This document shows, piece after piece, positions 1-64,000 of a stretch of 64,000 bases of DNA. The translations under genes and the position numbers were made by a program. The notes below the pieces were generated by a model. That model worked only from the letters and a program-made list of their open reading frames with translations. It was not told where the DNA came from and did not search any database. Each line of letters starts with the position of its first letter. Within the stretch, counting starts at the first letter, position 1. The DNA is from Isoalcanivorax indicus (GTDB taxonomy: Bacteria; Pseudomonadota; Gammaproteobacteria; Pseudomonadales; Alcanivoracaceae), in contig NZ_QGMP01000001.1 of NCBI RefSeq assembly GCF_003259185.1, forward strand, positions 1-64,000, given 5' to 3'.

Positions 1-407
1 TACGACGATGACCAATCAGCTCATCATGGATGCCTTCAAGATGGCAGTTACATCCCGAAAAGTAGAGCCTGGGCTGATCCTGCACTCAGACAGAGGCGTC
101 CAGTATCGCTCTGGCGAGTATCAGGCGCTTCTGTTGGGCGAAGGGATGCGGCCCAGCATGAGCCGCAAGGGGAACTGCTGGGATAATGCCGCCATGGAGT
201 CATTCTTCGCGCGCTTCAAGGTCGAAGCGCTGTATGCCGAAGACGTAAAGAGCAAGCAGGAGGCATACTCCTGCGTCTTCGAATATATTGAGCTATTCTA
301 TAACAGCCACCGGCGACACAGCACTCTGGGCTATAGAAGTCCGAGGGCCTATGAAGAAGAGTATGCGCGGATGTGCGCCTAAATCAGTGTCCACTTTTGG
401 TGGGGAA
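1..407 (+). mobile_element. IS3-family insertion sequence, 3' part
   Basis: The element enters from the left edge, so only its 3' part is visible. It holds the end of OrfB and an apparent right terminal repeat around 386-400 containing GTGTCCACTTTTGG. The reverse complement of this end shares AGTGGACAC with the left end of the second IS fragment at 3536, which suggests related elements. The exact right boundary is not proven because no target-site duplication can be paired. Confidence 0.75.
2..382 (+). CDS. IS3-family transposase OrfB, C-terminal part
   Basis: This is the catalytic C-terminal half of an rve-type (DDE) integrase-like transposase; the frame is open to the left edge, so the gene is partial here. 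Visible motifs are HSDRGVQY (second catalytic Asp), the NCWDNAAMESFFARFK block carrying the catalytic Glu, and the family's closing FYNSHRRHSTLGYRSP segment. IS3 OrfB proteins are usually near 280 residues, so roughly the last 45 percent is visible. The visible part has no stops or frameshifts. Whether the whole element is intact cannot be judged. Confidence 0.9.
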   Translation, partial: TTMTNQLIMDAFKMAVTSRKVEPGLILHSDRGVQYRSGEYQALLLGEGMRPSMSRKGNCWDNAAMESFFARFKVEALYAEDVKSKQEAYSCVFEYIELFYNSHRRHSTLGYRSPRAYEEEYARMCA

Positions 408-424
408 GATCATGAGAATAAGAA

Positions 425-1249
425 ATGGGCACCGTTAAAACTATGAGCGAGCTGGTGAGAGAGAAGCTCGATCAGGCTGCGGACAGCGGTGCTGACCAAT
501 TTATCTCAGCAATAAGGCCAATTTACGGCGCTTCCGACCATGGCCGGCCGGAACATATTAGTAGTGGGCTCCTACTTTTGTGGAAAGACAAACAGTACCT
601 TGTTACAGCTGCTCATGTTATCGACGAAAATTCTGAGTCCACTCTGTATTTGGGGGTGGGATCTTGTTTGCAGGAAATTTCAGCGGGGTTCTTTTGCACT
701 AAAAAGCCGGACAACGACCGTAGTAAAGATTACTACGACTTCGCTTGGACTGAATTGACCAATCTCAGTTTGGAAGGTTATAACGATCTTTCCTTTATCA
801 GCGAGTCAGAAATTTCTCTTGAGGGCAGCTGTCCCGATGAGAATGCGTATCTTGCGCTCGGATATCCAAACTCAAAAAACAAGAAGCATGATAATGTGAA
901 AAAAAGGGTGGCGCCTAAATACATGAAATATACATCTACCCTAAAAAGAGATAAGTCATGGGCAACTGAGCGGTACCTTAGCGGGAATGACCATATTCTC
1001 CTGAAATACCACAGCAAGCACGCTCGAGACTCTGATGGTAATAAGGTCAATACATTGTCACCTAGGGGCGCAAGCGGAGGTGCTTTGATCGATATGGGTG
1101 CATTGCATCAAGTAGAGGCCTATAAACCCAATCACACCCCGGTAGGGAGACTTGTTGGGATGATCATAGAAAAGTCGGCGAAGCATGACGTGCTGGTAGC
1201 AGTCAAAATAGGCTCAATTCTTGAGCAGATTGAAAGATGCTCACACTAA
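425..1249 (+). CDS. Trypsin-like serine protease (cassette gene 1)
   Basis: A 274-residue protein with the pattern of a chymotrypsin-fold serine protease. The candidate triad is His64 in TAAHVID, Asp105 in YYDFAWTEL and Ser217 in RGASGGA, in the correct order and spacing. No signal peptide is visible, so it probably acts in the cytoplasm, unlike most trypsin-like bacterial proteases. The stop codon lies inside the R'' box of a following attC-like site, as is usual in integron cassettes. The gene is clearly less GC-rich than the chromosomal core. ATG 425 was taken; ATG 443 is possible. The substrate is unknown. Cytoplasmic proteases of this kind can occur in defence loci, but nothing here proves such a role. 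Confidence 0.75.
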   Translation: MGTVKTMSELVREKLDQAADSGADQFISAIRPIYGASDHGRPEHISSGLLLLWKDKQYLVTAAHVIDENSESTLYLGVGSCLQEISAGFFCTKKPDNDRSKDYYDFAWTELTNLSLEGYNDLSFISESEISLEGSCPDENAYLALGYPNSKNKKHDNVKKRVAPKYMKYTSTLKRDKSWATERYLSGNDHILLKYHSKHARDSDGNKVNTLSPRGASGGALIDMGALHQVEAYKPNHTPVGRLVGMIIEKSAKHDVLVAVKIGSILEQIERCSH

Positions 1250-1319
1250 CAATAGCGACAACGCGGACCGGTTTCTCCGCTGGCGCTCCAAAACCGGCCG
1301 GTTACGCTAAGCGTTAACG
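1244..1319 (+). other. attC-like cassette recombination site 1
   Basis: An imperfect palindromic stretch between cassette genes 1 and 2. It begins with CACTAAC, overlapping the stop codon of gene 1, and ends with GCGTTAAC. Inside are facing arms CCGGTTT and AAACCGG. Boxes of the RYYYAAC / GTTRRRY type with an inner stem define integron attC sites. The R' box deviates from consensus, so confidence rests on the regular recurrence of such sites after each gene. Confidence 0.65.
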
Positions 1320-1339
1320 AACCAGCAGGAAGAGAGCAT

Positions 1340-1531
1340 ATGAAATATTCCGTGATGTATGAATGCCGAGCGAACGGGAAGGAATTTCAGGGGAATATTG
1401 AAGTTGAGCGCGACTTTGAGCCGTCGACGACGGACGTCGAGATACTGGACTTGGCTCGCCAAGATTCAGCCAGATTTATTCAATCAGGCGGTGCGGGTAT
1501 CGAAGTCATCTCCATCAAGGAAATTTCTTAG
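1340..1531 (+). CDS. Small unknown protein (cassette gene 2)
   Basis: A 63-residue protein with no signal peptide or membrane segment. ATG 1340 follows a good ribosome binding site (AGGAAGAGAG). The protein is acidic and reads as a beta-alpha-beta mini-domain: MKYSVMYEC, then EFQGNIEVE, a helix around EILDLARQDSARF, and a closing EVISIKEI strand. It resembles no family I can name. It lies between two attC-like sites, which supports a one-gene cassette. The small size and orphan nature are typical of cassette products. Confidence 0.6.
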   Translation: MKYSVMYECRANGKEFQGNIEVERDFEPSTTDVEILDLARQDSARFIQSGGAGIEVISIKEIS

Positions 1532-1542
1532 GTGGTGCAATT

Positions 1543-1626
1543 CGTTAACAAGGCTAATCACGGCGACGGCTTTTACGTTGCGGCTTCGCCTCCACTACAA
1601 AGCCGCGCGTGTCGGCAGCGTTAACT
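1543..1626 (+). other. attC-like cassette recombination site 2
   Basis: Starts with CGTTAAC and ends with GCGTTAAC, enclosing facing arms GGCTTTTA and CAAAGCC. The inner TTGCGGCTTCGCCTCCA segment recurs almost exactly in attC site 4, so these two sites belong to one attC subfamily. Confidence 0.75.
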
Positions 1627-1638
1627 GGGAAGGAGCCC

Positions 1639-2184
1639 ATGAATCAGAATCTTGCGGATGAGCTGGTCACGATGATGACGGAAGACCAGCGGTTGTTGCA
1701 GCAACTCTTCAATTCCGGAGAGCTGCCATCTGAGTCTTATCATCCCCGGATGAAAGCCCTGCATGAGCACAATGCCTCCCGCCTGAAAGAGATTATTGGT
1801 GCTCACGGCTGGCCCGGCATTTCGTTAGTTGGGGAAGAGGCTGCTAAAGCTGCATGGCTAGTCGTTCAGAATTCTGTTTCAGATCTCGAATTCATGGGTG
1901 AGTGTGTCTCCCTACTAGAAAATACAGTTGCGAGAGAGGATGTAGCGGGCTGGCAGTTGGCATTCCTCCAGGATCGGGTGCGTACGTTATCTGGCAAGCC
2001 TCAATACTACGGCACCCAGTTTGATGTTGATGAAAACGGTTGGCCAACACCGTTTCCTATCGAGGATTCTGCTACGGTTAATGAACGCCGTGCGCGTCTT
2101 GGGCTGAACTCCATCGAGGAGCGCCAGGAACAAATGACTGAGCGGGAGCGGAAGCGCCGTGCCACCATCGAACAAACCAGTTAA
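1639..2184 (+). CDS. DUF6624-like protein (cassette gene 3)
   Basis: A 181-residue, probably cytoplasmic, helix-rich protein starting at ATG 1639 behind GGGAAGGAG. The N-terminal ELVTMMTEDQRLLQQLF block, the HGWPGISLVGEEAAKAAWLVVQ centre and the YYGTQFDVDENGWPTPFPI segment resemble the DUF6624 family, in which a central G-W-P motif and a conserved GTQ are typical. The biochemical activity of that family is not known to me. The gene is flanked on both sides by attC-like sites and shares the + orientation of the array. Confidence 0.75.
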   Translation: MNQNLADELVTMMTEDQRLLQQLFNSGELPSESYHPRMKALHEHNASRLKEIIGAHGWPGISLVGEEAAKAAWLVVQNSVSDLEFMGECVSLLENTVAREDVAGWQLAFLQDRVRTLSGKPQYYGTQFDVDENGWPTPFPIEDSATVNERRARLGLNSIEERQEQMTERERKRRATIEQTS

Positions 2185-2256
2185 CAAAACGCGGCACACG
2201 GACGCCCTTGTCTCCGCTTCACTGCGTCAAGGTCGCCAGTGCGCTCTGCGTTAAAC
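2179..2256 (+). other. attC-like cassette recombination site 3
   Basis: Starts with CAGTTAACAAAACGCG, overlapping the stop of gene 3, and ends with GCGTTAAAC, a perfect GTTRRRY box. The central part has the GGACGC and TCCGCTTCACTGCG segments usual in attC folds. Confidence 0.75.
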
Positions 2257-2291
2257 GCTCAGAACACTGACCATCAACGGGAGAGGCAGCC

Positions 2292-2570
2292 ATGGAATTC
2301 GATTACAGAGCAGACGGCGATTCTGGTCTCATGTATATGGGCGACTATGAACCCGGGACAAGTCTGTCACAAACCATCGAACCCGGTGATGAGGTGACGC
2401 TCAAGGTTGGTGGAAACAGGGTTAACGTCACAATCGACACGATCAATGGGAATTCGTACGAGGGGACTGTAAGCCGTATAATCGACGATTCCGATGCATT
2501 CGGTGACCTTGAGGCTGGTGATGAGGTGGAATTTCTACACTCCAATATCTGGGCTAAGTATCGGGGTTAA
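2292..2570 (+). CDS. Small unknown beta-rich protein (cassette gene 4)
   Basis: A 92-residue acidic protein preceded by ACGGGAGAGGC, a fair ribosome binding site. It has a repeated pattern in which IEPGDEVTLKVGG and LEAGDEVEFLHSN resemble two related beta-hairpins, suggesting a small barrel such as those that bind nucleic acid or ligands. No catalytic motif, signal peptide or membrane segment is visible. It matches no family I recognise. An attC-like site directly follows the stop codon. Confidence 0.6.
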   Translation: MEFDYRADGDSGLMYMGDYEPGTSLSQTIEPGDEVTLKVGGNRVNVTIDTINGNSYEGTVSRIIDDSDAFGDLEAGDEVEFLHSNIWAKYRG

Positions 2571-2575
2571 TGAGC

Positions 2576-2678
2576 GTCTAACCAGTCGCTGCAGTACGCG
2601 GCCGATGGCCGCGCCGGACGCCCTTTTCATTGCGGCTTCGCCTCCATTACAAGGGCGCCGCTAAGCTTTGCGTTAGCC
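2576..2678 (+). other. attC-like cassette recombination site 4
   Basis: R'' box GTCTAAC fits RYYYAAC exactly; the R' box is GTTAGCC (one deviation). Inner arms GGACGCCCTTTT and ATTACAAGGGCGCC face each other. The TTGCGGCTTCGCCTCCA core is shared with site 2. Confidence 0.8.
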
Positions 2679-2691
2679 TCTAAGGGAGATT

Positions 2692-3501
2692 ATGGCAATC
2701 TCACAAGACTTTCTCGCCTACCATGAGTCAATTGGCGCAGAGCTAAAATCATCAGAAACTAGAATTAGGAATCTCATTGGTAGCTCTCATTGGGCTACAG
2801 ATGGCGAGCATAAAGAGAGTATTCTCAGAAAGGTTATATCGGATTTTGCGCCAGAAATTTATAGAGTGGGAACTGGTTTTGTTTGTTACCCTGGCGAAGC
2901 TAATGGGGATCAAAGTAACTCTGGACAAATAGATATTTTAATTACGTCAAAAGCCAGCCCGACGCTTTTTAAGAGTGGCGAGCTTCACTTTGTTACTCCG
3001 GATTGCGCCAGTGCCATTGTTGAAGTTAAGTCACGAGTTGCAAACGGAGAATCCCTTAGATGTATATTGCAAAAGCTTAGCAACGACATAAAGTCCATTC
3101 GTACGCATTCAGGTAATCCTAATAACGCATGGGCTGGTCTCTTCATATATAACAGCGGTAGCTTGAGAGACAGTCAAGTCTTAGAAATGCTGCAGGAGAT
3201 TACTAATAATGACCCATTAGGTGTTATCAACTGTGTGTCGATAGGTGAGAGTGTATTTATACGGTATTGGGAAAATGGGCATGCCAGCAGCAATCTTGGC
3301 GAGGATCCAGTTTGGCATTCATATAATTTAAATAACTTATCACATGCGTATTTTGTAAGTAACCTAGTGTCTCATCTCTCTCCAAATATTGATGACACTC
3401 TATCTCAGGCTTGGTTTCCTGTCGAAGGATCAAAAGAAGTTCATCGCTCACGTTACGCCATGTTAGAGCAAAGAGAATCAGTTGAATTTGACCAAGGCTA
3501 A
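2692..3501 (+). CDS. DUF6602-like protein with PD-(D/E)XK-type core (cassette gene 5)
   Basis: A 269-residue protein resembling the DUF6602 family. Visible elements are a helical start with HKESILRKVI (Glu42), the GTGFVCYPG turn, then the QIDILI strand with Asp81 and the AIVEVKS strand with Glu111 and Lys113. The D-(n)-E-x-K arrangement on consecutive strands is the signature of the PD-(D/E)XK nuclease fold, so a DNA-cleaving or DNA-binding role is likely but inferred. The gene is markedly AT-rich compared with the chromosomal genes and uses many A- or T-ending codons, pointing to recent transfer. Its stop lies inside the R'' half of an attC site that an IS has split. Start ATG 2692 follows AAGGGAGA. 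Confidence 0.7.
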   Translation: MAISQDFLAYHESIGAELKSSETRIRNLIGSSHWATDGEHKESILRKVISDFAPEIYRVGTGFVCYPGEANGDQSNSGQIDILITSKASPTLFKSGELHFVTPDCASAIVEVKSRVANGESLRCILQKLSNDIKSIRTHSGNPNNAWAGLFIYNSGSLRDSQVLEMLQEITNNDPLGVINCVSIGESVFIRYWENGHASSNLGEDPVWHSYNLNNLSHAYFVSNLVSHLSPNIDDTLSQAWFPVEGSKEVHRSRYAMLEQRESVEFDQG

Positions 3502-3574
3502 CAAGTTTAGGCAATCGGACGCTGTAGTTCCCCCGGTTTAGTGGACACCTTCTCCTAACTGAGGAGGTGTAGAA

Positions 3575-3949
3575 ATGCCGAAGTACAATAATCCAAGAAA
3601 GACTTGGCGGTATGCGGACGATTTCAAGGTTCGCGCCGTCGAGATGAGCTACCAGGAGGGAATTCAGATCCAGCAGGTTGCCGAGGGACCTGGCATCCAC
3701 CCCTTCATGCTATCGCGCTGGCGTAAAGAGTATCGGGAAGGCAAGATCAGGTCTGACGGTCGCAAACGTGTAGCAGTGATGAAGAATCCCAAAGCACCCA
3801 GGACCGCCGAGCTGAACGAAACGGCCCGGCTGAAACGCAAGAATGAGCGCCTCAAAAAGGAGAACGATCTCCTAAAAAAGTGGCAACGGTATCTGGCGGA
3901 ACAACATCAGAGCGATTTGGATTCATCCAAGTCCACGGACGAGAACTAG
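3575..3949 (+). CDS. IS3-family transposase OrfA
   Basis: A 124-residue OrfA with the usual layout: an HTH_Tnp_1 domain (about residues 10-55, [16 protein letters not shown] to [12 protein letters not shown]) and a leucine-zipper-like helix (about residues 80-105, with the [17 protein letters not shown] series). It binds the IS ends and partners with OrfB. The start follows a strong GAGGAGGTG site. At 3874-3880 the heptamer A AAA AAG forms a classic IS3 slippery site; a -1 slip there enters the OrfB frame. Because OrfB is truncated, no active transposase can be made from this copy. Confidence 0.85.
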
Positions 3950-4015
3950 GCGTCAGATACCTGTGTGAATGGCTTGGGGTTTCCCGGAGCGGCTACTACG
4001 CATGGCTGAAGCGTA
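3880..4015 (+). pseudogene. IS3-family OrfB, N-terminal remnant
   Basis: After the A AAA AAG slippery heptamer the -1 frame continues with [20 protein letters not shown] and [12 protein letters not shown], the standard start of an IS3 OrfB (the HTH_21 region). The family resemblance ends there and the frame runs into attC sequence, so the integrase core is gone. Confidence 0.8.
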
Positions 4016-4090
4016 TCCGTTTTACTGGTGGAGGATCAATAACTACTCGCTGCGCTCCCAATTTTCCGGTGAGCAAGGCGTTGGGCAGAA

Positions 4091-4531
4091 ATGATGATGG
4101 AATATTTAGCTAAAATCTGGAATAACTTCAAATCCTTTTGGTGTAAAGTGGATTCGCATGTGATCCAAGAGTATCGCACCGTTTTCAAGGGAGGAGTATT
4201 TTTGCTCGGTGTGACTATTGCGAGTTTGTCTCAGATTTACCCTAAGCTCATAGAAATGGACTATAAAGCCAGGCTCGTCCAGTTTCAGGTTGAGGCCCAA
4301 GAAAAGAAAAAGCTGAGTGAGATTGGCGACTGTCACACACTATCTGAAAACATAGATAAGTGTCTTTACGCAAAATATCAGCTAAACAGCAATGTGACGT
4401 CGTTTCGCTTGGCTGCTTGGGTTACAGTATTCTGTTTTTATACAGGGGTTCTTCTTCTGCTTGCAGCTATGTACGGTTTCGTAGAACAGGCAAAAAAAAC
4501 CGATGGCCCACCGGAGAATACAAGTGAATAG
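4091..4531 (+). CDS. Two-helix membrane protein of unknown function (cassette gene 6)
   Basis: A 146-residue protein. A first membrane segment lies around residues 33-52 ([20 protein letters not shown]) and a second around 106-128 ([20 protein letters not shown]). A charged loop with two Cys ([20 protein letters not shown]) sits between them and may be extracytoplasmic and disulfide-bonded. No family is recognised. Three in-frame ATG codons begin at 4091; the ribosome binding site is weak. The gene starts five bases after the R' box of attC site 5, as expected for a cassette, and is AT-rich relative to the core. Two-helix proteins of this size can be effectors of abortive systems, but there is no direct sign of that here. 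Confidence 0.6.
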
Positions 4532-4606
4532 CCAGGCGCAGCATTCCATGCCCTTCGGGCACGGGCCACTCATAAGATCGTGCCTCTGTGCGCAACGTTG
4601 CACGTC

Positions 4607-5089
4607 ATGATTAAACGGGCCGCCGCCACAATATTACTGGCATTTTCAGGGCTTTGTTTAGGGGAATCTGTGCATGATGGCAAAGAGGAATCTCAAGAAT
4701 TGATGAATGCAGTTTTGCCGCTTGCAGAAAAGCTATTAACCGAACATGGCGAGTTCTTTCCTTATGGCGGTGCAATGACCCCCGATGGCGAAATCGTAAG
4801 TGTCGCAGTCTATGATGGCAACGAGAACCCTCCGTCTTCAGAAGTTATAGACTCGCTTCACAAGGCATTTCATACAGCCGCTCAGAATAATGAATACAAA
4901 GCCACAGCTCTTGTTTACGATGTTAGGGTTCGGTTATCCAATGGCGAACCATCAGATGCACTAGCAATCGAGCTGGATCATGAGTCGGGTTACTCGGTCA
5001 TTGTTTTGATTCCTTATATTTTAAGTAATGGCCAGCTTCAATATGGTGAAATCTCAGCGCAAGCCGGGGAAGGTAATGTCTTTCAGTAG
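4607..5089 (+). CDS. Secreted protein of unknown function (cassette gene 7)
   Basis: A 160-residue protein from ATG 4607 with a signal peptide (MIKRAAATILLAFSGLCLG, cleavage likely near residue 20). The mature part is alpha-beta, with a helical QELMNAVLPLAEKLLTEHGEF segment followed by GGAMTPDGEIVSVAVYDG and two further strand-rich stretches. It resembles small orphan periplasmic or secreted proteins, but no family name can be given. A longer start at 4580 would bury the signal sequence and is disfavoured. It precedes the last attC-like site of the array. The 75 bases before it hold a small hairpin (TGCCCTTCGGGCA) but no convincing attC. Confidence 0.6.
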   Translation: MIKRAAATILLAFSGLCLGESVHDGKEESQELMNAVLPLAEKLLTEHGEFFPYGGAMTPDGEIVSVAVYDGNENPPSSEVIDSLHKAFHTAAQNNEYKATALVYDVRVRLSNGEPSDALAIELDHESGYSVIVLIPYILSNGQLQYGEISAQAGEGNVFQ

Positions 5090-5097
5090 CGAGAAAC

Positions 5098-5169
5098 TTG
5101 GAACAAGTCAAAGCACGAGGAGGTGGCAAATCCATCACCTTCATAACGCCGATGTTTGAGGCGTTAGAA
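5098..5169 (+). other. attC-like cassette recombination site 6, degenerate
   Basis: A weak site. TTGGAACAAGTCAAAG on the left faces GTTTGAGGCGTTAGAAG on the right, with an inner AGGTG/CACCT stem. The R' box GTTAGAA departs from GTTRRRY in its last base. It is the last candidate attC, so the array probably ends here. Confidence 0.5.
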
Positions 5170-5224
5170 GTTCGAGTTGTCCACAGATAGTGGGCACCCT
5201 TTACAGTTAGAAAATGAGCAAAAT

Positions 5225-6001
5225 GTGAGCTTCCCAATCTACCAGATCGATGCGTTCACTAACCGGGTCTTCGGCGGCAATCCGGCTGCGGTTGTCATAC
5301 TGGATGAATGGCTCGAAGACGAGACCCTTCAGGCCATCGCGGCAGAGAACAATCTCGCTGAAACGGCATTCGTCATCCCGGGTGCAAAGTGCTCCGAGCT
5401 ACGATGGTTCACTCCGGTGGTGGAAGTGGAGCTCTGTGGTCATGCCACGTTGGCTGCTGCATACGTGCTGTTCCAGGAGTATTTCCGGGCGGAAAGCCAT
5501 CTTCGGTTTGAAACTAAAAGTGGTTGCCTTGCGGTGAGCCGAAAGGAGAATTTCCTCTTTCTCGATTTTCCTTCACGCCCCGGAAAGGCGGTATCCGTCG
5601 ATGACAGCCTCATTGAGGTGCTGGGAACAGCACCAGAATCCGCATTCCTGGCCCGGGACCTCATGGTGGTGCTTGAAAGTGAGGCGCAGGTGAGGTCGTT
5701 CTCGCCCAACTACCATGCAATACAGGGCCTTGACGCGTTTGCGCTCATCATCACCGCTCGTGGCGATGAGGTGGATTTTGTCTCCCGCTTCTTTGCGCCT
5801 GGTGCCGGAGTGCCGGAAGACCCGGTGACGGGATCAGCCCATTGCACCCTCATTCCCTACTGGGCTGATCGTCTCGGGAAGACTGATTTGGTAGCACGCC
5901 AGCTTTCCAGCCGCGGGGGAGAGCTTAGCTGCGAGCTTCACGGAGATCGCGTCTTGATCGGCGGTGAAGTCGTTGAATATATGAGAGGAAAAATCCTTTA
6001 A
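5225..6001 (+). CDS. PhzF-family isomerase/epimerase
   Basis: A 258-residue PhzF-like protein, slightly shorter than the usual 260-290. The start is placed at GTG 5225 because the family opens with YQIDAFTxxxFGGNPAAV directly after it. Motifs: GGNPAAVV, the ENNLAETAFV loop with the catalytic Glu, the ELCGHATLAAAYVLF segment and the second-half PEDPVTGSAH motif. The fold is a diaminopimelate-epimerase-like two-domain barrel. Family members isomerise small acids, but this substrate cannot be assigned. It lies just after the last attC-like site, and no attC follows it, so it is either the last, decayed cassette or the first chromosomal gene. Confidence 0.85.
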   Translation: MSFPIYQIDAFTNRVFGGNPAAVVILDEWLEDETLQAIAAENNLAETAFVIPGAKCSELRWFTPVVEVELCGHATLAAAYVLFQEYFRAESHLRFETKSGCLAVSRKENFLFLDFPSRPGKAVSVDDSLIEVLGTAPESAFLARDLMVVLESEAQVRSFSPNYHAIQGLDAFALIITARGDEVDFVSRFFAPGAGVPEDPVTGSAHCTLIPYWADRLGKTDLVARQLSSRGGELSCELHGDRVLIGGEVVEYMRGKIL

Positions 6002-6017
6002 AGCCTGCTTCTATCTT

Positions 6018-6112
6018 TTGGGGGTCGGCCCCCATTTCCCGCATCTCTGAGTTCAGGTCTCCCATTTCCCGCTGGATTTTTCTGAGAAATAAGCGGCCTG
6101 CCCCCAATGATG
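6018..6112. repeat. GGGGTCAGGTCTC palindromic repeat, copy A
   Basis: A REP-like interspersed repeat with TTCAGGTCTCCCATTTCCCGCTGG on the left and AAATAAGCGGCCTGCCCCCAATGATG on the right. It is preceded by a second, partial GGGGGTCGGCCCCCATTTCCCGC copy, so this is a tandem of one and a half units. It is related to the copies at 8939, 11160 and 11994. Confidence 0.7.
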
Positions 6113-6119
6113 ATGAAGA

Positions 6120-6770
6120 TCACTCGGGTAAAGGCATCCTGGCAATACGAGCGGCCTTCTCATCCTCTACCCCTAATGCCAGCAAGATCATTTCAGCCGC
6201 TGCGCTGTCATGATGTTCAAGCTCCATCCCCTCCAGCAGCGTAAAGATCGCGCCTGTCGTGCCCGCGACTACCATCGACATCGCCAACTCCTCACTGGCA
6301 TAGCGGAAATCCCCTTGTTGCTTCCCTGCCTGCAAGTCAGATCGCATATAAGCTGCCAGCGCTGAACGCAAGCCTTCGGCAAAGCGCACTACCTTGACCA
6401 AAGCACTGCCCCATTCATGATCTGCCTGCGCTTTGCGTATGAAGGAGCGGACGCCGACAGCAAGGCGCTCGGCACCACTGCTCAGGCCGACGCTGAGCGT
6501 AATGACCTCATGAGAGAAGGCTTCCGCCAGCGCGATACCCACGGCTTCCAGCATCTCTTCCCGGGTGCGGAAGTAGTTGTACACCGTGCCATGTGACACG
6601 CCCGCCTCATCCGCCAGACGGTTCAATGACACAGTCTGCCCGCCCCGCTGGGCATATATGCGCAGCGCTGCCTCCACCAGCAGCCGCCGGGTACGCGCCT
6701 TTTTCTTGTGCCCGCGCGTCAGCCCTTCTTCGGCCTCCAGATCACTTGCCGTATCCGCCTGCTTCACCAT
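6120..6770 (-). CDS. TetR-family transcriptional regulator
   Basis: About 216 residues from ATG 6770; an upstream ATG at 6836 would add 22 residues. The N-terminal TetR DNA-binding domain is clear: KKARTRRLLVEAALRIYAQ, the helix-turn-helix SLNRLADEAGVSHGTVYNYF, then REEMLEA. The rest is the variable ligand-binding helical domain. The gene is divergent from a phytanoyl-CoA-dioxygenase-like gene. Two perfect palindromes (TCCAAAATTGGA at 6820-6831 and CCAATATTGG at 6898-6907) lie in the gap if the shorter start is used, the second between a -35 and -10 for the divergent gene. The likely role is repressor of that pair; the ligand is unknown. Confidence 0.85.
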   Translation of the reverse strand: MVKQADTASDLEAEEGLTRGHKKKARTRRLLVEAALRIYAQRGGQTVSLNRLADEAGVSHGTVYNYFRTREEMLEAVGIALAEAFSHEVITLSVGLSSGAERLAVGVRSFIRKAQADHEWGSALVKVVRFAEGLRSALAAYMRSDLQAGKQQGDFRYASEELAMSMVVAGTTGAIFTLLEGMELEHHDSAAAEMILLALGVEDEKAARIARMPLPE

Positions 6771-6819
6771 TCGCCAACCCCACTCCTCAGATTTCCAACG
6801 GCCAATAGACTGGATTTTT

Positions 6820-6914
6820 TCCAAAATTGGACTCATTTCAAGCCAACTTTACCATCCTGCCCTGCCGGCAATCACCAACAAATGGTTGACGACATCGCCA
6901 ATATTGGAATACTT
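6820..6914 (+). promoter_or_regulatory. Promoter and palindromic operators for the PhyH/SMP-30 genes
   Basis: TTGACG (6886-6891) and AATACT (6908-6913), 16 bases apart, form a plausible promoter. The perfect palindrome CCAATATTGG (6898-6907) fills the spacer, a classical repressor position. A related palindrome TCCAAAATTGGA sits at 6820-6831, toward the TetR gene. The shared CCAA-TTGG half-sites suggest one dimeric repressor, most simply the adjacent TetR protein (inferred). Confidence 0.55.
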
Positions 6915-6984
6915 TCCATTTGTGGGGTCGAGCCCCGGAACAGTATCTACCGCGCAATCTGCCGCGCAGGCGAGGAAACGTGCC

Positions 6985-7953
6985 ATGACTTATGCAACTC
7001 AACCGGTCCGAATGCTGACGGACGAAGAGATTCAACGCTACCGTGAGGACGGGGTAATCATGGTCAAGCAGGCCATCGCCCCCAACTGGATGGCCATGCT
7101 TGAAGCGGGTCTTGAGGAGGCGAGAAACAACAGTTCCCTGCTTGGAAAGTTCATGTCCCGCAAGGTCGAGGGATACCAGATGGATATCTTCCTCTGGAAG
7201 CGCATAGACGTGCTGCGCGATCTTATCTATTACGGCCCTTTTGCTCACTGGGCCCAGCAGCTCATGGGTTCCAATGAAGTCCGGTTCTTCTACGACCAGA
7301 TGTTTGTCAAAGAGCCTGGCACCAACGCGCCTACGCCCTGGCATCAGGATCTGAGCTTCTGGCCGATCCGTGGTGAACAGATCTGCTCTTTCTGGATTCC
7401 CTGCGATGCGGTCACGCGTGAAAGCAGCGGCTTGCTTTACGTCAAGGGCTCCCACAAGTGGCCCCAGCGCTTCAAAGCCTATTCTCCCGACTATGTCGCC
7501 GCCCTGATTGACGACACCATGGATGAAATTCCTGACATCAGCGGCAACCCGGACCAGTACGACCTGATCGACTGGGAAATGGAGCCGGGCGATATGTTGG
7601 TGTTTCACCCGCTGACCCTGCATGGCTCCTTCGGCAATGGCTCCCGTGTGCGCCGTCGCCGCGCTCTGGCCTTGCGCTGGGTCGGGGATGACGTGCGCTA
7701 CGCGCCGACCGAAAAGCGGATGCCTATTCACTACCGGCACGACTCCGAAATTGGCGGCCCGCTGCGCGGGGCGGCTTTCCCCCGCATCCTGCCTTTTGCA
7801 GACCCGGCAGAGCGCGCCGCGCGCCGCAAGGCTGAGCATCCGAAAATTGACAAGCTGTTGAGCTCGGGCATCCACAATGCTGCCGCAGCGGCGCGGCTCA
7901 AGCTGAAGCCCTCTGCAACCATTGATCAGCTCAAGAAAAGCTGGAATAAATAA
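6985..7953 (+). CDS. Phytanoyl-CoA dioxygenase (PhyH) family protein
   Basis: A 322-residue non-haem Fe(II)/2-oxoglutarate dioxygenase of the PhyH family. ATG 6985 follows GAGGAAACG. The metal triad is visible: His and Asp in TPWHQDLSFWP and the distal His in MLVFHPLTLHGS. An Arg for 2-oxoglutarate lies further on in LALRWVGDD. The family hydroxylates lipophilic or small organic substrates, which cannot be named here. It is followed after 21 bases by an SMP-30-like gene, so the two probably form an operon controlled by the divergent TetR gene. A role in catabolism of an unusual carbon source is inferred. Confidence 0.85.
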   Translation: MTYATQPVRMLTDEEIQRYREDGVIMVKQAIAPNWMAMLEAGLEEARNNSSLLGKFMSRKVEGYQMDIFLWKRIDVLRDLIYYGPFAHWAQQLMGSNEVRFFYDQMFVKEPGTNAPTPWHQDLSFWPIRGEQICSFWIPCDAVTRESSGLLYVKGSHKWPQRFKAYSPDYVAALIDDTMDEIPDISGNPDQYDLIDWEMEPGDMLVFHPLTLHGSFGNGSRVRRRRALALRWVGDDVRYAPTEKRMPIHYRHDSEIGGPLRGAAFPRILPFADPAERAARRKAEHPKIDKLLSSGIHNAAAAARLKLKPSATIDQLKKSWNK

Positions 7954-7974
7954 ATCCGAGAGGAACGATTCCGA

Positions 7975-8934
7975 ATGAAAAGCTATCCCAATCCTGTCCC
8001 TGCAGGGGACATGAAACTTCTGCGTTTGCCCGGTCTGAATCCCGAAGATGTGATTCTGGACAAGAAAGGTCGAATTTATTGCGGCCTGGAAGATGGCAGC
8101 ATTCTGCGTATGAACGCGGATGGCAGCGATACTCACGTAGTGGCAAATACAAGCGGGCGGCCGCTGGGCTTGGATTGGCTGCCAGATGGCCGCCTCTTGG
8201 TCTGTGACTGTCTGCGCGGACTGCTCGCCGTGGATACCGGCAATGGCTCAGTCGAGCTTCTGCTGGATTCGGTGGACGGAAAGAAGATGATGATCTGTAA
8301 TAATCCCGCTGTCGCGAAAGACGGCACCATCTACTTCACCGATTCCTCTACGCGCTATCTGCTGACAGAGATTCGCCGCGACATAATAGAACATATCGCC
8401 ACTGGCCGATTACTGCGGCGCAATACCGATGGCTCCGTGGATGTACTGTTGGATCATCTGCAGTTTGCCAATGGTGTGGTGCTGGCCGAGGATGAGTCCT
8501 TTGTTTTGGTTGCCGAAACCGGTGCAAACCGGATCAATCGTGTCTGGCTGAAAGGTTCGAAGAAGGGGGCTTCCGAAATCTTTGCGGACAACCTGCCTGG
8601 CATGCCAGACAACATGTCATGGGGTTCCGATGGTTTGTTCTGGGTTGCCCTTCCCTCGGCTGTTGATAAACGTCTGCAGCTGCTGCACCGCTTGCCAACC
8701 GTCATTCGCAAGCTTATCGCGCGCATTCCGGAGAAGCTGCAGCCGGCGGATCAGCGTAGCGTTCTGTTCATGGCATTTAATGCGGCCGGAGAGTGCGTGC
8801 ATTTCATCGAAGGCAATCCCCTTCGCTTCCATCTTGTCACCGGCGTACGAGAGAAGCACGGAAAGATCTATGCAGGCAGCATTGAAGAGAACGCCGTGGC
8901 GGTTATCGATCTTCCTTCAGCGGTTCCCCGGTGA
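7975..8934 (+). CDS. SMP-30/strictosidine-synthase-like beta-propeller protein
   Basis: A 319-residue six-bladed propeller of the SMP-30/gluconolactonase/strictosidine-synthase-like superfamily. ATG 7975 follows GAGAGGAACG. Blade signatures include GLEDGSILRMNADG, GRPLGLDWLPDGRLLVCD, the TIYFTDSSTRY strand and the FANGVVLAEDESFVLVAETGANRI block typical of the strictosidine-synthase-like subgroup. Such proteins are usually calcium-dependent hydrolases of lactones or esters. No signal peptide is seen. The tight spacing to the PhyH gene implies a shared pathway; the substrate is unknown. A copy of the GGGGTCAGGTCTC repeat follows the stop codon directly. Confidence 0.8.
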   Translation: MKSYPNPVPAGDMKLLRLPGLNPEDVILDKKGRIYCGLEDGSILRMNADGSDTHVVANTSGRPLGLDWLPDGRLLVCDCLRGLLAVDTGNGSVELLLDSVDGKKMMICNNPAVAKDGTIYFTDSSTRYLLTEIRRDIIEHIATGRLLRRNTDGSVDVLLDHLQFANGVVLAEDESFVLVAETGANRINRVWLKGSKKGASEIFADNLPGMPDNMSWGSDGLFWVALPSAVDKRLQLLHRLPTVIRKLIARIPEKLQPADQRSVLFMAFNAAGECVHFIEGNPLRFHLVTGVREKHGKIYAGSIEENAVAVIDLPSAVPR

Positions 8935-8938
8935 TCTT

Positions 8939-9006
8939 GGGGTCAGGTCTCCCATTTCCCACTGGAATTTTTCTTTGAGACATAAGAGACCTGACCCCCA
9001 TGATGG
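8939..9006. repeat. GGGGTCAGGTCTC palindromic repeat, copy B (complete)
   Basis: The best copy of the family. Perfect 13-base arms GGGGTCAGGTCTC (8939-8951) and GAGACCTGACCCC (8986-8998) enclose a 34-base centre starting CCATTTCCC. The whole resembles a REPIN-type double palindrome. Confidence 0.85.
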
Positions 9007-9012
9007 ATGCCA

Positions 9013-9279
9013 CTATGGTCTGGATTTGTACTTTATGAAAACCGCAACGGCGACAGGAAGAAGATAAGTCAACAGGAAGATGGGTAACTCCTGCATAAGC
9101 GTATAACCGGCTTGTGTCACGCCCACCCAGATATTCCAACTGGTTATCATGAGCCAAATGGTTGCGAAGATCGCTACAGGCTTCCAGCTGCTGCTCGCGT
9201 GGTCATTGAACAGTTTGGCAACACCCGTGATGACTGCCCAAAGAATGATGCCCCCAACGATCACTATTAATGTTCTCAT
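9013..9279 (-). CDS. Small three-helix membrane protein of unknown function
   Basis: An 88-residue membrane protein. ATG 9279 was chosen because GGAGGAAGG lies five bases upstream; the longer frame to 9336 has no such site. Three hydrophobic segments are visible: IVIVGGIILWAVITGVAKLF (near residues 4-23), AIFATIWLMITSWNIWVGV (near 35-53) and FLLTYLLPVAVAVFIKY (near 68-84). There is no motif that assigns a family. It is a single gene between a palindromic repeat and an SDR gene. Confidence 0.6.
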   Translation of the reverse strand: MRTLIVIVGGIILWAVITGVAKLFNDHASSSWKPVAIFATIWLMITSWNIWVGVTQAGYTLMQELPIFLLTYLLPVAVAVFIKYKSRP

Positions 9280-9362
9280 ACCTTCCTCCATCACTCGGGG
9301 TCTGTGTGATCTGGTTGCGGGTATCGCCCCCGGCAACTACTCCCGGGGGCGGTGCCCGTTTT

Positions 9363-10118
9363 TTATCGGGTGGTGTAGCCACCATTAGCAAACAGGGTCT
9401 GACCGGTCATCCACCAGCCCTCTGCTGCCAGGAATTTCACAATGGGAACAATGTCTTCAACCATCGTGAGCCGATTGCCCATGCCATTTGACTTGTGATA
9501 CGCCACCCGCTCCGGGGTTTCCTGGCCATAGAAAAACGGCGTGTCCATGGGGCCCGGTCCAATATTGTTGACCGAAATGCCCCGATGGGAAAGCTCCTTG
9601 GCTGCGGCGCGCGTGAAGTGCTCCACCGGCGCTTTGCCGCCGGCATAGGTTGAGTAGCCGTCGGTGAAGGCGGCCAACAGGGAGGTCACGATGGTGATGA
9701 GCTTGCCGTTATCGTTCAGATGCAAGCCCGCTTCCTTGATGAAGAAATACGCGGACTTGGCGTTAATGGCCATCATCTCGCCGAACTCGGCTTCCGTTGT
9801 TTCAATGATGGGTTTGCGCAGTACCTTCCCGACAGTGTTGACTGCTACATCGATGCCACCGAAGTGGTCCTTGGCCTGTTGAAAAAGCGCGGATACATTG
9901 GCGGCTTTGGTAAGGTCGCCCTGGATCGCAATCGCGTCACGCCCCATGCCTTTGATGACTTCCACCGTGTCGTGTGCGTCTTTCTCGGTCGCATCGCTGT
10001 TGTAGTGCACCACGATATCCATCCCGCTAGCGGCAAATTCCCGGCTGATAAGGCCGCCAAGATTCTTGGCACCGCCAGACACAAGCGCCACTTTTCCGTT
10101 CAGATCGATCTTTGCCAT
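9363..10118 (-). CDS. Short-chain dehydrogenase/reductase
   Basis: A 251-residue classical SDR with a Rossmann fold. The cofactor loop is present in variant form (VSGGAKNLGGLISREFA). The catalytic Ser lies in the VTSLLAAFTDGYSTYAGGK region, and Tyr and Lys are in YAGGK, matching YxxxK. The His-Tyr pair in VVHYNSDATEKDA after the second strand suggests an NADP-type arrangement. The substrate is unknown. The gene is divergent from a LysR regulator 106 bases away, the usual layout for LysR control. The SGRT-type N-terminal signature is altered (AKNLGG), which is common in SDRs of the FabG-like group. Confidence 0.9.
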   Translation of the reverse strand: MAKIDLNGKVALVSGGAKNLGGLISREFAASGMDIVVHYNSDATEKDAHDTVEVIKGMGRDAIAIQGDLTKAANVSALFQQAKDHFGGIDVAVNTVGKVLRKPIIETTEAEFGEMMAINAKSAYFFIKEAGLHLNDNGKLITIVTSLLAAFTDGYSTYAGGKAPVEHFTRAAAKELSHRGISVNNIGPGPMDTPFFYGQETPERVAYHKSNGMGNRLTMVEDIVPIVKFLAAEGWWMTGQTLFANGGYTTR

Positions 10119-10224
10119 GATTTCTCTCCTGCGGTGAATGAAGGCGGATCTCGGCCGTCCTTGCGATGCCGATCACCGTAGGGGCAGACTATGGAATTGA
10201 GCTGAATGCAGGAAGAGTGCTAAT

Positions 10225-11145
10225 GTGCATCCATTAAATGCATATGGCGCAATAAGCATGGGTAATGTCGAGCACATATTCGTTCGAGTGGTGGAGTCGG
10301 GCAGCTTCAAGAAGGCGGCAGAATACCTGAAGCTCGAGCCCTCCTCCGTCAGCCGGCAGATCGCCGCGCTGGAGGATCGCCTCCAGGTCAAGTTGCTGCG
10401 TCGTTCCACACAGCGAACCACGCCGACGGAGCTTGGGCAGCGATACTACGAGCGCCTGCGCGTGATTATCGATGACCAGATCGCGCTGGAAGAGGAAATC
10501 CGAAGCGGCGTTTCCCGGCTCACCGGGAAGTTGCGTATCACCGCGCCCGTTGATTTCGGCACCAGATTCGTGGTTCCGGTAGCGTGCAAGCTGCAAGAGC
10601 TGGCCCCGGAATTGTCGGTGGAATTGTTGCTGGGCAGCCCTTTCGAGAGCTTGCTGGAGAGCGATCTTGATGTCGCTGTGCGAATCGGCGACCTGCCGGA
10701 TTCCAGCCTGATCGCGAAGCATCTGGGCCACAACAGGCGAGTGCTGGTGGCCAGCCCCGAGTATCTGGATAAGCATGGTACGCCGACATCCCTGGAGCAG
10801 CTGGAATCGCACAACTTCATTCTGTACTCATCCAGTCAGGCGAGAAGCGATATCGAGTTTGCTGATGGCAGTCGCTATTCGCATCTGAAGATCAGAAGCA
10901 ACATGACCGTCAACAGCGTCGCCGCGGTACGCAGGCTGGTGCTTGAGGGCTACGGCATACATCTTGGTCCTTTGTGGGTCTTTGCGGAAGACATCGAAAG
11001 CGGCGGACTGGTGCGCTTGCTGCCAGACAGGCCTTTGCGAAGCTTCCCGGTGCACGCCGTTTACCCTGAGCGCTCCTACCTGCCTGTTAAGGTAAAGGAG
11101 TTCATCCGGCTGCTATCGGAAGAACTGAGTTTGCAGAATACTTGA
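10225..11145 (+). CDS. LysR-family transcriptional regulator
   Basis: 306 residues if read from GTG 10225, which has AGGAAGAG seven bases upstream; ATG 10258 (MGNVEHIFVRV) matches the family's usual N-terminus but lacks a ribosome binding site. The winged helix-turn-helix is clear (FVRVVESGSFKKAAEYL, then EPSSVSRQIAALEDRL and LLRRSTQRTTPTELG). It is followed by a periplasmic-binding-protein-like effector domain of the type seen in the DsdC/CrgA group (LRITAPVDFGTRFVVP). The gene is divergent from an SDR that it probably regulates. Confidence 0.9.
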   Translation: MHPLNAYGAISMGNVEHIFVRVVESGSFKKAAEYLKLEPSSVSRQIAALEDRLQVKLLRRSTQRTTPTELGQRYYERLRVIIDDQIALEEEIRSGVSRLTGKLRITAPVDFGTRFVVPVACKLQELAPELSVELLLGSPFESLLESDLDVAVRIGDLPDSSLIAKHLGHNRRVLVASPEYLDKHGTPTSLEQLESHNFILYSSSQARSDIEFADGSRYSHLKIRSNMTVNSVAAVRRLVLEGYGIHLGPLWVFAEDIESGGLVRLLPDRPLRSFPVHAVYPERSYLPVKVKEFIRLLSEELSLQNT

Positions 11146-11159
11146 TGGCTGGATCTCTA

Positions 11160-11212
11160 GGGTCAGGTCTCCCATTTCTCGCTCAAAGTGTTCTTTGGGA
11201 AAGACCCCAATG
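11160..11212. repeat. GGGGTCAGGTCTC palindromic repeat, copy C (decayed)
   Basis: The left arm GGGTCAGGTCTCCCATTTCTCGC is good; the right arm is shortened to AAAGACCCCAATG and lacks the TAAGAGACCT segment. It is the left of two imperfect copies that bracket the gene at 11292-11954. Confidence 0.7.
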
Positions 11213-11291
11213 CCCCTGAAGCGGTTCAGAAACGTGTTGAATTCCATCCAAGTTGATAGCTACTACATAGAAATAAGGGAAGGGACCACCT

Positions 11292-11954
11292 ATGACAATC
11301 ATGATCAGGAAATTAGTGCACCCGGTACTTTGGCTTGCTTTGCTCTGCGCAACGTCCACCGCGTCCGCCGCTGGCCGGGAGACCGATCGGTTTGAGGCGT
11401 TGATACTTGATGTTTTCTTCACACTGAGCGAGCATGCGGAGGTCGATAGCGGCCAGTGTGCCGAGGCCGCTTTCAGTCCCCTGTGTCGGCATGAAATGGG
11501 GCGAAGAAACCTTGAGCGCGCGTTCAGTGAAATGGATGCCTGGCGAGTCTCATACGGTGAGGATAGCAGCCTGCCTTTCAGCGGATGGCCTGCGCTGGTC
11601 GACGAGTTAAGGCACTTCCCTCGAACTGAAGCCGTGGACGCTGCCAGGCAAGAAATCTACCTGAATGGCTTTGATCGGTTCCCGGTGGCCTCCGTGAGCT
11701 GCCAGAATCTGGTTAACCGGTTCATGGCCGCCGAGATTGCTGTTCTGGATGCGGCTGCCGGTCACGACGCCAGCCTGCGCCACAAGCAGTACGAAGAATA
11801 CATACAGGCAACCTGCCGACCGTTCGTAAGATTGAGAAATCGCCTGATTGACCGTCATGGCGGCAATCGCGTCTATGAAAGCCTCGCTGACGTGCCGCAG
11901 AGAAGGGGGGCATGGCGTGCTTATATGAATGTGTACAATGTTTCGCGAAGATAA
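11292..11954 (+). CDS. Secreted protein of unknown function
   Basis: A 220-residue protein with a Sec-type signal peptide (basic MTIMIRK start, hydrophobic VLWLALLCATSTASA, cleavage near residue 27). The mature domain is helix-rich with four or five Cys (including the AEVDSGQCAEAAFSPLCRHE pair and a later SCQNLVNRF), compatible with a disulfide-stabilised periplasmic fold. No family is recognised. The gene stands alone between two incomplete copies of the palindromic repeat (11160 and 11994), so it may have been carried or trapped with them. Confidence 0.6.
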   Translation: MTIMIRKLVHPVLWLALLCATSTASAAGRETDRFEALILDVFFTLSEHAEVDSGQCAEAAFSPLCRHEMGRRNLERAFSEMDAWRVSYGEDSSLPFSGWPALVDELRHFPRTEAVDAARQEIYLNGFDRFPVASVSCQNLVNRFMAAEIAVLDAAAGHDASLRHKQYEEYIQATCRPFVRLRNRLIDRHGGNRVYESLADVPQRRGAWRAYMNVYNVSRR

Positions 11955-11993
11955 GATCGGAATTTGACGAGTCGGCATCCGGCAGATGAACCG

Positions 11994-12021
11994 AAAAATA
12001 AGAGACCTGACCCCAATGATG
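11994..12021. repeat. GGGGTCAGGTCTC palindromic repeat, copy D (right half)
   Basis: Only the right half is present: AAAATAAGAGACCTGACCCC followed by AATGATG, identical in arm sequence to the complete copy at 8939. No left arm precedes it. It closes the segment that holds the secreted protein gene. Confidence 0.7.
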
Positions 12022-12058
12022 TTGCGCTCCGCGATTCTGTATCAAAGGAGAGTTCTGA

Positions 12059-12475
12059 ATGAAGCCGAGAATCAGCATGATTACGCTGGGCGTCAGTGAT
12101 CTGGAAGCGTCGGTTCACTTCTATGAGCAGGGGCTCGGTCTGCCGAGGATGGACTCGCCGCCGGAGGTCGCGTTCTTCACCCTCAACGGGACATGGCTCG
12201 GATTGTACGGCCGGAAGGCGTTGGCAGAAGATGCGGGGGTGCCTGCTGACGGCACGGGTTTCGCCGGCTTCACGATCGCGCATAATCTGGATTCGGAGGC
12301 GGCCGTTGACGAACTCATCGAGCAAGCTGTTGCGGCAGGGGCCAGGCTGGTGAAGCCTGCTCAGAAGGTCTTCTGGGGCGGTTACTCCGGCTACTTTGCC
12401 GATCCAGATGGCTATCTGTGGGAGATCGCACATAACCCCCTGTTCTGGGTTGGCCCGAAGGACGAACATGCATAA
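12059..12475 (+). CDS. VOC (glyoxalase/bleomycin-resistance) family protein
   Basis: A 138-residue protein of the vicinal oxygen chelate superfamily. Signatures: ITLGVSDLEASVHFYEQGLG at the start of the first beta-alpha-beta-beta-beta unit, and GYSGYFADPDGYLWEIAHNP at the end of the second, with the closing Glu as candidate metal ligand. The substrate is unknown. It is the first gene of a dense + strand run that continues to 17172, and its 3' end overlaps the next gene by 8 bases. ATG 12059 follows AAAGGAGAG. Confidence 0.85.
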   Translation: MKPRISMITLGVSDLEASVHFYEQGLGLPRMDSPPEVAFFTLNGTWLGLYGRKALAEDAGVPADGTGFAGFTIAHNLDSEAAVDELIEQAVAAGARLVKPAQKVFWGGYSGYFADPDGYLWEIAHNPLFWVGPKDEHA

Positions 12476-13238
12476 CGGGCCGCTCAAGCTGTTCGATGCG
12501 CACCTCCATATCATCGACCCGCGGTTTCCTCTTTTTCAGAACAATGGATACCTTCCGAAGGCGTTCACGTGCAAGGACTACCTTGACAGAATGCAAGGGT
12601 GTCATCTGGCGGGAGGCGCCGTTGTATCAGGTTCATTTCAGGCCTTTGACCAAACGTATCTGATGGATGCGCTCCAGACTCTGGGTCCGAAATTTGTGGG
12701 TGTTACGCAAGTGCGGGCAACGATTTCGGATGACGAGCTTCTCGATCTTGATCGCGCGGGCGTTCGCGCAGTTCGCTTCAATCTGAAGCGCGGAGGCTCG
12801 GAAGAGGTACGATATCTTGATAGCCTGGCCAGACGTGTGCATGAGGTGGCAGGCTGGCATGTGGAGCTGTATGTCGATTCGAGAGCGTTGGCTCCCCTTT
12901 TTCCTGTGTTGGTCGCATTGCCATCAGTCAGTATTGACCACCTCGGGCTTTCCCGCGGCGGCTTTGCGACTCTGCTGCAACTGGTGGAGAAGGGTGTTCG
13001 TGTCAAGGCCACGGGTTTCGGGCGAGTTGATTTCGATGTAAAGACGGCGCTTGTGGCGTTGTTCTCAGCCAATCCGGACGCCCTGATGTTTGGCACCGAT
13101 CTGCCCTCGACCCGCGCACCTCGGCCTTATGAAGACGACGATGTTGCGCTGATGGTTGAGGCGTTGGGGGCAGAGAATGCGCGCAAGGTGCTATTTGAGA
13201 ATGCGGCGATGTTTTACAGGCCATCGGAACGCGGTTGA
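12468..13238 (+). CDS. Amidohydrolase-family (TIM-barrel) protein
   Basis: A 256-residue protein of the amidohydrolase-2 type. ATG 12468 overlaps the end of the VOC gene. The metal-binding HxH motif is in FDAHLHI (His12, His14). A later strand has VSIDHLGLSRGG, and the closing active-site Asp is in FGTDLPSTRAP. Related enzymes hydrolyse lactones or decarboxylate acids (2-pyrone-dicarboxylate lactonase type). The substrate is unknown. The translational overlap suggests co-function with the VOC protein. Confidence 0.85.
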   Translation: MHNGPLKLFDAHLHIIDPRFPLFQNNGYLPKAFTCKDYLDRMQGCHLAGGAVVSGSFQAFDQTYLMDALQTLGPKFVGVTQVRATISDDELLDLDRAGVRAVRFNLKRGGSEEVRYLDSLARRVHEVAGWHVELYVDSRALAPLFPVLVALPSVSIDHLGLSRGGFATLLQLVEKGVRVKATGFGRVDFDVKTALVALFSANPDALMFGTDLPSTRAPRPYEDDDVALMVEALGAENARKVLFENAAMFYRPSERG

Positions 13239-13251
13239 TCAAGGAGGTGAT

Positions 13252-13445
13252 ATGAATGCATTCATCGCCGTGTTGTGGCGCCGGTTGGACACGCCAGGCC
13301 ATGATGCATCTCCGCTACCGAGTATGAATACGACGCGCCGACCATGGACTATAGTGGCAAGCTGGAGTTTACTGAGCCGGGCGTCGTTGCTCATTATCCG
13401 GGTCTGTTCAGGGGCGTGCATGTGCATACGACCCTGGTCTGAAGT
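13252..13445 (+). pseudogene. Glycolipid-binding-family (PF06475-like) gene, internally deleted
   Basis: A good AAGGAGGTGAT site precedes ATG 13252. The first frame reads MNAFIAVLWRRLDTPGHDA, the typical N-terminus of putative glycolipid-binding proteins. About 15 codons later another frame takes over near 13318 with TEYEYDAPTMDYSGKLEF and a PGVVAHYPGLFRGV ending at a stop near 13445, which resembles the C-terminus of the same family. The middle, roughly 120 residues, is missing and the two parts are out of frame. This reads as a single internal deletion. Confidence 0.65.
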
Positions 13446-13472
13446 CGTTGGTTTGGCTAAAAGGAGCGTCCA

Positions 13473-13856
13473 GTGGGTTGGCCTCATCACCTGATGAACC
13501 CAGAAGCGCTGTCCGGGTTATTCGACTCCATCGATGATCTCGACGTGCTGAATGTTTTCGAAATCACCCTCAACAGAGAGGGGCCGGTGGTAGCGCTTCG
13601 CGCGGACCTTCCCCGATTTCCCGAGCGCCCCTCGAAGCGTTGGCCGCCCGGCGCGAACCGTGTTCAGATTCTGATCGAATTTCTGGGCGTTGAAGGGCTT
13701 TCATTGTCTGGATTCGAGACAATGAATGAGGGGCGTCTTGAGGTGCTGCCCTTGCAAACGGGCTATGCATTCTCGTTTCATGCACAGAGCCTGGAGCTGC
13801 GTGGAGCATGCGTCGGGCTGCGTATCGCGAGGGTCAGTGCTTATCTCGAAGCGTAA
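13473..13856 (+). CDS. Imm50-like immunity-type protein
   Basis: A 127-residue protein from GTG 13473 with AAAGGAG seven bases upstream. The pattern of a DLDVLNVFEITLNREGPVV start, an RFPERPSKRWPPGANRVQ core, then IEFLGVEGLSLSGFE and a C-terminal ELRGACVGLRIARVSAY strand resembles the Imm50 family, known from polymorphic-toxin immunity genes. No partner toxin is visible nearby. It may be an orphan immunity gene or a housekeeping relative. It is part of the dense + strand gene run. Confidence 0.6.
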   Translation: MGWPHHLMNPEALSGLFDSIDDLDVLNVFEITLNREGPVVALRADLPRFPERPSKRWPPGANRVQILIEFLGVEGLSLSGFETMNEGRLEVLPLQTGYAFSFHAQSLELRGACVGLRIARVSAYLEA

Positions 13857-13870
13857 GCAGGAGGGCTTTC

Positions 13871-14485
13871 ATGATTTCGGTCGAGTTTCTCATCACCTCC
13901 CTGATTGTGGTGCTGATCCCCGGAACGGGGGTGGTCTATACGGTCTCCATGGGCCTCGCGCAAGGGCGCATGGCAGGTGTTCTCGCGGCGCTGGGCTGCA
14001 CGCTTGGCATTCTTCCTCATCTGGCAGCAACGATACTGGGCCTGGCTGCGCTGATGCATGCCAGCGCCCTGGCGTTTCAGCTGCTGAAGTACGCCGGGGT
14101 GGCGTATCTCCTTTATCTGGCCTATGCCACCTGGCGTGATCGCGCGGCGTTTTCAGTTGAAGCGATGCCGTCACGTACGGCCAGACTCGGCATCGTCATC
14201 AAGGCGTTCCTGCTCAACATTCTGAATCCCAAGCTCACTATCTTTTTTCTCGCCTTCCTGCCGCAGTTTGTGACGCCGGGCACCCTTTCGCCGTTGGCGC
14301 AGTTGCTGGCCTTGAGCGCCGTCTTTATGCTGATGACGTTCGCTGTTTTTGTGGTCTACGGCCTTCTTGCCTATCTGTTCCGCAAGGCCGTGATCGAATC
14401 GCCGCGCGTCCAGTCCTGGCTTCGCAGAGTATTTGCGGGCGCCTTTGCAGGGTTGAGTGCGCAACTGGCGCTGTCTGAACGGTAG
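13871..14485 (+). CDS. LysE/RhtB-family exporter
   Basis: A 204-residue, six-helix inner-membrane exporter of amino acids or related metabolites. ATG 13871 follows AGGAGGG. The family motif at the start is present in variant form (LIPGTGVVYTVSMGLAQGR, where PGP is common). The long helices FQLLKYAGVAYLLYLAYATW and the conserved AFLLNILNPKLTIFFLAFLPQF block confirm the family. The substrate cannot be predicted. It lies 14 bases after the Imm50-like gene. Confidence 0.9.
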   Translation: MISVEFLITSLIVVLIPGTGVVYTVSMGLAQGRMAGVLAALGCTLGILPHLAATILGLAALMHASALAFQLLKYAGVAYLLYLAYATWRDRAAFSVEAMPSRTARLGIVIKAFLLNILNPKLTIFFLAFLPQFVTPGTLSPLAQLLALSAVFMLMTFAVFVVYGLLAYLFRKAVIESPRVQSWLRRVFAGAFAGLSAQLALSER

Positions 14486-14498
14486 ACGAAAGGGAGTA

Positions 14499-14924
14499 AT
14501 GCTGATGAGCCTCGGAGAGAATGTCCTCAGTACGTATCTGCACTTCCGGGATAATGGCGCGGCAAGTACGGTTCCCGTATCCGATGCCTTCTGGAGTGAA
14601 CTGACGGCCGGTGAGCTCCAGCACCTGAATCAGGGTCGCTTGATGTCTGCCTTCACATTTTCCGCGCCGTGGCCAACATGGGAGCGTCATCCCGCCGGCG
14701 AGGAGCTGGTCCTGTTGCTTTCTGGCGTGGCGACAATGGTACTGGATGAGTCAGACCAAGAGCGCGAGGTGCAACTGAGCACGCCTGGTGATTTTGTGCT
14801 TGTTCCCAGGAATATCTGGCACACCGCGAGAACACAGGTAAAGACCACGATGCTCTTCCTTACACCGGGAGAGGGGACTGAGCACCGTGAAGTCGGCGCC
14901 ACGTCTTTAGGATCCACAACATGA
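14499..14924 (+). CDS. Cupin-domain protein
   Basis: A 141-residue single-domain cupin. ATG 14499 follows AAAGGGAG. The beta-barrel motifs are WERHPAGEELVLLLSGVATM (cupin motif 1, His and Glu ligands) and PGDFVLVPRNIWHTA (motif 2, closing His). Probably a metal-binding cytoplasmic protein, enzyme or sensor of unknown substrate. The stop overlaps the next start (ATGA), so it is translationally coupled to the DUF2938-like membrane gene. Confidence 0.8.
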   Translation: MLMSLGENVLSTYLHFRDNGAASTVPVSDAFWSELTAGELQHLNQGRLMSAFTFSAPWPTWERHPAGEELVLLLSGVATMVLDESDQEREVQLSTPGDFVLVPRNIWHTARTQVKTTMLFLTPGEGTEHREVGATSLGSTT

Positions 14925-15424
14925 CTCTTCAGGCGACACACATCATTGCCGCGATCCTCATCGGCATGGGCGCGACTCTGGTCATGGACCTTTGGGGCTA
15001 TTTCCAGCGCAAGGTGATGGGTATTCCGCCGCTCAATTACTGCCTGGTGGGCCGTTGGCTCCGTCATATGCCGGACGGCAAATTTGCTCATCAGAGCATC
15101 CTGGCTGCGGCATCGAAGCCCGGGGAATGCACCGTGGGCTGGGTGGCCCACTATGCCATTGGAGTTGTTTTCGCTGGTGCCCTGCTTCTGATCACTTCGC
15201 CCGGCTGGATACAGCAACCAACGCTTGCTCCGGCGCTCTTTGTGGGTCTGGCGACCATAGCGATCCCGTTTCTGGTCATGCAGCCCGCCTTTGGCTTGGG
15301 AATCGCTGCTGCGAAAACGCCGAATCCGCGCAGAGCCCGGATGCTGAGCCTGGCAGCGCATACATCATTTGGGCTGGGCTTGTATCTCGCCGCACTGGCG
15401 TTCGGCCCGGTATTGGCACGTTAA
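14921..15424 (+). CDS. DUF2938-like membrane protein
   Basis: A 167-residue membrane protein with four predicted helices (HIIAAILIGMGATLVMDLWG, HYAIGVVFAGALLLI, LFVGLATIAIPFLVMQPAFG and FGLGLYLAALAFG). The GMGATLVMDLWG start, the VGRWLRHMPDGKF segment and GWVAHYAIGVVFAG resemble the DUF2938 family of unknown function. It overlaps the cupin gene by 4 bases, which suggests a shared role. Confidence 0.8.
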   Translation: MTLQATHIIAAILIGMGATLVMDLWGYFQRKVMGIPPLNYCLVGRWLRHMPDGKFAHQSILAAASKPGECTVGWVAHYAIGVVFAGALLLITSPGWIQQPTLAPALFVGLATIAIPFLVMQPAFGLGIAAAKTPNPRRARMLSLAAHTSFGLGLYLAALAFGPVLAR

Positions 15425-15468
15425 ACGGAGCATCGCTGCGCTGGTAAGCATGAACCGGAGGGCAAGGT

Positions 15469-15873
15469 ATGGCAAAACTACGCAAGCCAAACAGCTCACG
15501 CAAGCCGCCCGTCCCCTCGAGTGACCACGGCCAGATTCATGACTGGATCAGCAAGCGGGTCATGCCTGGCCTGAATCCGATGGTTCGCAAGCTGGACGAG
15601 ATGATCTGCGAGGAACACAGCGGGCTTCAATATGCTATCAAGTGGCAGAATGCGTACTACGGCCTTCCCGAGTTAGGTTGGGTCATTGAGATCGCAGCGT
15701 ACGACGTGTCTGTGAACATTGTCTTTCTTGGTGGTGCTGACTTTGATGTGCCGCCGCCGTTGGGCGAGAGCGATCGTTCCCGGTATATCAAACTGAAAAC
15801 GCTGGAGGAGGCCGCGGCGCCGGAGATCCGCCAATGGATCAGGCAAGCGGGCCGCCGTCCGGGTTGGACATAG
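15469..15873 (+). CDS. DUF1801-like protein
   Basis: A 134-residue cytoplasmic protein resembling the DUF1801 (YdhG-type) fold: helical start, then the KLDEMICEEHSGLQYAIKW block followed by YYGLPELGWVIEIAAY and the late RYIKLKTLEEAAAPEIRQWI helices. ATG 15469 follows GGAGGGC. The function of the family is not established. The N-terminal 20 residues are basic and Pro/Ser-rich. Confidence 0.75.
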   Translation: MAKLRKPNSSRKPPVPSSDHGQIHDWISKRVMPGLNPMVRKLDEMICEEHSGLQYAIKWQNAYYGLPELGWVIEIAAYDVSVNIVFLGGADFDVPPPLGESDRSRYIKLKTLEEAAAPEIRQWIRQAGRRPGWT

Positions 15874-15888
15874 CAAGGAGGGCAACGC

Positions 15889-16719
15889 ATGAGCGAAAAA
15901 ATGCCTGCGACAGATACCCCGGAAAGCTGGGGCGCGGCCAGCCGGGGTTATGCAGAGGACGTCGCACCGGTCCTGATGCGCGCTTTTACTGAGCCGTTGG
16001 TCGAGCGACTTGCTGTGGATCACAGCGCGGAGGTGCTGGAAGTAGGTGCTGGTTCCGGAGTGCTTACCGAAGCGCTGTTTCCCCGGGTGAAGTCGGTGAT
16101 GGCCACCGATTTTGCCCCGAAGATGGTTGATGTGCTGCGTGAGCGGCTGCAGGCGGCGGGGGCTGTGAACGTCCAGTGTAAAGTCATGGACGGTCAGGCT
16201 CTGGCGTTCCCTGACGCGAGTTTCGATGCCGCAGCGTCCAGCTTCGCGCTGATGTTCTTCCCGGATCGGGTAAAAGGCTTTGCGGAGCTGTGCCGCGTGG
16301 TGCGTCCTGGCGGCCGCGTGGCCGTGACCGGTTGGGCTGGTCCGGACCGGTTCGAGTCGTTCGGGCTTTTTCTGGCTGCCGTGCAGGCCGCATTCCCGGA
16401 TATGCCGGCGCCGCCGTCCCCGCCGCCTGTTTTTCGCCTGTCTGATCCTGCGGCTTTCAAGTCAGAGATGGAGGCCGCCGGGTTTCGTGATGTCCAGGTA
16501 GAGTTTGTTGCACGTGAACTGGAATTGCCTGACTTCGACGGACTGTGGCGCATGATGACGGCGGGCGCGCCGCCCGTGCAGGCGTTGCTGGATCGCGTTG
16601 GCCCTTCCGGCAAAGAGCGCCTCCGCGAGCGCCTGTACGCGATCATCGAGGAGCGGTTCCCGGGCGGCATCATCAAGGTAACCAATGTGGCGACCCTGGG
16701 CGTGGGTGTCGCCCCGTGA
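15889..16719 (+). CDS. Class I SAM-dependent methyltransferase
   Basis: A 276-residue methyltransferase of the UbiE/type-11 group. ATG 15889 follows AAGGAGGGC. SAM-binding motif I is VLEVGAGSGVLTEALF, motif II is VMATDFAPKMVDVL, and FPDASFDAAASSFALMFF is the post-motif strand, followed by LCRVVRPGGRVAVTGWAG. The substrate is unknown. It lies 15 bases after the DUF1801-like gene in the same transcription direction. Confidence 0.9.
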   Translation: MSEKMPATDTPESWGAASRGYAEDVAPVLMRAFTEPLVERLAVDHSAEVLEVGAGSGVLTEALFPRVKSVMATDFAPKMVDVLRERLQAAGAVNVQCKVMDGQALAFPDASFDAAASSFALMFFPDRVKGFAELCRVVRPGGRVAVTGWAGPDRFESFGLFLAAVQAAFPDMPAPPSPPPVFRLSDPAAFKSEMEAAGFRDVQVEFVARELELPDFDGLWRMMTAGAPPVQALLDRVGPSGKERLRERLYAIIEERFPGGIIKVTNVATLGVGVAP

Positions 16720-16782
16720 TGAGAGCCCACAGGTACTGCTGATCGGGCTGAAACGAAGTGCAGCGTATGCCGAGGTGCAAAT

Positions 16783-17172
16783 ATGATGGCTTACACCATG
16801 GTAGGCACGCAGGATCTGGAGAAAGCGCGGGCGTTTTACGACCCCGTTTTTGACAACATGGCACTGGAAGTCTGCTGGGAAGATGAGGCCTGTGTCTCTT
16901 ACGGCAAGAACGATGATCTGAGTTTCCCGCGTTTCTTCGTCGGCTATCCGTTTGATGGCAAGCCGGCCAATGTCGGCAACGGCGTCATGACCGCGTTCCA
17001 GTTTGAAGAAACGAATCAGGTGGATCGTCTTTACGAGTTGGCCATGCAGCACGGCGGCAGTTCAGAAGGTGAGCCCGGCTACCGGCCCCAGTACGCCGAG
17101 GGCTTTTACGCTGCTTACGTCCGCGATCCGGATGGCAACAAGCTGGCGTTTGTGATGTATCCGAAAGAGTAA
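16783..17172 (+). CDS. VOC-family protein
   Basis: A 129-residue single-unit VOC protein. The start MMAYTMVGTQDLEKARAFYD and the end GFYAAYVRDPDGNKLAFVMY are the standard halves of the fold. In this subgroup the second metal ligand is often lost; here the last strand ends LAFVMY rather than carrying the usual Glu. The substrate is unknown. It is the last gene of the + strand run; the 63 bases before it have no clear terminator. Confidence 0.85.
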   Translation: MMAYTMVGTQDLEKARAFYDPVFDNMALEVCWEDEACVSYGKNDDLSFPRFFVGYPFDGKPANVGNGVMTAFQFEETNQVDRLYELAMQHGGSSEGEPGYRPQYAEGFYAAYVRDPDGNKLAFVMYPKE

Positions 17173-17301
17173 ACATCATCGCGAAATCCGCAGCAGTAGG
17201 CGTTATGGAGAAGCGATACGCTGAACCTGTCCGTCCGTCAGGATTTCGGCGCGTGATGAAGCCGGGCAATACGGGTGATACGATAGGAAAGGCGATCAAC
17301 A

Positions 17302-18900
17302 TCATAGTGGCGATGGCGTGGGCATAAAAAGTCGGCGCTCCAGCAACAGGGCTTCGGCGAAGGGCTCGCTATGGGTCACCACCATCAGGCTGCCCTGATA
17401 CTGCCTCAGTACATCTGCCAGTAGCGCCTGACTCTCCAGATCCAGATGGTTATCCGGCTCATCCAGCAACAGGAGCTGCGCAGTCTCTGGTCCCATCAGG
17501 CAGCAAGCCAGAGCGACTTTCAGCTTCTCGCCGCCGCTGAGCTGGCCAATCGGTCGCAGTGCCTGTTCCCCCTTTATTCTCAATAACGCCAGCCGATCCC
17601 TGTAGGCGGTTTCAAGCCAACCAGGGTTCAGACTCTGAAAGTTGTCCAGTGCGCTATCGTCCGGATTCAGAATGCTCAGGTGCTGGTCGAGTCGACGCAC
17701 AGAGCCCCGCCGGTCAATCTTTCCGGATAGCGGGTCGATGCCGCCGCAGATCGCGGCAAGCAGGGTTGATTTGCCGCTGCCATTGGCGCCGTGCAGTCGC
17801 CAGCGCTCGCCGTTCTGGATGTGTTCGTTCAGTGGTGGCATGTTGCGGATCCATGGCAGCCGCACATCCCGCAGTGTCAGTACGGCGCCGGAGATCGGCG
17901 CCGGTTCGGTCAGGCGAAAGCCCAGGGCATCATTCCGGCCAAGCACCGATTCGGCGATCTGAACGCGCTGCTGTTGCGCATCAAGGGCCGCCTGATGCTT
18001 GTACGCGATACGTCCCCCGGTGGCTTCACTCCGATCCTTGCGCGCATCCTGCAGGACCTTTGGCATATCCCCCTTGCGCGCTTTTGCACGCCCTCTGGCG
18101 GCACGCTGCTCATGTCGTTCCCGCTCAAGCTGTTGCTGATGCCGCTCCTTTCTTAGTGCCTGACGTGCATGAGTCTTGTCATGCTGTGCCTTTTCCAGAA
18201 GACCCAACCGCGCCTGCTCATAGGCTGCAAAGCCCTGGCCATGCCATTGCAGGGCTCCGTGGCGCAGTTCGAGCAGTTGGCTGAAGGAGTCAAGCAGGGC
18301 CCTGTCATGGGTAATCACCAGCGCTCCGCCCGTTCGCTGGTGGATCCAGCGCATCAGCCATTCCCGTCCGCTCTGATCGAGGTGATTGGTCGGTTCGTCG
18401 AGTATCAGAAAGGTATCAGCTTGCCGGGACAGCTTCAGCAGGTGCAGCCGGGTGCGCTGTCCTCCACTCAAGGTGCGAAGGGGGGAGGTCAGGATGTCGG
18501 GGGCGAGCTGGAACTGTGCCAGAAGGGCTTCAAGTTCTTGCCGGAGTCCCCACTGCTCGTCAAGCGTGGCGAGGTCATCGACACGTCCCGTTCCGGCCAT
18601 CAGCCGATCAAGAGCGGCCAGCGGGGCCGCAACGCCCAGGAATGTGGCCACGTTTTCGGCACCCGGATTTTCGGCGGCACGCTGTGACAGGAACCGCACA
18701 GGCACTCGCTGCTGAACGATACCTTGCTGCGGCGTGCGCAGGCCCGCCAGACATTCGGCCAGCAGCGTCTTGCCGGCGCCGTTGGGACCAATCAGGGCTA
18801 CAGGCATAGCGGCAAGATGCACATCCAGTGCCTGGAAAACGGGGGGTGCAGGTTCGAAAGTGACGGTCAGATCCGTCGCGGAAATACAGGCCATCGCCAT
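17302..18900 (-). CDS. ABC-F family ATPase
   Basis: A 532-residue soluble protein with two fused ABC ATPase domains and no membrane segment, the ABC-F layout. Domain 1: Walker A LIGPNGAGKTLLAE, signature LSGGQRTRL, Walker B LILDEPTNHLD. The charged linker of about 80 residues (HARQALRKERHQQQLERERH and RAARGRAKARKGD) follows. Domain 2: Walker A LHGANGSGKSTLLAA, LSGGEKLKV and LLLDEPDNHLDLE. ABC-F proteins act on ribosomes, some giving antibiotic resistance, but the subgroup cannot be fixed here. ATG 18900 was chosen for the AGAGG site upstream; 18909 is possible. Confidence 0.9.
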   Translation of the reverse strand: MAMACISATDLTVTFEPAPPVFQALDVHLAAMPVALIGPNGAGKTLLAECLAGLRTPQQGIVQQRVPVRFLSQRAAENPGAENVATFLGVAAPLAALDRLMAGTGRVDDLATLDEQWGLRQELEALLAQFQLAPDILTSPLRTLSGGQRTRLHLLKLSRQADTFLILDEPTNHLDQSGREWLMRWIHQRTGGALVITHDRALLDSFSQLLELRHGALQWHGQGFAAYEQARLGLLEKAQHDKTHARQALRKERHQQQLERERHEQRAARGRAKARKGDMPKVLQDARKDRSEATGGRIAYKHQAALDAQQQRVQIAESVLGRNDALGFRLTEPAPISGAVLTLRDVRLPWIRNMPPLNEHIQNGERWRLHGANGSGKSTLLAAICGGIDPLSGKIDRRGSVRRLDQHLSILNPDDSALDNFQSLNPGWLETAYRDRLALLRIKGEQALRPIGQLSGGEKLKVALACCLMGPETAQLLLLDEPDNHLDLESQALLADVLRQYQGSLMVVTHSEPFAEALLLERRLFMPTPSPL

Positions 18901-19002
18901 GGACAACACCTCTGTAACACCAGGGAATAAACCGGGTTCAGAGTGCTGACTTCATTGGCGTGACTCCTGCGTGGTGGGACAGTGCCTGGTGGGATAGCTC
19001 AC

Positions 19003-19022
19003 GGCCATTCTATCGAATGGCC
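19003..19022. other. Perfect 8-base inverted repeat downstream of the CHAT gene
   Basis: GGCCATTC (19003-19010) and GAATGGCC (19015-19022) flank a TATC loop. It lies between the end of the CHAT gene and the start of the ABC-F gene, both on the minus strand. There is no T-run, so it is either a factor-dependent stop, a processing hairpin or an operator; this cannot be decided. Confidence 0.45.
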
Positions 19023-19069
19023 AAAGGGGCGGCAATGGAAGGCCGGCTCCGGGGCCGGTGCCTGGAAGG

Positions 19070-22000
19070 TCAGAGCCAGTTGCCCATCAGAATAAACGGC
19101 GCCCAGTAATAGGGGTGACTGAAAGGCTGGTCCGGGTTGGTGATATACGGCTCAGGCACATTGCCTGATGCAGGCCTGGCCAGACCGCGTGTCAGGTTTT
19201 CCGGTACGGCAGAGAGGTCCATCTGGCCGCCCAGCAACGCCAGTTGGGCGCGACGAAGTGCTTCGGCCTTGTGCGTCTGCGCGTGCACCCGATGGTCGTA
19301 GAACTGCTGCATGAACAGGCCGGTGCTGGCATCGGCGACCGGCCACAAGGTGGCAATGACCGCTCGCGCGCCCTGACGCTGGGCCATCACACCGAAGCCC
19401 TCGACTTCGCGCCCGTTATCTCCCGGACCGCCCACGGCGGTATCGCACGCCGACAGGGTGAGCAGATCAACCTCATGCAGGGGGAAGGCGCCATGGCGAA
19501 AGTCTTCCAGACTGAGTCGTTGATCGTTCCCGAGCACCAGGAAGGAATCCGCTTCAGTGCCGTGCCCGAAATGAAAGTGGCTGGCGATATGCACCACCGG
19601 ATACGCGTCTTCGAGTATTTCGGTCAATGCGTCGGCATCAAATTCGCCATCCAGATGAATGCTGCCGTGCAACATGCCGCCGTCGGGATTGCGCAACGGA
19701 TCGCGCACCACCGAGTGCAGCTCGAACGGCACCGCGGGCAGGGCAGAGAAACCGGCGGCCGCTTCGCTCACTCCCAGGCCAGCGACGCGCCAATCGGTGC
19801 GTGGCGGCGCGGTCAGATTGGCGCGGGCGGCGGCGGTGTAAATGCTGAGGGCATAGTCTTCAACCAGCCAGCGTTCGCCGGAGTGCAGGGCGGCCAGCGG
19901 CAAGTAACGGAGATTGGCGTCCAGGCCCAGCATCAGCACGCGCGCCTGGGCTTGCTGCAGATCATCATGGACGGGGGCAATCAGCACGTCATAGAGCGCG
20001 CGTGCTGGCGCCTGCGGATCGCGTCGCGGGTCCTGGAGGACCTGCCGATAGGCAAGGATCAGGCGGTTGAGTTCAGCTTCGCTGATGGCGCTGTCGCGAT
20101 GGAGTTGTACATCGGCCGTGGTGACGAGAATGCGCAGCCGCTCTGGTGTCACCAGATAATGCAGCAGTACGGTGCCCGGGCCGAGCTGCCGGAGTGTGCC
20201 TTGCAGTGCGCGCAGGCTGTCGAGGTCGTGTTCGGCAAAGGCCATGGCCCGTTCCGGGCCGAGTGCAGCAAAGGCGGATCGCAAGTCCTGGAGATGGGTC
20301 TGGTAGGCCTGTCTGGCTACAGCCAGATCTGCCTGCAAGGTCTGATAGCGCGCCTGCTGTGAGGCGTCTCTGGCGGTGCGGGGAACGCGTGACAGTTCGC
20401 CGTACTCGCGGCCGAGGGCGGCCAGGTTGTCGCCGATCTCCTGGTAGCGCGCCGCCCATGGCGCTTCGAAAGCGTTGCTGCTTGCTTCGCCAGCGAGACC
20501 TGTTGCGCGCTGGTCACGGCGCACGAAGTCCACATACTCCTGTTCCTTGAGCAGGCCGAGTATCTGTTCGGCCTCGCCCAGACGCCCCTGGCTGATGAGC
20601 AGGTCGGCCAGTTCGGTGTAGACGACGCGTTTGTCTGCGAGCAGAGACATTTGCAACGCGGCATCCAGCGTCTGCGCGCCAGCGCGCAATGACTGGATGG
20701 CGTTGACCGCGCGCTTGCCATAAAAGGCAGCTTCATAAGGCCGATTCAGCAACAGTAAAAGCTGTTGCAGTGCATGGTTAACCTGCCATTGCAGCGCTGG
20801 AACGGACGCCATGTCTGCGGCTATCAGGGTTTCTTCATAGATGGCCAGTGCTTGCTCATAGTGGCCACGCTTCTGGAGTACACGGCCTCGCGCGAATGCT
20901 GCACTGTGTTGCGCCGAGAAGCCTATGTCCTGATAGATCGTCTGCGCTTGCTGATAGTGGCGCAGGGCTCTGGCATGTTTGCCCTGGGCTTCGTACACGC
21001 TGCCCATGCCGTACAGGCTGGCCGCTTCGGCATGGCGGCGGTGTGTGCGGCGGGCGATGCGCAGTGCCTGTTTGTGGTGGGCCAGCGCGGCGTCAAGTTG
21101 GCCCCGCTGCTGGAGGGCGTTGGCTCTGTTATTGAGTGCGGCGCGCTCGCCGTCGCGGTCGCCACTGTCGCGCATGATCTCGATCGCTTGCTGATAGTAT
21201 TCCAGCGCCTGCCCGGATTGGCCGAGTTGATGGTGGGTCACGCCAAGGTGCATCAGCGAGCGGCCTTCCCAATCGCGATCGCCCTGCGCGCGATAGCGCG
21301 CCAATGCCTGCTCGCCATGGGTCAGCGCAAGTGCATACTGGCCGAGTTCGCCGTACAGGACATACAGGTTGTTGTGAATCAGTGCTTGCAGCGAGATGTC
21401 TTCGGCCTGCTGCGCGCTGTCCAGCGCATGGGACAGTGTTTCGACGGCGAGCGGGTTGTTTCCCTGGAGCTGATACAGGGTACCGATATAAAACAGGGCT
21501 TCACTTTCAAGACGTACATTTTCAAGACTGTCGTCGCTGATTTCGCGGGCGATGACCAGTACCTGCTGATACTCCGTCAATGCGGCGGCGTACTGGCCCA
21601 GATCCTGATACAGCAGAGCGAGGCGTCGTCGTGAGCGTGCTTCGCCAGCTAAATCGCCGAGCTCGGCGCGCTTGAGTAATGCTTGCTGGTAGTGCTCCAT
21701 GGCTTGGGGATAAAACGCCAGGCGCTCATAGACGATGCCGAGGTTGTTATGGGTGGTGCCCTCTGCCTCGAGCGCCGCAACCTCGCGGTGAATCTGCAAC
21801 GCTTGCTGATAATGCTCCCGGGCCTCTTCCAGCGCACCAAGGCTCAGAGAAACGTCGCCGAGATCCTGAAGTGCCCCGCCTTCGCGGCTGCGATCGCCCA
21901 GTTCACGATGAAGGGCCAGGGCTTGCTCATAGTGACTGCGTGCGCAGGCGTACTGTCCAAGGTCTTCATATTCGTAGCCGAGGGCGTGCAAGGTCTCGGC

Positions 22001-22189
22001 TTCGCCGTGCCGGTCGCCGAGTTGGCGGTGCTGCGCCAGCGTGGCTTCGAGCTCAGGCTCGCTGCACACCGGTGACGGCGGGGTGCCCTTGTGCAGACTG
22101 GCGCAACCACTGAAGCTGGCCAACAGGCACAGGAGCGGCAGCAGGGGATGGTTTTTCCGGGTGGTGTATCCCAATGGCAGCATGGCCAT
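19070..22189 (-). CDS. Lipoprotein with TPR array and C-terminal CHAT protease domain
   Basis: A 1039-residue protein. Residues 1-29 form a lipoprotein signal peptide ending LLASFSGC (Cys29). Residues about 45-480 are about ten TPR units (recurring A-x-x-Y-Y-Q-Q-A-L; GDRxGE between units). After a helical linker comes a CHAT domain (about 690-1039), a caspase-like peptidase fold, with the expected catalytic His871 in VVHIASHFHF and Cys915 in LLTLSACDTA. Most CHAT proteins with known roles are cytoplasmic; this one should be membrane-anchored and face the periplasm or surface. It begins 9 bases after rsmE and is probably co-transcribed with bioA-rsmE. The substrate is unknown. Confidence 0.85.
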   Translation of the reverse strand: MAMLPLGYTTRKNHPLLPLLCLLASFSGCASLHKGTPPSPVCSEPELEATLAQHRQLGDRHGEAETLHALGYEYEDLGQYACARSHYEQALALHRELGDRSREGGALQDLGDVSLSLGALEEAREHYQQALQIHREVAALEAEGTTHNNLGIVYERLAFYPQAMEHYQQALLKRAELGDLAGEARSRRRLALLYQDLGQYAAALTEYQQVLVIAREISDDSLENVRLESEALFYIGTLYQLQGNNPLAVETLSHALDSAQQAEDISLQALIHNNLYVLYGELGQYALALTHGEQALARYRAQGDRDWEGRSLMHLGVTHHQLGQSGQALEYYQQAIEIMRDSGDRDGERAALNNRANALQQRGQLDAALAHHKQALRIARRTHRRHAEAASLYGMGSVYEAQGKHARALRHYQQAQTIYQDIGFSAQHSAAFARGRVLQKRGHYEQALAIYEETLIAADMASVPALQWQVNHALQQLLLLLNRPYEAAFYGKRAVNAIQSLRAGAQTLDAALQMSLLADKRVVYTELADLLISQGRLGEAEQILGLLKEQEYVDFVRRDQRATGLAGEASSNAFEAPWAARYQEIGDNLAALGREYGELSRVPRTARDASQQARYQTLQADLAVARQAYQTHLQDLRSAFAALGPERAMAFAEHDLDSLRALQGTLRQLGPGTVLLHYLVTPERLRILVTTADVQLHRDSAISEAELNRLILAYRQVLQDPRRDPQAPARALYDVLIAPVHDDLQQAQARVLMLGLDANLRYLPLAALHSGERWLVEDYALSIYTAAARANLTAPPRTDWRVAGLGVSEAAAGFSALPAVPFELHSVVRDPLRNPDGGMLHGSIHLDGEFDADALTEILEDAYPVVHIASHFHFGHGTEADSFLVLGNDQRLSLEDFRHGAFPLHEVDLLTLSACDTAVGGPGDNGREVEGFGVMAQRQGARAVIATLWPVADASTGLFMQQFYDHRVHAQTHKAEALRRAQLALLGGQMDLSAVPENLTRGLARPASGNVPEPYITNPDQPFSHPYYWAPFILMGNWL

Positions 22190-22198
22190 GGCAGGCGC

Positions 22199-22948
22199 CT
22201 ACTGTGAAGTGGATGGGTCTTGTGAGAGGGACAGATCGGCCATCGTCCACAAGGCCGCCAGCAAGGCGACCGGCGCTGTCTCGGCGCGGAGGACGCGGTT
22301 GCCGAGGGCGAAGGCGATGAAGCCGGCGTCTTGGGCGGCGGTCAGCTCGCCCTCGGTCAAGCCGCCTTCCGGGCCCGTCAGCAGGGCAAGGCTGCTGGCG
22401 GCGCGCAGCTGCGCGGGCGCCAGCGGTTGTTCGCCGGGATGGGCAATCAGTTTCAGGTCGGCATCGGTATGTTGCACGAAGGTGGTCAGCGGCAGCGGTG
22501 GCAGGATCGTCGGGACGCGGTTCAGGCCGCACTGCTCGCAGGCACTGATGGCCACCTGTTGCCAGTGGCGGCATTTCTTTTCCAGCCGTTCGCCATCCAG
22601 CCGCACGTCGGTACGTTCGGTCAGCAGCAATTGAAAGGCGGCGGCGCCCAGTTCGGTGGCTTTCTGGATGGCGTAATCCATGCGTTCGCCCTTGATCATC
22701 GGCAGGGCGACGGTCACGGGCCAGGGCGCGCTGCGGTCGTCGTGGCTGTGCGCGTAAGGAATGGCGGTGACGCTCTTCTTGCTGATGGCGCTGATGCGCG
22801 CCGACCATTCGCCGCCGTCGCCGTTGAACAGGCTGATCTCGTCGCCCACCGCCATGCGCAGCACGCGGGCGATATGGTGACTGGCGTCCTCACCCAGTTC
22901 GGTGGGCGTGTCGAGGGCGAAGGGCTGCGGGTCATAAAAGCGGCGCAT
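22199..22948 (-). CDS. rsmE: 16S rRNA (uracil-1498-N3)-methyltransferase RsmE
   Basis: A 249-residue SPOUT-class methyltransferase that methylates N3 of U1498 in 16S rRNA. Family features: MRRFYDPQPF at the start of the PUA-like domain, LRMAVGDEISLFNGDG, the MDYAIQKATELGAAAFQLLLTERT block, and the C-terminal knot region LLTGPEGGLTEGEL, where GPEGG contributes to SAM binding. The length is normal. It starts one base after the bioA stop on the same strand, and is followed by the CHAT gene. Confidence 0.93.
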   Translation of the reverse strand: MRRFYDPQPFALDTPTELGEDASHHIARVLRMAVGDEISLFNGDGGEWSARISAISKKSVTAIPYAHSHDDRSAPWPVTVALPMIKGERMDYAIQKATELGAAAFQLLLTERTDVRLDGERLEKKCRHWQQVAISACEQCGLNRVPTILPPLPLTTFVQHTDADLKLIAHPGEQPLAPAQLRAASSLALLTGPEGGLTEGELTAAQDAGFIAFALGNRVLRAETAPVALLAALWTMADLSLSQDPSTSQ

Positions 22949-22949
22949 G

Positions 22950-24302
22950 TCAGTCCTGCGTAGCCAGGTTGATGCCTTCCCAAGCCACGTCGGCCAGGTG
23001 ATCGATCTGTTCCGGTGTAATGATATACGGCGGCATGAAATAGGTGACGTTGCCCAGCGGGCGCAGCAGGGCCTGGCGGGTCAGGGCGTGTTGATAAACG
23101 CGCAGGCCGCGCCGTTCGCGCCAGTCGTAGACTTCCCGGCTGCGTTTGTCTTTCACCATTTCCAGGGCGGCAATCATGCCGGTCTGGCGCACTTCGGCCA
23201 CATGCGGGTGGTCCTGGAAGCGCTCCAGTGCCTTGCCCATGTGGGCCGCCAGGGCCTGGTTCTGCTCGATGACCTTGTCGCTTTCGAAGATATCCAGCGT
23301 CGCCATGGCCGCTGCACAGGCCAGCGGGTTGCCGGTGTAGCTGTGCGAGTGCAGAAAGGCGCGCAGGGTGTTGTAGTCGTCGTAGAACGCCTGATAGATC
23401 TCATCCGTGGTCAGCACGGCGCACAGCGGCAGATACCCGGCGGTCAGCCCCTTGGACAGTGCCATGAAGTCGGGGGTAATGCCCGCCTGCTCGCAGGCAA
23501 ACAGGGTGCCGGTACGACCGAAACCGACGGCGATTTCATCCGCAATCAGATGCACCTTGTACTTGTCGCAGGCTTCGCGCAGCAATTTCAGATAGATCGG
23601 GTGATACATGCGCATGCTGCCGGCACATTGCACCAGCGGCTCAACGATCACGGCGCAGATTTCATGGTGGTGTTCGGCCAGGATGGCCTTCATGCCTTCG
23701 AACTGGCGGCGTGAATAGGCCTCCCAGCTTTCGCCGTCTTCGCGGTGGAAGCAGTCCGGGCTGGGGGCGGTCAGCACTTCCATCAGCAGGGGTTTGTAGG
23801 TGGACTTGTACAGGTCCACATCGCCCACGGCGAGCGCGGCCAGGGTTTCGCCGTGGTAGCTGTTGCCCAGGGTGACGAAGCGGCGTTTCTCTGTCTGGCC
23901 CTGGTTGTGCCAGTAGTGGAAGCTCATCTTCAGCGCCACTTCAATGCCGGATGAGCCGTTGTCGGCATAGAACACGCGCTCCAGGCCGGGCGGGGTGATC
24001 GACACCAGGCGCTCGGACAGCGCCACCACCGGCTCGTGGGAAAACCCCGCCAGAATGACATGCTCCAGCTTGTCGAGCTGTTCGTGCACGGCGGCATTGA
24101 TGCGCGGGTTGGCATGGCCGAACAGATTCACCCACCAGGAACTGACGGCATCGATATAGCGGTTGCCGTCAAAGTCTTCCAGCCACACGCCTTCGCCACG
24201 CTTGATCGGAATCAGCGGCAGGCTCTCGTGATCCTTCATCTGGGTACAGGGGTGCCAGAGCACCTTGAGGTCCCGTTCGATCAGATCGCGATTGCTGGTC
24301 AT
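22950..24302 (-). CDS. bioA: Adenosylmethionine--8-amino-7-oxononanoate aminotransferase
   Basis: A 450-residue PLP-dependent class III aminotransferase. It converts 8-amino-7-oxononanoate to 7,8-diaminononanoate in biotin synthesis. Diagnostic stretches are VLWHPCTQMKDHESLP, the DAVSSWWVNLFGHANPRIN block, the NSYHGETLAALAVGD region, and FMALSKGLTAGYLPLCAVLT carrying the PLP Lys. The long frame extends upstream to 24494, but ATG 24302 with GGGAG upstream matches the family start (MTSNRDLIERDLKVLWHPC). No other bio genes are nearby, as in many gammaproteobacteria with scattered bio loci. Confidence 0.93.
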   Translation of the reverse strand: MTSNRDLIERDLKVLWHPCTQMKDHESLPLIPIKRGEGVWLEDFDGNRYIDAVSSWWVNLFGHANPRINAAVHEQLDKLEHVILAGFSHEPVVALSERLVSITPPGLERVFYADNGSSGIEVALKMSFHYWHNQGQTEKRRFVTLGNSYHGETLAALAVGDVDLYKSTYKPLLMEVLTAPSPDCFHREDGESWEAYSRRQFEGMKAILAEHHHEICAVIVEPLVQCAGSMRMYHPIYLKLLREACDKYKVHLIADEIAVGFGRTGTLFACEQAGITPDFMALSKGLTAGYLPLCAVLTTDEIYQAFYDDYNTLRAFLHSHSYTGNPLACAAAMATLDIFESDKVIEQNQALAAHMGKALERFQDHPHVAEVRQTGMIAALEMVKDKRSREVYDWRERRGLRVYQHALTRQALLRPLGNVTYFMPPYIITPEQIDHLADVAWEGINLATQD

Positions 24303-24361
24303 GGTGGCTCCCGGGGTTGTGGCTGGGGAGGACAAGAGTACTACAGAAGGCACCCGATAAA

Positions 24362-24388
24362 GAAAACCCCGCCGAGGCGGGGTTTTCA
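24362..24388 (-). terminator. Rho-independent terminator of the efflux operon
   Basis: The stem AAAACCCCGCC / GGCGGGGTTTT around a short GAG loop is followed on the minus strand by TTTCTTTAT. It lies 21 bases past the RND gene stop and before the bioA promoter region. The symmetric A and T runs could make it bidirectional. Confidence 0.9.
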
Positions 24389-24408
24389 GGTGGGCCGTGC
24401 TGCGCCGC

Positions 24409-27400
24409 TTAGTGGGCGGGTTGCAGATCGTCCATGCTCTCGCCGGTGTTGCCATGGTCCTTGCTGATATACAGGTACATGGCGGGCACCACAAACAGGG
24501 TGAACAGGGTGCCCAGGGTCATGCCGCTGGCGATCACGAAGCCCATGGCGAAGCGGGCACCGGCGCCGGGACCACTGGCGATCAGCAGGGGCACCATGGC
24601 CAGCACCAGGGCGGCGGTGGTCATCAGCACCGGGCGCAGACGAATCGACGTGGCCTCTTCGATGGCGCGGCGTTTGGACAGGCCCTGTTCCTGCAGCTTG
24701 TTGGCAAACTCCACGATCAGGATGCCGTGCTTGGAGATCACCCCGATCAACGTCACCAGTCCCACCTGGGTATAGATGTTCATCGAGGTGGTGGGCCAGT
24801 AGAGGCCGCCCATCTGGGCAAAGCCGCTGACGATGTTCAGGATGGCCATGCACAGCAGCGCGCCGCAGATCGACATGGGCACGGACACCAGCATCACCAG
24901 CGGATCACGCCAGGACTCGAACTGCGCGGCCAGCACCAGGTAGATAATCACCAGCGCAAAGAAGAAGGTCATGATCAGCTGCGACCCTTCGGTGCGGAAC
25001 TGGCGTGACTGGCCGGCATAGTCGGTGCGGTAGCCCTGCGGCAGGATGTCCGCTGCGGCCTCTTCCAGCACGGACAGCGCCTCGCCCAATGACACGCCGG
25101 GGCGCGGCACGGCCGAAATCGTGATGCTGTTGAGCTGCTGGAAGCGATTCAGCTGCTGCGGCTGCACCGTGTGCTTCAGCGTCGCGATGGTGGACAGTGG
25201 CACCAGCTCGCCGGTCCCGGTGCGCGTGTAATAGTCCAGAATCTGCTCCGGGTTCAGTCGGTCGCTACGCTGTACCTGCGGGATGACTTTGTAAGAGCGA
25301 TTCTCCAGCGCAAAGCGATTGGCGAAACCACCGGCCAGCATGGCGGACATGTCCTGGCTCAGGCCGCGCATGTCGATGCCCAGTGCGGCCGCCTTGTCGC
25401 GGTCGATCACGATTTCTGCGCGCGGCTTGTCGATCTTCAGGTCGGTGTTCAGGAAGATGAACTTGCGGCTCTCGTAACCGCGCGCCACGATCTGCTGCAC
25501 CAGCTCGGCAGCTGCGGAAATGGGCTGTGTGGTGCCGACCACGAATTCAATCGGGAAGCCGCCACCGCCGCCACTGGGCAGGGGTGGGGGCTGGAAGGCC
25601 GCCATCTGCAGGCCGGGAATCGTTTCAACGATGCCCTGGATATCCTGCTCCAGCACCTGCTTGGTGCCGCGCGTGCGCTGATCCCAGGGCTTGAGCACCA
25701 TGCCGGCGATGCCGTCGGTGGTGCTGCCGCTGCTGCCGCCGCCGAAGCCGTTGATCAGGAAGACCTTGTCCATCTCGGGCAGGTCCTGAACCTTTTCACG
25801 CAGCAGCTCGGTGTTCAGGCGGAAGTATTCCATGGTGGTATAGGGATCGGATTCCGCGAACGCCAGAATGAAGCCCTGGTCTTCCTCTGGTGCCAGTTCT
25901 TCAGGCAGGCTGGCAAACAGGAAGTAGCAGGACACCAGCGCTACGCCGCCAAAGATGGCGACCAGCCCCTTGTCGTTCAGCATCGAATGCAGGCCGTTAC
26001 GATAGCCCAGGCGCAGGGATTCGAACTTGGCGTCCAGCCATTTTTCCAGCCGCCCCCCGCCGTTTTCGTCATGCGGTTTGAGCAGCTTGCTGCAGAGCAT
26101 GGGCGACAGCGTCAGTGCGACCACGCCGGACAAGAGCACGGCCCCGGCCAGGGTAAAGGCAAACTCCACGAACAGGGTGCCGGACAGCCCGCCGATAAAA
26201 CCGATCGGCAGATACACCGCCACCAGCGTGGTGGTCATCGCCACCACTGGCCAGGCCAGCTCGCGGGCACCCTGCAAGGCAGCGTCCTTGGGTGCCATGC
26301 CTTCTTCCACATGCCGGTGAATGTTTTCCAGCACGATAATGGCGTCATCCACCACGATGCCGATGGCCAGCACCATGGCCAGCAGGGTCAGCAGGTTGAT
26401 GGAAAAGCCCATCAGCAGCATCAGGAACATGGCGCCGACCATCGACAGCGGCACCGCCACGGTGGGAATGATCACGGCGCGCAGTGAACCGAGGAACAGG
26501 AAGATCACGATAATCACGATGATTACGGCTTCCACGATGGTGCTCAGCACCTCGTTGATGGCGCTCTGGATATATTCGGTGGAGTCGTAGGGAATATCGG
26601 CGGACAGCCCTTCGGGCAGTTCCGGAATGATGTCCTGATCCCACACCTGACGCACCGCCTGAATCACATCCAGGGCGTTGGCGTCCGGGGCCACTTCGAT
26701 ACCGATAAAGGTGGCGGCCTGATCACCAAAAGTCACGGTGGTGCCGTAGCTTTCCGCGCCCAGTTCCACCTCGGCGATATCGCTCAGGCGGATGATGGCG
26801 CCGCCTTCCTCGCGCACGATCAACTGCTCGAACTGCTCGACATTCTGCAGATCAGTCTGTGCGGTCAGGTCCACGCTGACCAGCGCGCCCTTGGTGGAGC
26901 CCACCGCAGAGAGCACATTGTTGGCCTGCAAGGCACCGAACACATCGCTGGCGGTCACGCCGAGGGCGGTCATGCGCTCCGGTTGCAGCCACAGGCGCAT
27001 GGCGAAGGTGCGCGCCCCCAGAATTTCGGCACGCTGCACACCGGGCACGGTGGACAGCAGCGGCTCGACGACGCGCACCAGATAATCGGTAATCTGGTTG
27101 TTGTCGAGAATCTCGCTGTAGAACGCCAGGTACATGGCGGCGGTGGCATCGCCCTCGGCCAGCTCGACCACCGGGTCTTCCGACTCGGCAGGCAGTTCGC
27201 CGCGCAGCTTGTTGACCTTGGCCGCCACCTGGGTCAGCACTTCATTCGGGTCGGCCTCCAGGCGCAGGAAGGCCTGCACTTGTGATACGCCGCCGAAGCT
27301 GGTGGAGGTCAGGTAATCAATGCCATCGGCGGTAGCGATTTCGCGCTCCAGCGGGGCGGTGATAAAACCCTGGATCAGATCAGCATCGGCGCCGACATAG

Positions 27401-27549
27401 GCGGTGGTCACGCTGATCACCGCATTCTGCAATTCCGGATACTGGCGCACGTTCAGCTCCAGCGCGGCGCGCACGCCGAGCAGGAAAATGAACAGACTGA
27501 CCACGCTGGCCAGTACCGGTTTGCGGATGAAGATATCGGTAAATTTCAT
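24409..27549 (-). CDS. RND-family multidrug efflux permease (AcrB/MexB type)
   Basis: A 1046-residue proton-driven inner-membrane transporter. The start MKFTDIFIRKPVLASVVSLF, twelve membrane segments, two large periplasmic loops, and the TM4 motif LLAMVLAIGIVVDDAIIVLENI with the essential paired Asp are those of HAE1-type pumps. The length matches AcrB. It follows the membrane-fusion gene by 20 bases in a TetR-MFP-RND operon. No outer-membrane channel gene is present, so it probably uses a TolC-like protein encoded elsewhere. The periplasmic loop with PPPLPSGGGGGFP is unusually Gly-rich. Confidence 0.93.
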   Translation of the reverse strand: MKFTDIFIRKPVLASVVSLFIFLLGVRAALELNVRQYPELQNAVISVTTAYVGADADLIQGFITAPLEREIATADGIDYLTSTSFGGVSQVQAFLRLEADPNEVLTQVAAKVNKLRGELPAESEDPVVELAEGDATAAMYLAFYSEILDNNQITDYLVRVVEPLLSTVPGVQRAEILGARTFAMRLWLQPERMTALGVTASDVFGALQANNVLSAVGSTKGALVSVDLTAQTDLQNVEQFEQLIVREEGGAIIRLSDIAEVELGAESYGTTVTFGDQAATFIGIEVAPDANALDVIQAVRQVWDQDIIPELPEGLSADIPYDSTEYIQSAINEVLSTIVEAVIIVIIVIFLFLGSLRAVIIPTVAVPLSMVGAMFLMLLMGFSINLLTLLAMVLAIGIVVDDAIIVLENIHRHVEEGMAPKDAALQGARELAWPVVAMTTTLVAVYLPIGFIGGLSGTLFVEFAFTLAGAVLLSGVVALTLSPMLCSKLLKPHDENGGGRLEKWLDAKFESLRLGYRNGLHSMLNDKGLVAIFGGVALVSCYFLFASLPEELAPEEDQGFILAFAESDPYTTMEYFRLNTELLREKVQDLPEMDKVFLINGFGGGSSGSTTDGIAGMVLKPWDQRTRGTKQVLEQDIQGIVETIPGLQMAAFQPPPLPSGGGGGFPIEFVVGTTQPISAAAELVQQIVARGYESRKFIFLNTDLKIDKPRAEIVIDRDKAAALGIDMRGLSQDMSAMLAGGFANRFALENRSYKVIPQVQRSDRLNPEQILDYYTRTGTGELVPLSTIATLKHTVQPQQLNRFQQLNSITISAVPRPGVSLGEALSVLEEAAADILPQGYRTDYAGQSRQFRTEGSQLIMTFFFALVIIYLVLAAQFESWRDPLVMLVSVPMSICGALLCMAILNIVSGFAQMGGLYWPTTSMNIYTQVGLVTLIGVISKHGILIVEFANKLQEQGLSKRRAIEEATSIRLRPVLMTTAALVLAMVPLLIASGPGAGARFAMGFVIASGMTLGTLFTLFVVPAMYLYISKDHGNTGESMDDLQPAH

Positions 27550-27569
27550 CGTTGTTGTCCCGGTGAGGA

Positions 27570-28697
27570 TCAGCTGTTGTCAGGCGTCGGGGCGGTGCTG
27601 GCCGGCGGTTCGGCCTCGTCACTGATCTTCACGGTGGCGTTGTTGCTGAGCTTGAGCAGGCCAGACGTCGCCACCCGGTCGCCGGGCTCCAGCCCTTCCA
27701 GTATGGCCACCATGTCGCCCAGCGTGCGGCCGGTGCGGACAAAGCGACGGTTCACGGTCAGGTGCGGTTCGCCGTTCTTGCCCTCGTTTTCCACGATCAC
27801 GAATACGGCATTGCCATAGGGGTTGTAGCTCACCGCTGTTTGCGGAATCGCCACGACGTCGTCCGCGTCGCCCAGATCAATGGTCACGCGGGCGAACATA
27901 CCGGCGCGCAGTTTCTGTTCCGGGTTGTCCAGCGTGGCCTGGATCATGAAGTTGCGAGTGCCGGGATTGATACCCGGCTCAAGGGCGGTGATGACCCCTT
28001 CGAACGCTTCACCGGGCCAGGCGTCGACTTCGGCGCGCACGGTCATGTCCAGCTTGATGTCCGCCAGGCGTTGTTCCGGCAGGCTGAATTCCAGATACAC
28101 CGGATCAAGTTGTTGCAGGCTGACCACCGGCGTCCCCGGGGACAGGTATTCACCCAGGTCGACCTGGCGAATGCCCAGTTGGCCCGCGAACGGCGCCCGG
28201 ATGGTCTTCTGGTTAACCCGGGCCTGCTGCGCGTTCAGAGCGCCACTGGCCTGATCCGCCTGGCTTTTTGCGCGGTCCAGCTCAGCTTTGGAGATGCTGC
28301 CCTGGCGATGCAGGCGTTCGGTCCGGTCCAGATCCAGCCGGGTCAGCTCGGCGGCGGCGCGCAGCGATTGCAGCTCGGCCCGGTCGGTGTCGTCGTCCAG
28401 GCGCAGCAGTATCTGGCCTTTCTCGACGGTATCGCCGGAGCTGAAGCGGATTTCGGTGACGATGCCCGCTGCCTCGGTGGTCAACTGGGTGCCGTTCACG
28501 GCGCGTGCCGTGCCCACCGCATTGATGCCGCGTGCCCAGGCCGCCGTTTCGGCCTCGGCCGCGGTAATGGTGGCGGCTGGCATCGGCATATTATCGAAGA
28601 ACTGGTTCATGCCCATGCGCATCATTGCCTGAACGACGAACACGAGCAGGAACAGCACGATCAGGCCGATCAGGGTGAAAAGAATCTTCAGGTTCAT
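27570..28697 (-). CDS. RND efflux membrane-fusion (periplasmic adaptor) protein
   Basis: A 375-residue HlyD/AcrA-like adaptor. It has an N-terminal membrane anchor (FTLIGLIVLFLLVFVVQAMM) rather than a lipobox. The lipoyl halves are GIVTEIRFSSGDTVEKGQIL and TIRAPFAGQLGIRQVDLGEY, separated by a short coiled-coil hairpin (LRAAAELTRLDLDRTERL to ELDRAKSQADQASGALNAQ). Barrel domains follow, and the C-terminus is a Pro/Thr-rich tail. It sits 12 bases after the TetR gene and 20 before the RND gene. Confidence 0.92.
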   Translation of the reverse strand: MNLKILFTLIGLIVLFLLVFVVQAMMRMGMNQFFDNMPMPAATITAAEAETAAWARGINAVGTARAVNGTQLTTEAAGIVTEIRFSSGDTVEKGQILLRLDDDTDRAELQSLRAAAELTRLDLDRTERLHRQGSISKAELDRAKSQADQASGALNAQQARVNQKTIRAPFAGQLGIRQVDLGEYLSPGTPVVSLQQLDPVYLEFSLPEQRLADIKLDMTVRAEVDAWPGEAFEGVITALEPGINPGTRNFMIQATLDNPEQKLRAGMFARVTIDLGDADDVVAIPQTAVSYNPYGNAVFVIVENEGKNGEPHLTVNRRFVRTGRTLGDMVAILEGLEPGDRVATSGLLKLSNNATVKISDEAEPPASTAPTPDNS

Positions 28698-28709
28698 CTC
28701 TAGCGGTCC

Positions 28710-29465
28710 TCAGTGGGTCGCCGCGGGCGGTTCATCGCCGTCCGTATGGCAAAGATCATCAAACAGGGTGGTGCAGATACGTGACACCAGTGCGTCCAGC
28801 GCCTGGCTGTCGGCCGGGTCGAGCAGCGGTTGCCAGTTGAGCCCGTTCAGGTGCGCCACGCCGTGATACAGCAGCACCTGATACGGGTCGTGCACGTTGT
28901 AGTTATCCAGCACGCCCTCGGCCAGCACCATGGTGTGCATGCCGATGGTCATGGCGTATTGCCCCAGCGCCAGCTCCAGCGGATGCGGGCGCGGGTTGAC
29001 CACGTCACCGGCGGCCACGCCGTCGTTGACGATGCGCGAGATCAGTTCGCTGATCGGCCGGTGCGCCTCGATCACCGCGTCCCGGCGCCGCTGCGACGCC
29101 GAGCCCCAGACGGCCTCGGTAAAGATGTACTGGGTCAGGCGGTAGTGGTCGGGGTGCCGACGGGCAAACAGCATGTCCGCCACCATCAGGGCAAAGATGC
29201 GATCCCGGGACGGTGCGTCCCAGTCGGCGGCGCGGGCCATGGTGGCCACGCGTTTTTCGGCCTGATCGGCACAGATCGATAACAGCAGGTCCTCTTTCGA
29301 GGAAAAATGCTGGTACAGCGTGCCGGTGGCGTAATCGCAGGTGCGGGCGACCTTGGCCATCTGCAGGGCCAGCAGACCATGGTCACGGATCTGTTCACGC
29401 GCGGCATCCATGAAGCGTTGTTCCCGTTCCGCCAGTTCACGCAGGCGTCTTTCCCGAGTCCCCAT
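28710..29465 (-). CDS. TetR-family regulator of the RND operon
   Basis: A 251-residue TetR protein. ATG 29465 gives the usual start MGTRERRLRELAEREQRF. The DNA-binding helices read MDAAREQIRDHGLLALQMAKVA and YATGTLYQHFSSKEDLL. The C-terminal domain is larger than usual for TetR repressors. It is the first gene of the tetR-MFP-RND operon, an arrangement seen where a repressor controls its own operon. A 15-base palindrome upstream is a candidate operator. The ending has DGDEPPAATH. Confidence 0.9.
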   Translation of the reverse strand: MGTRERRLRELAEREQRFMDAAREQIRDHGLLALQMAKVARTCDYATGTLYQHFSSKEDLLLSICADQAEKRVATMARAADWDAPSRDRIFALMVADMLFARRHPDHYRLTQYIFTEAVWGSASQRRRDAVIEAHRPISELISRIVNDGVAAGDVVNPRPHPLELALGQYAMTIGMHTMVLAEGVLDNYNVHDPYQVLLYHGVAHLNGLNWQPLLDPADSQALDALVSRICTTLFDDLCHTDGDEPPAATH

Positions 29466-29513
29466 CAGTGGCAGTCTCCGCTGGGCGAGGTGAGTATCGT
29501 TACGAATATTGAG

Positions 29514-29528
29514 CGGATTATGAATCCG
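29514..29528 (-). promoter_or_regulatory. Candidate TetR operator upstream of the efflux operon
   Basis: CGGATT-ATG-AATCCG is a perfect 6-base inverted repeat with a 3-base centre, 49 bases upstream of the regulator's start. The size and symmetry fit a TetR-dimer site. The binding partner is inferred from position. Confidence 0.5.
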
Positions 29529-29667
29529 GTTCATTTCGCGAGCAAGCCTCTTGTCATCGGCGCTGATTCTGCCGCTCGGTGTTGCAGCCTGTATTGTAAA
29601 AATGCGCAGTAGCGCGGAGGTTGCCGCGGGATCGTGACAGATCGTGGCAGCAGTGCGTGAAGGCCCG

Positions 29668-30837
29668 TCAGGCGGAGAGGAAAAGACCGAGGGTATGGTT
29701 GAGGTGGCGCTGCCCCAGGGTGGTGCAGGCCAGGCGCTGCGGGTCGTTGCTGAGCAGTCCCCGGGCGCGGCCACGCGTCAGGGCATCGGCCAGTTGGTCC
29801 AGCGGTAATCCGGTATGGGCCGGGAACATCGCCGCTGGCACCCCGGCAACAAGGCGCAGGGCGTTGAGCATGAATTCGCCGGGCAGTTCGTCGGCGGGCA
29901 CGGGGGCCAGGCCGCAGCGCCGGGTGCCGTCCTCGGCCAGGTAGTGGCCGGGCAGGCGGGTCTTGCGGTAGCGGTAGATCCCGTCGGGCCGAGTGATCTT
30001 GCCGTGGGCCCCGGCGCCCAGCGCCAGGTAATCGCCAAAGGTCCAGTAGTTCAGGTTATGTCGGCACTGCCGGTCGGCGCGGGCGAACGCAGACACTTCA
30101 TAGCGCCCGTAGCCCGCCTCGGCCAGTACGTCGAAGCCCGCCATCTCGGTATCCGCCAGGGTGTCACCGTCCGGCTGGGTGGGCGGTGCCCGGTAGAAGG
30201 CGGTGTTGGGCTCGATGGTGAGTTCGTACCAGCTGATATGCTCGGGGGCCAGGGCAATGGCCTGGCGCAGATCTGCCAGCGCCTGCTCCGGCGTCTGCCC
30301 GGGCAGGCCGTGCATCAGGTCCAGATTGATATTGTCGAACCCGGCGCGGCGCGCCTGCCCGGCGGCCCGGATCGCCTCGGCGCCGCCGTGGATACGCCCC
30401 AGGGCGCGCAGGTGCTGATCGTTGAAGCTCTGCACGCCCAGCGACAGCCGGTTGATCCCCGCCGCACGAAAGCCGTCGAAACGATCCTGTTCCACGGTGC
30501 CGGGATTGGCTTCCAGTGTGATCTCGATGTCGCGGGCGAACGGCAACTGCTCGCGCAGTCGGGTCAGCAGTGTCTGGTAGAAGCCGGGCGACAGCAGGCT
30601 TGGCGTGCCGCCGCCGAAGAACAGGCTGGTGACCTCCCGACCTTGTACGTCCGGCAGTTCCTGTTCGAGGTCGGTCAGCAGCGCCGCCAGATAGGCCGCC
30701 TCCGGCAGGTCGCCATCGCGTTCATGGGAATTGAAATCGCAGTAGGGACATTTGCGCACGCACCAGGGCAGATGCACGTAGAGTGACAGGGGCGGCAGGG
30801 TGGCCGGGAGCGGTGAGTGCGGCGGGTGTGCTGGCAT
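29668..30837 (-). CDS. hemW: HemW-type radical SAM protein
   Basis: A 389-residue radical SAM protein of the HemN-like HemW group, thought to handle haem insertion rather than act as coproporphyrinogen dehydrogenase. The cluster motif is in HLPWCVRKCPYCDFNSHE, CxxxCxxC. The GGGTPSLL block, LEANPGTVEQDRFDGF, INRLSLGVQSFNDQHLRALG and DLMHGLPGQT are all family hallmarks. HemW differs from true HemN in lacking the extra N-terminal Cys and residues, which fits here. Its position downstream of rdgB is usual in pseudomonad-like genomes. Confidence 0.9.
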   Translation of the reverse strand: MPAHPPHSPLPATLPPLSLYVHLPWCVRKCPYCDFNSHERDGDLPEAAYLAALLTDLEQELPDVQGREVTSLFFGGGTPSLLSPGFYQTLLTRLREQLPFARDIEITLEANPGTVEQDRFDGFRAAGINRLSLGVQSFNDQHLRALGRIHGGAEAIRAAGQARRAGFDNINLDLMHGLPGQTPEQALADLRQAIALAPEHISWYELTIEPNTAFYRAPPTQPDGDTLADTEMAGFDVLAEAGYGRYEVSAFARADRQCRHNLNYWTFGDYLALGAGAHGKITRPDGIYRYRKTRLPGHYLAEDGTRRCGLAPVPADELPGEFMLNALRLVAGVPAAMFPAHTGLPLDQLADALTRGRARGLLSNDPQRLACTTLGQRHLNHTLGLFLSA

Positions 30838-30903
30838 GGCTCAGGGTGGTGGCGCCGACAAGGTGCAGGCGGAACGAGTATGCCTGAAGGTCGGGGCAGT
30901 AAC

Positions 30904-30926
30904 AAAAAGGGCGGCTTGCGCCGCCC
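30904..30926 (-). terminator. Rho-independent terminator after the small lipoprotein gene
   Basis: Stem GGGCGGC / GCCGCCC with a TTGC loop, followed on the minus strand by TTTTTGTT. It separates the lipoprotein gene from hemW. Confidence 0.9.
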
Positions 30927-30954
30927 CGGATTGCTTCCGTGCAATCGACTGACC

Positions 30955-31200
30955 TCAGTTGGTCATGTCTTCATAGGTATCTTCCGCAGCGTCGGTGGTG
31001 TCATCCCACGCTTCATCGGCTTCGCGGCCAGCTTCTTCCATCGGGCCTTCTTCGCCCATCATGGCATCGTAGCTTCGCTCCAGGCGATCCGTGCCTTCAT
31101 CGAACGCCTCACCGGCTTGCTCGCCCGGGCCCGGGTCGCCGCAGGCCGCCAAGGCAAACGAGGTGACCAGAGCGATACCGGCAATATGCAGCTTGTTCAT
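30955..31200 (-). CDS. Small acidic lipoprotein
   Basis: An 81-residue protein with a lipoprotein signal peptide ending SFALAAC (Cys20). The mature part is about 60 residues, very rich in Glu and Asp, and forms an amphipathic helix with recurring E-x-A-G/A-x-E/D patterns (EQAGEAFDEGTDRLE, EAGREADEAWDDTTDAAED). It resembles the small helical entericidin- or Lpp-like lipoproteins in style, but no family is recognised. AGGAAAGG upstream gives a good ribosome site. A terminator follows directly, so it is probably a one-gene unit. Confidence 0.75.
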   Translation of the reverse strand: MNKLHIAGIALVTSFALAACGDPGPGEQAGEAFDEGTDRLERSYDAMMGEEGPMEEAGREADEAWDDTTDAAEDTYEDMTN

Positions 31201-31300
31201 AACCTTTCCTCCGTGTATTCAGGAAACTGACGATGTTGATCGTACGTGCTTTTAGTGGAAATTAAGAGATCAAAGTTTGTCGGCAAGGCAAGGTTTAACA

Positions 31301-31915
31301 CTAATTTGTATTTGCTGCATCAATTAAACGCGCTTTCGCGATAGTCATGAACTGCGACAATGCCTTGCCGCGATGGCTTAGCCGATGCTTGTCGTGTGCG
31401 CACATCTCTGCGGCGCTGCAGCCTGCTTCGGGCACAAAAAAATGTGGATCGTAACCAAAGCCGCCCTCGCCTGTCGGGGTCATCTGTATCTCGCCCTCCC
31501 AGCTGCCCTGGCAGATCACGGGCACTGGATCATCAGCGTGGCGCATGAAGACGATAACGCACTGGTAGCGCGCCCGGCGAGACGCATTTGGCATCTCGCG
31601 CAGGCTTTCTGTCAGTTTGCGATTGTTGTCGGCATCGCTGGCGCCGGCGCCGGCAAAGCGTGCGGAATAGATGCCCGGGGCGCCGTTCAGCGCGTCGACT
31701 TCCAGGCCGGAATCGTCACTGATGGCGGGCAGGCCGGTATGGTGGGCGGCATTGCGGGCCTTGAGGATGGCGTTTTCGACGAACGTCAGGCCGGTTTCCT
31801 CGGCCTCTGGCACGGCAAAGTCGCTTTGCGGGCGAACGGTCACGCCCAGCGGTGCCAGAATGTCGGTCAGCTCCTTCAGCTTTTTCTGATTGCCCGAGGC
31901 CAGCACCCATTCCAT
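31301..31915 (-). CDS. rdgB: XTP/dITP diphosphatase (RdgB/HAM1)
   Basis: A 204-residue non-canonical purine NTP pyrophosphatase that removes XTP, dITP and ITP. The start EWVLASGNQKKLKELTDIL includes the SxNxxK substrate loop. Further motifs are AISDDSGLEVDALNGAPGIYSA, GEGGFGYDPHFFVPE and the end AHDKHRLSHRGKALSQF. The long frame goes on upstream, but ATG 31915 matches the family start. It is 17 bases after metW on the same strand. Confidence 0.93.
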   Translation of the reverse strand: MEWVLASGNQKKLKELTDILAPLGVTVRPQSDFAVPEAEETGLTFVENAILKARNAAHHTGLPAISDDSGLEVDALNGAPGIYSARFAGAGASDADNNRKLTESLREMPNASRRARYQCVIVFMRHADDPVPVICQGSWEGEIQMTPTGEGGFGYDPHFFVPEAGCSAAEMCAHDKHRLSHRGKALSQFMTIAKARLIDAANTN

Positions 31916-31932
31916 ACGCAACGCTCCGTGGC

Positions 31933-32547
31933 TCAGTAACTGACCCGGTAGATGGCAATTTCGCCAAACACGTTCGGCCACAGCCGGGTGCCCAGGCCCG
32001 AGGCGTGGTCGTTGTTCAGCACCAGGCGATCAAGCACCTTGTAGCCGCGCTTGCGACAGTGGGTATCGAAATCCTGCACGGTGCACAGGTGGATGTTCGG
32101 CGTGTCATACCATTGATGCGGCAGGCGTCGGGACACTGGCATCCGGCCCTTGAAGAACAGGTAGCTGCGCACGCGCCAATGGCCGAAGTTGGGGAAGGTG
32201 ACAATGGCTTCGCGTCCTACGCGCAGCATCTCGGCCACGACCTGGTCGGGTCGCTGCACCGCCTGCAGGGCCTGGGTCATCAGGACATAATCGAAGCGTC
32301 CGTCGGCAATGTTGCCCAGCCCTTCGTCGATATCCTGTTCGATCACATTGACCCCCCGCTCGATGCAGTGGGCAATGTTTTCCTGATCGATTTCCAGGCC
32401 GTAGCCGCGCACGTTGCGGGTGTCGCGCAGATTGGCCAGCAACTGACCATCGCCGCACCCCAGGTCAAGCACACTGGCACCTTCGGGAATCCAGTCGCGA
32501 ATCAGGGCGAGGTCCGGACGCAGGGCCTGTTGCGTGGTTTCGGTCAT
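31933..32547 (-). CDS. metW: Methionine biosynthesis protein MetW
   Basis: A 204-residue SAM-dependent methyltransferase-like protein. The motif [17 protein letters not shown] and the family block [40 protein letters not shown] identify it. MetW works together with MetX in homoserine acylation; its own methylation activity is not established. Its start overlaps the metX stop by 4 bases (ATGA), giving translational coupling. Confidence 0.93.
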
Positions 32548-33698
32548 GCGCGCGCCTCCAGGTCATTGGCGATGCGCCGCATCCAGGCACCGAACAGACG
32601 GGTATATTCGGGGATGTCGAGCAGAAAGGCGTCGTGACCCTTGTCGGTGTCCACCTCGGCATAGCTGACATCCCGCCCCACCGCCATCAGTGCGCGGACG
32701 ATTTCTTCGGAGCGTTCCGGTGCAAAGCGCCAGTCAGAGGTAAAGGACACCACCAGGAAGGGGCAGCGGGCCTGGGCCACGGCCTGATCCAGCGAGTCAT
32801 TGAAATCCCGGGCCGGATCGAAATAATCCAGCGCCTTGGTCATCAGCAGGTAGGTGTTCGCATCGAAATGGCGCGAGAACGTCTCACCCTGATGGCGCAG
32901 GTAGCTCTCTACCTGGAACTCCACATCAAAACCGAAGTGGAAGCGCCCGCTGCGCAGGTCGCGACCAAACTTCGCGCGCATTGCGTCGTCGCTGAGGTAG
33001 GTGATATGGCCGACCATGCGCGCCAGGATCAGTCCCTGGCGCGGGTAGGTGTCATGCAGGTAATAGCGGCCGCCATGAAAATTCGGGTCCGTCAGGATCG
33101 ACTGGCGGGCGACCTCATTGAACGCGATATTCTGTGCCGACAGTTTGCTGGCCGAGGCAATCACGGCGGCATGGCCAACGCGGTCGGGATAGTCGATGGC
33201 CCACTGCAGGGCCTGCATGCCGCCCAGGCTGCCACCGATGACCGCGGCCCATGTGCGGATGCCCAGCCGGTCTGCCAGCCTGGCCTGACTGTTGACCCAG
33301 TCCTTCACCGTCACCATGGGAAAATCCGGACCCCAGGGCTGGCCGTTGTCGGGGTTGATGCTGGCCGGGCCGGTGGAGCCGTGGCAGCCGCCCAGATTGT
33401 TCAGTGACACGACGAAGAAGCGGTTCGTATCGATCGGCTTGCCCGGGCCGATGCAGCTGTCCCACCAGCCCGGGCGCTTGTCCTGCTCGCTGTGATAGCC
33501 CGCAGCATGGTGATGCCCGGACAGCGCATGGCAGATCAGCACCGCATTGGAGGCGTCGGCATTGAGGGTGCCGTAGGTTTCGTAGATCAGCTCATAGGCG
33601 GGCAGCACGCGATGGCATTCCAGCTCCAGCGGCTGGTCGAAATGCATCACGGTGGGCGTCACCAGGCCCACTGAGCCGGGGGCATGAATGTCAGGCAT
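32544..33698 (-). CDS. metX: Homoserine O-acyltransferase MetX (probably succinyltransferase type)
   Basis: A 384-residue alpha/beta-hydrolase-fold enzyme that acylates homoserine in methionine synthesis. Motifs: [34 protein letters not shown], the nucleophile elbow [14 protein letters not shown] with Ser, and the final Asp and His in [12 protein letters not shown] and [10 protein letters not shown]. MetX enzymes in related gammaproteobacteria are often succinyl-specific, but acetyl use cannot be excluded from sequence alone. The pairing with metW favours the succinyl group. ATG 33698 matches the family start; the frame extends further upstream. Confidence 0.92.
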
Positions 33699-33784
33699 CG
33701 GTGTCCGGGCATCCAGAAGTAAAGAGCGCAAGTCTAAACACGGGTGCCCGGCGCTGCAATGAAGCGGTCAGCGGCAGCCCCGTG

Positions 33785-34192
33785 TCAGCTGTCTTCGCGT
33801 TGTACGGTGCGCGTACGTCCATTCTCATCAATGGCGACGAAGGTAAACAGGCCTTCGGTGACCTTGGCGACCTCACCCATGCTGCGAATCCAGACTTCCA
33901 CGCGGATACGCATGGAGCTGCGGCCGACATCCAGCAGGTCGGTGTAGCAGCTGACGACGGCGCCGATGGGCACCGGGCGCAGGAAGGCCATGGAATCGAT
34001 GGCCACGGTGGCAATGCGACCGCGTGCCGCCTTGCGCGCGCAGACAGCACCGGCAAGGTCCATCTGCGAGACCAGCCAGCCGCCGAAAATATCGCCGTTC
34101 CAGTTGGCATCCTGAGGCATGGCGATGGTCTGGATGGCCAGTTCGCCAGTGGGTTGCGGATCGTCGTCGCGTTCGTCTGTCATGGTCGTCAT
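33785..34192 (-). CDS. YciA-like acyl-CoA thioesterase
   Basis: A 135-residue single hotdog-domain protein. Signatures are TIAMPQDANWNGDIFGGWLVSQMDLAG (the catalytic Asn/Asp region of the YciA group) and ATVAIDSMAFLRPVPIGAVVSCY. The enzyme hydrolyses acyl-CoA, often short to medium chain. The start at 34192 is uncertain; 34183 is also ATG. The first 20 residues are an acidic linker, not part of the fold. Confidence 0.88.
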   Translation of the reverse strand: MTTMTDERDDDPQPTGELAIQTIAMPQDANWNGDIFGGWLVSQMDLAGAVCARKAARGRIATVAIDSMAFLRPVPIGAVVSCYTDLLDVGRSSMRIRVEVWIRSMGEVAKVTEGLFTFVAIDENGRTRTVQREDS

Positions 34193-34217
34193 GGTCCGTT
34201 GTGAAGTGCTGTCACCA

Positions 34218-35594
34218 TTAATTGTAGAGCAGCCCCGGCAGCCAGGTGGCAAGAGGCGGCCACAGGGCGAGCAGGATCAGCAGCAACAACTGGATACCGA
34301 TAAAGGGTATCACGCCGCGATAGATTGCGCTGGTGGGCACGCTCTCGGGCGCCACCCCGCGCAGGTAGAAGAGGGCAAACCCGAACGGCGGTGTCAGAAA
34401 CGAGGTTTGCAGGTTCAGGGCGATCATGATGCCCAGCCAGACCGGGTCCAGCCCCATCATCAACAGCACGGGCGCCACAATCGGCACCACCACAAAGGTG
34501 ATCTCGATGAAATCGAGGATGAAACCGAGCAGAAAGATCAGCAGCATCACGGCCAGCATGGCCCCGAACGCGCCGCCCGGCAGGCTGCCGAGCAGTCGCT
34601 CCACGGCGTCGCCGCCACCGTAGCCGTGGAACACCAGGGTAAAGATGGAGGCGCCGATCAGGATCATGAACACCATGCTGGTGACCCGGGTGGTGCCGCG
34701 CATCACATCGCGCAGGCGCGCCAGCGTCAGTTCGCCGCGCAGCAGGGCCAGCAGCAGCGCCCCCAGCGCCCCCACGGCGGCGGCTTCAGTGGGGGTGGCC
34801 TTGCCCGCCAGAATGCTGCCGAGCACGGCGACCATCAGCAGCAGTGGCGGCAGCAGGCTGGTGAGCAGGGCGCGGGCCAGTGGCGGCTCGCCCTCGGCAG
34901 TGCCGCGCTGCACCGCCGGGGCGCGCTCCGGGTGGCGCAAGGCGGTAAACAGTATCCAGCCTGTATAAAGCAGCACCAGCAGCAGGCCGGGCACGATGGC
35001 GCCGGCAAACAGGTCGCCGATGGAAACCGTATCGAACGACCACAGCCCCTGTCGCAGCTGGGCCTGTTGATAGGCGGTGCTGAGCACGTCGCCCAGCAGC
35101 ACCAGGGCGATGGACGGCGGGATCATCTGGCCCAGTGTGCCGGTGGCGCAGATCAGGCCGCTGGCCATGTCCGGCCGGTAGCCCTGGCGCACCATGGTGG
35201 GCAGCGCCAGCAGCCCCAGGGTGACGACGGTGGCGCCGACGATGCCGGTGCTGGCGGCCAGCAGGGCGCCCACCGCCACCACAGCAATGGCCAGGCCGCC
35301 GGGCAGTGGGCCAAACAGCCGCGCCAGCGTGCGCAACAGGTGCTCCGCGATGCGTGACTTCTCCAGCATCATGCCCATGAACACGAACAGCGGCACGGCG
35401 ATCAGTGTGCTGTTGCTCAGGATGCCGAACAGGCGATTGGGCAACAGGCCCAGTTCGCTGGCGTCGAAGACGCCGAGCAGGATGCCGGCAAAGGCGAACA
35501 GCAGCGCGACGCCGCCCAGGGTGAACGCCACCGGGTACCCGGCCATCAGTACCAGGCAGACACTGACAAACAGCAGCAGGGCGATCCATTCCAT
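34218..35594 (-). CDS. TRAP transporter large permease (DctM family)
   Basis: A 458-residue membrane protein with about twelve hydrophobic segments, slightly longer than the usual 425. It carries the typical LPNRLFGILSNSTLIAVPLFVFMGMMLEKS and LICATGTLGQMIPPSIALVLLGD segments. These permeases use a sodium gradient to import organic acids and similar solutes. The start overlaps the DctQ stop by one base (TGATG). The sequence resembles the mannitol/chloroaromatic-type subgroup, but the substrate is unknown. No DctP substrate-binding gene is adjacent. Confidence 0.9.
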   Translation of the reverse strand: MEWIALLLFVSVCLVLMAGYPVAFTLGGVALLFAFAGILLGVFDASELGLLPNRLFGILSNSTLIAVPLFVFMGMMLEKSRIAEHLLRTLARLFGPLPGGLAIAVVAVGALLAASTGIVGATVVTLGLLALPTMVRQGYRPDMASGLICATGTLGQMIPPSIALVLLGDVLSTAYQQAQLRQGLWSFDTVSIGDLFAGAIVPGLLLVLLYTGWILFTALRHPERAPAVQRGTAEGEPPLARALLTSLLPPLLLMVAVLGSILAGKATPTEAAAVGALGALLLALLRGELTLARLRDVMRGTTRVTSMVFMILIGASIFTLVFHGYGGGDAVERLLGSLPGGAFGAMLAVMLLIFLLGFILDFIEITFVVVPIVAPVLLMMGLDPVWLGIMIALNLQTSFLTPPFGFALFYLRGVAPESVPTSAIYRGVIPFIGIQLLLLILLALWPPLATWLPGLLYN

Positions 35595-36136
35595 CAGTGA
35601 TCGCCTCGCGCGGGCGGTTCGCCGCCGGTCAGGGTCAGCAGGGCGCGCAGTGCTTCCGCAAGGCCCTGTATGCACAGCACCACGGGCAGCACCAGCAGCA
35701 GGCTCTTGAACAGATAGAGATAGGGCAGGCCCCCGGCTTCCGCCGAGCCTTCGCGGCGGGTCCAGCTGACCTGCACATAATCCAGACTCATGACGAACAG
35801 GGTGATGGCCAGCGGCAGCAACAGCAGCAGGCTGCCGAGCAGGTCGATCCGGGCGCGGGCCAGGCTGCTCATGCGCTGGTAGAAGATGTCGACACGGACA
35901 TGGTCGTTGCGGGCCAGGGTGTAGCCTGCGCCCAGCACGAACAGGGTGGCGTGCAGATACAGAACGGACTCCTGCAGGGCGATGCTGCCGATGCCAAAGC
36001 CGTAGCGCAGCACCACGCTGGTCATCATCACCAGTACCACGGCCAGCGCCAGCCAACTCACCAGGCGACCCACCACCAGGCTGCAGGCCTCGCAGCCGCG
36101 CAGCAGGTGCTGTGCTGTATTCTGCCACCCCGTCAC
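35594..36136 (-). CDS. TRAP transporter small permease (DctQ family)
   Basis: A 180-residue membrane protein with four helices (ALAVVLVMMTSVVLRYGF, LYLHATLFVLGAGYTLA, LLGSLLLLLPLAITLFVMSL and LFKSLLLVLPVVLCIQGLAE). The segment between helices 1 and 2 and the GGLPYLYLFKSLL region match the mannitol/chloroaromatic-type DctQ. Forms the membrane complex with DctM. The gene is divergent from pstS; no DctP gene is seen near it. Confidence 0.88.
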   Translation of the reverse strand: MTGWQNTAQHLLRGCEACSLVVGRLVSWLALAVVLVMMTSVVLRYGFGIGSIALQESVLYLHATLFVLGAGYTLARNDHVRVDIFYQRMSSLARARIDLLGSLLLLLPLAITLFVMSLDYVQVSWTRREGSAEAGGLPYLYLFKSLLLVLPVVLCIQGLAEALRALLTLTGGEPPARGDH

Positions 36137-36226
36137 ATTCGATCTCCCGCCTGCCTGTCTGGCTGTTTCCCCGTTGGCCGGGCCGCGCAGTATAGCCGCA
36201 GCAGGCTGCTCATTAAATCGCCGCCG

Positions 36227-36260
36227 ATGTCATGGAATAGTCACAATGGGCCCCTATAGT
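36227..36260 (+). promoter_or_regulatory. PHO box and promoter of pstS
   Basis: TGTCATGGAATAGTCACA at 36228-36245 holds two GTCA direct repeats 11 bases apart, the PhoB-box spacing. A -10 TATAGT lies at 36255-36260, as expected where PhoB replaces the -35. Activation under phosphate limitation is inferred. Confidence 0.85.
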
Positions 36261-36319
36261 CCCGCTTCAGGCGCAGGAAGACTGCGAACCTGACAAATTG
36301 GGGAAACCTGGAGAACAGT

Positions 36320-37291
36320 ATGAAACTGCGTAACGCGTTCACCGCAGCCGCGGTAGCCATTACCACCACCTTCAGCGGCTTCGCCGTTGCGGATGTCGAC
36401 CCGAAACTGCCGGCGTACCAGCGCGTGGGCGGTGTTTCCGGTAACGTGAACAGCATCGGTTCCGACACCCTGAACAACCTCATGACCCTGTGGGCCGAGG
36501 AATTCAACAAGTTCTACCCGAACGTGCGTGTGCAGGTGCAGGGCGCCGGTTCTTCCACGGCACCGCCGGCCATCACCGAAGGGACCGCCAACCTGGCGCC
36601 GATGAGCCGCGCCATGCGTGACTCGGAAATCCAGTCCTTCGAAAACCGTCACGGCTACAAGCCTTACGCCGTACCGGTGGCCATCGACATGGTGGCCGTG
36701 TATGTGAACAAGGACAACCCGATTGAAGGCATGACGCTGGCGCAGGTGGATGCGGTGTTCTCCTCCACCCGTCGCTGTGGTTACAGCGAAGACATCACCC
36801 GCTGGGGCCAGCTGGGTCTGACCGGCGCCTGGGCCAACCGTGACTTCACGGTCTACAGCCGTAACGCGGTATCCGGTACCTACGGTTACTTCCGCCAGAA
36901 CGCCCTGTGTGACGGTGACTTCAAGGCCAGCGTGAACGAGCAGCCGGGTTCCTCTGCGGTAGTGCAGGGCGTGGCCGAATCTCTCAACGGTATCGGTTAC
37001 TCCGGCATCGGCTACATCACCTCTGGCGTGCGCACCGTGCCGCTGGCGCGTGAAGCAGGCATGCCGTTCGCTGACACCACCGCAGAAAACGCCGCCACCG
37101 GTGACTACCCGCTGGCCCGCTTCCTGTACGTGTACGTGAACAAGGCGCCGAATGGTGAGCTGGACCCGATCACCCGCGAGTTCATCAGGCTGGTGCTCTC
37201 GAAGGAAGGTCAGGAAGTGGTGGTCCGTGACGGCTACGTGCCGCTGCCGGAAGCCGAAGCCGCCAAGCACCGCAAGGCGCTGGGTCTGTAA
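36320..37291 (+). CDS. pstS: Phosphate ABC transporter substrate-binding protein PstS
   Basis: A 323-residue periplasmic binding protein with a clear signal peptide ([24 protein letters not shown]). The phosphate-binding loops are visible: [12 protein letters not shown] near residue 45, [15 protein letters not shown] and [19 protein letters not shown] Cys pair (RRCG and NALCDG) may form a disulfide. It is the Pseudomonas-type PstS rather than the E. coli type. It has its own PHO box and terminator, and the rest of the transporter is expressed from a second PHO box at 37434. Confidence 0.93.
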
Positions 37292-37319
37292 GGTCCTGAT
37301 CTGAAAAGAGAAGGCTGGG

Positions 37320-37347
37320 AAGGCGCCGGTGGGTCCGGCGCCTTTTT
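37320..37347 (+). terminator. Rho-independent terminator of pstS
   Basis: A 9-base stem AGGCGCCGG (37321-37329) / CCGGCGCCT (37335-37343), loop TGGGT, then TTTTT. It separates pstS from pstC and should let pstS be expressed at a different level. Confidence 0.92.
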
Positions 37348-37433
37348 CTATGGGGCCTTTCCGTGACAGACCCTGCCATAGGCAGTGCCCCGCCTGTCCG
37401 ACAATACGGACCCCTTTTTCACCTCCAGATCGT

Positions 37434-37465
37434 TTGTCACATTGCTGTCATTTAAGAGGTCTAGT
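37434..37465 (+). promoter_or_regulatory. PHO box and promoter of pstCAB-phoU
   Basis: TTGTCACATTGCTGTCATT (37434-37452) has two GTCA repeats 11 bases apart. A -10 TCTAGT lies at 37460-37465. The predicted transcript starts about 30 bases before the chosen pstC start, supporting ATG 37502 over the longer frame. Confidence 0.85.
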
Positions 37466-37501
37466 CTCCGGGGCTCGGATTCAGCTTGCCGGACCCTACT
37501 T

Positions 37502-39796
37502 ATGACGGATTCTTCCAACGCCAGTGCACCGGCCTCCAGTGGCTTTCGCCACCTGTTGCCGGACGCCGAGGCGCGCAAGAAACAGCGCCGCCGCCGGGCG
37601 ATCAACGACAAACTCTCCGCTTTCGGGATTTCAATGGCCGGGCTGGGCGTGGTGGGTGCGCTGGCCCTCATCTTCGTCTACCTGTTCAGTGAAGTGGCGC
37701 CGCTGCTGCGGCCCGCGTCCATTGAGGCCCAGATCGGTTACAGCCTGCCGGAAGGGGGGCCGCACGCGGAAACCGTGCACCTGACGCTGGACCGCTACCA
37801 GGAAATCGGCATGCAGGTGACCCGCGACGGTCGGGTGATCTTCTTCGACGCGGATGCCGGTGGTTTTCATTCGGCGTTCCAGGTGCCGATTCCTGACGGC
37901 GCGACAGTCACCAGCTTCGGCCAGGGGGAGAAGCGTGACGGTTTGCTGGCGTTCGGTCTGGATACCGGTGAGATCGTGGTCGCCAAAGTCGAGTATGAGC
38001 TGACCTACCCGGAAGGGACGCGGGTCACGGTGCCGAAACTGACTTATCCGCTCGGTGAGGCGCCGATCGTGGTGGATGACCTGGGCGAAGCGTTGATTCA
38101 TGTGGCGGTGCAGGAAGGGCGGCGCGGCACCGTTGCCGTAGCACAGACGGCCGATGGCCGCCTGCTGGTGAATGCCTACCGCACGCAGCGCAACATCTTC
38201 TCCGGAGACGTGCAGGTTACGGCCAGCCGGGCTGAAATGCCGGCCTATCCTGGCGAGATCAGCCGCATTCTTGTGGACGGTAGCCAGCGCAATGTCTTCA
38301 TTGCTGATCCGACCGGTTACCTCGCCTACTACGACATCTCCACGATCAATTCGCCGAGCATGGTGCAACGGGTGCGCGCGGTGCGGGAAGGGGGCATCAC
38401 GGCCATTTCGTTTCTGGCCGGTACGGTCTCCCTGATCGTGGGCGGATCGGACGGTTCCCTGTCGCAATGGTTCCTGATCCGGGATGAGAACAACGCGTAT
38501 GCGCTGAGCCGTATCCGTGATTTCGTGGGCCATAGAAGCCCGGTAACGGCCATCGATTCCGAATACACGCGCAAGGGCTTTCTCAGTGGCGCGAAAGACG
38601 GCACGCTCGGCATTCACTTTGCTACCTCAAGCCGCACCCTGTTGCGCGAGCGGGTGCTGGATGGGCCCATCTCGGCCATCGCCATCTCACCCATCAATGG
38701 TCGTATGCTGGTCACGGATACCAGCGGTGGGGTGCATCCGCATCTTGTAGAAAATCGACATCCGCAAGTGTCGTTCCGCGCCATGTGGCAGCGCGTCTGG
38801 TACGAAGGTCGCGGTGAGCCGGAATACGTCTGGCAGGCCTCCTCGGCGTCGGATGAATTCGAACCGAAGATGAGCCTGGTGCCGCTGACCGTCGGCACTC
38901 TCAAGGCGGCCTTCTTCGCCATGCTGATTGCCATGCCGGTGGCGGTCATGGGGGCCATCTACTCGGCCTACTTCATGACCCCGCGCATGCGCGGGGTGGT
39001 CAAGCCGACCATCGAAATCATGGAAGCCCTGCCCACGGTGATTCTCGGTTTTCTGGCCGGCCTGTGGCTGGCGCCGTTTGTTGAAGACAACCTGCCCGTG
39101 GTGTTCACCATGCTGTTCGGGTTGCCCCTGGGCATGCTGCTGGCGGGCTATGTCTGGTTCCGCCTGCCGCAACACTACAAGAACTACATTCCGCCGGGCT
39201 GGGAAGCGGCCACGCTGGTCCCGGTGGTGCTGGTCATCGGCTGGATCTGCGTCGCCAGCAGCCCCTATATCCAGCTCTGGTTCTTCGATGGTTCGATGCG
39301 CCAGTGGTTTACGGACCAGGGTATTACCTACGACCAGCGCAACGCCCTGGTGGTGGGTATCGCCATGGGCTTTGCGGTGATCCCGACGATCTTCTCGATT
39401 GCCGAAGACGCGGTGTTCAACGTGCCCCGGCATCTGACGCAAGGGTCACTGGCCCTCGGTGCCACGGCGTGGCAGACGGTAATGGGTGTGGTGTTGCCCA
39501 CAGCCAGCCCGGGCATCTTCTCGGCGGTGATGATCGGCTTCGGTCGTGCGGTGGGAGAAACCATGATTGTGGTGATGGCCACCGGCAACAGCCCGGTCGT
39601 CAACTTCAACATCTTCGAAGGCATGCGCACCCTGTCCGCCAACGTGGCGGTGGAACTGCCGGAAACCGCAGTGGGCAGCACGCACTTCCGCGTGTTGTTC
39701 CTGGCGGCGCTGGTGCTACTGACCATGACCTTTATCGTCAACACCATTGCTGAAATCGTGCGCCAGCGCTTGCGCGCACGCTACAGCAATCTGTAA
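37502..39796 (+). CDS. pstC: Phosphate ABC transporter permease PstC, large form
   Basis: A 764-residue permease, far larger than the usual 320 or so. The first membrane helix (LGVVGALALIFVYLFSEVAPLL) is followed by about 400 residues of repeated beta-strand segments with propeller-like spacing (DGRVIFFDADAGGFHSAF, GSDGSLSQWFLIRDENNA and SGAKDGTLGIHF). Then comes the standard permease part with the EAA-like block MEALPTVILGFLAGLWL and [20 protein letters not shown]. Extended PstC proteins of this kind are known in pseudomonads. The frame begins upstream of the PHO box, but ATG 37502, after the promoter, is the logical start although its ribosome site is weak. Confidence 0.9.
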   Translation: MTDSSNASAPASSGFRHLLPDAEARKKQRRRRAINDKLSAFGISMAGLGVVGALALIFVYLFSEVAPLLRPASIEAQIGYSLPEGGPHAETVHLTLDRYQEIGMQVTRDGRVIFFDADAGGFHSAFQVPIPDGATVTSFGQGEKRDGLLAFGLDTGEIVVAKVEYELTYPEGTRVTVPKLTYPLGEAPIVVDDLGEALIHVAVQEGRRGTVAVAQTADGRLLVNAYRTQRNIFSGDVQVTASRAEMPAYPGEISRILVDGSQRNVFIADPTGYLAYYDISTINSPSMVQRVRAVREGGITAISFLAGTVSLIVGGSDGSLSQWFLIRDENNAYALSRIRDFVGHRSPVTAIDSEYTRKGFLSGAKDGTLGIHFATSSRTLLRERVLDGPISAIAISPINGRMLVTDTSGGVHPHLVENRHPQVSFRAMWQRVWYEGRGEPEYVWQASSASDEFEPKMSLVPLTVGTLKAAFFAMLIAMPVAVMGAIYSAYFMTPRMRGVVKPTIEIMEALPTVILGFLAGLWLAPFVEDNLPVVFTMLFGLPLGMLLAGYVWFRLPQHYKNYIPPGWEAATLVPVVLVIGWICVASSPYIQLWFFDGSMRQWFTDQGITYDQRNALVVGIAMGFAVIPTIFSIAEDAVFNVPRHLTQGSLALGATAWQTVMGVVLPTASPGIFSAVMIGFGRAVGETMIVVMATGNSPVVNFNIFEGMRTLSANVAVELPETAVGSTHFRVLFLAALVLLTMTFIVNTIAEIVRQRLRARYSNL

Positions 39797-39808
39797 TCGG
39801 GGGCCCTT

Positions 39809-41485
39809 ATGAGCACCAAGCAATCCTGGTTCAAGAGCGGTACCCCCTGGATCTGGCTGAATGGCGGGGCCGTGGCGCTGAGCATCGTGATGGTGGCCGG
39901 TCTGCTGGGGCTGATTGCCATCCGTGGCCTGTCGCATTTCTGGCCCGCTGAAATCGTTCAGTTCGAGTACACACAGCGTGACGGCACCCGGGAAGTCGTG
40001 ATGGGTGAAGTGGTGCGCAGCCAGACGCTGGCGGGCACGATCGTGATTGATTCCGGCCGCCCGGATCTGGCGCAGCCGGATGATCTGGTAACCCGGTATC
40101 TGATCAAACGCGGTAACCGCGACGTCACCAGTCGCGATTTCATGTGGTATCTGCAACCCGCCATGGGCGAGATGACCCGACCGAAAGACGCCATCGTGCT
40201 GGAGCGGCGCGAGTGGGGCAACTTCTATGGCGTGCCCGTGGCTATCCGCGAGGCAGGTCAGGTTGTGGCGGAAGGCGCCGACGTGATCCCCGCGCTGCGC
40301 GAACGTATGCGTCGTGCCCTGTCCATCCGCGATGAGATCCGGCATATCGAGCGGGTGGAAATCGGTGATATCAACCACCGTATGGAGCAGATCCGTCTTG
40401 GCATCCGTCGTGTGCAGCTGAACGAACGGCTCTCGGAAGAGGAGCAGGCCAGACGCATTGCGGAGCTGGAAAGCGGCCGTCAGGGACTGGACGACGAATA
40501 TGCGGTGGTCCAGGACCGCCTGGACCGGCTGATCGCCGAAGCAAGTCGTGACACCCTGGTGGCGCGCACCGGAGATGGGCAGGAAGTGCTGATCAGCTTG
40601 CGTGACATCGTGCGGGCCACGCAGCCCAACCAGTTGTCGCTGTTCGGCAAGGTGGCCAATTACGTGGATCGCTTCTGGGAATTCATGAGCGGTGATCCGC
40701 GCGAGGCGAACACGGAAGGGGGCATCTTCCCGGCCATCTTCGGTACCGTGACCATGGTGTTCCTGATGAGCCTGGTGGTGACGCCTTTCGGTGTGCTGGC
40801 GGCAATCTATCTGCGCGAGTATGCCCGGCAGGGGCCGGTGCTCAAGGCCATTCGTATCTCGGTCTACAACCTGGCAGGCGTGCCGTCGATTGTGTACGGG
40901 GTGTTCGGTCTGGGCTTCTTCGTCTACACCATCGGGGGCAGCATCGACCAGGTGTTCTATCCGGAATCATTGCCGTCACCGACCTTCGGTACGCCCGGCC
41001 TGATGTGGGCGTCGCTGACCCTGGCCTTGCTGACCCTGCCGGTGGTGATTGTGTCCACCGAAGAAGGGCTGTCACGCATTCCCAGCACCATTCGCCAGGG
41101 CTCGCTGGCCCTGGGTGCCACCAAGGCAGAGACCCTGTGGCGCGTGGTCGTACCGCTGGCCACACCCGCCATGATGACCGGCATGATTCTGGCGATTGCG
41201 CGCGCTGCCGGCGAAGTGGCGCCCCTGATGCTGGTGGGTGTGGTGAAGCTGGCGCCAACACTGCCGATCGACAGCTACTTCCCCTTCATTCATCTGGATC
41301 GCAAGATCATGCATCTGGGCTTTCACATCTATGATGTGGGCTTCCAGAGCCCGAACGCCGAGGCGGCCCGTCCGCTGGTATATGCCACCGCACTGGTGCT
41401 GGTGGGGATCATTGTGGTGCTGAACCTGACGGCAATCAGTATCCGTAACCGCCTGCGCGAAAAATACCGCGCCGAGTCGGACTAA
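39809..41485 (+). CDS. pstA: Phosphate ABC transporter permease PstA, large form
   Basis: A 558-residue partner of the large PstC. After a first helix ([20 protein letters not shown]) there is an extracytoplasmic insert of about 250 residues with a coiled-coil stretch ([20 protein letters not shown] and [19 protein letters not shown]). The standard five-helix permease part follows, with the [23 protein letters not shown] loop. Inserts in both permeases suggest they form a joint external domain. It is 12 bases after pstC. Confidence 0.92.
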
Positions 41486-41505
41486 GGTTGCCGGGGAGAA
41501 TTGAT

Positions 41506-42384
41506 ATGTCAGACGAAAACAGCGAACAGAACGGGAACAAGGCCATGACCTCACGCGAGCATATTACCCACGGTTTCAACGCCGGCGAGCTGCGCAAGAG
41601 CGATGCGCCGCACCTGAGCCTGGCCAACGAGACCATCAAGCTGGATGTCCAGCATCTGAATCTTTTCTATGCAAAGGATCAGGCGCTCAAGGATATCAAT
41701 CTGCAGATTCCCGAGAAGAAGGTGACGGCGTTTATCGGGCCGTCCGGTTGTGGCAAGTCGACGCTGCTGCGTTGCTTCAACCGCATGAACGATCTGGTGG
41801 ACATCTGCCGCATTGAAGGCAAGATACTGATGGACGATCGGGATATTTATGCCCGGGGTGTGGATGTGGCGGAACTGCGCCGCTCTATCGGCATGGTGTT
41901 CCAGAAGCCGAATCCTTTCCCGAAAACCATCTATGAAAACGTCGCCTATGGTCTGCGCCTGCAAGGGGTGAAGTCGAAGCGCATTCTGGATGAAGTGGTG
42001 GAGAAGTCCCTGCGCGGTGCCGCCCTGTGGGAAGAGGTCAAGGATCGACTGGACGACAACGCCTTCGGTCTTTCCGGTGGTCAGCAACAGCGTCTGGTGA
42101 TCGCCCGGGCCATTGCCATCGAGCCGGAAGTGATCCTGCTGGACGAGCCCGCCTCGGCGCTGGACCCGATTTCGACACTGAAGATCGAAGAGCTGATCAA
42201 CGAACTGAAAGAGCAGTACACCATCGTTATCGTGACCCACAACATGCAGCAGGCAGCGCGGGTGTCCGATTACACTGCCTTCATGTACATGGGGGAACTG
42301 GTGGAGTACAGCGACACCGATTCGCTGTTCACGAACCCGTCGAAAAAGCGGACCGAAGACTACATTACCGGCCGTTACGGCTGA
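41506..42384 (+). CDS. pstB: Phosphate ABC transporter ATPase PstB
   Basis: A 292-residue ATPase. Walker [18 protein letters not shown], signature [16 protein letters not shown], Walker [14 protein letters not shown] and the switch His in [15 protein letters not shown] are intact. The start at ATG 41506 has GGGGAGAA upstream. The first 50 residues are a hydrophilic extension not found in E. coli PstB. It powers phosphate import and, with PhoU and PhoR, takes part in phosphate signalling. Confidence 0.95.
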
Positions 42385-42409
42385 GCCGGCCTGACAGAGA
42401 GAGCGGATC

Positions 42410-43129
42410 ATGGACAAGGATACTTATCAGCATCATATTTCCCAGGCCTTCAACAAGGACCTGTCCACCGTGCGCAATCACCTCATGGAGATGGGCGGGC
42501 TGGTGGAAAAGCAGGCGGCCGATTCTCTGGATGCCTTGCTCAAGGGCGACTCCGGTCTGGCCGAAAACGTCCTGCTGGTGGAGGACCGCATCAACAAGCT
42601 GGAGATGATGATCGACGAGGAATGCTCGCGGATCATCGTGCTGCGTCAGCCTGCGGCCTCCGACCTGCGCATGATCGTGGCCATTTCCAAGGCGGTGGCC
42701 GATCTGGAACGCATTGGTGATGAGTCGGCCAAGATCGCCCGTCTGGCGATCCAGCTGGCAGAAGAGGGTGAGTCGCCGCGCGGTTACGTGGAAGCACGCC
42801 ATATCGGCAACCATGTGCGCCGTATGCTGCACGACGCGCTGGATGCCTTTGCCCGCTTCGATGTGGACAAGGCCGTGGAAGTGGCTGCCGAAGACGACAC
42901 GGTGGATCTGGAATACCGCAGCGCCATGCGTTCGCTGGTGACCTTCATGATGGAAGACCCGCGCTCCATTACCCGCGTGCTGAACGTCATGTGGACACTG
43001 CGTTCGCTGGAGCGTATCGGCGACCACGCCCGCAATATCTGTGAGCAGGTGGTGTACCTGGTACAGGGCAAGGATGTGCGCCACATCAGCAGCGAGAAAA
43101 TGCAGGAACAGGTCCGCAACGGCAAATAG
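42410..43129 (+). CDS. phoU: Phosphate signalling protein PhoU
   Basis: A 239-residue all-helical PhoU made of two three-helix repeats. Metal-binding-type signatures EDRINKLEMMIDEECSRI and DLERIGDESAKIARLA occur in repeat 1; DDTVDLEYRSAM and SLERIGDHARNICEQVVYL occur in repeat 2. It couples the Pst transporter to PhoR. It is 25 bases after pstB, at the end of the operon; a hairpin follows. Confidence 0.95.
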   Translation: MDKDTYQHHISQAFNKDLSTVRNHLMEMGGLVEKQAADSLDALLKGDSGLAENVLLVEDRINKLEMMIDEECSRIIVLRQPAASDLRMIVAISKAVADLERIGDESAKIARLAIQLAEEGESPRGYVEARHIGNHVRRMLHDALDAFARFDVDKAVEVAAEDDTVDLEYRSAMRSLVTFMMEDPRSITRVLNVMWTLRSLERIGDHARNICEQVVYLVQGKDVRHISSEKMQEQVRNGK

Positions 43130-43154
43130 CCCGACCGCGACCTGTTCTCGCGTA

Positions 43155-43188
43155 GGTGGGGCTGGGCTGAGCGAAGCCCGGCCCCACC
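43155..43188 (+). terminator. Strong hairpin after phoU, probable terminator region
   Basis: GGTGGGGC-T-GGGCT pairs with AGCCC-G-GCCCCACC around a GAGCGA loop. No T-run follows, so the hairpin may need Rho or act as an RNA stabiliser. The inner GGGCTGAGCGAAGCCC resembles the inverted repeat at 55792, so this may also be one of the interspersed repeats. Confidence 0.6.
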
Positions 43189-43218
43189 CGCCTGGATCTG
43201 CTTCACTTCCCCCCGGGT

Positions 43219-43256
43219 TTGACATATATATCCGCTTATCCGAATATATGGATGTC
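43219..43256 (+). promoter_or_regulatory. ars promoter and ArsR operator candidate
   Basis: TTGACA at 43219-43224 is a perfect -35. Downstream, ATATATCCG-CTTATC-CGAATATAT is an imperfect inverted repeat covering the spacer and -10 zone, the usual place for an ArsR/SmtB operator. The -10 is weak (GAATAT with a 17-base spacer). Confidence 0.7.
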
Positions 43257-43279
43257 ATGCCCGACCCGCAGGAACCGCC

Positions 43280-43633
43280 ATGCCCGCCACAGCCCTGTCA
43301 CTCACCCCGGCCATGCTGTGCAAATGCCTCGGCGACGACACGCGCCTGCGCGCCATGTTGCTGTTGCACCGGTTTGGCGAGCTGTGTGTCTGTGATCTGG
43401 TCAGCGCGCTGGCCTTGCCGCAGTCCACCGTATCCCGGCATCTGGCCCAGCTGCGTCAGTGTGGCCTGGTCAGCGACCGTCGGGCCGGGCAGTGGGTGCA
43501 CTACCGCCTCAACCCGGGCCTGCCCGGCTGGGCGGCGCGGGTGCTCGACGAGCTGTGCCGGGCTGCTGCCGAGGCGAATACCGACCTGATGACCCGCGCC
43601 GAGGGCTGCTGCCCCGTCGTCACCACCGCCTGA
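43280..43633 (+). CDS. arsR: Arsenite-responsive repressor ArsR
   Basis: A 117-residue winged helix repressor. The helix-turn-helix is LVSALALPQSTVSRHLAQLR. The metal-binding motif of the classical type is ELCVCDL, with Cys36 and Cys38, and a further Cys pair (LCKCLGDDTR, Cys14 and Cys16) could supply the third ligand. A C-terminal CC pair adds possible thiol ligands. AGGAACC precedes ATG 43280. It is the first gene of the ars operon, which it probably represses when no arsenite is present. Confidence 0.9.
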   Translation: MPATALSLTPAMLCKCLGDDTRLRAMLLLHRFGELCVCDLVSALALPQSTVSRHLAQLRQCGLVSDRRAGQWVHYRLNPGLPGWAARVLDELCRAAAEANTDLMTRAEGCCPVVTTA

Positions 43634-43642
43634 GGAGGCGTC

Positions 43643-44131
43643 ATGCCGTTACCCCTGCGTATTCTGTTTCTGTGCACCGGCAATTCCTGTCGCTCGATCA
43701 TTGCCGAAGGCCTGGCCAATCACCTGGGCGAGGGCCGGATTCAGGCGCTCAGCGCGGGCAGCCAGCCCACCGGCAAGGTGAATGCCAATGCGCTGGCCGT
43801 GTTGGCACGTCATGACGTGCCCATGGCCCATCCGACCTCGGATTCCTGGGACGCTTTCGAGGGTCAGGATTTCGATCTGGTCATCACCGTGTGCGACAAC
43901 GCTGCGGGTGAGAGCTGCCCGATCTGGCTGGGCCAGACCCTGAAGGCCCACTGGGGTGTGCCGGACCCGGCCCATGTCGAGGGCGAACAGGCGGTGATTG
44001 ATCGCGCTTTCGAGTTGACCTACCAGCAGATGCATTGCCGCATCAGCCGCCTGCTGTCGTTGCCCCTGGATGAGATGACCACCGAACAACTGGCGCATGA
44101 GCTGGATGATATTCAACGGCGGTGCGACTGA
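43643..44131 (+). CDS. arsC: Arsenate reductase, low-molecular-weight phosphatase type
   Basis: A 162-residue ArsC of the LMW-PTP fold that reduces arsenate to arsenite, usually with thioredoxin as electron donor. The phosphate loop is [15 protein letters not shown]; the following Cys pair for the disulfide cascade is [11 protein letters not shown]. The [20 protein letters not shown] block is also typical. It follows arsR by 9 bases, and its stop overlaps the ACR3 start (TGATG). Confidence 0.93.
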
Positions 44132-45201
44132 TGGGTGTTTTCGAACGTTTTCTGAGCGTCTGGGTCGGGCTGGGCATTCTGGTCGGCATCAGTCTCGGGC
44201 TGGCGATGCCCGGCGTATTTTCTGCCGTGGCGGGGATCGAATACGCCCACGTCAACCTGGTCGTGGCGGTGCTGATCTGGGCGATGATCTACCCGATGAT
44301 GGTGCAAGTGGATTTCACCGCCATCAAGGATATCCGCAAACGCCCTCAGGGCATCTGGCTGACGCTGGTGGTGAACTGGCTGATCAAGCCCTTCACCATG
44401 GCCGCTCTGGGCTGGCTGTTCTTCCGTGTGCTGTTTGCCGATCTGGTTGATCCGGCTTCCGCCACGGAATATATCGCGGGCATGATCCTGCTGGGCGTTG
44501 CCCCCTGTACCGCCATGGTGTTTGTCTGGAGCCAGCTCACCAAGGGTGATCCGAATTACACCTTGGTGCAGGTGTCGATCAACGACATCATCATGATCTT
44601 TGCGTTTGCGCCGCTGGCGGCGTTGCTGCTGGGCATGACCGACATCACGGTGCCCTGGGAAACCCTGCTGCTCTCGGTGGGCCTGTATGTGGTGCTGCCG
44701 TTGATTGCCGGTGTCTATACGCGCCGCCTGCTCACCCAACGGGGAGGTGTCAACGGCGTCAACCTGTTCCTGTCCCGGGTAAAGCCGCTGTCCATCATGG
44801 GGCTGGTCGGCACCGTGGTGCTGTTGTTTGGCTTGCAGGCACCGACCATTGTCAGTGACCCCTTCGTTATTCTGCTGATTGCTGTGCCGCTGCTGATACA
44901 GAGCTATGGCGTGTTCATTATCGCCTATGGCGGCGCCAGGGCGCTCAAGCTGCCGCACAATGTGGCGGCGCCGGCGGGGCTGATCGGCACGTCCAATTTT
45001 TTCGAGATGGCGGTCGCTGTGGCGATCTCCCTGTTTGGTCTGCACAGCGGCGCCGCGCTGGCGACCGTAGTGGGCGTGCTGGTGGAAGTGCCGGTCATGC
45101 TCACCCTGGTGGCGTTTGCCAACCGCACCCGTCACTGGTTCGACGGCGCGCCGTCGGTATCCGGCAAGGGTGTCGTTGAAGGAGTAAGAGAGCATGAGTA
45201 A
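44131..45201 (+). CDS. ACR3-type arsenite efflux permease
   Basis: A 356-residue membrane protein with ten helices. The start [47 protein letters not shown] and the conserved [21 protein letters not shown] block with the essential Cys place it in the ACR3 (not ArsB) family. It exports arsenite. It is translationally coupled to arsC and overlaps arsH by 8 bases. Some genomes label this gene arsB. Confidence 0.93.
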
Positions 45202-45910
45202 TGCAGAGTTGCCCAATCTGGCGAGTGACAGCTTCCGGCTGCCGGATAACGAACAGGTTTTCGCGGCCGCGCCCGGCCAACACAAGCCGCGCATCCTGTT
45301 GCTCTACGGCTCGTTGCGGCAACGGTCTTTCAGTCGCCTGGTGACGGAAGAAGCCGCGCGTTTGCTGGAGACCATGGGGGCTGAGACGCGCCTCTTCGAT
45401 CCGTCCGGTCTGCCATTGCCGGACAGCGAAGACGCCAGCCACCCGAAAGTGGCCGAGCTGCGCGAGATGGTGAGCTGGAGCGAAGGCATGGTCTGGTGCT
45501 CGCCGGAACGCCATGGCGCCATGACCGGCATCATGAAGGCGCAGATCGACTGGATTCCATTGTCGCTGGGTGCCGTGCGCCCGACCCAGGGCAAGACCCT
45601 GGCGGTGATGCAGGTGTGTGGTGGCTCGCAATCGTTCAACGCGGTGAATCAGCTGCGCGTGCTGGGGCGCTGGATGCGCATGCTGACGATTCCGAACCAG
45701 TCGTCGGTCCCCAAGGCGTATCTGGAGTTCGACGCCAACGATCGCATGAAGCCGTCCCCCTTCTACGATCGCATCGTGGATGTCATGGAGGAGCTGATGA
45801 AGTTCACCCTGCTGACGCGCGACCGCGTGGATTATTTCACTGACCGCTACTCCGAGCGCAAGGAAAGCGCCGAACAACTGATGGCCCGCGTCAACCAGCG
45901 AGCGCTTTGA
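45194..45910 (+). CDS. arsH: ArsH NADPH-dependent FMN reductase
   Basis: A 238-residue flavodoxin-like reductase. FMN loop [20 protein letters not shown], the [20 protein letters not shown] block and [20 protein letters not shown] are diagnostic of ArsH. In studied cases ArsH oxidises trivalent organoarsenicals or reduces quinones. It is the last gene of the arsR-arsC-ACR3-arsH operon and converges with the UPF0016 gene. Confidence 0.93.
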
Positions 45911-45912
45911 GG

Positions 45913-46476
45913 TCACAACCCCGTTAGCGTCAGCACCCCGAACAGGATGAACAGGGCGGCGCTGATGCGGTGGGCCCAGGTTTCGATGCGCGGGCTGGTC
46001 AGGCGGGCGCCAAGCCAGATCACCGGCACATTGGCGGCCACCATGCCCAGGGTGGAGCCGCTGAGCACGGCCCAGTAGTCCTCGGGGAAGCGTGCCGCCA
46101 GGGCGATGGTGGCCACCTGGGTCTTGTCGCCAATCTCCGCCAGAAAGAACAGCACAAAGGCGGCGGTAAAGGCGCCCCAGCGGCGACCGTTGCCGACCTC
46201 CTCGTCCTTGTCCGGGATAAGCATCCACAGGCCCAGCAGAATGAAGCTGCCACCCAGCAGCCAGATCAGCACCTGTGTGGGTAACAGCCCGGCCAATGCG
46301 GCGCCCAGCCAGACCGACAGGCCGTGGTTCAGCAAGGTGGCCAGCAGGATGCCGGCCAGAATCAGCCAGGGTGCGCGATAGCGCTGGGCCAGGGCGAACG
46401 AGAGGAGTTGTGTCTTGTCGCCGATTTCACCGATAGCAATCAGCGCGGTAGAGATGACAAAGGCTTCGGCCAGCAT
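45913..46476 (-). CDS. UPF0016-family (GDT1/TMEM165-like) manganese exporter
   Basis: A 187-residue six-helix membrane protein made of two homologous halves. Each half carries the family signature: AIGEIGDKTQLLSFALAQRY in the first and LAEIGDKTQVATIALAARF in the second. Family members exchange Mn2+ or Ca2+ for protons; bacterial ones (MneA-type) export manganese. The upstream region folds like a yybP-ykoY manganese riboswitch, which strongly supports Mn. It converges with arsH, two bases away. Confidence 0.9.
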   Translation of the reverse strand: MLAEAFVISTALIAIGEIGDKTQLLSFALAQRYRAPWLILAGILLATLLNHGLSVWLGAALAGLLPTQVLIWLLGGSFILLGLWMLIPDKDEEVGNGRRWGAFTAAFVLFFLAEIGDKTQVATIALAARFPEDYWAVLSGSTLGMVAANVPVIWLGARLTSPRIETWAHRISAALFILFGVLTLTGL

Positions 46477-46489
46477 GATGATCTATCCA

Positions 46490-46670
46490 GAGGCGGGACT
46501 GTACGAGAGACACGGGACACAGGCCCCCGTCCCGCCGGAGCGGTGCCTGTGTCCCGGGTCTTGTCAGTCCCGGCGGCCGTGGCCGACGGGGTAGAGACGC
46601 CATGCCCTGTGGGGCAAGTATGTTGACGGCTCTCTGCAATACGATCGAGGCAGCGACTACTCCCCCGGAA
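46490..46670 (-). ncRNA. yybP-ykoY-type manganese riboswitch
   Basis: Read on the minus strand, the leader starts with GGGGGAGTAG (46666-46657), passes through GTCAACATACTTGCCCC and GGGCATGGCGTCTCTACCCCG, and continues with CGGGACTGACAAGACCCGGG. The opening GGGGAGTAG with the partner CTACCCC, the ATACT/TCAAC segment and the GACTGACAAGACC tail are features of this class as I know it. An expression hairpin follows: CGGGACACAGGC (46514-46525) against GCCTGTGTCCCG (46546-46557). CAGTCCCG (46494-46501) could pair instead with CGGGACTG of the aptamer. Confidence 0.8.
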
Positions 46671-46678
46671 CGGATCGC

Positions 46679-46708
46679 AATATACCGGCAAACCATGCCG
46701 CAGGCCAA
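46679..46708 (-). promoter_or_regulatory. Promoter of the riboswitch-UPF0016 unit
   Basis: A -10 TATATT (46684-46679, minus strand) with TTGGCC 18 bases upstream would start the RNA near 46672, just before the GGGGGAGTAG riboswitch start. The -35 is weak. Confidence 0.5.
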
Positions 46709-46771
46709 CCCTTGCTCAGGCATAATGGCGCTGACTGACTTCTGACCGATCAGGCAACGGGAGGCCTGCCC

Positions 46772-46981
46772 ATGGACGATGACCGTCTGGTGGATATCGA
46801 AACCAAACTCGCCTACCAGGAAGATCTGGTGCAGGCGCTCAATGGCGTGGTGGCACGCCAGCAACAACAGATCGACCAACTGGAAAAAGCCTGCCGCAGC
46901 CTGATCGAGCATCTGAACACTATGTCCGATGTGGTCAAGACATTGCAGCGGCCGGAAGACGAGATTCCACCGCACTACTGA
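46772..46981 (+). CDS. slyX: SlyX family protein
   Basis: A 69-residue coiled-coil protein. The start DRLVDIETKLAYQEDLVQAL, the central QQQQIDQLEKACRSL helix and the PPHY ending are those of SlyX. The function of SlyX is unknown; it is widely conserved in gammaproteobacteria. GGGAGGCC gives the ribosome site. Its own promoter must lie in or near the divergent riboswitch region. Confidence 0.92.
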   Translation: MDDDRLVDIETKLAYQEDLVQALNGVVARQQQQIDQLEKACRSLIEHLNTMSDVVKTLQRPEDEIPPHY

Positions 46982-47004
46982 GCACACTCACCGAGGCCGA
47001 TGCC

Positions 47005-47757
47005 ATGCTGCTGTTGCCGAGTGTCCACTTCTTGCGTCCCTGGGTCAGCCACTACTGGATCAGCCATTCGGTCACTGCTGACAGCTACCCTGTGTTGCCG
47101 GATGGTTGTGTTGATCTGGTATTTAAGGTCTCGGCAACACATTGGCAGGTGCATTTATACGGCACCAGCACGGCGCCTTGTCCTGTGGCGCTTGATGCGG
47201 GCACGACCTATCTGGGGGTCTGCTTTGCTCCCGGCCAGGCCCGGCATCTGCTCGATCTGCCCCTTGATAACCTGACTGATACCGCGATACCCGCTGCCGG
47301 GCATGTCTGCCTGCCTTTTGAGGCACTGGCCGAGGCAGTGCACAGGGAGTCTCCGGACCAGCTGGCGGCGCGCCTGGATCAGGCGCTGATGCAGCCATTG
47401 GCGGGCTGCCCTGTTCAGGCAGGGCATGTCGACAAGGCGTTATCCGGGCTCCGCCAGGGGCTGGCTGTTCAGACCCTGCTGGCCGACAGCGCGGTCGGCG
47501 CGCGTCAGCTGCAGCGCCTGTTTCGGGAGCAGGTGGGGGTGTCACTGCAGACGCTGGCCAGTATTCGCCGGGTACGTCGTCTGGCGCGGTGGCTGATCAC
47601 GGATCAGCAACGATCCCTCGCAGACATTGCTCTGGCGGTGGGTTATACCGACCAGAGCCACATGAATCGCGCCTGTCGCCAATTGCTGGGCGTGACGCCG
47701 GCCACCCTGCGACGGGACCATGTCGCGTTTGTTCAAGCCGGGCAGGCCGCCCGCTAG
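47005..47757 (+). CDS. AraC-family transcriptional regulator
   Basis: A 250-residue regulator with an N-terminal sensor domain of the DUF6597 type (about residues 1-110, with SVTADSYPVLPDGCVDLVFK and FAPGQARHLLDLP) and a C-terminal AraC double helix-turn-helix (about 150-240, with SLADIALAVGYTDQSHMNRACRQLLGVTP). The following VOC gene, 38 bases away, is a probable target or partner. The ligand is unknown. Confidence 0.88.
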   Translation: MLLLPSVHFLRPWVSHYWISHSVTADSYPVLPDGCVDLVFKVSATHWQVHLYGTSTAPCPVALDAGTTYLGVCFAPGQARHLLDLPLDNLTDTAIPAAGHVCLPFEALAEAVHRESPDQLAARLDQALMQPLAGCPVQAGHVDKALSGLRQGLAVQTLLADSAVGARQLQRLFREQVGVSLQTLASIRRVRRLARWLITDQQRSLADIALAVGYTDQSHMNRACRQLLGVTPATLRRDHVAFVQAGQAAR

Positions 47758-47795
47758 CCATACTGTCGGCTCTGAGGATGTGCAGGAGCGTTGCC

Positions 47796-48158
47796 ATGCA
47801 TCTGTGGTGCGGTGTAATCACAAAGAAGGTGCGCGAAAGCCGGGATTTTTACGTGCGGCTGTTCGGCGCGGAGGTGCTGTTCGATGAAGACTGGTGTGTT
47901 GTGTTGCGGCTGGGGGACAGCGAATTGGGTTTCATGCTGCCGGACCTGCCGCAGCAGGCCGTGCCTTTTCGCGGCGCCTATCCCGGCCAGGGTCTCTGGT
48001 TGACACTTGATGTCGCGGACGTGGATGCCGAGCACACCCGTATCATGGCGCTGGACGTGCCGATCGCCGTCAGCCTGCGTGATGAAGACTGGGGCGATCG
48101 TCATTTCAGTGTGCTGGACCCGAACGGCATTGGCGTGGATGTTGTGACCCGGCGCTAG
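47796..48158 (+). CDS. VOC-family protein
   Basis: A 120-residue VOC protein beginning at ATG 47796 behind CAGGAGCG. The fold halves are KKVRESRDFYVRLFGAEVLF and DEDWGDRHFSVLDPNGIGVDVV. The last strand ends with VDVV rather than the usual metal-binding Glu. Proteins of this kind act on small toxic molecules or bind them. The pairing with the AraC regulator suggests induced expression. Confidence 0.85.
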   Translation: MHLWCGVITKKVRESRDFYVRLFGAEVLFDEDWCVVLRLGDSELGFMLPDLPQQAVPFRGAYPGQGLWLTLDVADVDAEHTRIMALDVPIAVSLRDEDWGDRHFSVLDPNGIGVDVVTRR

Positions 48159-49066
48159 CCCTCGCCTCGGTCGGCATTTTTCTGCAGGTTGTCCTGGTGC
48201 GCGCGCTCCTTGCTTTTGTAGTCGAGGTAGGTCTCAAGGTCGAGCTCCTTGAGCTGGTCCGGATACTGCAGGGTCAGCGTGTGCCAGCGTTCCAGCCGTT
48301 CGTCGCGCTGGTTCGGTTCGGGGGCGCCCAGGAAGGCCTCCAGCGCCAGATAGAAGCGCATGGTGTTGCGTTCGACCATGCCGCGTACGCCGCGCACCGG
48401 GGTATTGTCGGTCCCTTCGCGGCTGAAGCCGATACGGTGCCGCCCGGCCGAGGCGAAATAGACGCGCTGGGCCACCCGGGTCACCATGTTGTAATGCAAT
48501 GAATAGCTGACATGCGCCAGCGTGGTGTGCTCGTCCACCGGCACTGCCTGAATGACAATGCGGTAATCGCGGGTGCCGAAGGGGCCGTCCGGGCCGTGCA
48601 GGACGGTGTTCAGGTAGTTATCGCGAAAGCTGAAGGCTTCAAACACATAGTCGTTACGCGTGGCCTCTTCCGGGCTCTGGTAATAGAGACGACCGCTGTA
48701 GATGCTGACGCGGGTGGGATCGCTTTTCATGTCCAGCACACACGCCTTGATGTTGAAGTGCAGGAAGATGATTTCGCACCAGCTGCGCTTGTCGGCCAGC
48801 TTTTCGCGCAGGGTCTTGAAGGGCGTGTCGATGAGGACATAGATACCGCCCTGCACCTGGTTGTTGTCTTCGCGGGATTCCACATAAATGGGTTCCGCGA
48901 AATCCGCCTGACGGATGGCACGCAGTGCGGCGTCAGTATCAATCGGTGGTCGCCCGTTCTCCAGCGGCTCTGTGGCGGCAGCGAGGGCGACGGGTGTGGT
49001 CAGTGATGACAGTAGCAGTAGCGCGGTCAGCCTCTGGTTCCATGGCACATTCCCGGTTCGGTACAC
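48155..49066 (-). CDS. START-domain-like secreted protein
   Basis: A 303-residue protein from GTG 49066, with AAGGAG six bases upstream. A signal peptide (LTALLLLSSLTTPVALA) is followed by a START/SRPBCC-like lipid-binding domain (about residues 55-260), with strands such as YVESREDNNQVQGGIYVLID and TRDYRIVIQAVPVDEHTTLAHVSYSL. The C-terminus is a charged helix (LETYLDYKSKERAHQDNLQK). A periplasmic lipid-binding or membrane-associated role is inferred. It overlaps the end of the convergent VOC gene by 4 bases. Confidence 0.75.
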   Translation of the reverse strand: MYRTGNVPWNQRLTALLLLSSLTTPVALAAATEPLENGRPPIDTDAALRAIRQADFAEPIYVESREDNNQVQGGIYVLIDTPFKTLREKLADKRSWCEIIFLHFNIKACVLDMKSDPTRVSIYSGRLYYQSPEEATRNDYVFEAFSFRDNYLNTVLHGPDGPFGTRDYRIVIQAVPVDEHTTLAHVSYSLHYNMVTRVAQRVYFASAGRHRIGFSREGTDNTPVRGVRGMVERNTMRFYLALEAFLGAPEPNQRDERLERWHTLTLQYPDQLKELDLETYLDYKSKERAHQDNLQKNADRGEG

Positions 49067-49109
49067 ACCGCACTCCTTATGACGTCCTGCGTCTCCCGAG
49101 CATAGCAGG

Positions 49110-49832
49110 TCATAGCCCGGACATCTTGAAGGCGGCCACCAGCAGCACCAGCGCCAGCAGACGCCGAATGAGCGGCACGCCCAGGCGCCGCGCGCCCAGC
49201 TCGGCGCCCAGCAAACCGCCCGCAGCGGCGGCCAGCGCCCAGAGGGCGGCCTGCCCGGGGAGCGGGGTGCCGCTGGCCAGCACACCGGCCAGCCCGGCCA
49301 GGGAATTGCACAGCACGAACAGCACCACCACGCCGGACACCTCGCGTGTGCGGCTCCATCGGCCGAGCAGGAGCAGCGGGCTCAGGAAGATACCGCCACC
49401 CACGCCGGTCAACCCGGACAGCAGGCCCAGTGCCGCCCCGCTGCCGAGCAGCAGGGGCAGGGCGGGGGTACGTATCGCGGCGGCGGGGGGGTCCGCCGGG
49501 TGGCGCCATAGCTGCAGTGCCGCCCACACCAGCACCAGCGCGACCAGGGGCCGATATCCGGCGGCGGGCAGTGTCAGCAGGCCGCCGACGAAAGCCATGG
49601 GCACGGCCGACAGGGCCAGCGGCCAGAACAGACGCGCATTGAAGAGCCCCGCCCGCAGATAACGCACGGCCGCGATGCTGGCGACGCCGATGTTCATGAT
49701 CAGCGCCGCCGGGCGCATCACCTCGGGCGGGATGCCGTACAGCGCCATGACGGCCAGATAGCCAGAGGCGCCCGCATGCCCGACAGCGGCAAACAGGATG
49801 GCGATGAAAAAGAACCACGGCAGCAAGGTCAT
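49110..49832 (-). CDS. TauE/SafE-family membrane permease
   Basis: A 240-residue membrane protein with about eight helices. The opening FFFIAILFAAVGHAGASGYLAVMALYG and the GLLSGLTGVGGGIFLSPLLLL repeat are family signatures. Members export sulfite, sulfoacetate or related anions; this substrate is unknown. It overlaps the phoR stop by 4 bases, so it is translationally coupled to the phosphate sensor, which is unusual and hints at phosphate-linked expression. Confidence 0.88.
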   Translation of the reverse strand: MTLLPWFFFIAILFAAVGHAGASGYLAVMALYGIPPEVMRPAALIMNIGVASIAAVRYLRAGLFNARLFWPLALSAVPMAFVGGLLTLPAAGYRPLVALVLVWAALQLWRHPADPPAAAIRTPALPLLLGSGAALGLLSGLTGVGGGIFLSPLLLLGRWSRTREVSGVVVLFVLCNSLAGLAGVLASGTPLPGQAALWALAAAAGGLLGAELGARRLGVPLIRRLLALVLLVAAFKMSGL

Positions 49833-51163
49833 GCCGAGCCTGAGGCGATGGGCGCTTCGCTGGCCAGCCGGTGGCCGGGAAAGTGGCAGGTGAAGGTGCT
49901 GCCCCGACCGGGCGTGCTGTGAATGTCCAGCTGGCCGTCGTGGCGTAACAGCACATGCTTGACGATGGCCAGGCCGAGCCCGGTGCCGCCGGTCTCGGTC
50001 ACGCGACTGGAGTCCGGTCGGTAGAAGCGCTCGGTCAGGCGCGGAATATGTCGGGCTTCAATGCCGACGCCGTCGTCGCTGACGGACAGGTGGCCGCCCG
50101 CATCATCTTCCCACCAGCGGATGCGGATATGGCCGCCTGCGGGGGTGTATTTGACGGCGTTGGTGACCAGATTGGCGAAGGCGCTGTGCAGCTCGGCGCC
50201 ATTGCCCAGCAGCCCGGCGCCGGGCGCCACTTCCAGCTGCACGTCCTGCTGCTTGTCCGGCGCCATGGCCAGGGCATCCTGGCGCAGTCGGCGCAACATC
50301 GGCGCCAGCGCCTGCCGTTCGCTGTCGTGTTCGACCTCGGTGCCTTCCAGGCGCGCCAGCAGCAGCAAGTCGTTGACCAGCGCTTCCATGCGCTGGCTTT
50401 GCTGGTTCATCTGGATCAGCGCACGGTGGACGCGTTTCTGCTCGGCGGGAGTCGAATCCAGCAGGGTTTCCAGATAGCCCTTGAGCACGGTCAGCGGCGT
50501 TTTCAGTTCATGGCTGACGTTGCCTACGAAATCCTTGCGCATCTGCTCCAGGTTATGCAGCCGGGTCACGTCACGCACGATGACCAGCCAATCTCCCGCC
50601 CCGAAGCGGGTGATGGTGAATTCCAGCATGCGGTGTTCATCGTTCGGCGATGGCAGCGTCAGAGGATGGTCGAAGTGGCCTTCCTTGAGATACGCAGCAA
50701 AGCGTGGGTCGCGGATCAGGTTGGTCAGCGTCTGCTGCTTGTCATGCGGTGCCTTGAAACCCAGCAGCCGGTCTGCCGCACGGTTCCAGTATTCGATCCG
50801 CCCCTGGCGATCAACCACGACGATGGCATCGCGCAGGGCGGTGATCGAGGTTTCGGCCCGGGTAATCAGGAATTCCAGCTCATCGCGGGCGGCTTTCTCG
50901 CGCCGCAACAGATGATACAGCCGGTCGAACAGGTCGCCCCAGGCGCCCCGGCTTTCCGGCGGCGGCTTGCCCTGCTCGTAGCTCACGACCCAGTGACTCA
51001 GGCGCATCAACTGGCGCAGGTTGAACGCCAGACAGAGGAGTGCGGCCAGCAGCACCGGCCAGAGGCTGTCCAGCATCAGCGACAGGCCTGCACCGGCCAG
51101 TACGAACAGGGCGATGCGGCGAAGCTCCTGGCGAACGGTGGGGGTCACCGGCTGACTCTCCAT
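49829..51163 (-). CDS. phoR: Phosphate regulon sensor kinase PhoR
   Basis: A 444-residue histidine kinase. Two close membrane helices (ALFVLAGAGLSLML and LWPVLLAALLCLAFNLRQL), a PAS domain (RAETSITALRDAIVVVDRQG and YWNRAADRLLGF) and the DHp box VGNVSHELKTPLTVLKGYLE with the phospho-His are followed by the catalytic domain with FANLVTNAVKYTPAGG, DDGVGI and GTGLGLAIVKHV. The start at ATG 51163 fits; 51202 is too long. It phosphorylates PhoB when phosphate is low. Confidence 0.95.
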   Translation of the reverse strand: MESQPVTPTVRQELRRIALFVLAGAGLSLMLDSLWPVLLAALLCLAFNLRQLMRLSHWVVSYEQGKPPPESRGAWGDLFDRLYHLLRREKAARDELEFLITRAETSITALRDAIVVVDRQGRIEYWNRAADRLLGFKAPHDKQQTLTNLIRDPRFAAYLKEGHFDHPLTLPSPNDEHRMLEFTITRFGAGDWLVIVRDVTRLHNLEQMRKDFVGNVSHELKTPLTVLKGYLETLLDSTPAEQKRVHRALIQMNQQSQRMEALVNDLLLLARLEGTEVEHDSERQALAPMLRRLRQDALAMAPDKQQDVQLEVAPGAGLLGNGAELHSAFANLVTNAVKYTPAGGHIRIRWWEDDAGGHLSVSDDGVGIEARHIPRLTERFYRPDSSRVTETGGTGLGLAIVKHVLLRHDGQLDIHSTPGRGSTFTCHFPGHRLASEAPIASGSA

Positions 51164-51229
51164 GCGGGTCGGGTGCCCGCTATTGTACGTCAATGGTTGC
51201 AATCCGTTTGCAGCCTGACTGCACCGGAA

Positions 51230-51931
51230 TCAGGCGCGGGCGGTCTTGGTCGAAAACCGGTAGCCGGTGCCGCGCACCGTCTGGATAAAGCGGTCGAAGT
51301 CGTACGGCGCCAGCGCCTTGCGCAGGCGGCGAATGTGCACGTCGATGGTGCGGTCCTCGACATAGACGTTGGCACCCCACACCTGGTCCAGCAGTTGGGT
51401 ACGGGAATAGGCGCGCTCCTGGTGGCTCATGAAGAACTCCAGCAGGCGGTATTCGGTGGGGCCCATGTCCACCGGCTCGTCGTTGGCGGTGATGCGGTGG
51501 CTGACCGGGTCCAGACACAGACCGTCGACCTCGATGGCCTTGTCGGCGGCCGCCGCGCTGCTGCGGCGCAGCACGGCCTTGATGCGGGAAATCAGTTCGC
51601 GGGTGGAGAACGGCTTGGTGATGTAGTCATCCGCCCCCACGTCCAGCCCCTGGATCTTGTTGTCTTCCTCGCTCTTGGCCGTGAGCATGATGATGGGGAT
51701 TTCGCTGGTGGTCTCGTCGCGTTTGAGGCGGCGCGCCAGTTCGATACCGCTCACCGAAGGCAGCATCCAGTCCAGCAGGATCAGGGCCGGGCGCTCATCG
51801 ACAATGATCTCGTGGGCGCGCTGGGCATTGTCGGCCTCCAGTACATCGAAGTCGGCCATTTCCAGGGCCACGGCAACCATCTCCCGGATGGCCGGCTCAT
51901 CGTCCACGATCAGTAGGGTGTGCTTGCTCAT
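51230..51931 (-). CDS. phoB: Phosphate regulon response regulator PhoB
   Basis: A 233-residue OmpR-family regulator. The receiver domain has the acidic pair in LIVDDEPAIREM, the phospho-Asp in LILLDWMLPSVSGIELA and Lys in MLTAKSEEDNK. The winged helix follows with EYRLLEFFMSHQERAYSRTQ and TIDVHIRRLRKAL. Activates the Pho regulon, including the three PHO boxes in this window. A PHO box at 51979 lies upstream, giving positive autoregulation. Confidence 0.95.
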   Translation of the reverse strand: MSKHTLLIVDDEPAIREMVAVALEMADFDVLEADNAQRAHEIIVDERPALILLDWMLPSVSGIELARRLKRDETTSEIPIIMLTAKSEEDNKIQGLDVGADDYITKPFSTRELISRIKAVLRRSSAAAADKAIEVDGLCLDPVSHRITANDEPVDMGPTEYRLLEFFMSHQERAYSRTQLLDQVWGANVYVEDRTIDVHIRRLRKALAPYDFDRFIQTVRGTGYRFSTKTARA

Positions 51932-51963
51932 GACAGCGTCTGCTCTGGCTTGTACATGCGCCC

Positions 51964-51997
51964 ATTAGATGGCCGTTTCATGACAAGCATATGACAG
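51964..51997 (-). promoter_or_regulatory. PHO box and promoter of phoB
   Basis: On the minus strand CTGTCATATGCTTGTCATG (51997-51979) is a near-perfect PHO box with two GTCAT repeats 11 bases apart. A -10 TCTAAT lies at 51969-51964. Supports autoactivation of phoBR. Confidence 0.9.
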
Positions 51998-52026
51998 TGG
52001 CGCGATTGGGGGTATGGCTGGGTTCC

Positions 52027-52899
52027 CTAGAGATACTGCAGCCACAGCCCGGCAAACAGCGCGGCGCCGACCCACTGGTTATTCAGGAAGGCCCGGAAGC
52101 AGCCGTCGGGCTGGCGCTCGCGAATCAGCCACTGCTGATAGACGAACAGCCCGGCCGCCACGGCCAGCCCGAGATACCAGGTCCAGCCGAAATCCAGCCC
52201 CCGGCCCAGCAACCACAGCGGCCACAGGGTCAGCGCCTGCAGCACCCCGATGATCAGCCGGTCGGCCTCCCCGAACAGGATGGCGGTGCTCTTGATGCCC
52301 ACCTTCAGGTCGTCTTCCCGGTCACACATGGCGTACTGGGTGTCGTAGGCCACTGTCCACAGCAGCTTGGCGACAAAGATCAGCCAGGCCGCTGCCGGCA
52401 CGGCTTCCGTTTCAGCGGCAAAGGCCATCGGAATCGCCCAGGCAAAGGCGGCGCCCAGGAACAGCTGCGGCAGGAAGGTAAAGCGCTTCATGAACGGATA
52501 GATGATGGCCAGCGCCGCCCCACCGAAGGCCAGATAGAAGGTGAAGCGGTTGAGCTGCAAGACCAGGATCAGCGCAATGGCCATCAACCCGGCAAACAGC
52601 ATCAGCGCATCGCGCCCGCGCAAGGCCCCGGTGGCCAACGGGCGCGCCTGCGTGCGCGCCACATGGCCATCGAAGTGGCGATCAGCGTAGTCGTTGATGA
52701 CGCAGCCTGCCGCGCGCATCACGATCACGCCCAGCGTAAAGACGATGATGGTGCGCGCCGACGGGCTGCCTGCCCCGGCAATCCACACCGCCCACAGTGT
52801 CGGCCAGAGCAGTAGCAGGGTGCCGATGGGCCGGTCCAGACGCATCAGTTGCAGCCAGGGCCAGAGGCGGGGGGCGCGGTGTTGCAGAGCGTCGAGCAT
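52027..52899 (-). CDS. ubiA: 4-hydroxybenzoate octaprenyltransferase
   Basis: A 290-residue membrane prenyltransferase that joins the polyprenyl chain to 4-hydroxybenzoate in ubiquinone synthesis. The first Asp-rich motif is in GCVINDYADRHFDGHVART and the second in DTQYAMCDREDDLKVGIKS. About nine helices are visible. The start LMRLDRPIGTLLLLWPTLWA is also typical. It follows ubiC, 96 bases downstream, on the same strand. Confidence 0.95.
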   Translation of the reverse strand: MLDALQHRAPRLWPWLQLMRLDRPIGTLLLLWPTLWAVWIAGAGSPSARTIIVFTLGVIVMRAAGCVINDYADRHFDGHVARTQARPLATGALRGRDALMLFAGLMAIALILVLQLNRFTFYLAFGGAALAIIYPFMKRFTFLPQLFLGAAFAWAIPMAFAAETEAVPAAAWLIFVAKLLWTVAYDTQYAMCDREDDLKVGIKSTAILFGEADRLIIGVLQALTLWPLWLLGRGLDFGWTWYLGLAVAAGLFVYQQWLIRERQPDGCFRAFLNNQWVGAALFAGLWLQYL

Positions 52900-52995
52900 G
52901 GGCGTCCTTGTGATCTCGTAGCGGTAAAGCAGCGAAGTGAGACGCCATGATAAAGAAGCACGGGTGCCCGGGGTAGCAGGTGCCCCGAACCCGTC

Positions 52996-53616
52996 TTAGG
53001 AACGGGCGGCGTGATCGCTGAGTGGCCACAGCGCGGGCAGGAACACCTCGGCGACCAGCAGCGGCTTGCCGCGCTTGCGGAACAGGGACTGGCGCCCCCA
53101 TACCGGCGTATCACCGGCCGCCACGGGCAATGCCCCGGGCGGGAAGGTGGCGGCCCAGACCGCGCAGCGGCGTGCCCGTGGACGGCGGAACAGTTCGGCC
53201 CCCAGTGACCGGCGTGCCATATGACCCAGCACACGGTTGGCGCCGGTCAGCGAGGTCAGCGGCAGTACGCTGCGGGCATAGACCACCGGCACACCGTCGA
53301 CATGCAGGCAGACCTCGCGGATCAGCGCGGCGTGCCGTGGCGGCTGTTGCAACAGCCGTGCTTCCTGCGGGGCCGGCGCCGCTATTCGCTGGCGCAGCGG
53401 CAGCACGCTGAACTGGCCGAGCTGCCGCAGCCGATGGGTAAGGGACCCCGTGTCCGCCAGCCAGTCGGCCATGGGAGCCGGTGCGCGCACGCGCGCCAGC
53501 GGTTGCCAGCGGGGCTGGTCGCAAGCAAACCATGGGTGCGGAGCAAACTGGCGCACGTCGGGTCCCGTGAACAGGCTGGCATGCGGCGCCAGCGGGTCTG
53601 AAGGGCGCCCGGGCAA
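52996..53616 (-). CDS. ubiC: Chorismate--pyruvate lyase
   Basis: A protein of up to 206 residues. The enzyme makes 4-hydroxybenzoate and pyruvate from chorismate, the first step of ubiquinone ring formation. Family features: a WLADTGSLTHRLRQL block with conserved Gly-Ser-Leu, REVCLHVDGVPVVYARSVLP with the active-site Arg region, and LGHMARRSLGAELFRRP. The start is uncertain; TTG 53616 is the first option and no ribosome site decides it. The pairing with ubiA confirms the assignment. Confidence 0.9.
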   Translation of the reverse strand: MPGRPSDPLAPHASLFTGPDVRQFAPHPWFACDQPRWQPLARVRAPAPMADWLADTGSLTHRLRQLGQFSVLPLRQRIAAPAPQEARLLQQPPRHAALIREVCLHVDGVPVVYARSVLPLTSLTGANRVLGHMARRSLGAELFRRPRARRCAVWAATFPPGALPVAAGDTPVWGRQSLFRKRGKPLLVAEVFLPALWPLSDHAARS

Positions 53617-53867
53617 GGCCCTGGCGCCGGGGCACTATGCGTCAGCAGGGCAGCCATGGCAAGCCGCGGCAGGCCTCGCGGTCACCCCTGCTTCTTTGTC
53701 CGACGCTGACCGTAACGTCATTGATTTTTCACGGTGGCATGGCTAGTTTAGGCCCCTCTCCGAATCTGGCTGATCGAACGGTCGTTTGAAACAGCCGGTT
53801 TCCCCGGATAACAGCATCCGCCGGGCCCCCCGGAACGGGCACCGACGCGACACAGAGAGGGTCAGCC

Positions 53868-54032
53868 ATGAGAAAGTGGGAATGTGTGGTTTGCGGCTTC
53901 ATCTATGACGAAGCTGAAGGCCTGCCGGAAGAAGGCATCGCTCCGGGTACGGCCTGGGACGACGTGCCGGATGACTGGGTGTGCCCCGATTGTGGCGTCT
54001 CCAAAGATGATTTCGAAATGGTAGAAATCTGA
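53868..54032 (+). CDS. rubA: Rubredoxin
   Basis: A 54-residue iron protein. The two Cys knuckles are ECVVCG (Cys6 and Cys9) and VCPDCG (Cys39 and Cys42), with the conserved [18 protein letters not shown] middle. It carries electrons from rubredoxin reductase to an alkane hydroxylase of the AlkB type or other acceptors. ATG 53868 follows GAGAGGGTC. Its stop overlaps the reductase start by one base (TGATG). No alkB is present in the window. Confidence 0.95.
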
Positions 54033-55180
54033 TGGCTGATCCCATCGTCGTCATCGGCAGCGGCCTGGCCGGCTTCAATCTGGTCAAGGAGCTGCGCAAG
54101 CTGGACAAGGACACGCCCATCGTCATGCTCACCGCTGACGACGGCCGCAATTACTCCAAGCCCATGCTCTCCACCGGCTTCACCAAGGGCAAGAGCGCCG
54201 ACGAACTGGCCATGGCGACGCCCGAGAAGACCGCCGAGCAGTTCAATGTCACCCTGCGCACCCACGTTACCGTGACCGGCATCGACCGCGACGGCCATGC
54301 GGTGCTGATCGGTGACGAACGCCTGCCCTACAGCAAGCTGGTGCTGGCCTGGGGCGCCGATGTGTTCCGCCCGCCGGTAGAGGGTGACGGCCTGGACAAG
54401 GTCTATACGGTCAATGATCTGGAAGACTATGGCCGCTTCCGCACAGCGGTAGACGGCGCAAAGACCATCCTGATTGTGGGCGGCGGCCTGATCGGCTGCG
54501 AGTTTGCCAATGACCTCACCAACGGCGGCTTCAAGGTGCATGTGGTGGAGCCGGTGGGCCGCTGCTTGCCGACCTTCCTGCCCGAGACGGCGTCGAAAGC
54601 GGTATCAGACGCACTGACCGGGCAAGGCGTGACCTTCCATTTCGGGCCTTTCGTGCAGCGCGTGGACGCGGCCGGTGACGGCGTGCGTGCGACCTTGTCT
54701 GATGGCAGCACTGTGGACGCCGACCGGGTCTTGTCCGCCGTGGGCTTGCGCCCGCGCATCGCCCTGGCCGAGCAGGCCGGGCTCAAGGTCAACCGGGGTA
54801 TCTGCACCGACCAGACCCTGCGCACCAGCGACCCGGATATTTATGCACTGGGCGACTGCGCCGAAGTGGAAGGCCATGTACTGTTGTACGTGCTGCCGCT
54901 GATGGCGGCGTCGCGCGCGCTGGCGCAGACGTTGGCGGGCAACGAGACTCCGGTAAGCTACGGCGTCATGCCGGTGACCATCAAGACCCCGGCGTGCCCG
55001 GTGGTATGCGTGGTACCGCCGCAGGGCATTGAGGGCGACTGGGACATCGAAGCCGACGGCCATAACGTGCGCGCTCTGTTCCGTGATGCTGACGGTCAGT
55101 TGCGCGGTTATGCGCTGACCGGCGAGGCGTGCAGCGAAAAAATGAAACTCAACAAGGAACTGCCGCCGCTGCTTGCCTGA
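54032..55180 (+). CDS. rubB: Rubredoxin reductase
   Basis: A 382-residue FAD- and NAD(P)H-dependent reductase. FAD motif IVVIGSGLAGFNLVKELRKL, the NAD motif ILIVGGGLIGCEFANDL and the second FAD motif DIYALGDCAEVEGH are present. It reduces the rubredoxin encoded directly upstream, and the pair is translationally coupled. It is similar to the Alcanivorax and Pseudomonas RubB rather than the longer AlkT fusion types. Supports alkane oxidation (inferred from the pair). Confidence 0.93.
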   Translation: MADPIVVIGSGLAGFNLVKELRKLDKDTPIVMLTADDGRNYSKPMLSTGFTKGKSADELAMATPEKTAEQFNVTLRTHVTVTGIDRDGHAVLIGDERLPYSKLVLAWGADVFRPPVEGDGLDKVYTVNDLEDYGRFRTAVDGAKTILIVGGGLIGCEFANDLTNGGFKVHVVEPVGRCLPTFLPETASKAVSDALTGQGVTFHFGPFVQRVDAAGDGVRATLSDGSTVDADRVLSAVGLRPRIALAEQAGLKVNRGICTDQTLRTSDPDIYALGDCAEVEGHVLLYVLPLMAASRALAQTLAGNETPVSYGVMPVTIKTPACPVVCVVPPQGIEGDWDIEADGHNVRALFRDADGQLRGYALTGEACSEKMKLNKELPPLLA

Positions 55181-55200
55181 ACCGGCGAAGGGAGAAGCAC

Positions 55201-55578
55201 ATGAAATTCTGGCTGGTACTGCTCGTTCTCGGCTGGCGCTTGCGCTGGCTTGCCTGGCGCAATGCGGAATTCCGCAAGCAGCTGGAAAACCGCAATGTGC
55301 TGATGCAGTGGCGCACCAAGGCGGGTTCGCCGGCGCGCTGGTTCCATTTTGAGCCGGGGCGTGTACGTGTGGGTGGTGGTATCCATCCGGCGCCGACGGT
55401 CACGCTCAGTTTTGCCGATGCGGCGTATGCGTTCGCGACGTTGCAGAGAGCGAGCAAAAACCAGATGGCGTTCATGGAAGGCATGCAGCAGGGCAAGATC
55501 CGTATCGAAGGCGATCCGGGTCAGCTGATGTGGTTCATGACCCTGATGAAGTTTATTGCGCCTGGCAAGAAGAAGTAG
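55201..55578 (+). CDS. SCP2-like sterol/lipid-binding domain protein
   Basis: A 125-residue protein from ATG 55201 with GAAGGGAGAAGC upstream. It has a hydrophobic start (WLVLLVLGWRLRWLAW) followed by an SCP2-like fold: RWFHFEPGRVRVGGGIHPAP, then TVTLSFADAAYAFATLQ and the late GKIRIEGDPGQLMWFMTLMKF. SCP2 domains bind sterols or fatty acyl chains. It follows rubB by 20 bases; a lipid-handling role in hydrocarbon metabolism is only a suggestion. Confidence 0.75.
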   Translation: MKFWLVLLVLGWRLRWLAWRNAEFRKQLENRNVLMQWRTKAGSPARWFHFEPGRVRVGGGIHPAPTVTLSFADAAYAFATLQRASKNQMAFMEGMQQGKIRIEGDPGQLMWFMTLMKFIAPGKKK

Positions 55579-55618
55579 CTTCTCGGTTTTTTTCCATTCT
55601 GTTTTTTGTGGTGGTTAT

Positions 55619-55737
55619 GGCCCTCGGGGGGCGGGTAAGGGTTTTCTGGACACGCCGTGAACCCATCCATGGGGGCTCTCGTTCGGCATCCATGCCTCTC
55701 GAAGGTCCAGAAAACCCTTACCCGCCCCCCGAGGGCC
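55619..55737. repeat. Long palindromic repeat 1 (32-base perfect arms)
   Basis: Arms at 55619-55650 (starting GGCCCTCGGGGGGCGGG) and 55706-55737 are exact inverted copies over 32 bases. The 55-base loop contains GTGAACCCATCCATGGGGGC and TCGTTCGGCATCC. The loop is clearly related to the loop of the repeat at 55931, in opposite orientation. No gene is seen here. Confidence 0.95.
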
Positions 55738-55791
55738 GTCACGCGCAGCCCGGTTAACAATTTCCAGCCAACCGAACGTTTCGTTCGCCCC

Positions 55792-55889
55792 GTAGGCTGG
55801 GCTGAGCGCAGCGAAGCCCGGCATCAAGCAGACTCTGCCACGAGCAAGACGTCAAGGTGCTGGGCTTCGCGCTGCTCAGCCCAGCCTAC
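55792..55889. repeat. Palindromic repeat 2 (GTAGGCTGGGCTGAGC type)
   Basis: Left arm 55792-55819 and right arm 55862-55889 are inverted copies of about 28 bases, differing only by a GCAGC/AGCGC swap inside. The GTAGGCTGGGCTGAGCG...GAAGCCC motif resembles repeats scattered in related genomes, and its core recurs in the hairpin at 43155. Confidence 0.85.
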
Positions 55890-55930
55890 ATGCTACGAAG
55901 TGCAGAACCGGAAGTTGGCATTGAACTGAG

Positions 55931-56041
55931 GCCTCGGTAAGGGGTAAGCCCTTCCAGAAGTGTGTGAGGCAGGAAGCCGAACGCAAGCCCCCAGGGATGG
56001 GTTTACGGCGGCTTCTGGAAGGGCTTACCCCTTGCCGAGGC
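55931..56041. repeat. Long palindromic repeat 3 (30-base arms)
   Basis: Arms 55931-55960 (GCCTCGGTAAGGGGTAAGCC then CTTCCAGAAG) and 56012-56041 are inverted copies with one difference, which gives a G-T pair. The 51-base loop, reversed, matches the loop of repeat 1 (AAACCCATCCCTGGGGGC and GCGTTCGGCTTCC). The arms of the two repeats differ from each other, yet each is self-complementary. Confidence 0.95.
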
Positions 56042-56079
56042 CGGGCTACGAAGCTCCAACGCCCTGGCGCGGACAACAT

Positions 56080-56115
56080 AAAAAAAGCCCCGACCTTGCG
56101 GCCGGGGCTTTTTTG
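56080..56115 (-). terminator. Rho-independent terminator of the repeat lipoprotein gene
   Basis: AAAAAAGCCCCG (56081-56092) faces CGGGGCTTTTTT (56103-56114), with T-runs on both strands, so it may act in both directions. It lies 24 bases past the stop codon of the lipoprotein gene. Confidence 0.93.
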
Positions 56116-56138
56116 TTTTTCCGGTGATCCGGTTGCCG

Positions 56139-58307
56139 TTACGGCAGGAAACCGAAGATCGGGCCCAGGATAGCGCCCAGGATCGGAATGTCCTCGATAC
56201 CGGAGGTGTCGCCGCCTTCCACGGCGCCGAGCAGCGTGCCCAGCACATCGCCCAGTACCGGGATGGCGCTGAGGCCATCGGTCACCGGCGCCAGCGCGTC
56301 GGTCAGCAGCGCCAGGCAGCTGGCCGGGTCAGCCGGGTCGCAGAAGTCGCCGAAGTCACCGCCGGGCAGGCCACCGTCGCCACCCGGGAAGTCCGGCAGT
56401 TCGCCGGACAGCAGGCCGGTGATCAGGTCACCCAGAACCGGAATCTCTTCCAGCAGACCGGTCAGCGGGGCCAGCAGGTCGGCCAGGCCAGCGAGGGCTT
56501 CGAGGCAGCTGGCCGGGTCGGCGGGATCACAGGCGTCGAAGCCGGGCAGCTCGGGGAAGCCGCCGTCACCGCCACCGGGGAAGCCGGGGAAGTCAGGCAC
56601 TTCACCTGCCAGCAGGCCGTTGACGATATCGCCGAGTACCGGGATCTGCTCCAGTGCGCCGGTCAGCGGGGCCAGCAGGTCGGTCAGGGCGCCGAGGCAG
56701 CTGGCCGGATCAGCCGGGTCACAGGCGTCGAAGCCCGGGAATTCCGGCAGGCCGCCGTCGCCACCACCTGGGAATTCTGGCAGCTCGCCGGACAGGATGC
56801 CGTTGACGATGTCACCCAGTACCGGGATCTGTTCCAGCGCGCCGGTCAGCGGGGCCAGCAGATCGGTGAGGGCCGCGAGGCAGCTCATCGGGTCAGCCGG
56901 GTCGCAGTCGCCGAAGCCGGGGAAGGCCGGCAGGTCGCCGCCATCGCCGCCGCCCGGGAATTCGGGCAGTTCGCCGGACAGGATGCCGTTGATGATGTCG
57001 CCCAGCACCGGCACGTTGTCGAGCAGGTCGTTCAGCGGCGCCAGCAGTTCGGTCAGGGCCGCCAGGCAGCTGGCCGGATCGGCCGGGTCACAGGCATCAC
57101 CGAAGCCGGGGAATTCCGGCAGGCCGCCGTCACCGCCGCCCGGCGGGAAGTCAGGCAGTTCGCCAGACAGCAGGGCATTGATGATGTCGCCGAGCACGGG
57201 TACTTCGCCGATGAGATCAGAGATCGGCGCCAGCAGTTCAGTCAGTGCGGCCAGGCAGCTCGCCGGGTCAGCCGGGTCGCAGTCGCCAAAGCCCGGGAAT
57301 TCGGGAATGCCGGGGCCGCCGTCGCCGGGCTCGCCATCACCGCCGCCGAGCAGGGCGGCCAGGATGTCACCCAGAACGGGGATGTCGCCGAGCAGGTCGG
57401 TGAGCGGCGCCAGGGCGTCGCCAGCCGCCAGCAGGCAGCTCAGCGGGTCCGCGCCTTCTTCGCACTGGTCGCCGATGCCGGGGATCTGGTCGAAGCCGGG
57501 GATGCCGTCAAAACCGCCACCGCCACCCGGGATAAAGGCGCCCAGGGTTTCGGTGATGCATTCGGCCGGGTCGAACTCGGGGGCAAAAGCGGCCACCGGG
57601 CAGACGGCTTCGGTGATCAGGTTCGGGCCGAGCAGCAATTCCTGGGCGTTGGCCAGGCTGCCACCGACTTCAGTCAGGCAGTCCACGGGCGTGGTCGGGC
57701 CGAGGGGGCCGAGGGCCGCCGTCGGGCACAACTCACCCAGAATGTCGACCAGCAGGGTCGGGCGCGGCGGCTGGAAGTCGCTGAAGAAATCCACGGCTTC
57801 AGCAAAGCAGCCTGCCGGATCAAATTCGCCGGCGTTGGCCATCATCGGACACAGCAGGGCGGTCAGCGGGTTGCTGCCACCGATCAGGTCCTGGATGTTC
57901 TGCAGGGTCTCTGTGGTTTCCATCAGGCAGGCCGGGCCGAAATCCAGCGGCAGGACGCTGATGCCTTCATCGCCCGCGCTGATCACGGAAAAGCCCTCAG
58001 CGGCGACGGGGCAGAAACGGGCCAGCAGGTCTGCATCGCCCGCGCCGATGCCCTGAAGCGCTTCGTTCTCACACGCGATGCGGTCGATCACGTCGCCAAT
58101 CGTGCCCAGTGATGCGGTGTTGGGGCAGAAAGACAGGGAAAATTCGTTGTTGGTATCAACGATGGTCAGGACCGGCTGTTCGCTGCCGCCGCCATTGCCA
58201 CCGTTGCCCGGTGCCGCCACGGGGTCGTTGTTGTTGCTGCCCCCACAGGCGGAAAGTATGAAAGCCAGAGTGGCCAGCAAGGCGCCTCTGGATAGCCATC
58301 CGTTCAT
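56139..58307 (-). CDS. Large lipoprotein with seven tandem Cys-containing repeats
   Basis: A 722-residue protein. The signal peptide ends LAFILSAC (Cys21), followed by a Gly/Asn linker. Residues about 45-280 contain degenerate CP-x-A ... DPA-x-C units. From about residue 283 to the end there are seven units of 61-66 residues, each starting C-DPADPASCLAALT, with LLAPL, IPVLGDIINGLLSGELPDFP and a Gly-rich linker ending PEFPGFGD. Each unit holds two Cys seven or so residues apart, so one disulfide per repeat is likely. The hydrophobic, Asp-poor helices suggest surface or envelope function. No family is recognised. Confidence 0.85.
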   Translation of the reverse strand: MNGWLSRGALLATLAFILSACGGSNNNDPVAAPGNGGNGGGSEQPVLTIVDTNNEFSLSFCPNTASLGTIGDVIDRIACENEALQGIGAGDADLLARFCPVAAEGFSVISAGDEGISVLPLDFGPACLMETTETLQNIQDLIGGSNPLTALLCPMMANAGEFDPAGCFAEAVDFFSDFQPPRPTLLVDILGELCPTAALGPLGPTTPVDCLTEVGGSLANAQELLLGPNLITEAVCPVAAFAPEFDPAECITETLGAFIPGGGGGFDGIPGFDQIPGIGDQCEEGADPLSCLLAAGDALAPLTDLLGDIPVLGDILAALLGGGDGEPGDGGPGIPEFPGFGDCDPADPASCLAALTELLAPISDLIGEVPVLGDIINALLSGELPDFPPGGGDGGLPEFPGFGDACDPADPASCLAALTELLAPLNDLLDNVPVLGDIINGILSGELPEFPGGGDGGDLPAFPGFGDCDPADPMSCLAALTDLLAPLTGALEQIPVLGDIVNGILSGELPEFPGGGDGGLPEFPGFDACDPADPASCLGALTDLLAPLTGALEQIPVLGDIVNGLLAGEVPDFPGFPGGGDGGFPELPGFDACDPADPASCLEALAGLADLLAPLTGLLEEIPVLGDLITGLLSGELPDFPGGDGGLPGGDFGDFCDPADPASCLALLTDALAPVTDGLSAIPVLGDVLGTLLGAVEGGDTSGIEDIPILGAILGPIFGFLP

Positions 58308-58541
58308 GATGTAACCCTCTCGAATAGTTTGTGCGTCCCACTTTGCGGAATCGAATCCCGCCCATTTCGACTATAAGGAGGGGGTGGTGGGGAAATATGT
58401 AGGTGCTGATTTACGCCGTGTAACGGAACAGCAACATTGGGTGTGCGAATTGCTGCGGGTGTGATGGCGGGGTTAAGCGGGCGCCCCGAGTTAGGCAGAT
58501 CGGTAAGTAGCGGGTACGGCAGTGTCAGCGCTCGCGGGGGG

Positions 58542-59330
58542 TCAGGTGCGTCGCGGGACCGCCAGTGACAGGACAAACAGGAGCGCCGCAGCCACCACGA
58601 TGGAGGGGCCCACCGGCGTGTCGGCGAACCAGCTCAACAGGAGGCCGCCGATGACGGCCATGGCGCCCATCACGCTGGCGGTGGTCGCCATCTGCACCGG
58701 GGTGCGAACCAGCCGCCGGGCGCTGGCAGCGGGAATAATCAGCAAGGAGGTGATCAGCAGCACGCCAACGGTACGAATAGCGCCGGCGATCAGCAGGGCC
58801 AGCATCAGCATCAGCAGGGTGCGGGTGGCGGCCACGTTGATGCCCTCGACGCGGGCCAGCTCTTCATTGACGGTCATGCTCAGCAGGCGGCGCCAGTTCA
58901 GTGCCGTGAGCAGCAGAATGAACAGGGCGCCGCCCCACAGCCAGGCGATGTCCTGCCCGGTCACCGCCAGCAGATCGCCGAACAGGAAGGCGAACAGATC
59001 TACCTGCACGGTGGGCAGCAGGCTGACGGCGATGATGCCCATCGCCAGAGTGGTGTGGGCGACGATGCCGAGCAGGGTGTCGCCTGCCAGGTGCTGTTGT
59101 TGCTGCAGGGCGACCAGGGTCAGTGCCAGCACCAGGCAGCAGAGCACCACGGCGGGATACAGGCTGATGCCCACGGCCAGCCCGAACGCGGCGCCGAGCA
59201 AGGCGCCGTGGGCCAGGGTGTCGCCGAAGAACGCCATGCGCCGCCAGACCACGAAGGAACCCATCGGGCCGGCCACCAGGGCCACGGCCAGGCCGGCCGC
59301 CAGCGGTCCGCCAAGCAGTTCAATGATCAT
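58542..59330 (-). CDS. znuB: Zinc ABC transporter permease ZnuB
   Basis: A 262-residue membrane permease of the ABC-3 family. The opening GPLAAGLAVALVAGPMGSFVVWRRMAFFGDTLAHGALLG is typical of ZnuB, with about eight helices (including LLITSLLIIPAASARRLVRT with the EAA-like segment). ATG 59330 fits the family start; it overlaps znuC by 11 bases. Forms a zinc importer with ZnuC and ZnuA. Confidence 0.92.
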   Translation of the reverse strand: MIIELLGGPLAAGLAVALVAGPMGSFVVWRRMAFFGDTLAHGALLGAAFGLAVGISLYPAVVLCCLVLALTLVALQQQQHLAGDTLLGIVAHTTLAMGIIAVSLLPTVQVDLFAFLFGDLLAVTGQDIAWLWGGALFILLLTALNWRRLLSMTVNEELARVEGINVAATRTLLMLMLALLIAGAIRTVGVLLITSLLIIPAASARRLVRTPVQMATTASVMGAMAVIGGLLLSWFADTPVGPSIVVAAALLFVLSLAVPRRT

Positions 59331-60090
59331 GGTGATGCTCCGCGTCCACGTCGCCGTGCAGGGTGTGTTCGTGATCGTGCTCGTGGGTGTAGAGCGCCAG
59401 GTTGGCGGCCGGGTGCCCTGCGAACATGTCACGGAAGATCGGGTCGCGGGTCACGGACTCCGGGGTGCCGGAGCAACAGATGTGGTGATGCAGGCAGATC
59501 ACTTCATCGGTGGCTGCCATGACCAGATGCAGGTCGTGGGAGATCAACAGGATGCCGCAGCCGAATTCGTCGCGGACTTCCGCAAGCAGGCCATAGAGCG
59601 CGTTCTGACCGGCCACATCGACACCCTGGGCCGGTTCGTCCAGCACCAGCAGGTCCGGCTTGCGCAGCAGGGCGCGCGCCAGCAGCACGCGCTGCATCTC
59701 GCCGCCGGATAATTGTTGCACCGGGCGCCGATGCAGACGACCCACGCCAACCCGGTCCAGTGCCGCGCGGCGTTCGCGGGCGTGGCCTGGCATGCCCAGG
59801 GCGAGGAAGCCGTCCACGGTCAGCGGCAGGCTGTCATCCAGTTTGATGCGTTGAGGCATGTAACCGATGCGCAGGCCCGGGCGTCGTACCACGGTGCCGG
59901 TGTCGGCCTTCTGGATACCCAGCACCACCCGGGCCAGGGTCGATTTGCCCGCGCCGTTCGGGCCAATCAGCGTGACGATGCGGCCCGGCGCCAGCGCGAG
60001 GGAAATGTGCTGCAATGCGATGTCGCCGCCGAAACGCACCGCGACATCAGTCAGGGTCACCAGCGGCGAGTCAGCGTTGGCAGCGGTCAT
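59320..60090 (-). CDS. znuC: Zinc ABC transporter ATPase ZnuC
   Basis: A 256-residue ATPase. Walker A LIGPNGAGKSTLARVVL, signature LSGGEMQRVLLARALL, Walker B LLVLDEPAQGVD and the switch His in LLISHDLHLVM are intact. The C-terminal tail is His-rich (EHDHEHTLHG and AEHHHDH), as in many zinc-related ZnuC proteins. It is the first gene of znuCB, divergent from znuA. Confidence 0.94.
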   Translation of the reverse strand: MTAANADSPLVTLTDVAVRFGGDIALQHISLALAPGRIVTLIGPNGAGKSTLARVVLGIQKADTGTVVRRPGLRIGYMPQRIKLDDSLPLTVDGFLALGMPGHARERRAALDRVGVGRLHRRPVQQLSGGEMQRVLLARALLRKPDLLVLDEPAQGVDVAGQNALYGLLAEVRDEFGCGILLISHDLHLVMAATDEVICLHHHICCSGTPESVTRDPIFRDMFAGHPAANLALYTHEHDHEHTLHGDVDAEHHHDH

Positions 60091-60124
60091 GGACGGGCTC
60101 GTCAGTCGCGTGAGGTCAGGCGCC

Positions 60125-60147
60125 GGAATGATATACTATTACGCTCC
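60125..60147. promoter_or_regulatory. Zur-box-like site between znuCB and znuA
   Basis: GGAATGATATACTATTACGC then TCC resembles the gammaproteobacterial Zur site (GAAATGTTATANTATAACAT then TTC), with the same AATG-ATA-TAT-AC symmetry. TATACT could serve as a -10. Zinc-bound Zur would block both directions. Confidence 0.75.
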
Positions 60148-60183
60148 ATGCCGTCGCCCACCTGCCTGACCGGAAACCGCCCG

Positions 60184-61065
60184 ATGAGACGCCTGCTGCT
60201 GAGTCTGTTGCTGATCCCGTTACTGCTGCCCCTGTCGGCACAGGCCACGATACGTGTGGCAGCCAGTGTCGAACCGCTGTCGATGCTGTTGCGTGAACTG
60301 CTGGGGGACGAGGTCGAGGTGCGCACCCTGCTGCTGCCGAACCAGAATCCGCACCATGTGTCGTTCACCCCGGGGCAGGCGCGCACCCTGCGCGAGGCCG
60401 ATCTGGTGGTCTGGCTGGGGGCGGAAGCGGAGCCGCAGATGACGGCGCTGGTCAAGCGCCACGGGCGCGCGGCCCTGGCGTTGACCGACCTGCGTTCGCT
60501 GTACCGTCGTGATGGGGATGACGGGCACGTGCACCACGCTGACGATGATCACCACCATGCCTCGCTGCTTGATCCGCACCTGTGGCTTTACCCGGACAAT
60601 ATGCGTGCGCTGGCTGCGGCCCTGTCGGCCCACCCGCTGCTGGCCGAGTTGCCGGACTGGCCCGCACGGCTGGCGGCATTCGGTGATCGGCTGGATACTG
60701 TGGAGGCCGGGGTGCGCGCCGCTCTGGCTGACCATGCCGAGGCCACCTACCTGAGCCATCATGATCCCTGGGCTTACTTCGCGGACGCCTTCGGCATACG
60801 CCGCCCCATGATCATCAGCCACAATGTCGAGGCGTCGGCCAGCAGCCGCCGGTTCGCTGAGCTCAGCCGCAGCATGGCGCAGCAGCAGGTGGTCTGTGTC
60901 ATGGCGGAACCGGAAGGGCGCCGGGCATTGCTGGAGCGGTTGTGTGGCGACGGCTGTCACCTGGTGGAGGCTGATCCGCTCGGGCGCGACCTGATCGATG
61001 CGCGCTACACGGATCTGCTTGCCCACCTGGGGGGGCTGTTTGACCGCTGTCTGTCTGGCCCCTGA
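60184..61065 (+). CDS. znuA: Zinc ABC transporter substrate-binding protein ZnuA
   Basis: A 293-residue periplasmic zinc-binding protein. ATG 60184 gives the signal peptide MRRLLLSLLLIPLLLPLSAQA; ATG 60148 touches the Zur-like site and is less likely. Zinc ligands: His in NQNPHHVSFTPGQ, His in YLSHHDPWAYF and the late Asp. A His-rich loop (HVHHADDDHHHA) follows the first domain, as in ZnuA proteins. The PHLWLYPDNMRAL block is also diagnostic. Confidence 0.93.
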   Translation: MRRLLLSLLLIPLLLPLSAQATIRVAASVEPLSMLLRELLGDEVEVRTLLLPNQNPHHVSFTPGQARTLREADLVVWLGAEAEPQMTALVKRHGRAALALTDLRSLYRRDGDDGHVHHADDDHHHASLLDPHLWLYPDNMRALAAALSAHPLLAELPDWPARLAAFGDRLDTVEAGVRAALADHAEATYLSHHDPWAYFADAFGIRRPMIISHNVEASASSRRFAELSRSMAQQQVVCVMAEPEGRRALLERLCGDGCHLVEADPLGRDLIDARYTDLLAHLGGLFDRCLSGP

Positions 61066-61287
61066 CAGAGCGGCCAGCTTCTTGCATGCATCGTTTTTAT
61101 GGGGCCGATCGGGCCGATCTGCATCGGCGAACCCCGCCAGCCATTGTCGTGTGCCCACAAACGGGTATGCTGGTGCCCGGCCTGTGAAGGCTGGGCCTTT
61201 TCGTTGTGTCGCGTTGACTGGGGCATTCATGATCCGGGGTTGTTACGTCATCAAGCCAGAGCCTGCGGGCTGGACGGTCGGCGCGTC

Positions 61288-62427
61288 ATGAGCGCACCTG
61301 TGCTGCCGGGCAACCAGCGTCTTGCGCTGGCCTGTTGGGATTACTCCTGGCTGACACGGCGTGACGGCCGCGCCTGCGAGTACCGTGATCTTGATCGCGC
61401 CTTTGCCGGCCTGGCGGAACGCGGCTACAACGCGTTGCGCGTGGATGCCGTGCCCCACCTGCTGGCGCGTGGCGAGAGCGGGCTGATCAGCGACCGTTTC
61501 GAGATTTACCCTGAAGGACTCGATCTGCGCCGGGGCGCGCGCGTGCCGGTGCAGGTGCAGCCACGACGGTTGTTGCCGGAGTTGCTACGCCGCGCCCGCG
61601 ACCACGGTATCCAGTTGTGGCTGAGCAGCTGGTTTGTGCCTGACAGCCAGGCCCGGCGTTCCTTTGTGCGGCGCCCGGCTGACTTCATCCGTGTATGGAG
61701 CGAGACCCTCAATTTCATCGAGCAGGAAGGCTTTGCCGACCAGGTGCTGGCGGTGGATTTCTGTCATGAGTTTCCGCAGGCACCCTGCGCCCACGGCGCC
61801 TATCGGCGCATCTTCAGCACCCACCCCATGAATCCGCTGCCGAACTTGCTGAGCTGGTCGCCCGCCGCCGCCCGGCGGGTCGAGGAATACCTGCTGGAAG
61901 TGCCCCGTGCCTTGCGTGCCCTGCACCCCCGCATCCTGTTCGGTGTGTCTGTGGCGGCGGGCCAGGAAAGCAATCTGCGCCAGCTGGACACCAGCGAACT
62001 GGATTTCATGGATCACCATGTCTGGCTCAGTGATGATCCGCGCTTCCGCCTTGGCAGTGCCGAAGTATTGCGCCATGCGCCAATAGCATTGGGCGAGCGT
62101 ATCCAGGGCCGGGTGGCCGCCTTGCTGTATCGCAGTCGCCAGAGTCAGTGGGCGGAGCGCATGCGCAAGCGCCTGCATGAGCAGGCAGAATTTGGTCGCG
62201 TGCGGCGGTTACTGCCGATGTTGGGCGAAGGGTTTGTGCGCCAGACCCATGAACAGACCCTGGACTGGGACTGGGTGCGCCTGGTGTCTGAACACACGGT
62301 GATGGCCGCGCTGGATGAGGGCATGCAAGTGGTCAGCACCGGCCTGCACGCCCGCCCGCACAGCCCCGGCTTCTGGGACGACGTCGCCTGGCATCAACGC
62401 ATCACGGCGATGATCCGCAACAGCTGA
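61288..62427 (+). CDS. Cellulase-like TIM-barrel protein of unknown function
   Basis: About 380 residues from ATG 61288; the frame is open to 61099 and no ribosome site settles the start. It looks like a glycoside-hydrolase-type barrel: WDYSWLTRRDG at the start, GYNALRVDAVPHLLA as the first strand-helix unit, IQLWLSSWFVPDSQ, AVDFCHEFPQAPC (candidate acid Glu) and VSVAAGQESNLRQLDTSELD near the second catalytic zone. No signal peptide is seen. The function is not known. The 222 bases before it hold no clear gene or terminator. Confidence 0.7.
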   Translation: MSAPVLPGNQRLALACWDYSWLTRRDGRACEYRDLDRAFAGLAERGYNALRVDAVPHLLARGESGLISDRFEIYPEGLDLRRGARVPVQVQPRRLLPELLRRARDHGIQLWLSSWFVPDSQARRSFVRRPADFIRVWSETLNFIEQEGFADQVLAVDFCHEFPQAPCAHGAYRRIFSTHPMNPLPNLLSWSPAAARRVEEYLLEVPRALRALHPRILFGVSVAAGQESNLRQLDTSELDFMDHHVWLSDDPRFRLGSAEVLRHAPIALGERIQGRVAALLYRSRQSQWAERMRKRLHEQAEFGRVRRLLPMLGEGFVRQTHEQTLDWDWVRLVSEHTVMAALDEGMQVVSTGLHARPHSPGFWDDVAWHQRITAMIRNS

Positions 62428-62441
62428 TCCGCAAACGGACC

Positions 62442-63455
62442 TCAGAACAGGTCCATATAGATGTTGTCGATGACACTGCGGAGTTCATTACAGGGAATTT
62501 CAGCAGTGTCTTCGCTATTGATCCGGAACAGGATGGATTCGGACATGGCGTTGGCATACACGTTAAGGATATTGCCCTCGTGATCGAGTAGCTCAATAGA
62601 GATTTCGGGGCAGTCGCCGTCATCGGTTCTGAACCTCGGAAAGCTGTCCGCGTTGACATCCAGCAACAGTATCCCGTCCTCGCTGCGGGATACGAGTGTC
62701 ATCGCCATGGTGTCCGTGATGGGACTGATATCGAAGCGCTCAATCGTGAAGTCGATATCGGCAAAAAATTCCGTGTATTCCCCGGTAACGAGATCTTCAA
62801 GGGCATCTGAGTGTCTCGCGGTGAACGTGAGGCTCTGGCCCGACATGGACCAGAAAGGTTCAGGGAATATCCATTCAAAGGCAACGTCACCATCCAGTTC
62901 GATGAATGAATGACTGAAGCGCTGGTAAGCGGGTGCAGGGCGGTCGCTCTCGTCTTTCGGCACGGGGCCGACCGACCAGCCGATGGTTTCTTTGCGCTCA
63001 TCCAGTTGCAGCCCGTCAAACGTAATATCAGCGTACTGCCGCAGGGGCTCATCGGTTGAGGTTATGGTCACGCTGGCAAAGCCGTTGCCGGATATGAAGG
63101 AGTGCCTCAAGTGCGGGGACTCATGGTACTCAAGCCGGTCATGCTCGTTTTCCGTCAAGCAGTTGTGGAGCGCCAGTTCGAAAGAGTCGGTCGTGTCGGG
63201 TGGCGGATCACCCTGCGAGCAGTCGCCCGTTGCGAGCGTTTGCATGGCGTCGAGTGAGAGTGGGAGGTGGAAGGCCGCAAAGGCAGACGACAGGACCTGC
63301 TCCACAGCCATAAACTGAGTGTGTTCACTCAGTACCAGCATGCGCGTGCGCTCTTCATCGGTGCTGTTTCCGCCGCAGGCGGTCATGAATGACGCCAGCA
63401 TCAATGGACCAAGCAGGTGAACCCGGCCGACAAGGCCGGCCGATCTGAATAGCAT
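62442..63455 (-). CDS. Lipoprotein of unknown function
   Basis: A 337-residue protein from ATG 63455 behind GGGGGAG. The signal peptide MLFRSAGLVGRVHLLGPLMLASFMTAC ends in a lipobox (MTAC). The mature protein is rich in beta strands (SFISGNGFASVTITSTDEPL and QYADITFDGLQLDERKETIG), with a Cys pair (ATGDCSQGDPPPDT and LHNCLTENEHD) and a further pair near the end (DDGDCPEIS and EIPCNELR). No family is recognised. It may be an outer-membrane protein. The GC content is lower than its neighbours. Confidence 0.7.
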   Translation of the reverse strand: MLFRSAGLVGRVHLLGPLMLASFMTACGGNSTDEERTRMLVLSEHTQFMAVEQVLSSAFAAFHLPLSLDAMQTLATGDCSQGDPPPDTTDSFELALHNCLTENEHDRLEYHESPHLRHSFISGNGFASVTITSTDEPLRQYADITFDGLQLDERKETIGWSVGPVPKDESDRPAPAYQRFSHSFIELDGDVAFEWIFPEPFWSMSGQSLTFTARHSDALEDLVTGEYTEFFADIDFTIERFDISPITDTMAMTLVSRSEDGILLLDVNADSFPRFRTDDGDCPEISIELLDHEGNILNVYANAMSESILFRINSEDTAEIPCNELRSVIDNIYMDLF

Positions 63456-63556
63456 GATGACTCCCCCCGGAATGTTCCCTGATAGTACAGACAATGCGCT
63501 CGGCGTGCTCGCAGATGGACCTCTCGGCGCCACCGCGGCTGATGGCTGCGTGTGCT

Positions 63557-64000
63557 TCAATGGGGGGAGGGTGTCAATGCCTCACAGCGCCGGGCAAACA
63601 GTCTGGCGAACTCTTCCGGGTCCTTGCTGCCCTGACCAATGGCCTGTTCCCGTGCGGGAGCCCCCAGCCGCGACAACCAGAAACGCAGCGCGGCGATCGC
63701 CAGCGCCAGTGGCAGGCGCATGCGTGCGGCGTTGTCCAGCGGTCGCACACGCTGGTAGCCATCCAGCAAGGCGGTTTCCAGTGCGGTATCGTGGCGGCCT
63801 TCGCTGTCCACGCACCAGTCATTCATGGCGATCGCGATATCGTATTCGGCGCTGGCTGCCCCGGCATTGTAGAAATCGAGCACGCCGGTCAGTTGCTCGC
63901 CGTTGAACAGCACATTGTCCCGGAACAGGTCGCCATGGCAGAGCACCAGAGGCGGTGACGCGGCCTGCCAGCGTGCCATCAGGGTGTCGGCGCGATCACG
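63557..64000 (-). CDS. thrB: Homoserine-kinase-like (ThrB type) phosphotransferase, C-terminal part
   Basis: The gene runs off the right edge, so only about the last 148 residues are visible. Protein-kinase-like features are clear: LCHGDLFRDNVLFNGEQLTG with the catalytic HGDLxxxNxL motif, and VLDFYNAGAASAEYDIAIAMNDWC in place of the usual DFE region. The latter is typical of the type II homoserine kinase (ThrB) of pseudomonads. The enzyme phosphorylates homoserine in threonine synthesis. A related choline-kinase-type phosphotransferase cannot be fully excluded without the N-terminus. Confidence 0.85.
   Translation of the reverse strand, partial: RDRADTLMARWQAASPPLVLCHGDLFRDNVLFNGEQLTGVLDFYNAGAASAEYDIAIAMNDWCVDSEGRHDTALETALLDGYQRVRPLDNAARMRLPLALAIAALRFWLSRLGAPAREQAIGQGSKDPEEFARLFARRCEALTPSPH

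Follow-up and report, generated by a model that had tools for sequence, protein, structure and literature searches.

A dispersed family of palindromic repeats in Gammaproteobacteria with a fold that may act as a CsrA decoy

Introduction

What keeps two long palindromes paired when their arms differ and their loops are the same? The question is raised by a site in Isoalcanivorax indicus, in a stretch of 64,000 nucleotides that we refer to as the window and whose first letter is position 1. An earlier note on this DNA described two near-perfect palindromes with unrelated arms and homologous loops, and proposed either that the folded structure is under selection or that the arms are rebuilt by a copying mechanism. 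We report here that this either/or is partly supported, in that we found support for both of its halves. Our analysis also goes beyond the earlier note in three respects: both palindromes are members of a single large family, their loop consists of two hairpins, and these loop hairpins covary too.

Results and Discussion

Layout of the site

Three inverted repeats, A, M and B, sit between an ORF (approximately 55201-55578, plus strand) downstream of a rubredoxin reductase gene and a convergent gene of lipoprotein-like type (56139-58307, minus strand; Table 1). The lipoprotein-like ORF is itself built of repeats of about 186 nt. Palindrome A (55619-55737) pairs at 33 of 33 arm positions around a loop of 53 nt, and palindrome B (55930-56042) has 31 arm pairs with a single mismatch (T.G on the plus strand) around a loop of 51 nt. 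The near-perfect pairing recorded earlier therefore stands, but the arm lengths of 32 and 30 bases given with it are each one too short. The arms of A and B do differ, and the loops are homologous and in inverse orientation, as had been claimed (59-nt inverted match, 78%).

Table 1. Features of the A-B unit and its borders in the window.
Feature	Position	Strand	Basis or remark
Left edge motif of the A-B unit, CCATTCT	55594..55600	+	By eye, left of most of 37 A copies
Palindrome A, left arm, 33 nt	55619..55651	.	Inverted-repeat analysis
Palindrome A, match to covariance model R1, 89.4 bits	55638..55718	-	A is among the 39 model sequences
Palindrome A, loop, 53 nt, two hairpins on the sense strand	55652..55704	-	DNA fold and covariance-model match
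Palindrome A, hairpin 1 tip, CATGGATG on the minus strand (pattern CANGGANG)	55664..55671	-	Sequence, conservation
Palindrome A, hairpin 2 tip, CATGGATG on the minus strand	55687..55694	-	Sequence, conservation
Palindrome A, right arm, 33 nt	55705..55737	.	Inverted-repeat analysis
Repeat M, REP-like doublet of GTAG type, between A and B	55792..55889	.	Sequence
Palindrome B, left arm, 31 nt	55930..55960	.	Inverted-repeat analysis
Palindrome B, match to covariance model R1, 85.5 bits	55947..56025	+	Model search
Palindrome B, loop, 51 nt, two hairpins on the sense strand	55961..56011	+	DNA fold, RNA fold, model match
Palindrome B, hairpin 2 tip, CAGGAAG, i.e. A(N)GGA without N	55970..55976	+	Sequence
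Palindrome B, hairpin 1 tip, CAGGGATG (pattern CANGGANG)	55992..55999	+	Sequence, conservation
Palindrome B, right arm, 31 nt	56012..56042	.	Inverted-repeat analysis
Right edge motif of the A-B unit, GCTACGAAGC	56045..56054	+	Same or nearly so right of most of 16 B copies, by eye
Terminator hairpin between the A-B unit and the convergent lipoprotein-like gene	56081..56114	.	In G005 and G001 too; similar one in G003

Both palindromes fold far better than their dinucleotide shuffles, whether as DNA (z of -10.9 on the plus and -10.7 on the minus strand for A, -9.3 and -7.8 for B) or as RNA (-11.0 and -10.2 for A, -9.1 and -7.5 for B), and on each strand 0 of 200 shuffles folded as well. The minimum-energy RNA fold of B is the consensus fold; in that of A the register of hairpin 1 is shifted, and GGA remains in the loop. 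When the window was searched at E 1 with R1, the covariance model of the family, A and B were matched and nothing else. Repeat M is unrelated to them: it starts with GTAG, resembles a REP doublet and, among the other loci of this genome that were read, has a match of at least 45 nt only at L009. Remnants of M (GTAGGCTGGG) are seen in the spacers of L010 and L012. A simple scan of 55100-56400, confined to the sigma-70 type and to the window unit, found 0 promoter-like sites, and in the sequence no T run follows the stems of A and B.

A large family of mostly inverted pairs

A BLAST-type search revealed A- and B-like places throughout the I. indicus genome (G000; the other G numbers denote comparison genomes and the L numbers loci), 37 A and 16 B copies being read. 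A core pattern had 60 matches in this genome, against 0 for the reversed control, and was present in 12 of 12 genomes searched, all of them preselected as positive for A. The distribution of the family among relatives is patchy: A was matched in 19 of 57, and G002, G004 and G006, of the same genus, had no match. The nearest named genomes, judged by the gene neighbouring the A-B unit, are Alcanivorax, and the 80 named loci around that gene gave 3 R1 matches (two Alloalcanivorax, one uncultured Marinobacter). On the scale of the class, R1 had matches in 49 of 274 gammaproteobacterial genomes (own genome included), from 43 of 222 genera, and copy counts per genome in this sample are to be read as "at least", as they rest on up to 17 scored candidates each.

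Most units are inverted pairs of palindromes, made of A and B, of A and an inverted A, or of A and a third palindrome, C, and part of the copies are single palindromes. The unit edges are conserved around the inverted doublets. C palindromes score 38-45 bits with R1, where almost every intact A or B copy scores at least 77 bits. Their grouping with A and B is partly by construction, two C sequences being inside the model. At L230 (G008:C1:93800-96400) six palindromes form a tandem array with a spacing of about 227 nt. Several contigs in G000 (C2, C3, C6), G005, G022 and G038 start or stop in or beside a palindrome; breaks in the assemblies at these places are therefore likely, and the true copy numbers may be higher. 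An insert of about 77 nt, starting with GTGAG and ending with GGAG, occupies the inner-hairpin tip of three palindromes (the B copy of L017, at about 1281-1358, the C copy of L032 and the C of L246 in G005), and L199 (G038) and L207 (G040) carry other inserts, with ATCCAT hairpins of their own, in hairpin 1. Other small elements thus seem to favour the hairpin tips as a place of insertion.

A plasmid or phage origin of the family was considered and set aside: neither 72,556 plasmid records nor 50,697 phage records gave a blastn match to A, and the exact core pattern was found on 1 contig only in IMG/VR. In the chromosomal surroundings, the genes flanking 48 loci of G000 were convergent at 23, codirectional at 16, divergent at 3 and unassigned at 6, on gene calls made with a simple codon score, which at the window skipped the small ORF beside the unit. 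At least one gene end faces the unit at 39 of the 42 assigned loci, and in many units the distance from stop codon to unit start is 25-50 nt. By our own reading, 4 of 12 single-palindrome copies between codirectional genes are sense to these genes, and there is thus no orientation bias toward cis use in mRNA.

Covariation and the choice of strand

The covariance model and the search for compensatory changes that the earlier note had proposed both bear out a conserved fold. In 39 diverse copies (alignment A1; 44 of 88 copies were picked for diversity and 39 of these 44 aligned, five being left out by no stated rule), both partners have changed in 24 of 27 pairs, with a covariation score of 0.575 versus 0.204 for shuffles and at most 0.186 for slid partners; 0 of 500 shuffles reached it. 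Covariation thus goes beyond both kinds of control, as for structured RNA in general. A second alignment, A2, of 30 matches found with the model (read from 27 class-sample loci and one viral contig) again has 24 of 27 pairs changed on both sides, and 95.4% of its cells paired; being collected with the model from A1 and fitted to R1, it leans toward the model, and its conservation is partly by selection. The small inner hairpins covary as well (CCC/GGG to TACA/TGTA), and at the orthologous site L020/L264 an arm pair has gone from T-A to C-G by change on both sides. The earlier note had set random, pairing-breaking arm changes against its own reading, and this check did not overturn it: over the inner 24 pairs of 120 copies (those of 128 distinct copies whose arms reach 19 or more), Watson-Crick pairs make up 2796 of 2869, and 82 of the 120 copies are perfect.

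The 73 pairs that are not Watson-Crick are informative as to strand. Read on the ANGGAN strand, 46 are G.U and 9 are A.C (binomial test, p = 4e-7, an optimistic value, as copies within a genome are related). G008 contributes 14 of the 46 one-strand wobble pairs, and G.U still leads A.C by 32 to 8 without its copies. Among 28 of the 30 rows of A2, all of them copies that did not enter the model (one is from the viral contig and the others are from the class sample, two pairs are near-identical, and the own-genome copy L280 and a partial match, L233, are left out), the counts are 32 G.U and 7 A.C, or 20 and 7 beyond the modelled positions. The score by which arms were found is biased toward the opposite outcome, because it penalises wobble pairs of the other strand less. 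The strand picked by wobble is the strand with the GGA tips, and these are two separate observations. Judged by the one-strand excess of G.U, selection appears to have acted on one strand in its folded form, in agreement with the first half of the earlier proposal. RNA is the simplest reading of a strand-specific fold, with folded single-stranded DNA as the alternative.

Hairpin tips and other conserved bases

On the sense strand both inner hairpins end in CANGGANG, with both N free. A(N)GGA is the recognition motif of CsrA/RsmA (PMC4066749), and CsrA is described as a homodimer with generally paired sites (PMC4333381). In both hairpins of A2, each tip base (C, A, G, G, A, G) occurs in 29-30 of 30 rows, and the four N columns hold 0.65-0.75 bits; in hairpin 1 of A1, the A is found in 38 of 39 copies and GGA in 39 of 39. 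The first N is absent from hairpin 2 of some copies, B among them (AGGA). The stems around the tips vary between copies yet stay paired. Several A(N)GGA hairpin-loop sites on one strand, as in a CsrA-sequestering RNA, are thus found here as two per palindrome. In 23 columns of A2 a single base fills 29 or all 30 of the rows; 12 of these columns belong to the tips and 11 do not, the latter being mainly AGC...GCG and the TT.AC bulge of hairpin 1 (A2 columns 44-46 and 60-68). CsrA binding leaves the near-invariant AGC...GCG and TT.AC bulge unaccounted for.

We regard structure, strand choice and tips as well supported, and CsrA binding, which is predicted from sequence and fold, as the best-supported function.

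Turnover of arms and exchange between sites

The second half of the earlier proposal, that arms are rebuilt by copying, finds its support in orthologous sites. Sixteen of 20 copy-bearing loci of G005, chosen for holding copies, align by their flanks to copy-bearing loci of G000, and the window site is a 17th. Fifteen orthologous sites are readable in both genomes; by our own reading, the changes at 13 of them go past a single base and affect core, arms or partner, and those at the other two (L262/L023 and L272/L214) are single core bases only. Chimeric arms are seen in one G005 copy, L265. At the window site, G005 and G000 share the left edge and the A arms, but the core in G005 is another, and a C palindrome with an insert replaces M and B. 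G003 has no unit there (115 nt between the alignment blocks, versus 572 nt in G000 and G005). Similarly, G038 carries a pair between atpG and atpD (names read from the sequence), and its congener G057 is without the unit (58 versus 352 nt).

In G038, the same 52-nt loop recurs without change in 7 of the 21 copies read (arms of at least 19). Identity between the arms of these seven is 33% (range 12-62%; shuffled control 25%), yet each copy still forms a palindrome of 22-30 bp, 0-3 of its pairs being imperfect. Same-loop copies in G000 (65-92%) and G022 (79%) have mostly related arms. Among the 21 G038 copies the unrelated arms cluster at about 30 bp, often with GG at the start and GAC at the end, and several copies are flanked by GACC[..]TCAGTGCC and TGGCACTGA[..]GGTC. 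Such identical cores on unrelated arms provide a test case for the origin of near-perfect palindromes by new insertion, template switching or core exchange. Two other leads were tried and set aside. Copying of the arms from the target site found no support, as neither arm of the atpG-atpD pair is present at the unoccupied G057 site; with flanks only 81-82% identical, this is a weak test. Nor was a clean empty site for target duplications obtained, as the G005 site L256 is rearranged in G000 and divergence at the G003 site is too great to place the ends exactly. Dispersal and exchange between sites are well supported, and we read the units as probable old insertions, the contents of which would have been shuffled by ectopic copying.

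Relation to known RNAs and repeats

CsrA-sequestering sRNAs of the CsrB/RsmZ type are single promoter-driven RNAs with many CsrA sites. The A/B family resembles them in its multiple A(N)GGA hairpin loops and differs in having two sites per palindrome and tens of dispersed copies. It also resembles the TwoAYGGAY RNA (Rfam RF01731), in which an outer stem closes two hairpins with AYGGAY-type tips. This RNA is a predicted CsrA-binding candidate with tandem G.A pairs reported in one stem (PMC4333381), and was judged probably an RNA and probably not cis-regulatory (Weinberg et al. 2010, PMC2864571). By eye, a GA...GA pattern surrounds GGC/GCC in hairpin 2 of both window palindromes, and not in all aligned copies. 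As for AYGGAY terminal loops, A has AUGGAU twice, and B has AGGGAU and AGGAA, which fit only the wider A(N)GGA. The available text of both sources makes no mention of high copy number, inverted pairs, arm turnover or exchange between sites.

Ysr224 (Rfam RF02770), described in a review as temperature-responsive and among the commonest Rfam sRNAs in bacteria (PMC9029176), has the same two-hairpin loop sequence. The difference is that Rfam models the opposite strand, with TCC tips, so that possible CsrA sites are hidden in the family as named; Ysr224 may be annotated on the wrong strand. RF01731 and, on the opposite strand, RF02770 touch the repeat family but miss most of the copies tested. With a cut-off of 43 bits for RF01731, the own-genome copy C2:39312 passes (51 bits) and two C palindromes fall just below. 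Up to E 5, the listed Rfam matches include neither A nor B, and neither reaches the RF01731 cut-off. RF01731 attains 36.8 bits (below 43) at a single one of 20 class loci, where the R1 score is 75 or higher, and RF02770 matched 3 of the 20 below its cut-off. Matches to Rfam miRNA families lay below the cut-offs of these families and were taken to reflect long hairpins only. We rate the A-B repeat as a TwoAYGGAY-like RNA fold with predicted CsrA sites, probably spread as a paired palindromic repeat. In the available text of the literature on the core sequence, on TwoAYGGAY and on repeat and mobile-element combinations, the family is not described; a survey of Alcanivorax dieselolei lists 549 sRNAs and names 10 Rfam families, with TwoAYGGAY unmentioned in its main text (PMC9788540).

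The extragenic, dispersed, inverted palindrome doublets also recall REPINs and REP doublets with their RAYT transposases (PMC3116915). The differences are several: A and B measure 113-119 nt, versus 20-40 bp for REPs (PMC3733652); they lack the GTAG start and are thus not GTAG/CGTC-tagged short REPs, M being the one that has it; their arms can differ wholly between copies of the family, M being the REP-like part; and no linked RAYT was found, the lone Y1_Tnp gene having no R1 match beside it.

Alternative explanations

The palindromes could be non-autonomous mobile DNA of a REPIN or MITE type, lacking any RNA function and moved by a transposase that acts in trans and reads the folded single-stranded hairpins by their tips and bulge. 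We consider this rather unlikely. The explanation would account for dispersed copies that are mostly inverted doublets with conserved edges, for sites occupied in G000 and G005 but empty in G003, or occupied in G038 but empty in G057, and for the few copies between divergent genes (3 of 48 loci); recognition of folded DNA would moreover yield a strand-specific tolerance of G.T and explain the conserved bases outside the tips. The linked transposase that the earlier note had suggested looking for did not emerge, however: the sole Y1_Tnp-like gene found (L158, G000:C1:836342-836665) has no R1 match in its 3.3-kb locus, and no ORF is widely shared beside the copies. Before masking, the 25 most shared ORFs were only the reading frames of the element itself; with the elements masked, ORF pieces of at least 80 aa were common to at most 3 of 93 loci (flanks of about 1-1.5 kb), and the few shared pieces look like housekeeping genes. 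The scarcity of traces in plasmid, phage (no blastn match to A) and viral records (exact core on the single IMG/VR contig) also speaks against a mobile element. A pair of hairpins whose stems are unrelated and whose tips both read A(N)GGA, at times without the N, is what CsrA needs; no transposase is known to require it.

If instead the repeats were passive, template switching and gene conversion would keep the arms paired by arm-to-arm copying, without selection. This explanation draws strength from an inner stem more perfectly paired than an RNA stem seems to need (2796 of 2869 pairs) and from the chimeric arms of L265 and the orthologous-site differences, which point to copying; but copying alone gives no strand bias among mismatches, in conflict with 46 G.U to 9 A.C, and it leaves unexplained both the covariation of the small inner hairpins and the near-invariant A(N)GGA tips. 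As a full account it is, in our view, improbable. Still less probable is that the palindromes are stabilisers of mRNA 3' ends or transcription terminators in which the loop sequence is incidental: conservation is among the highest at the loop tips, where a stabilising stem would lead one to expect the reverse, and the stems of A and B lack a following T run and have a separate terminator adjoining the unit, although the position of many copies 25-50 nt past stop codons, and of the unit facing a gene end at 39 of 42 assigned loci, would suit such a role.

A putative CsrA decoy

The CsrA reading that we prefer holds that A and B are inverse-orientation members of a repeat dispersed in Gammaproteobacteria, that the fold is a putative CsrA decoy, and that its copies have been spread and shuffled; we see about an even chance that this is right as a whole. 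One strand of each palindrome would encode an RNA (or single-strand) fold in which a stem of about 30 bp closes a two-hairpin loop, each of the two small hairpins presumably exposing an A(N)GGA tip, the CsrA/RsmA recognition motif. The fold would be made by read-through transcription from neighbouring genes; given that most units consist of two palindromes in inverse orientation, transcription from either side would yield an RNA with one of them in sense. It may then bind one CsrA dimer via its two tips, and serve as one of many dispersed CsrA decoys or of many sites at mRNA 3' ends. A putative spreading machinery would disperse the copies, after which ectopic gene conversion would homogenise and shuffle them, and such conversion could explain why the arms can differ more between sites than the cores do.

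The gene for CsrA is present in G000, in 45 of 49 element-bearing genomes and in 235 of 274 overall. Among good genomes the difference is not significant (37 of 38 with the element versus 175 of 198 without, p = 0.14), and G252, which is 98% complete, has 9 R1 matches (of up to 17 scored candidates) and no csrA match. These figures speak against the CsrA reading, as do the lack of promoter-like sites around the window unit, the 11 conserved columns outside the tips, the missing orientation bias between codirectional genes, the shifted hairpin 1 in the RNA fold of A, the patchy distribution among relatives and the A. dieselolei survey in which TwoAYGGAY goes unmentioned. The wider form of the proposal, that these are mobile decoys of CsrA/RsmA throughout the class, lying in opposite orientation, with arms of about 30 bp remade or swapped by copying at each site and a CsrA-binding core homogenised between sites, so that one genome could bear the same core on unrelated, almost perfect stems, we put forward as a tentative possibility.

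If the decoy reading is true, both TwoAYGGAY and Ysr224, whose Rfam model describes the other strand, would be linked to one repeat. It would also offer a clear test of whether repeats in bacteria can jointly serve as a dispersed protein sponge. With about 60 palindromes, a genome would hold about 120 CsrA sites, many of them beside gene ends, and the number of CsrA sites in many Gammaproteobacteria would be set in part by a repeat family, beyond RNAs of the RsmX/Y/Z type.
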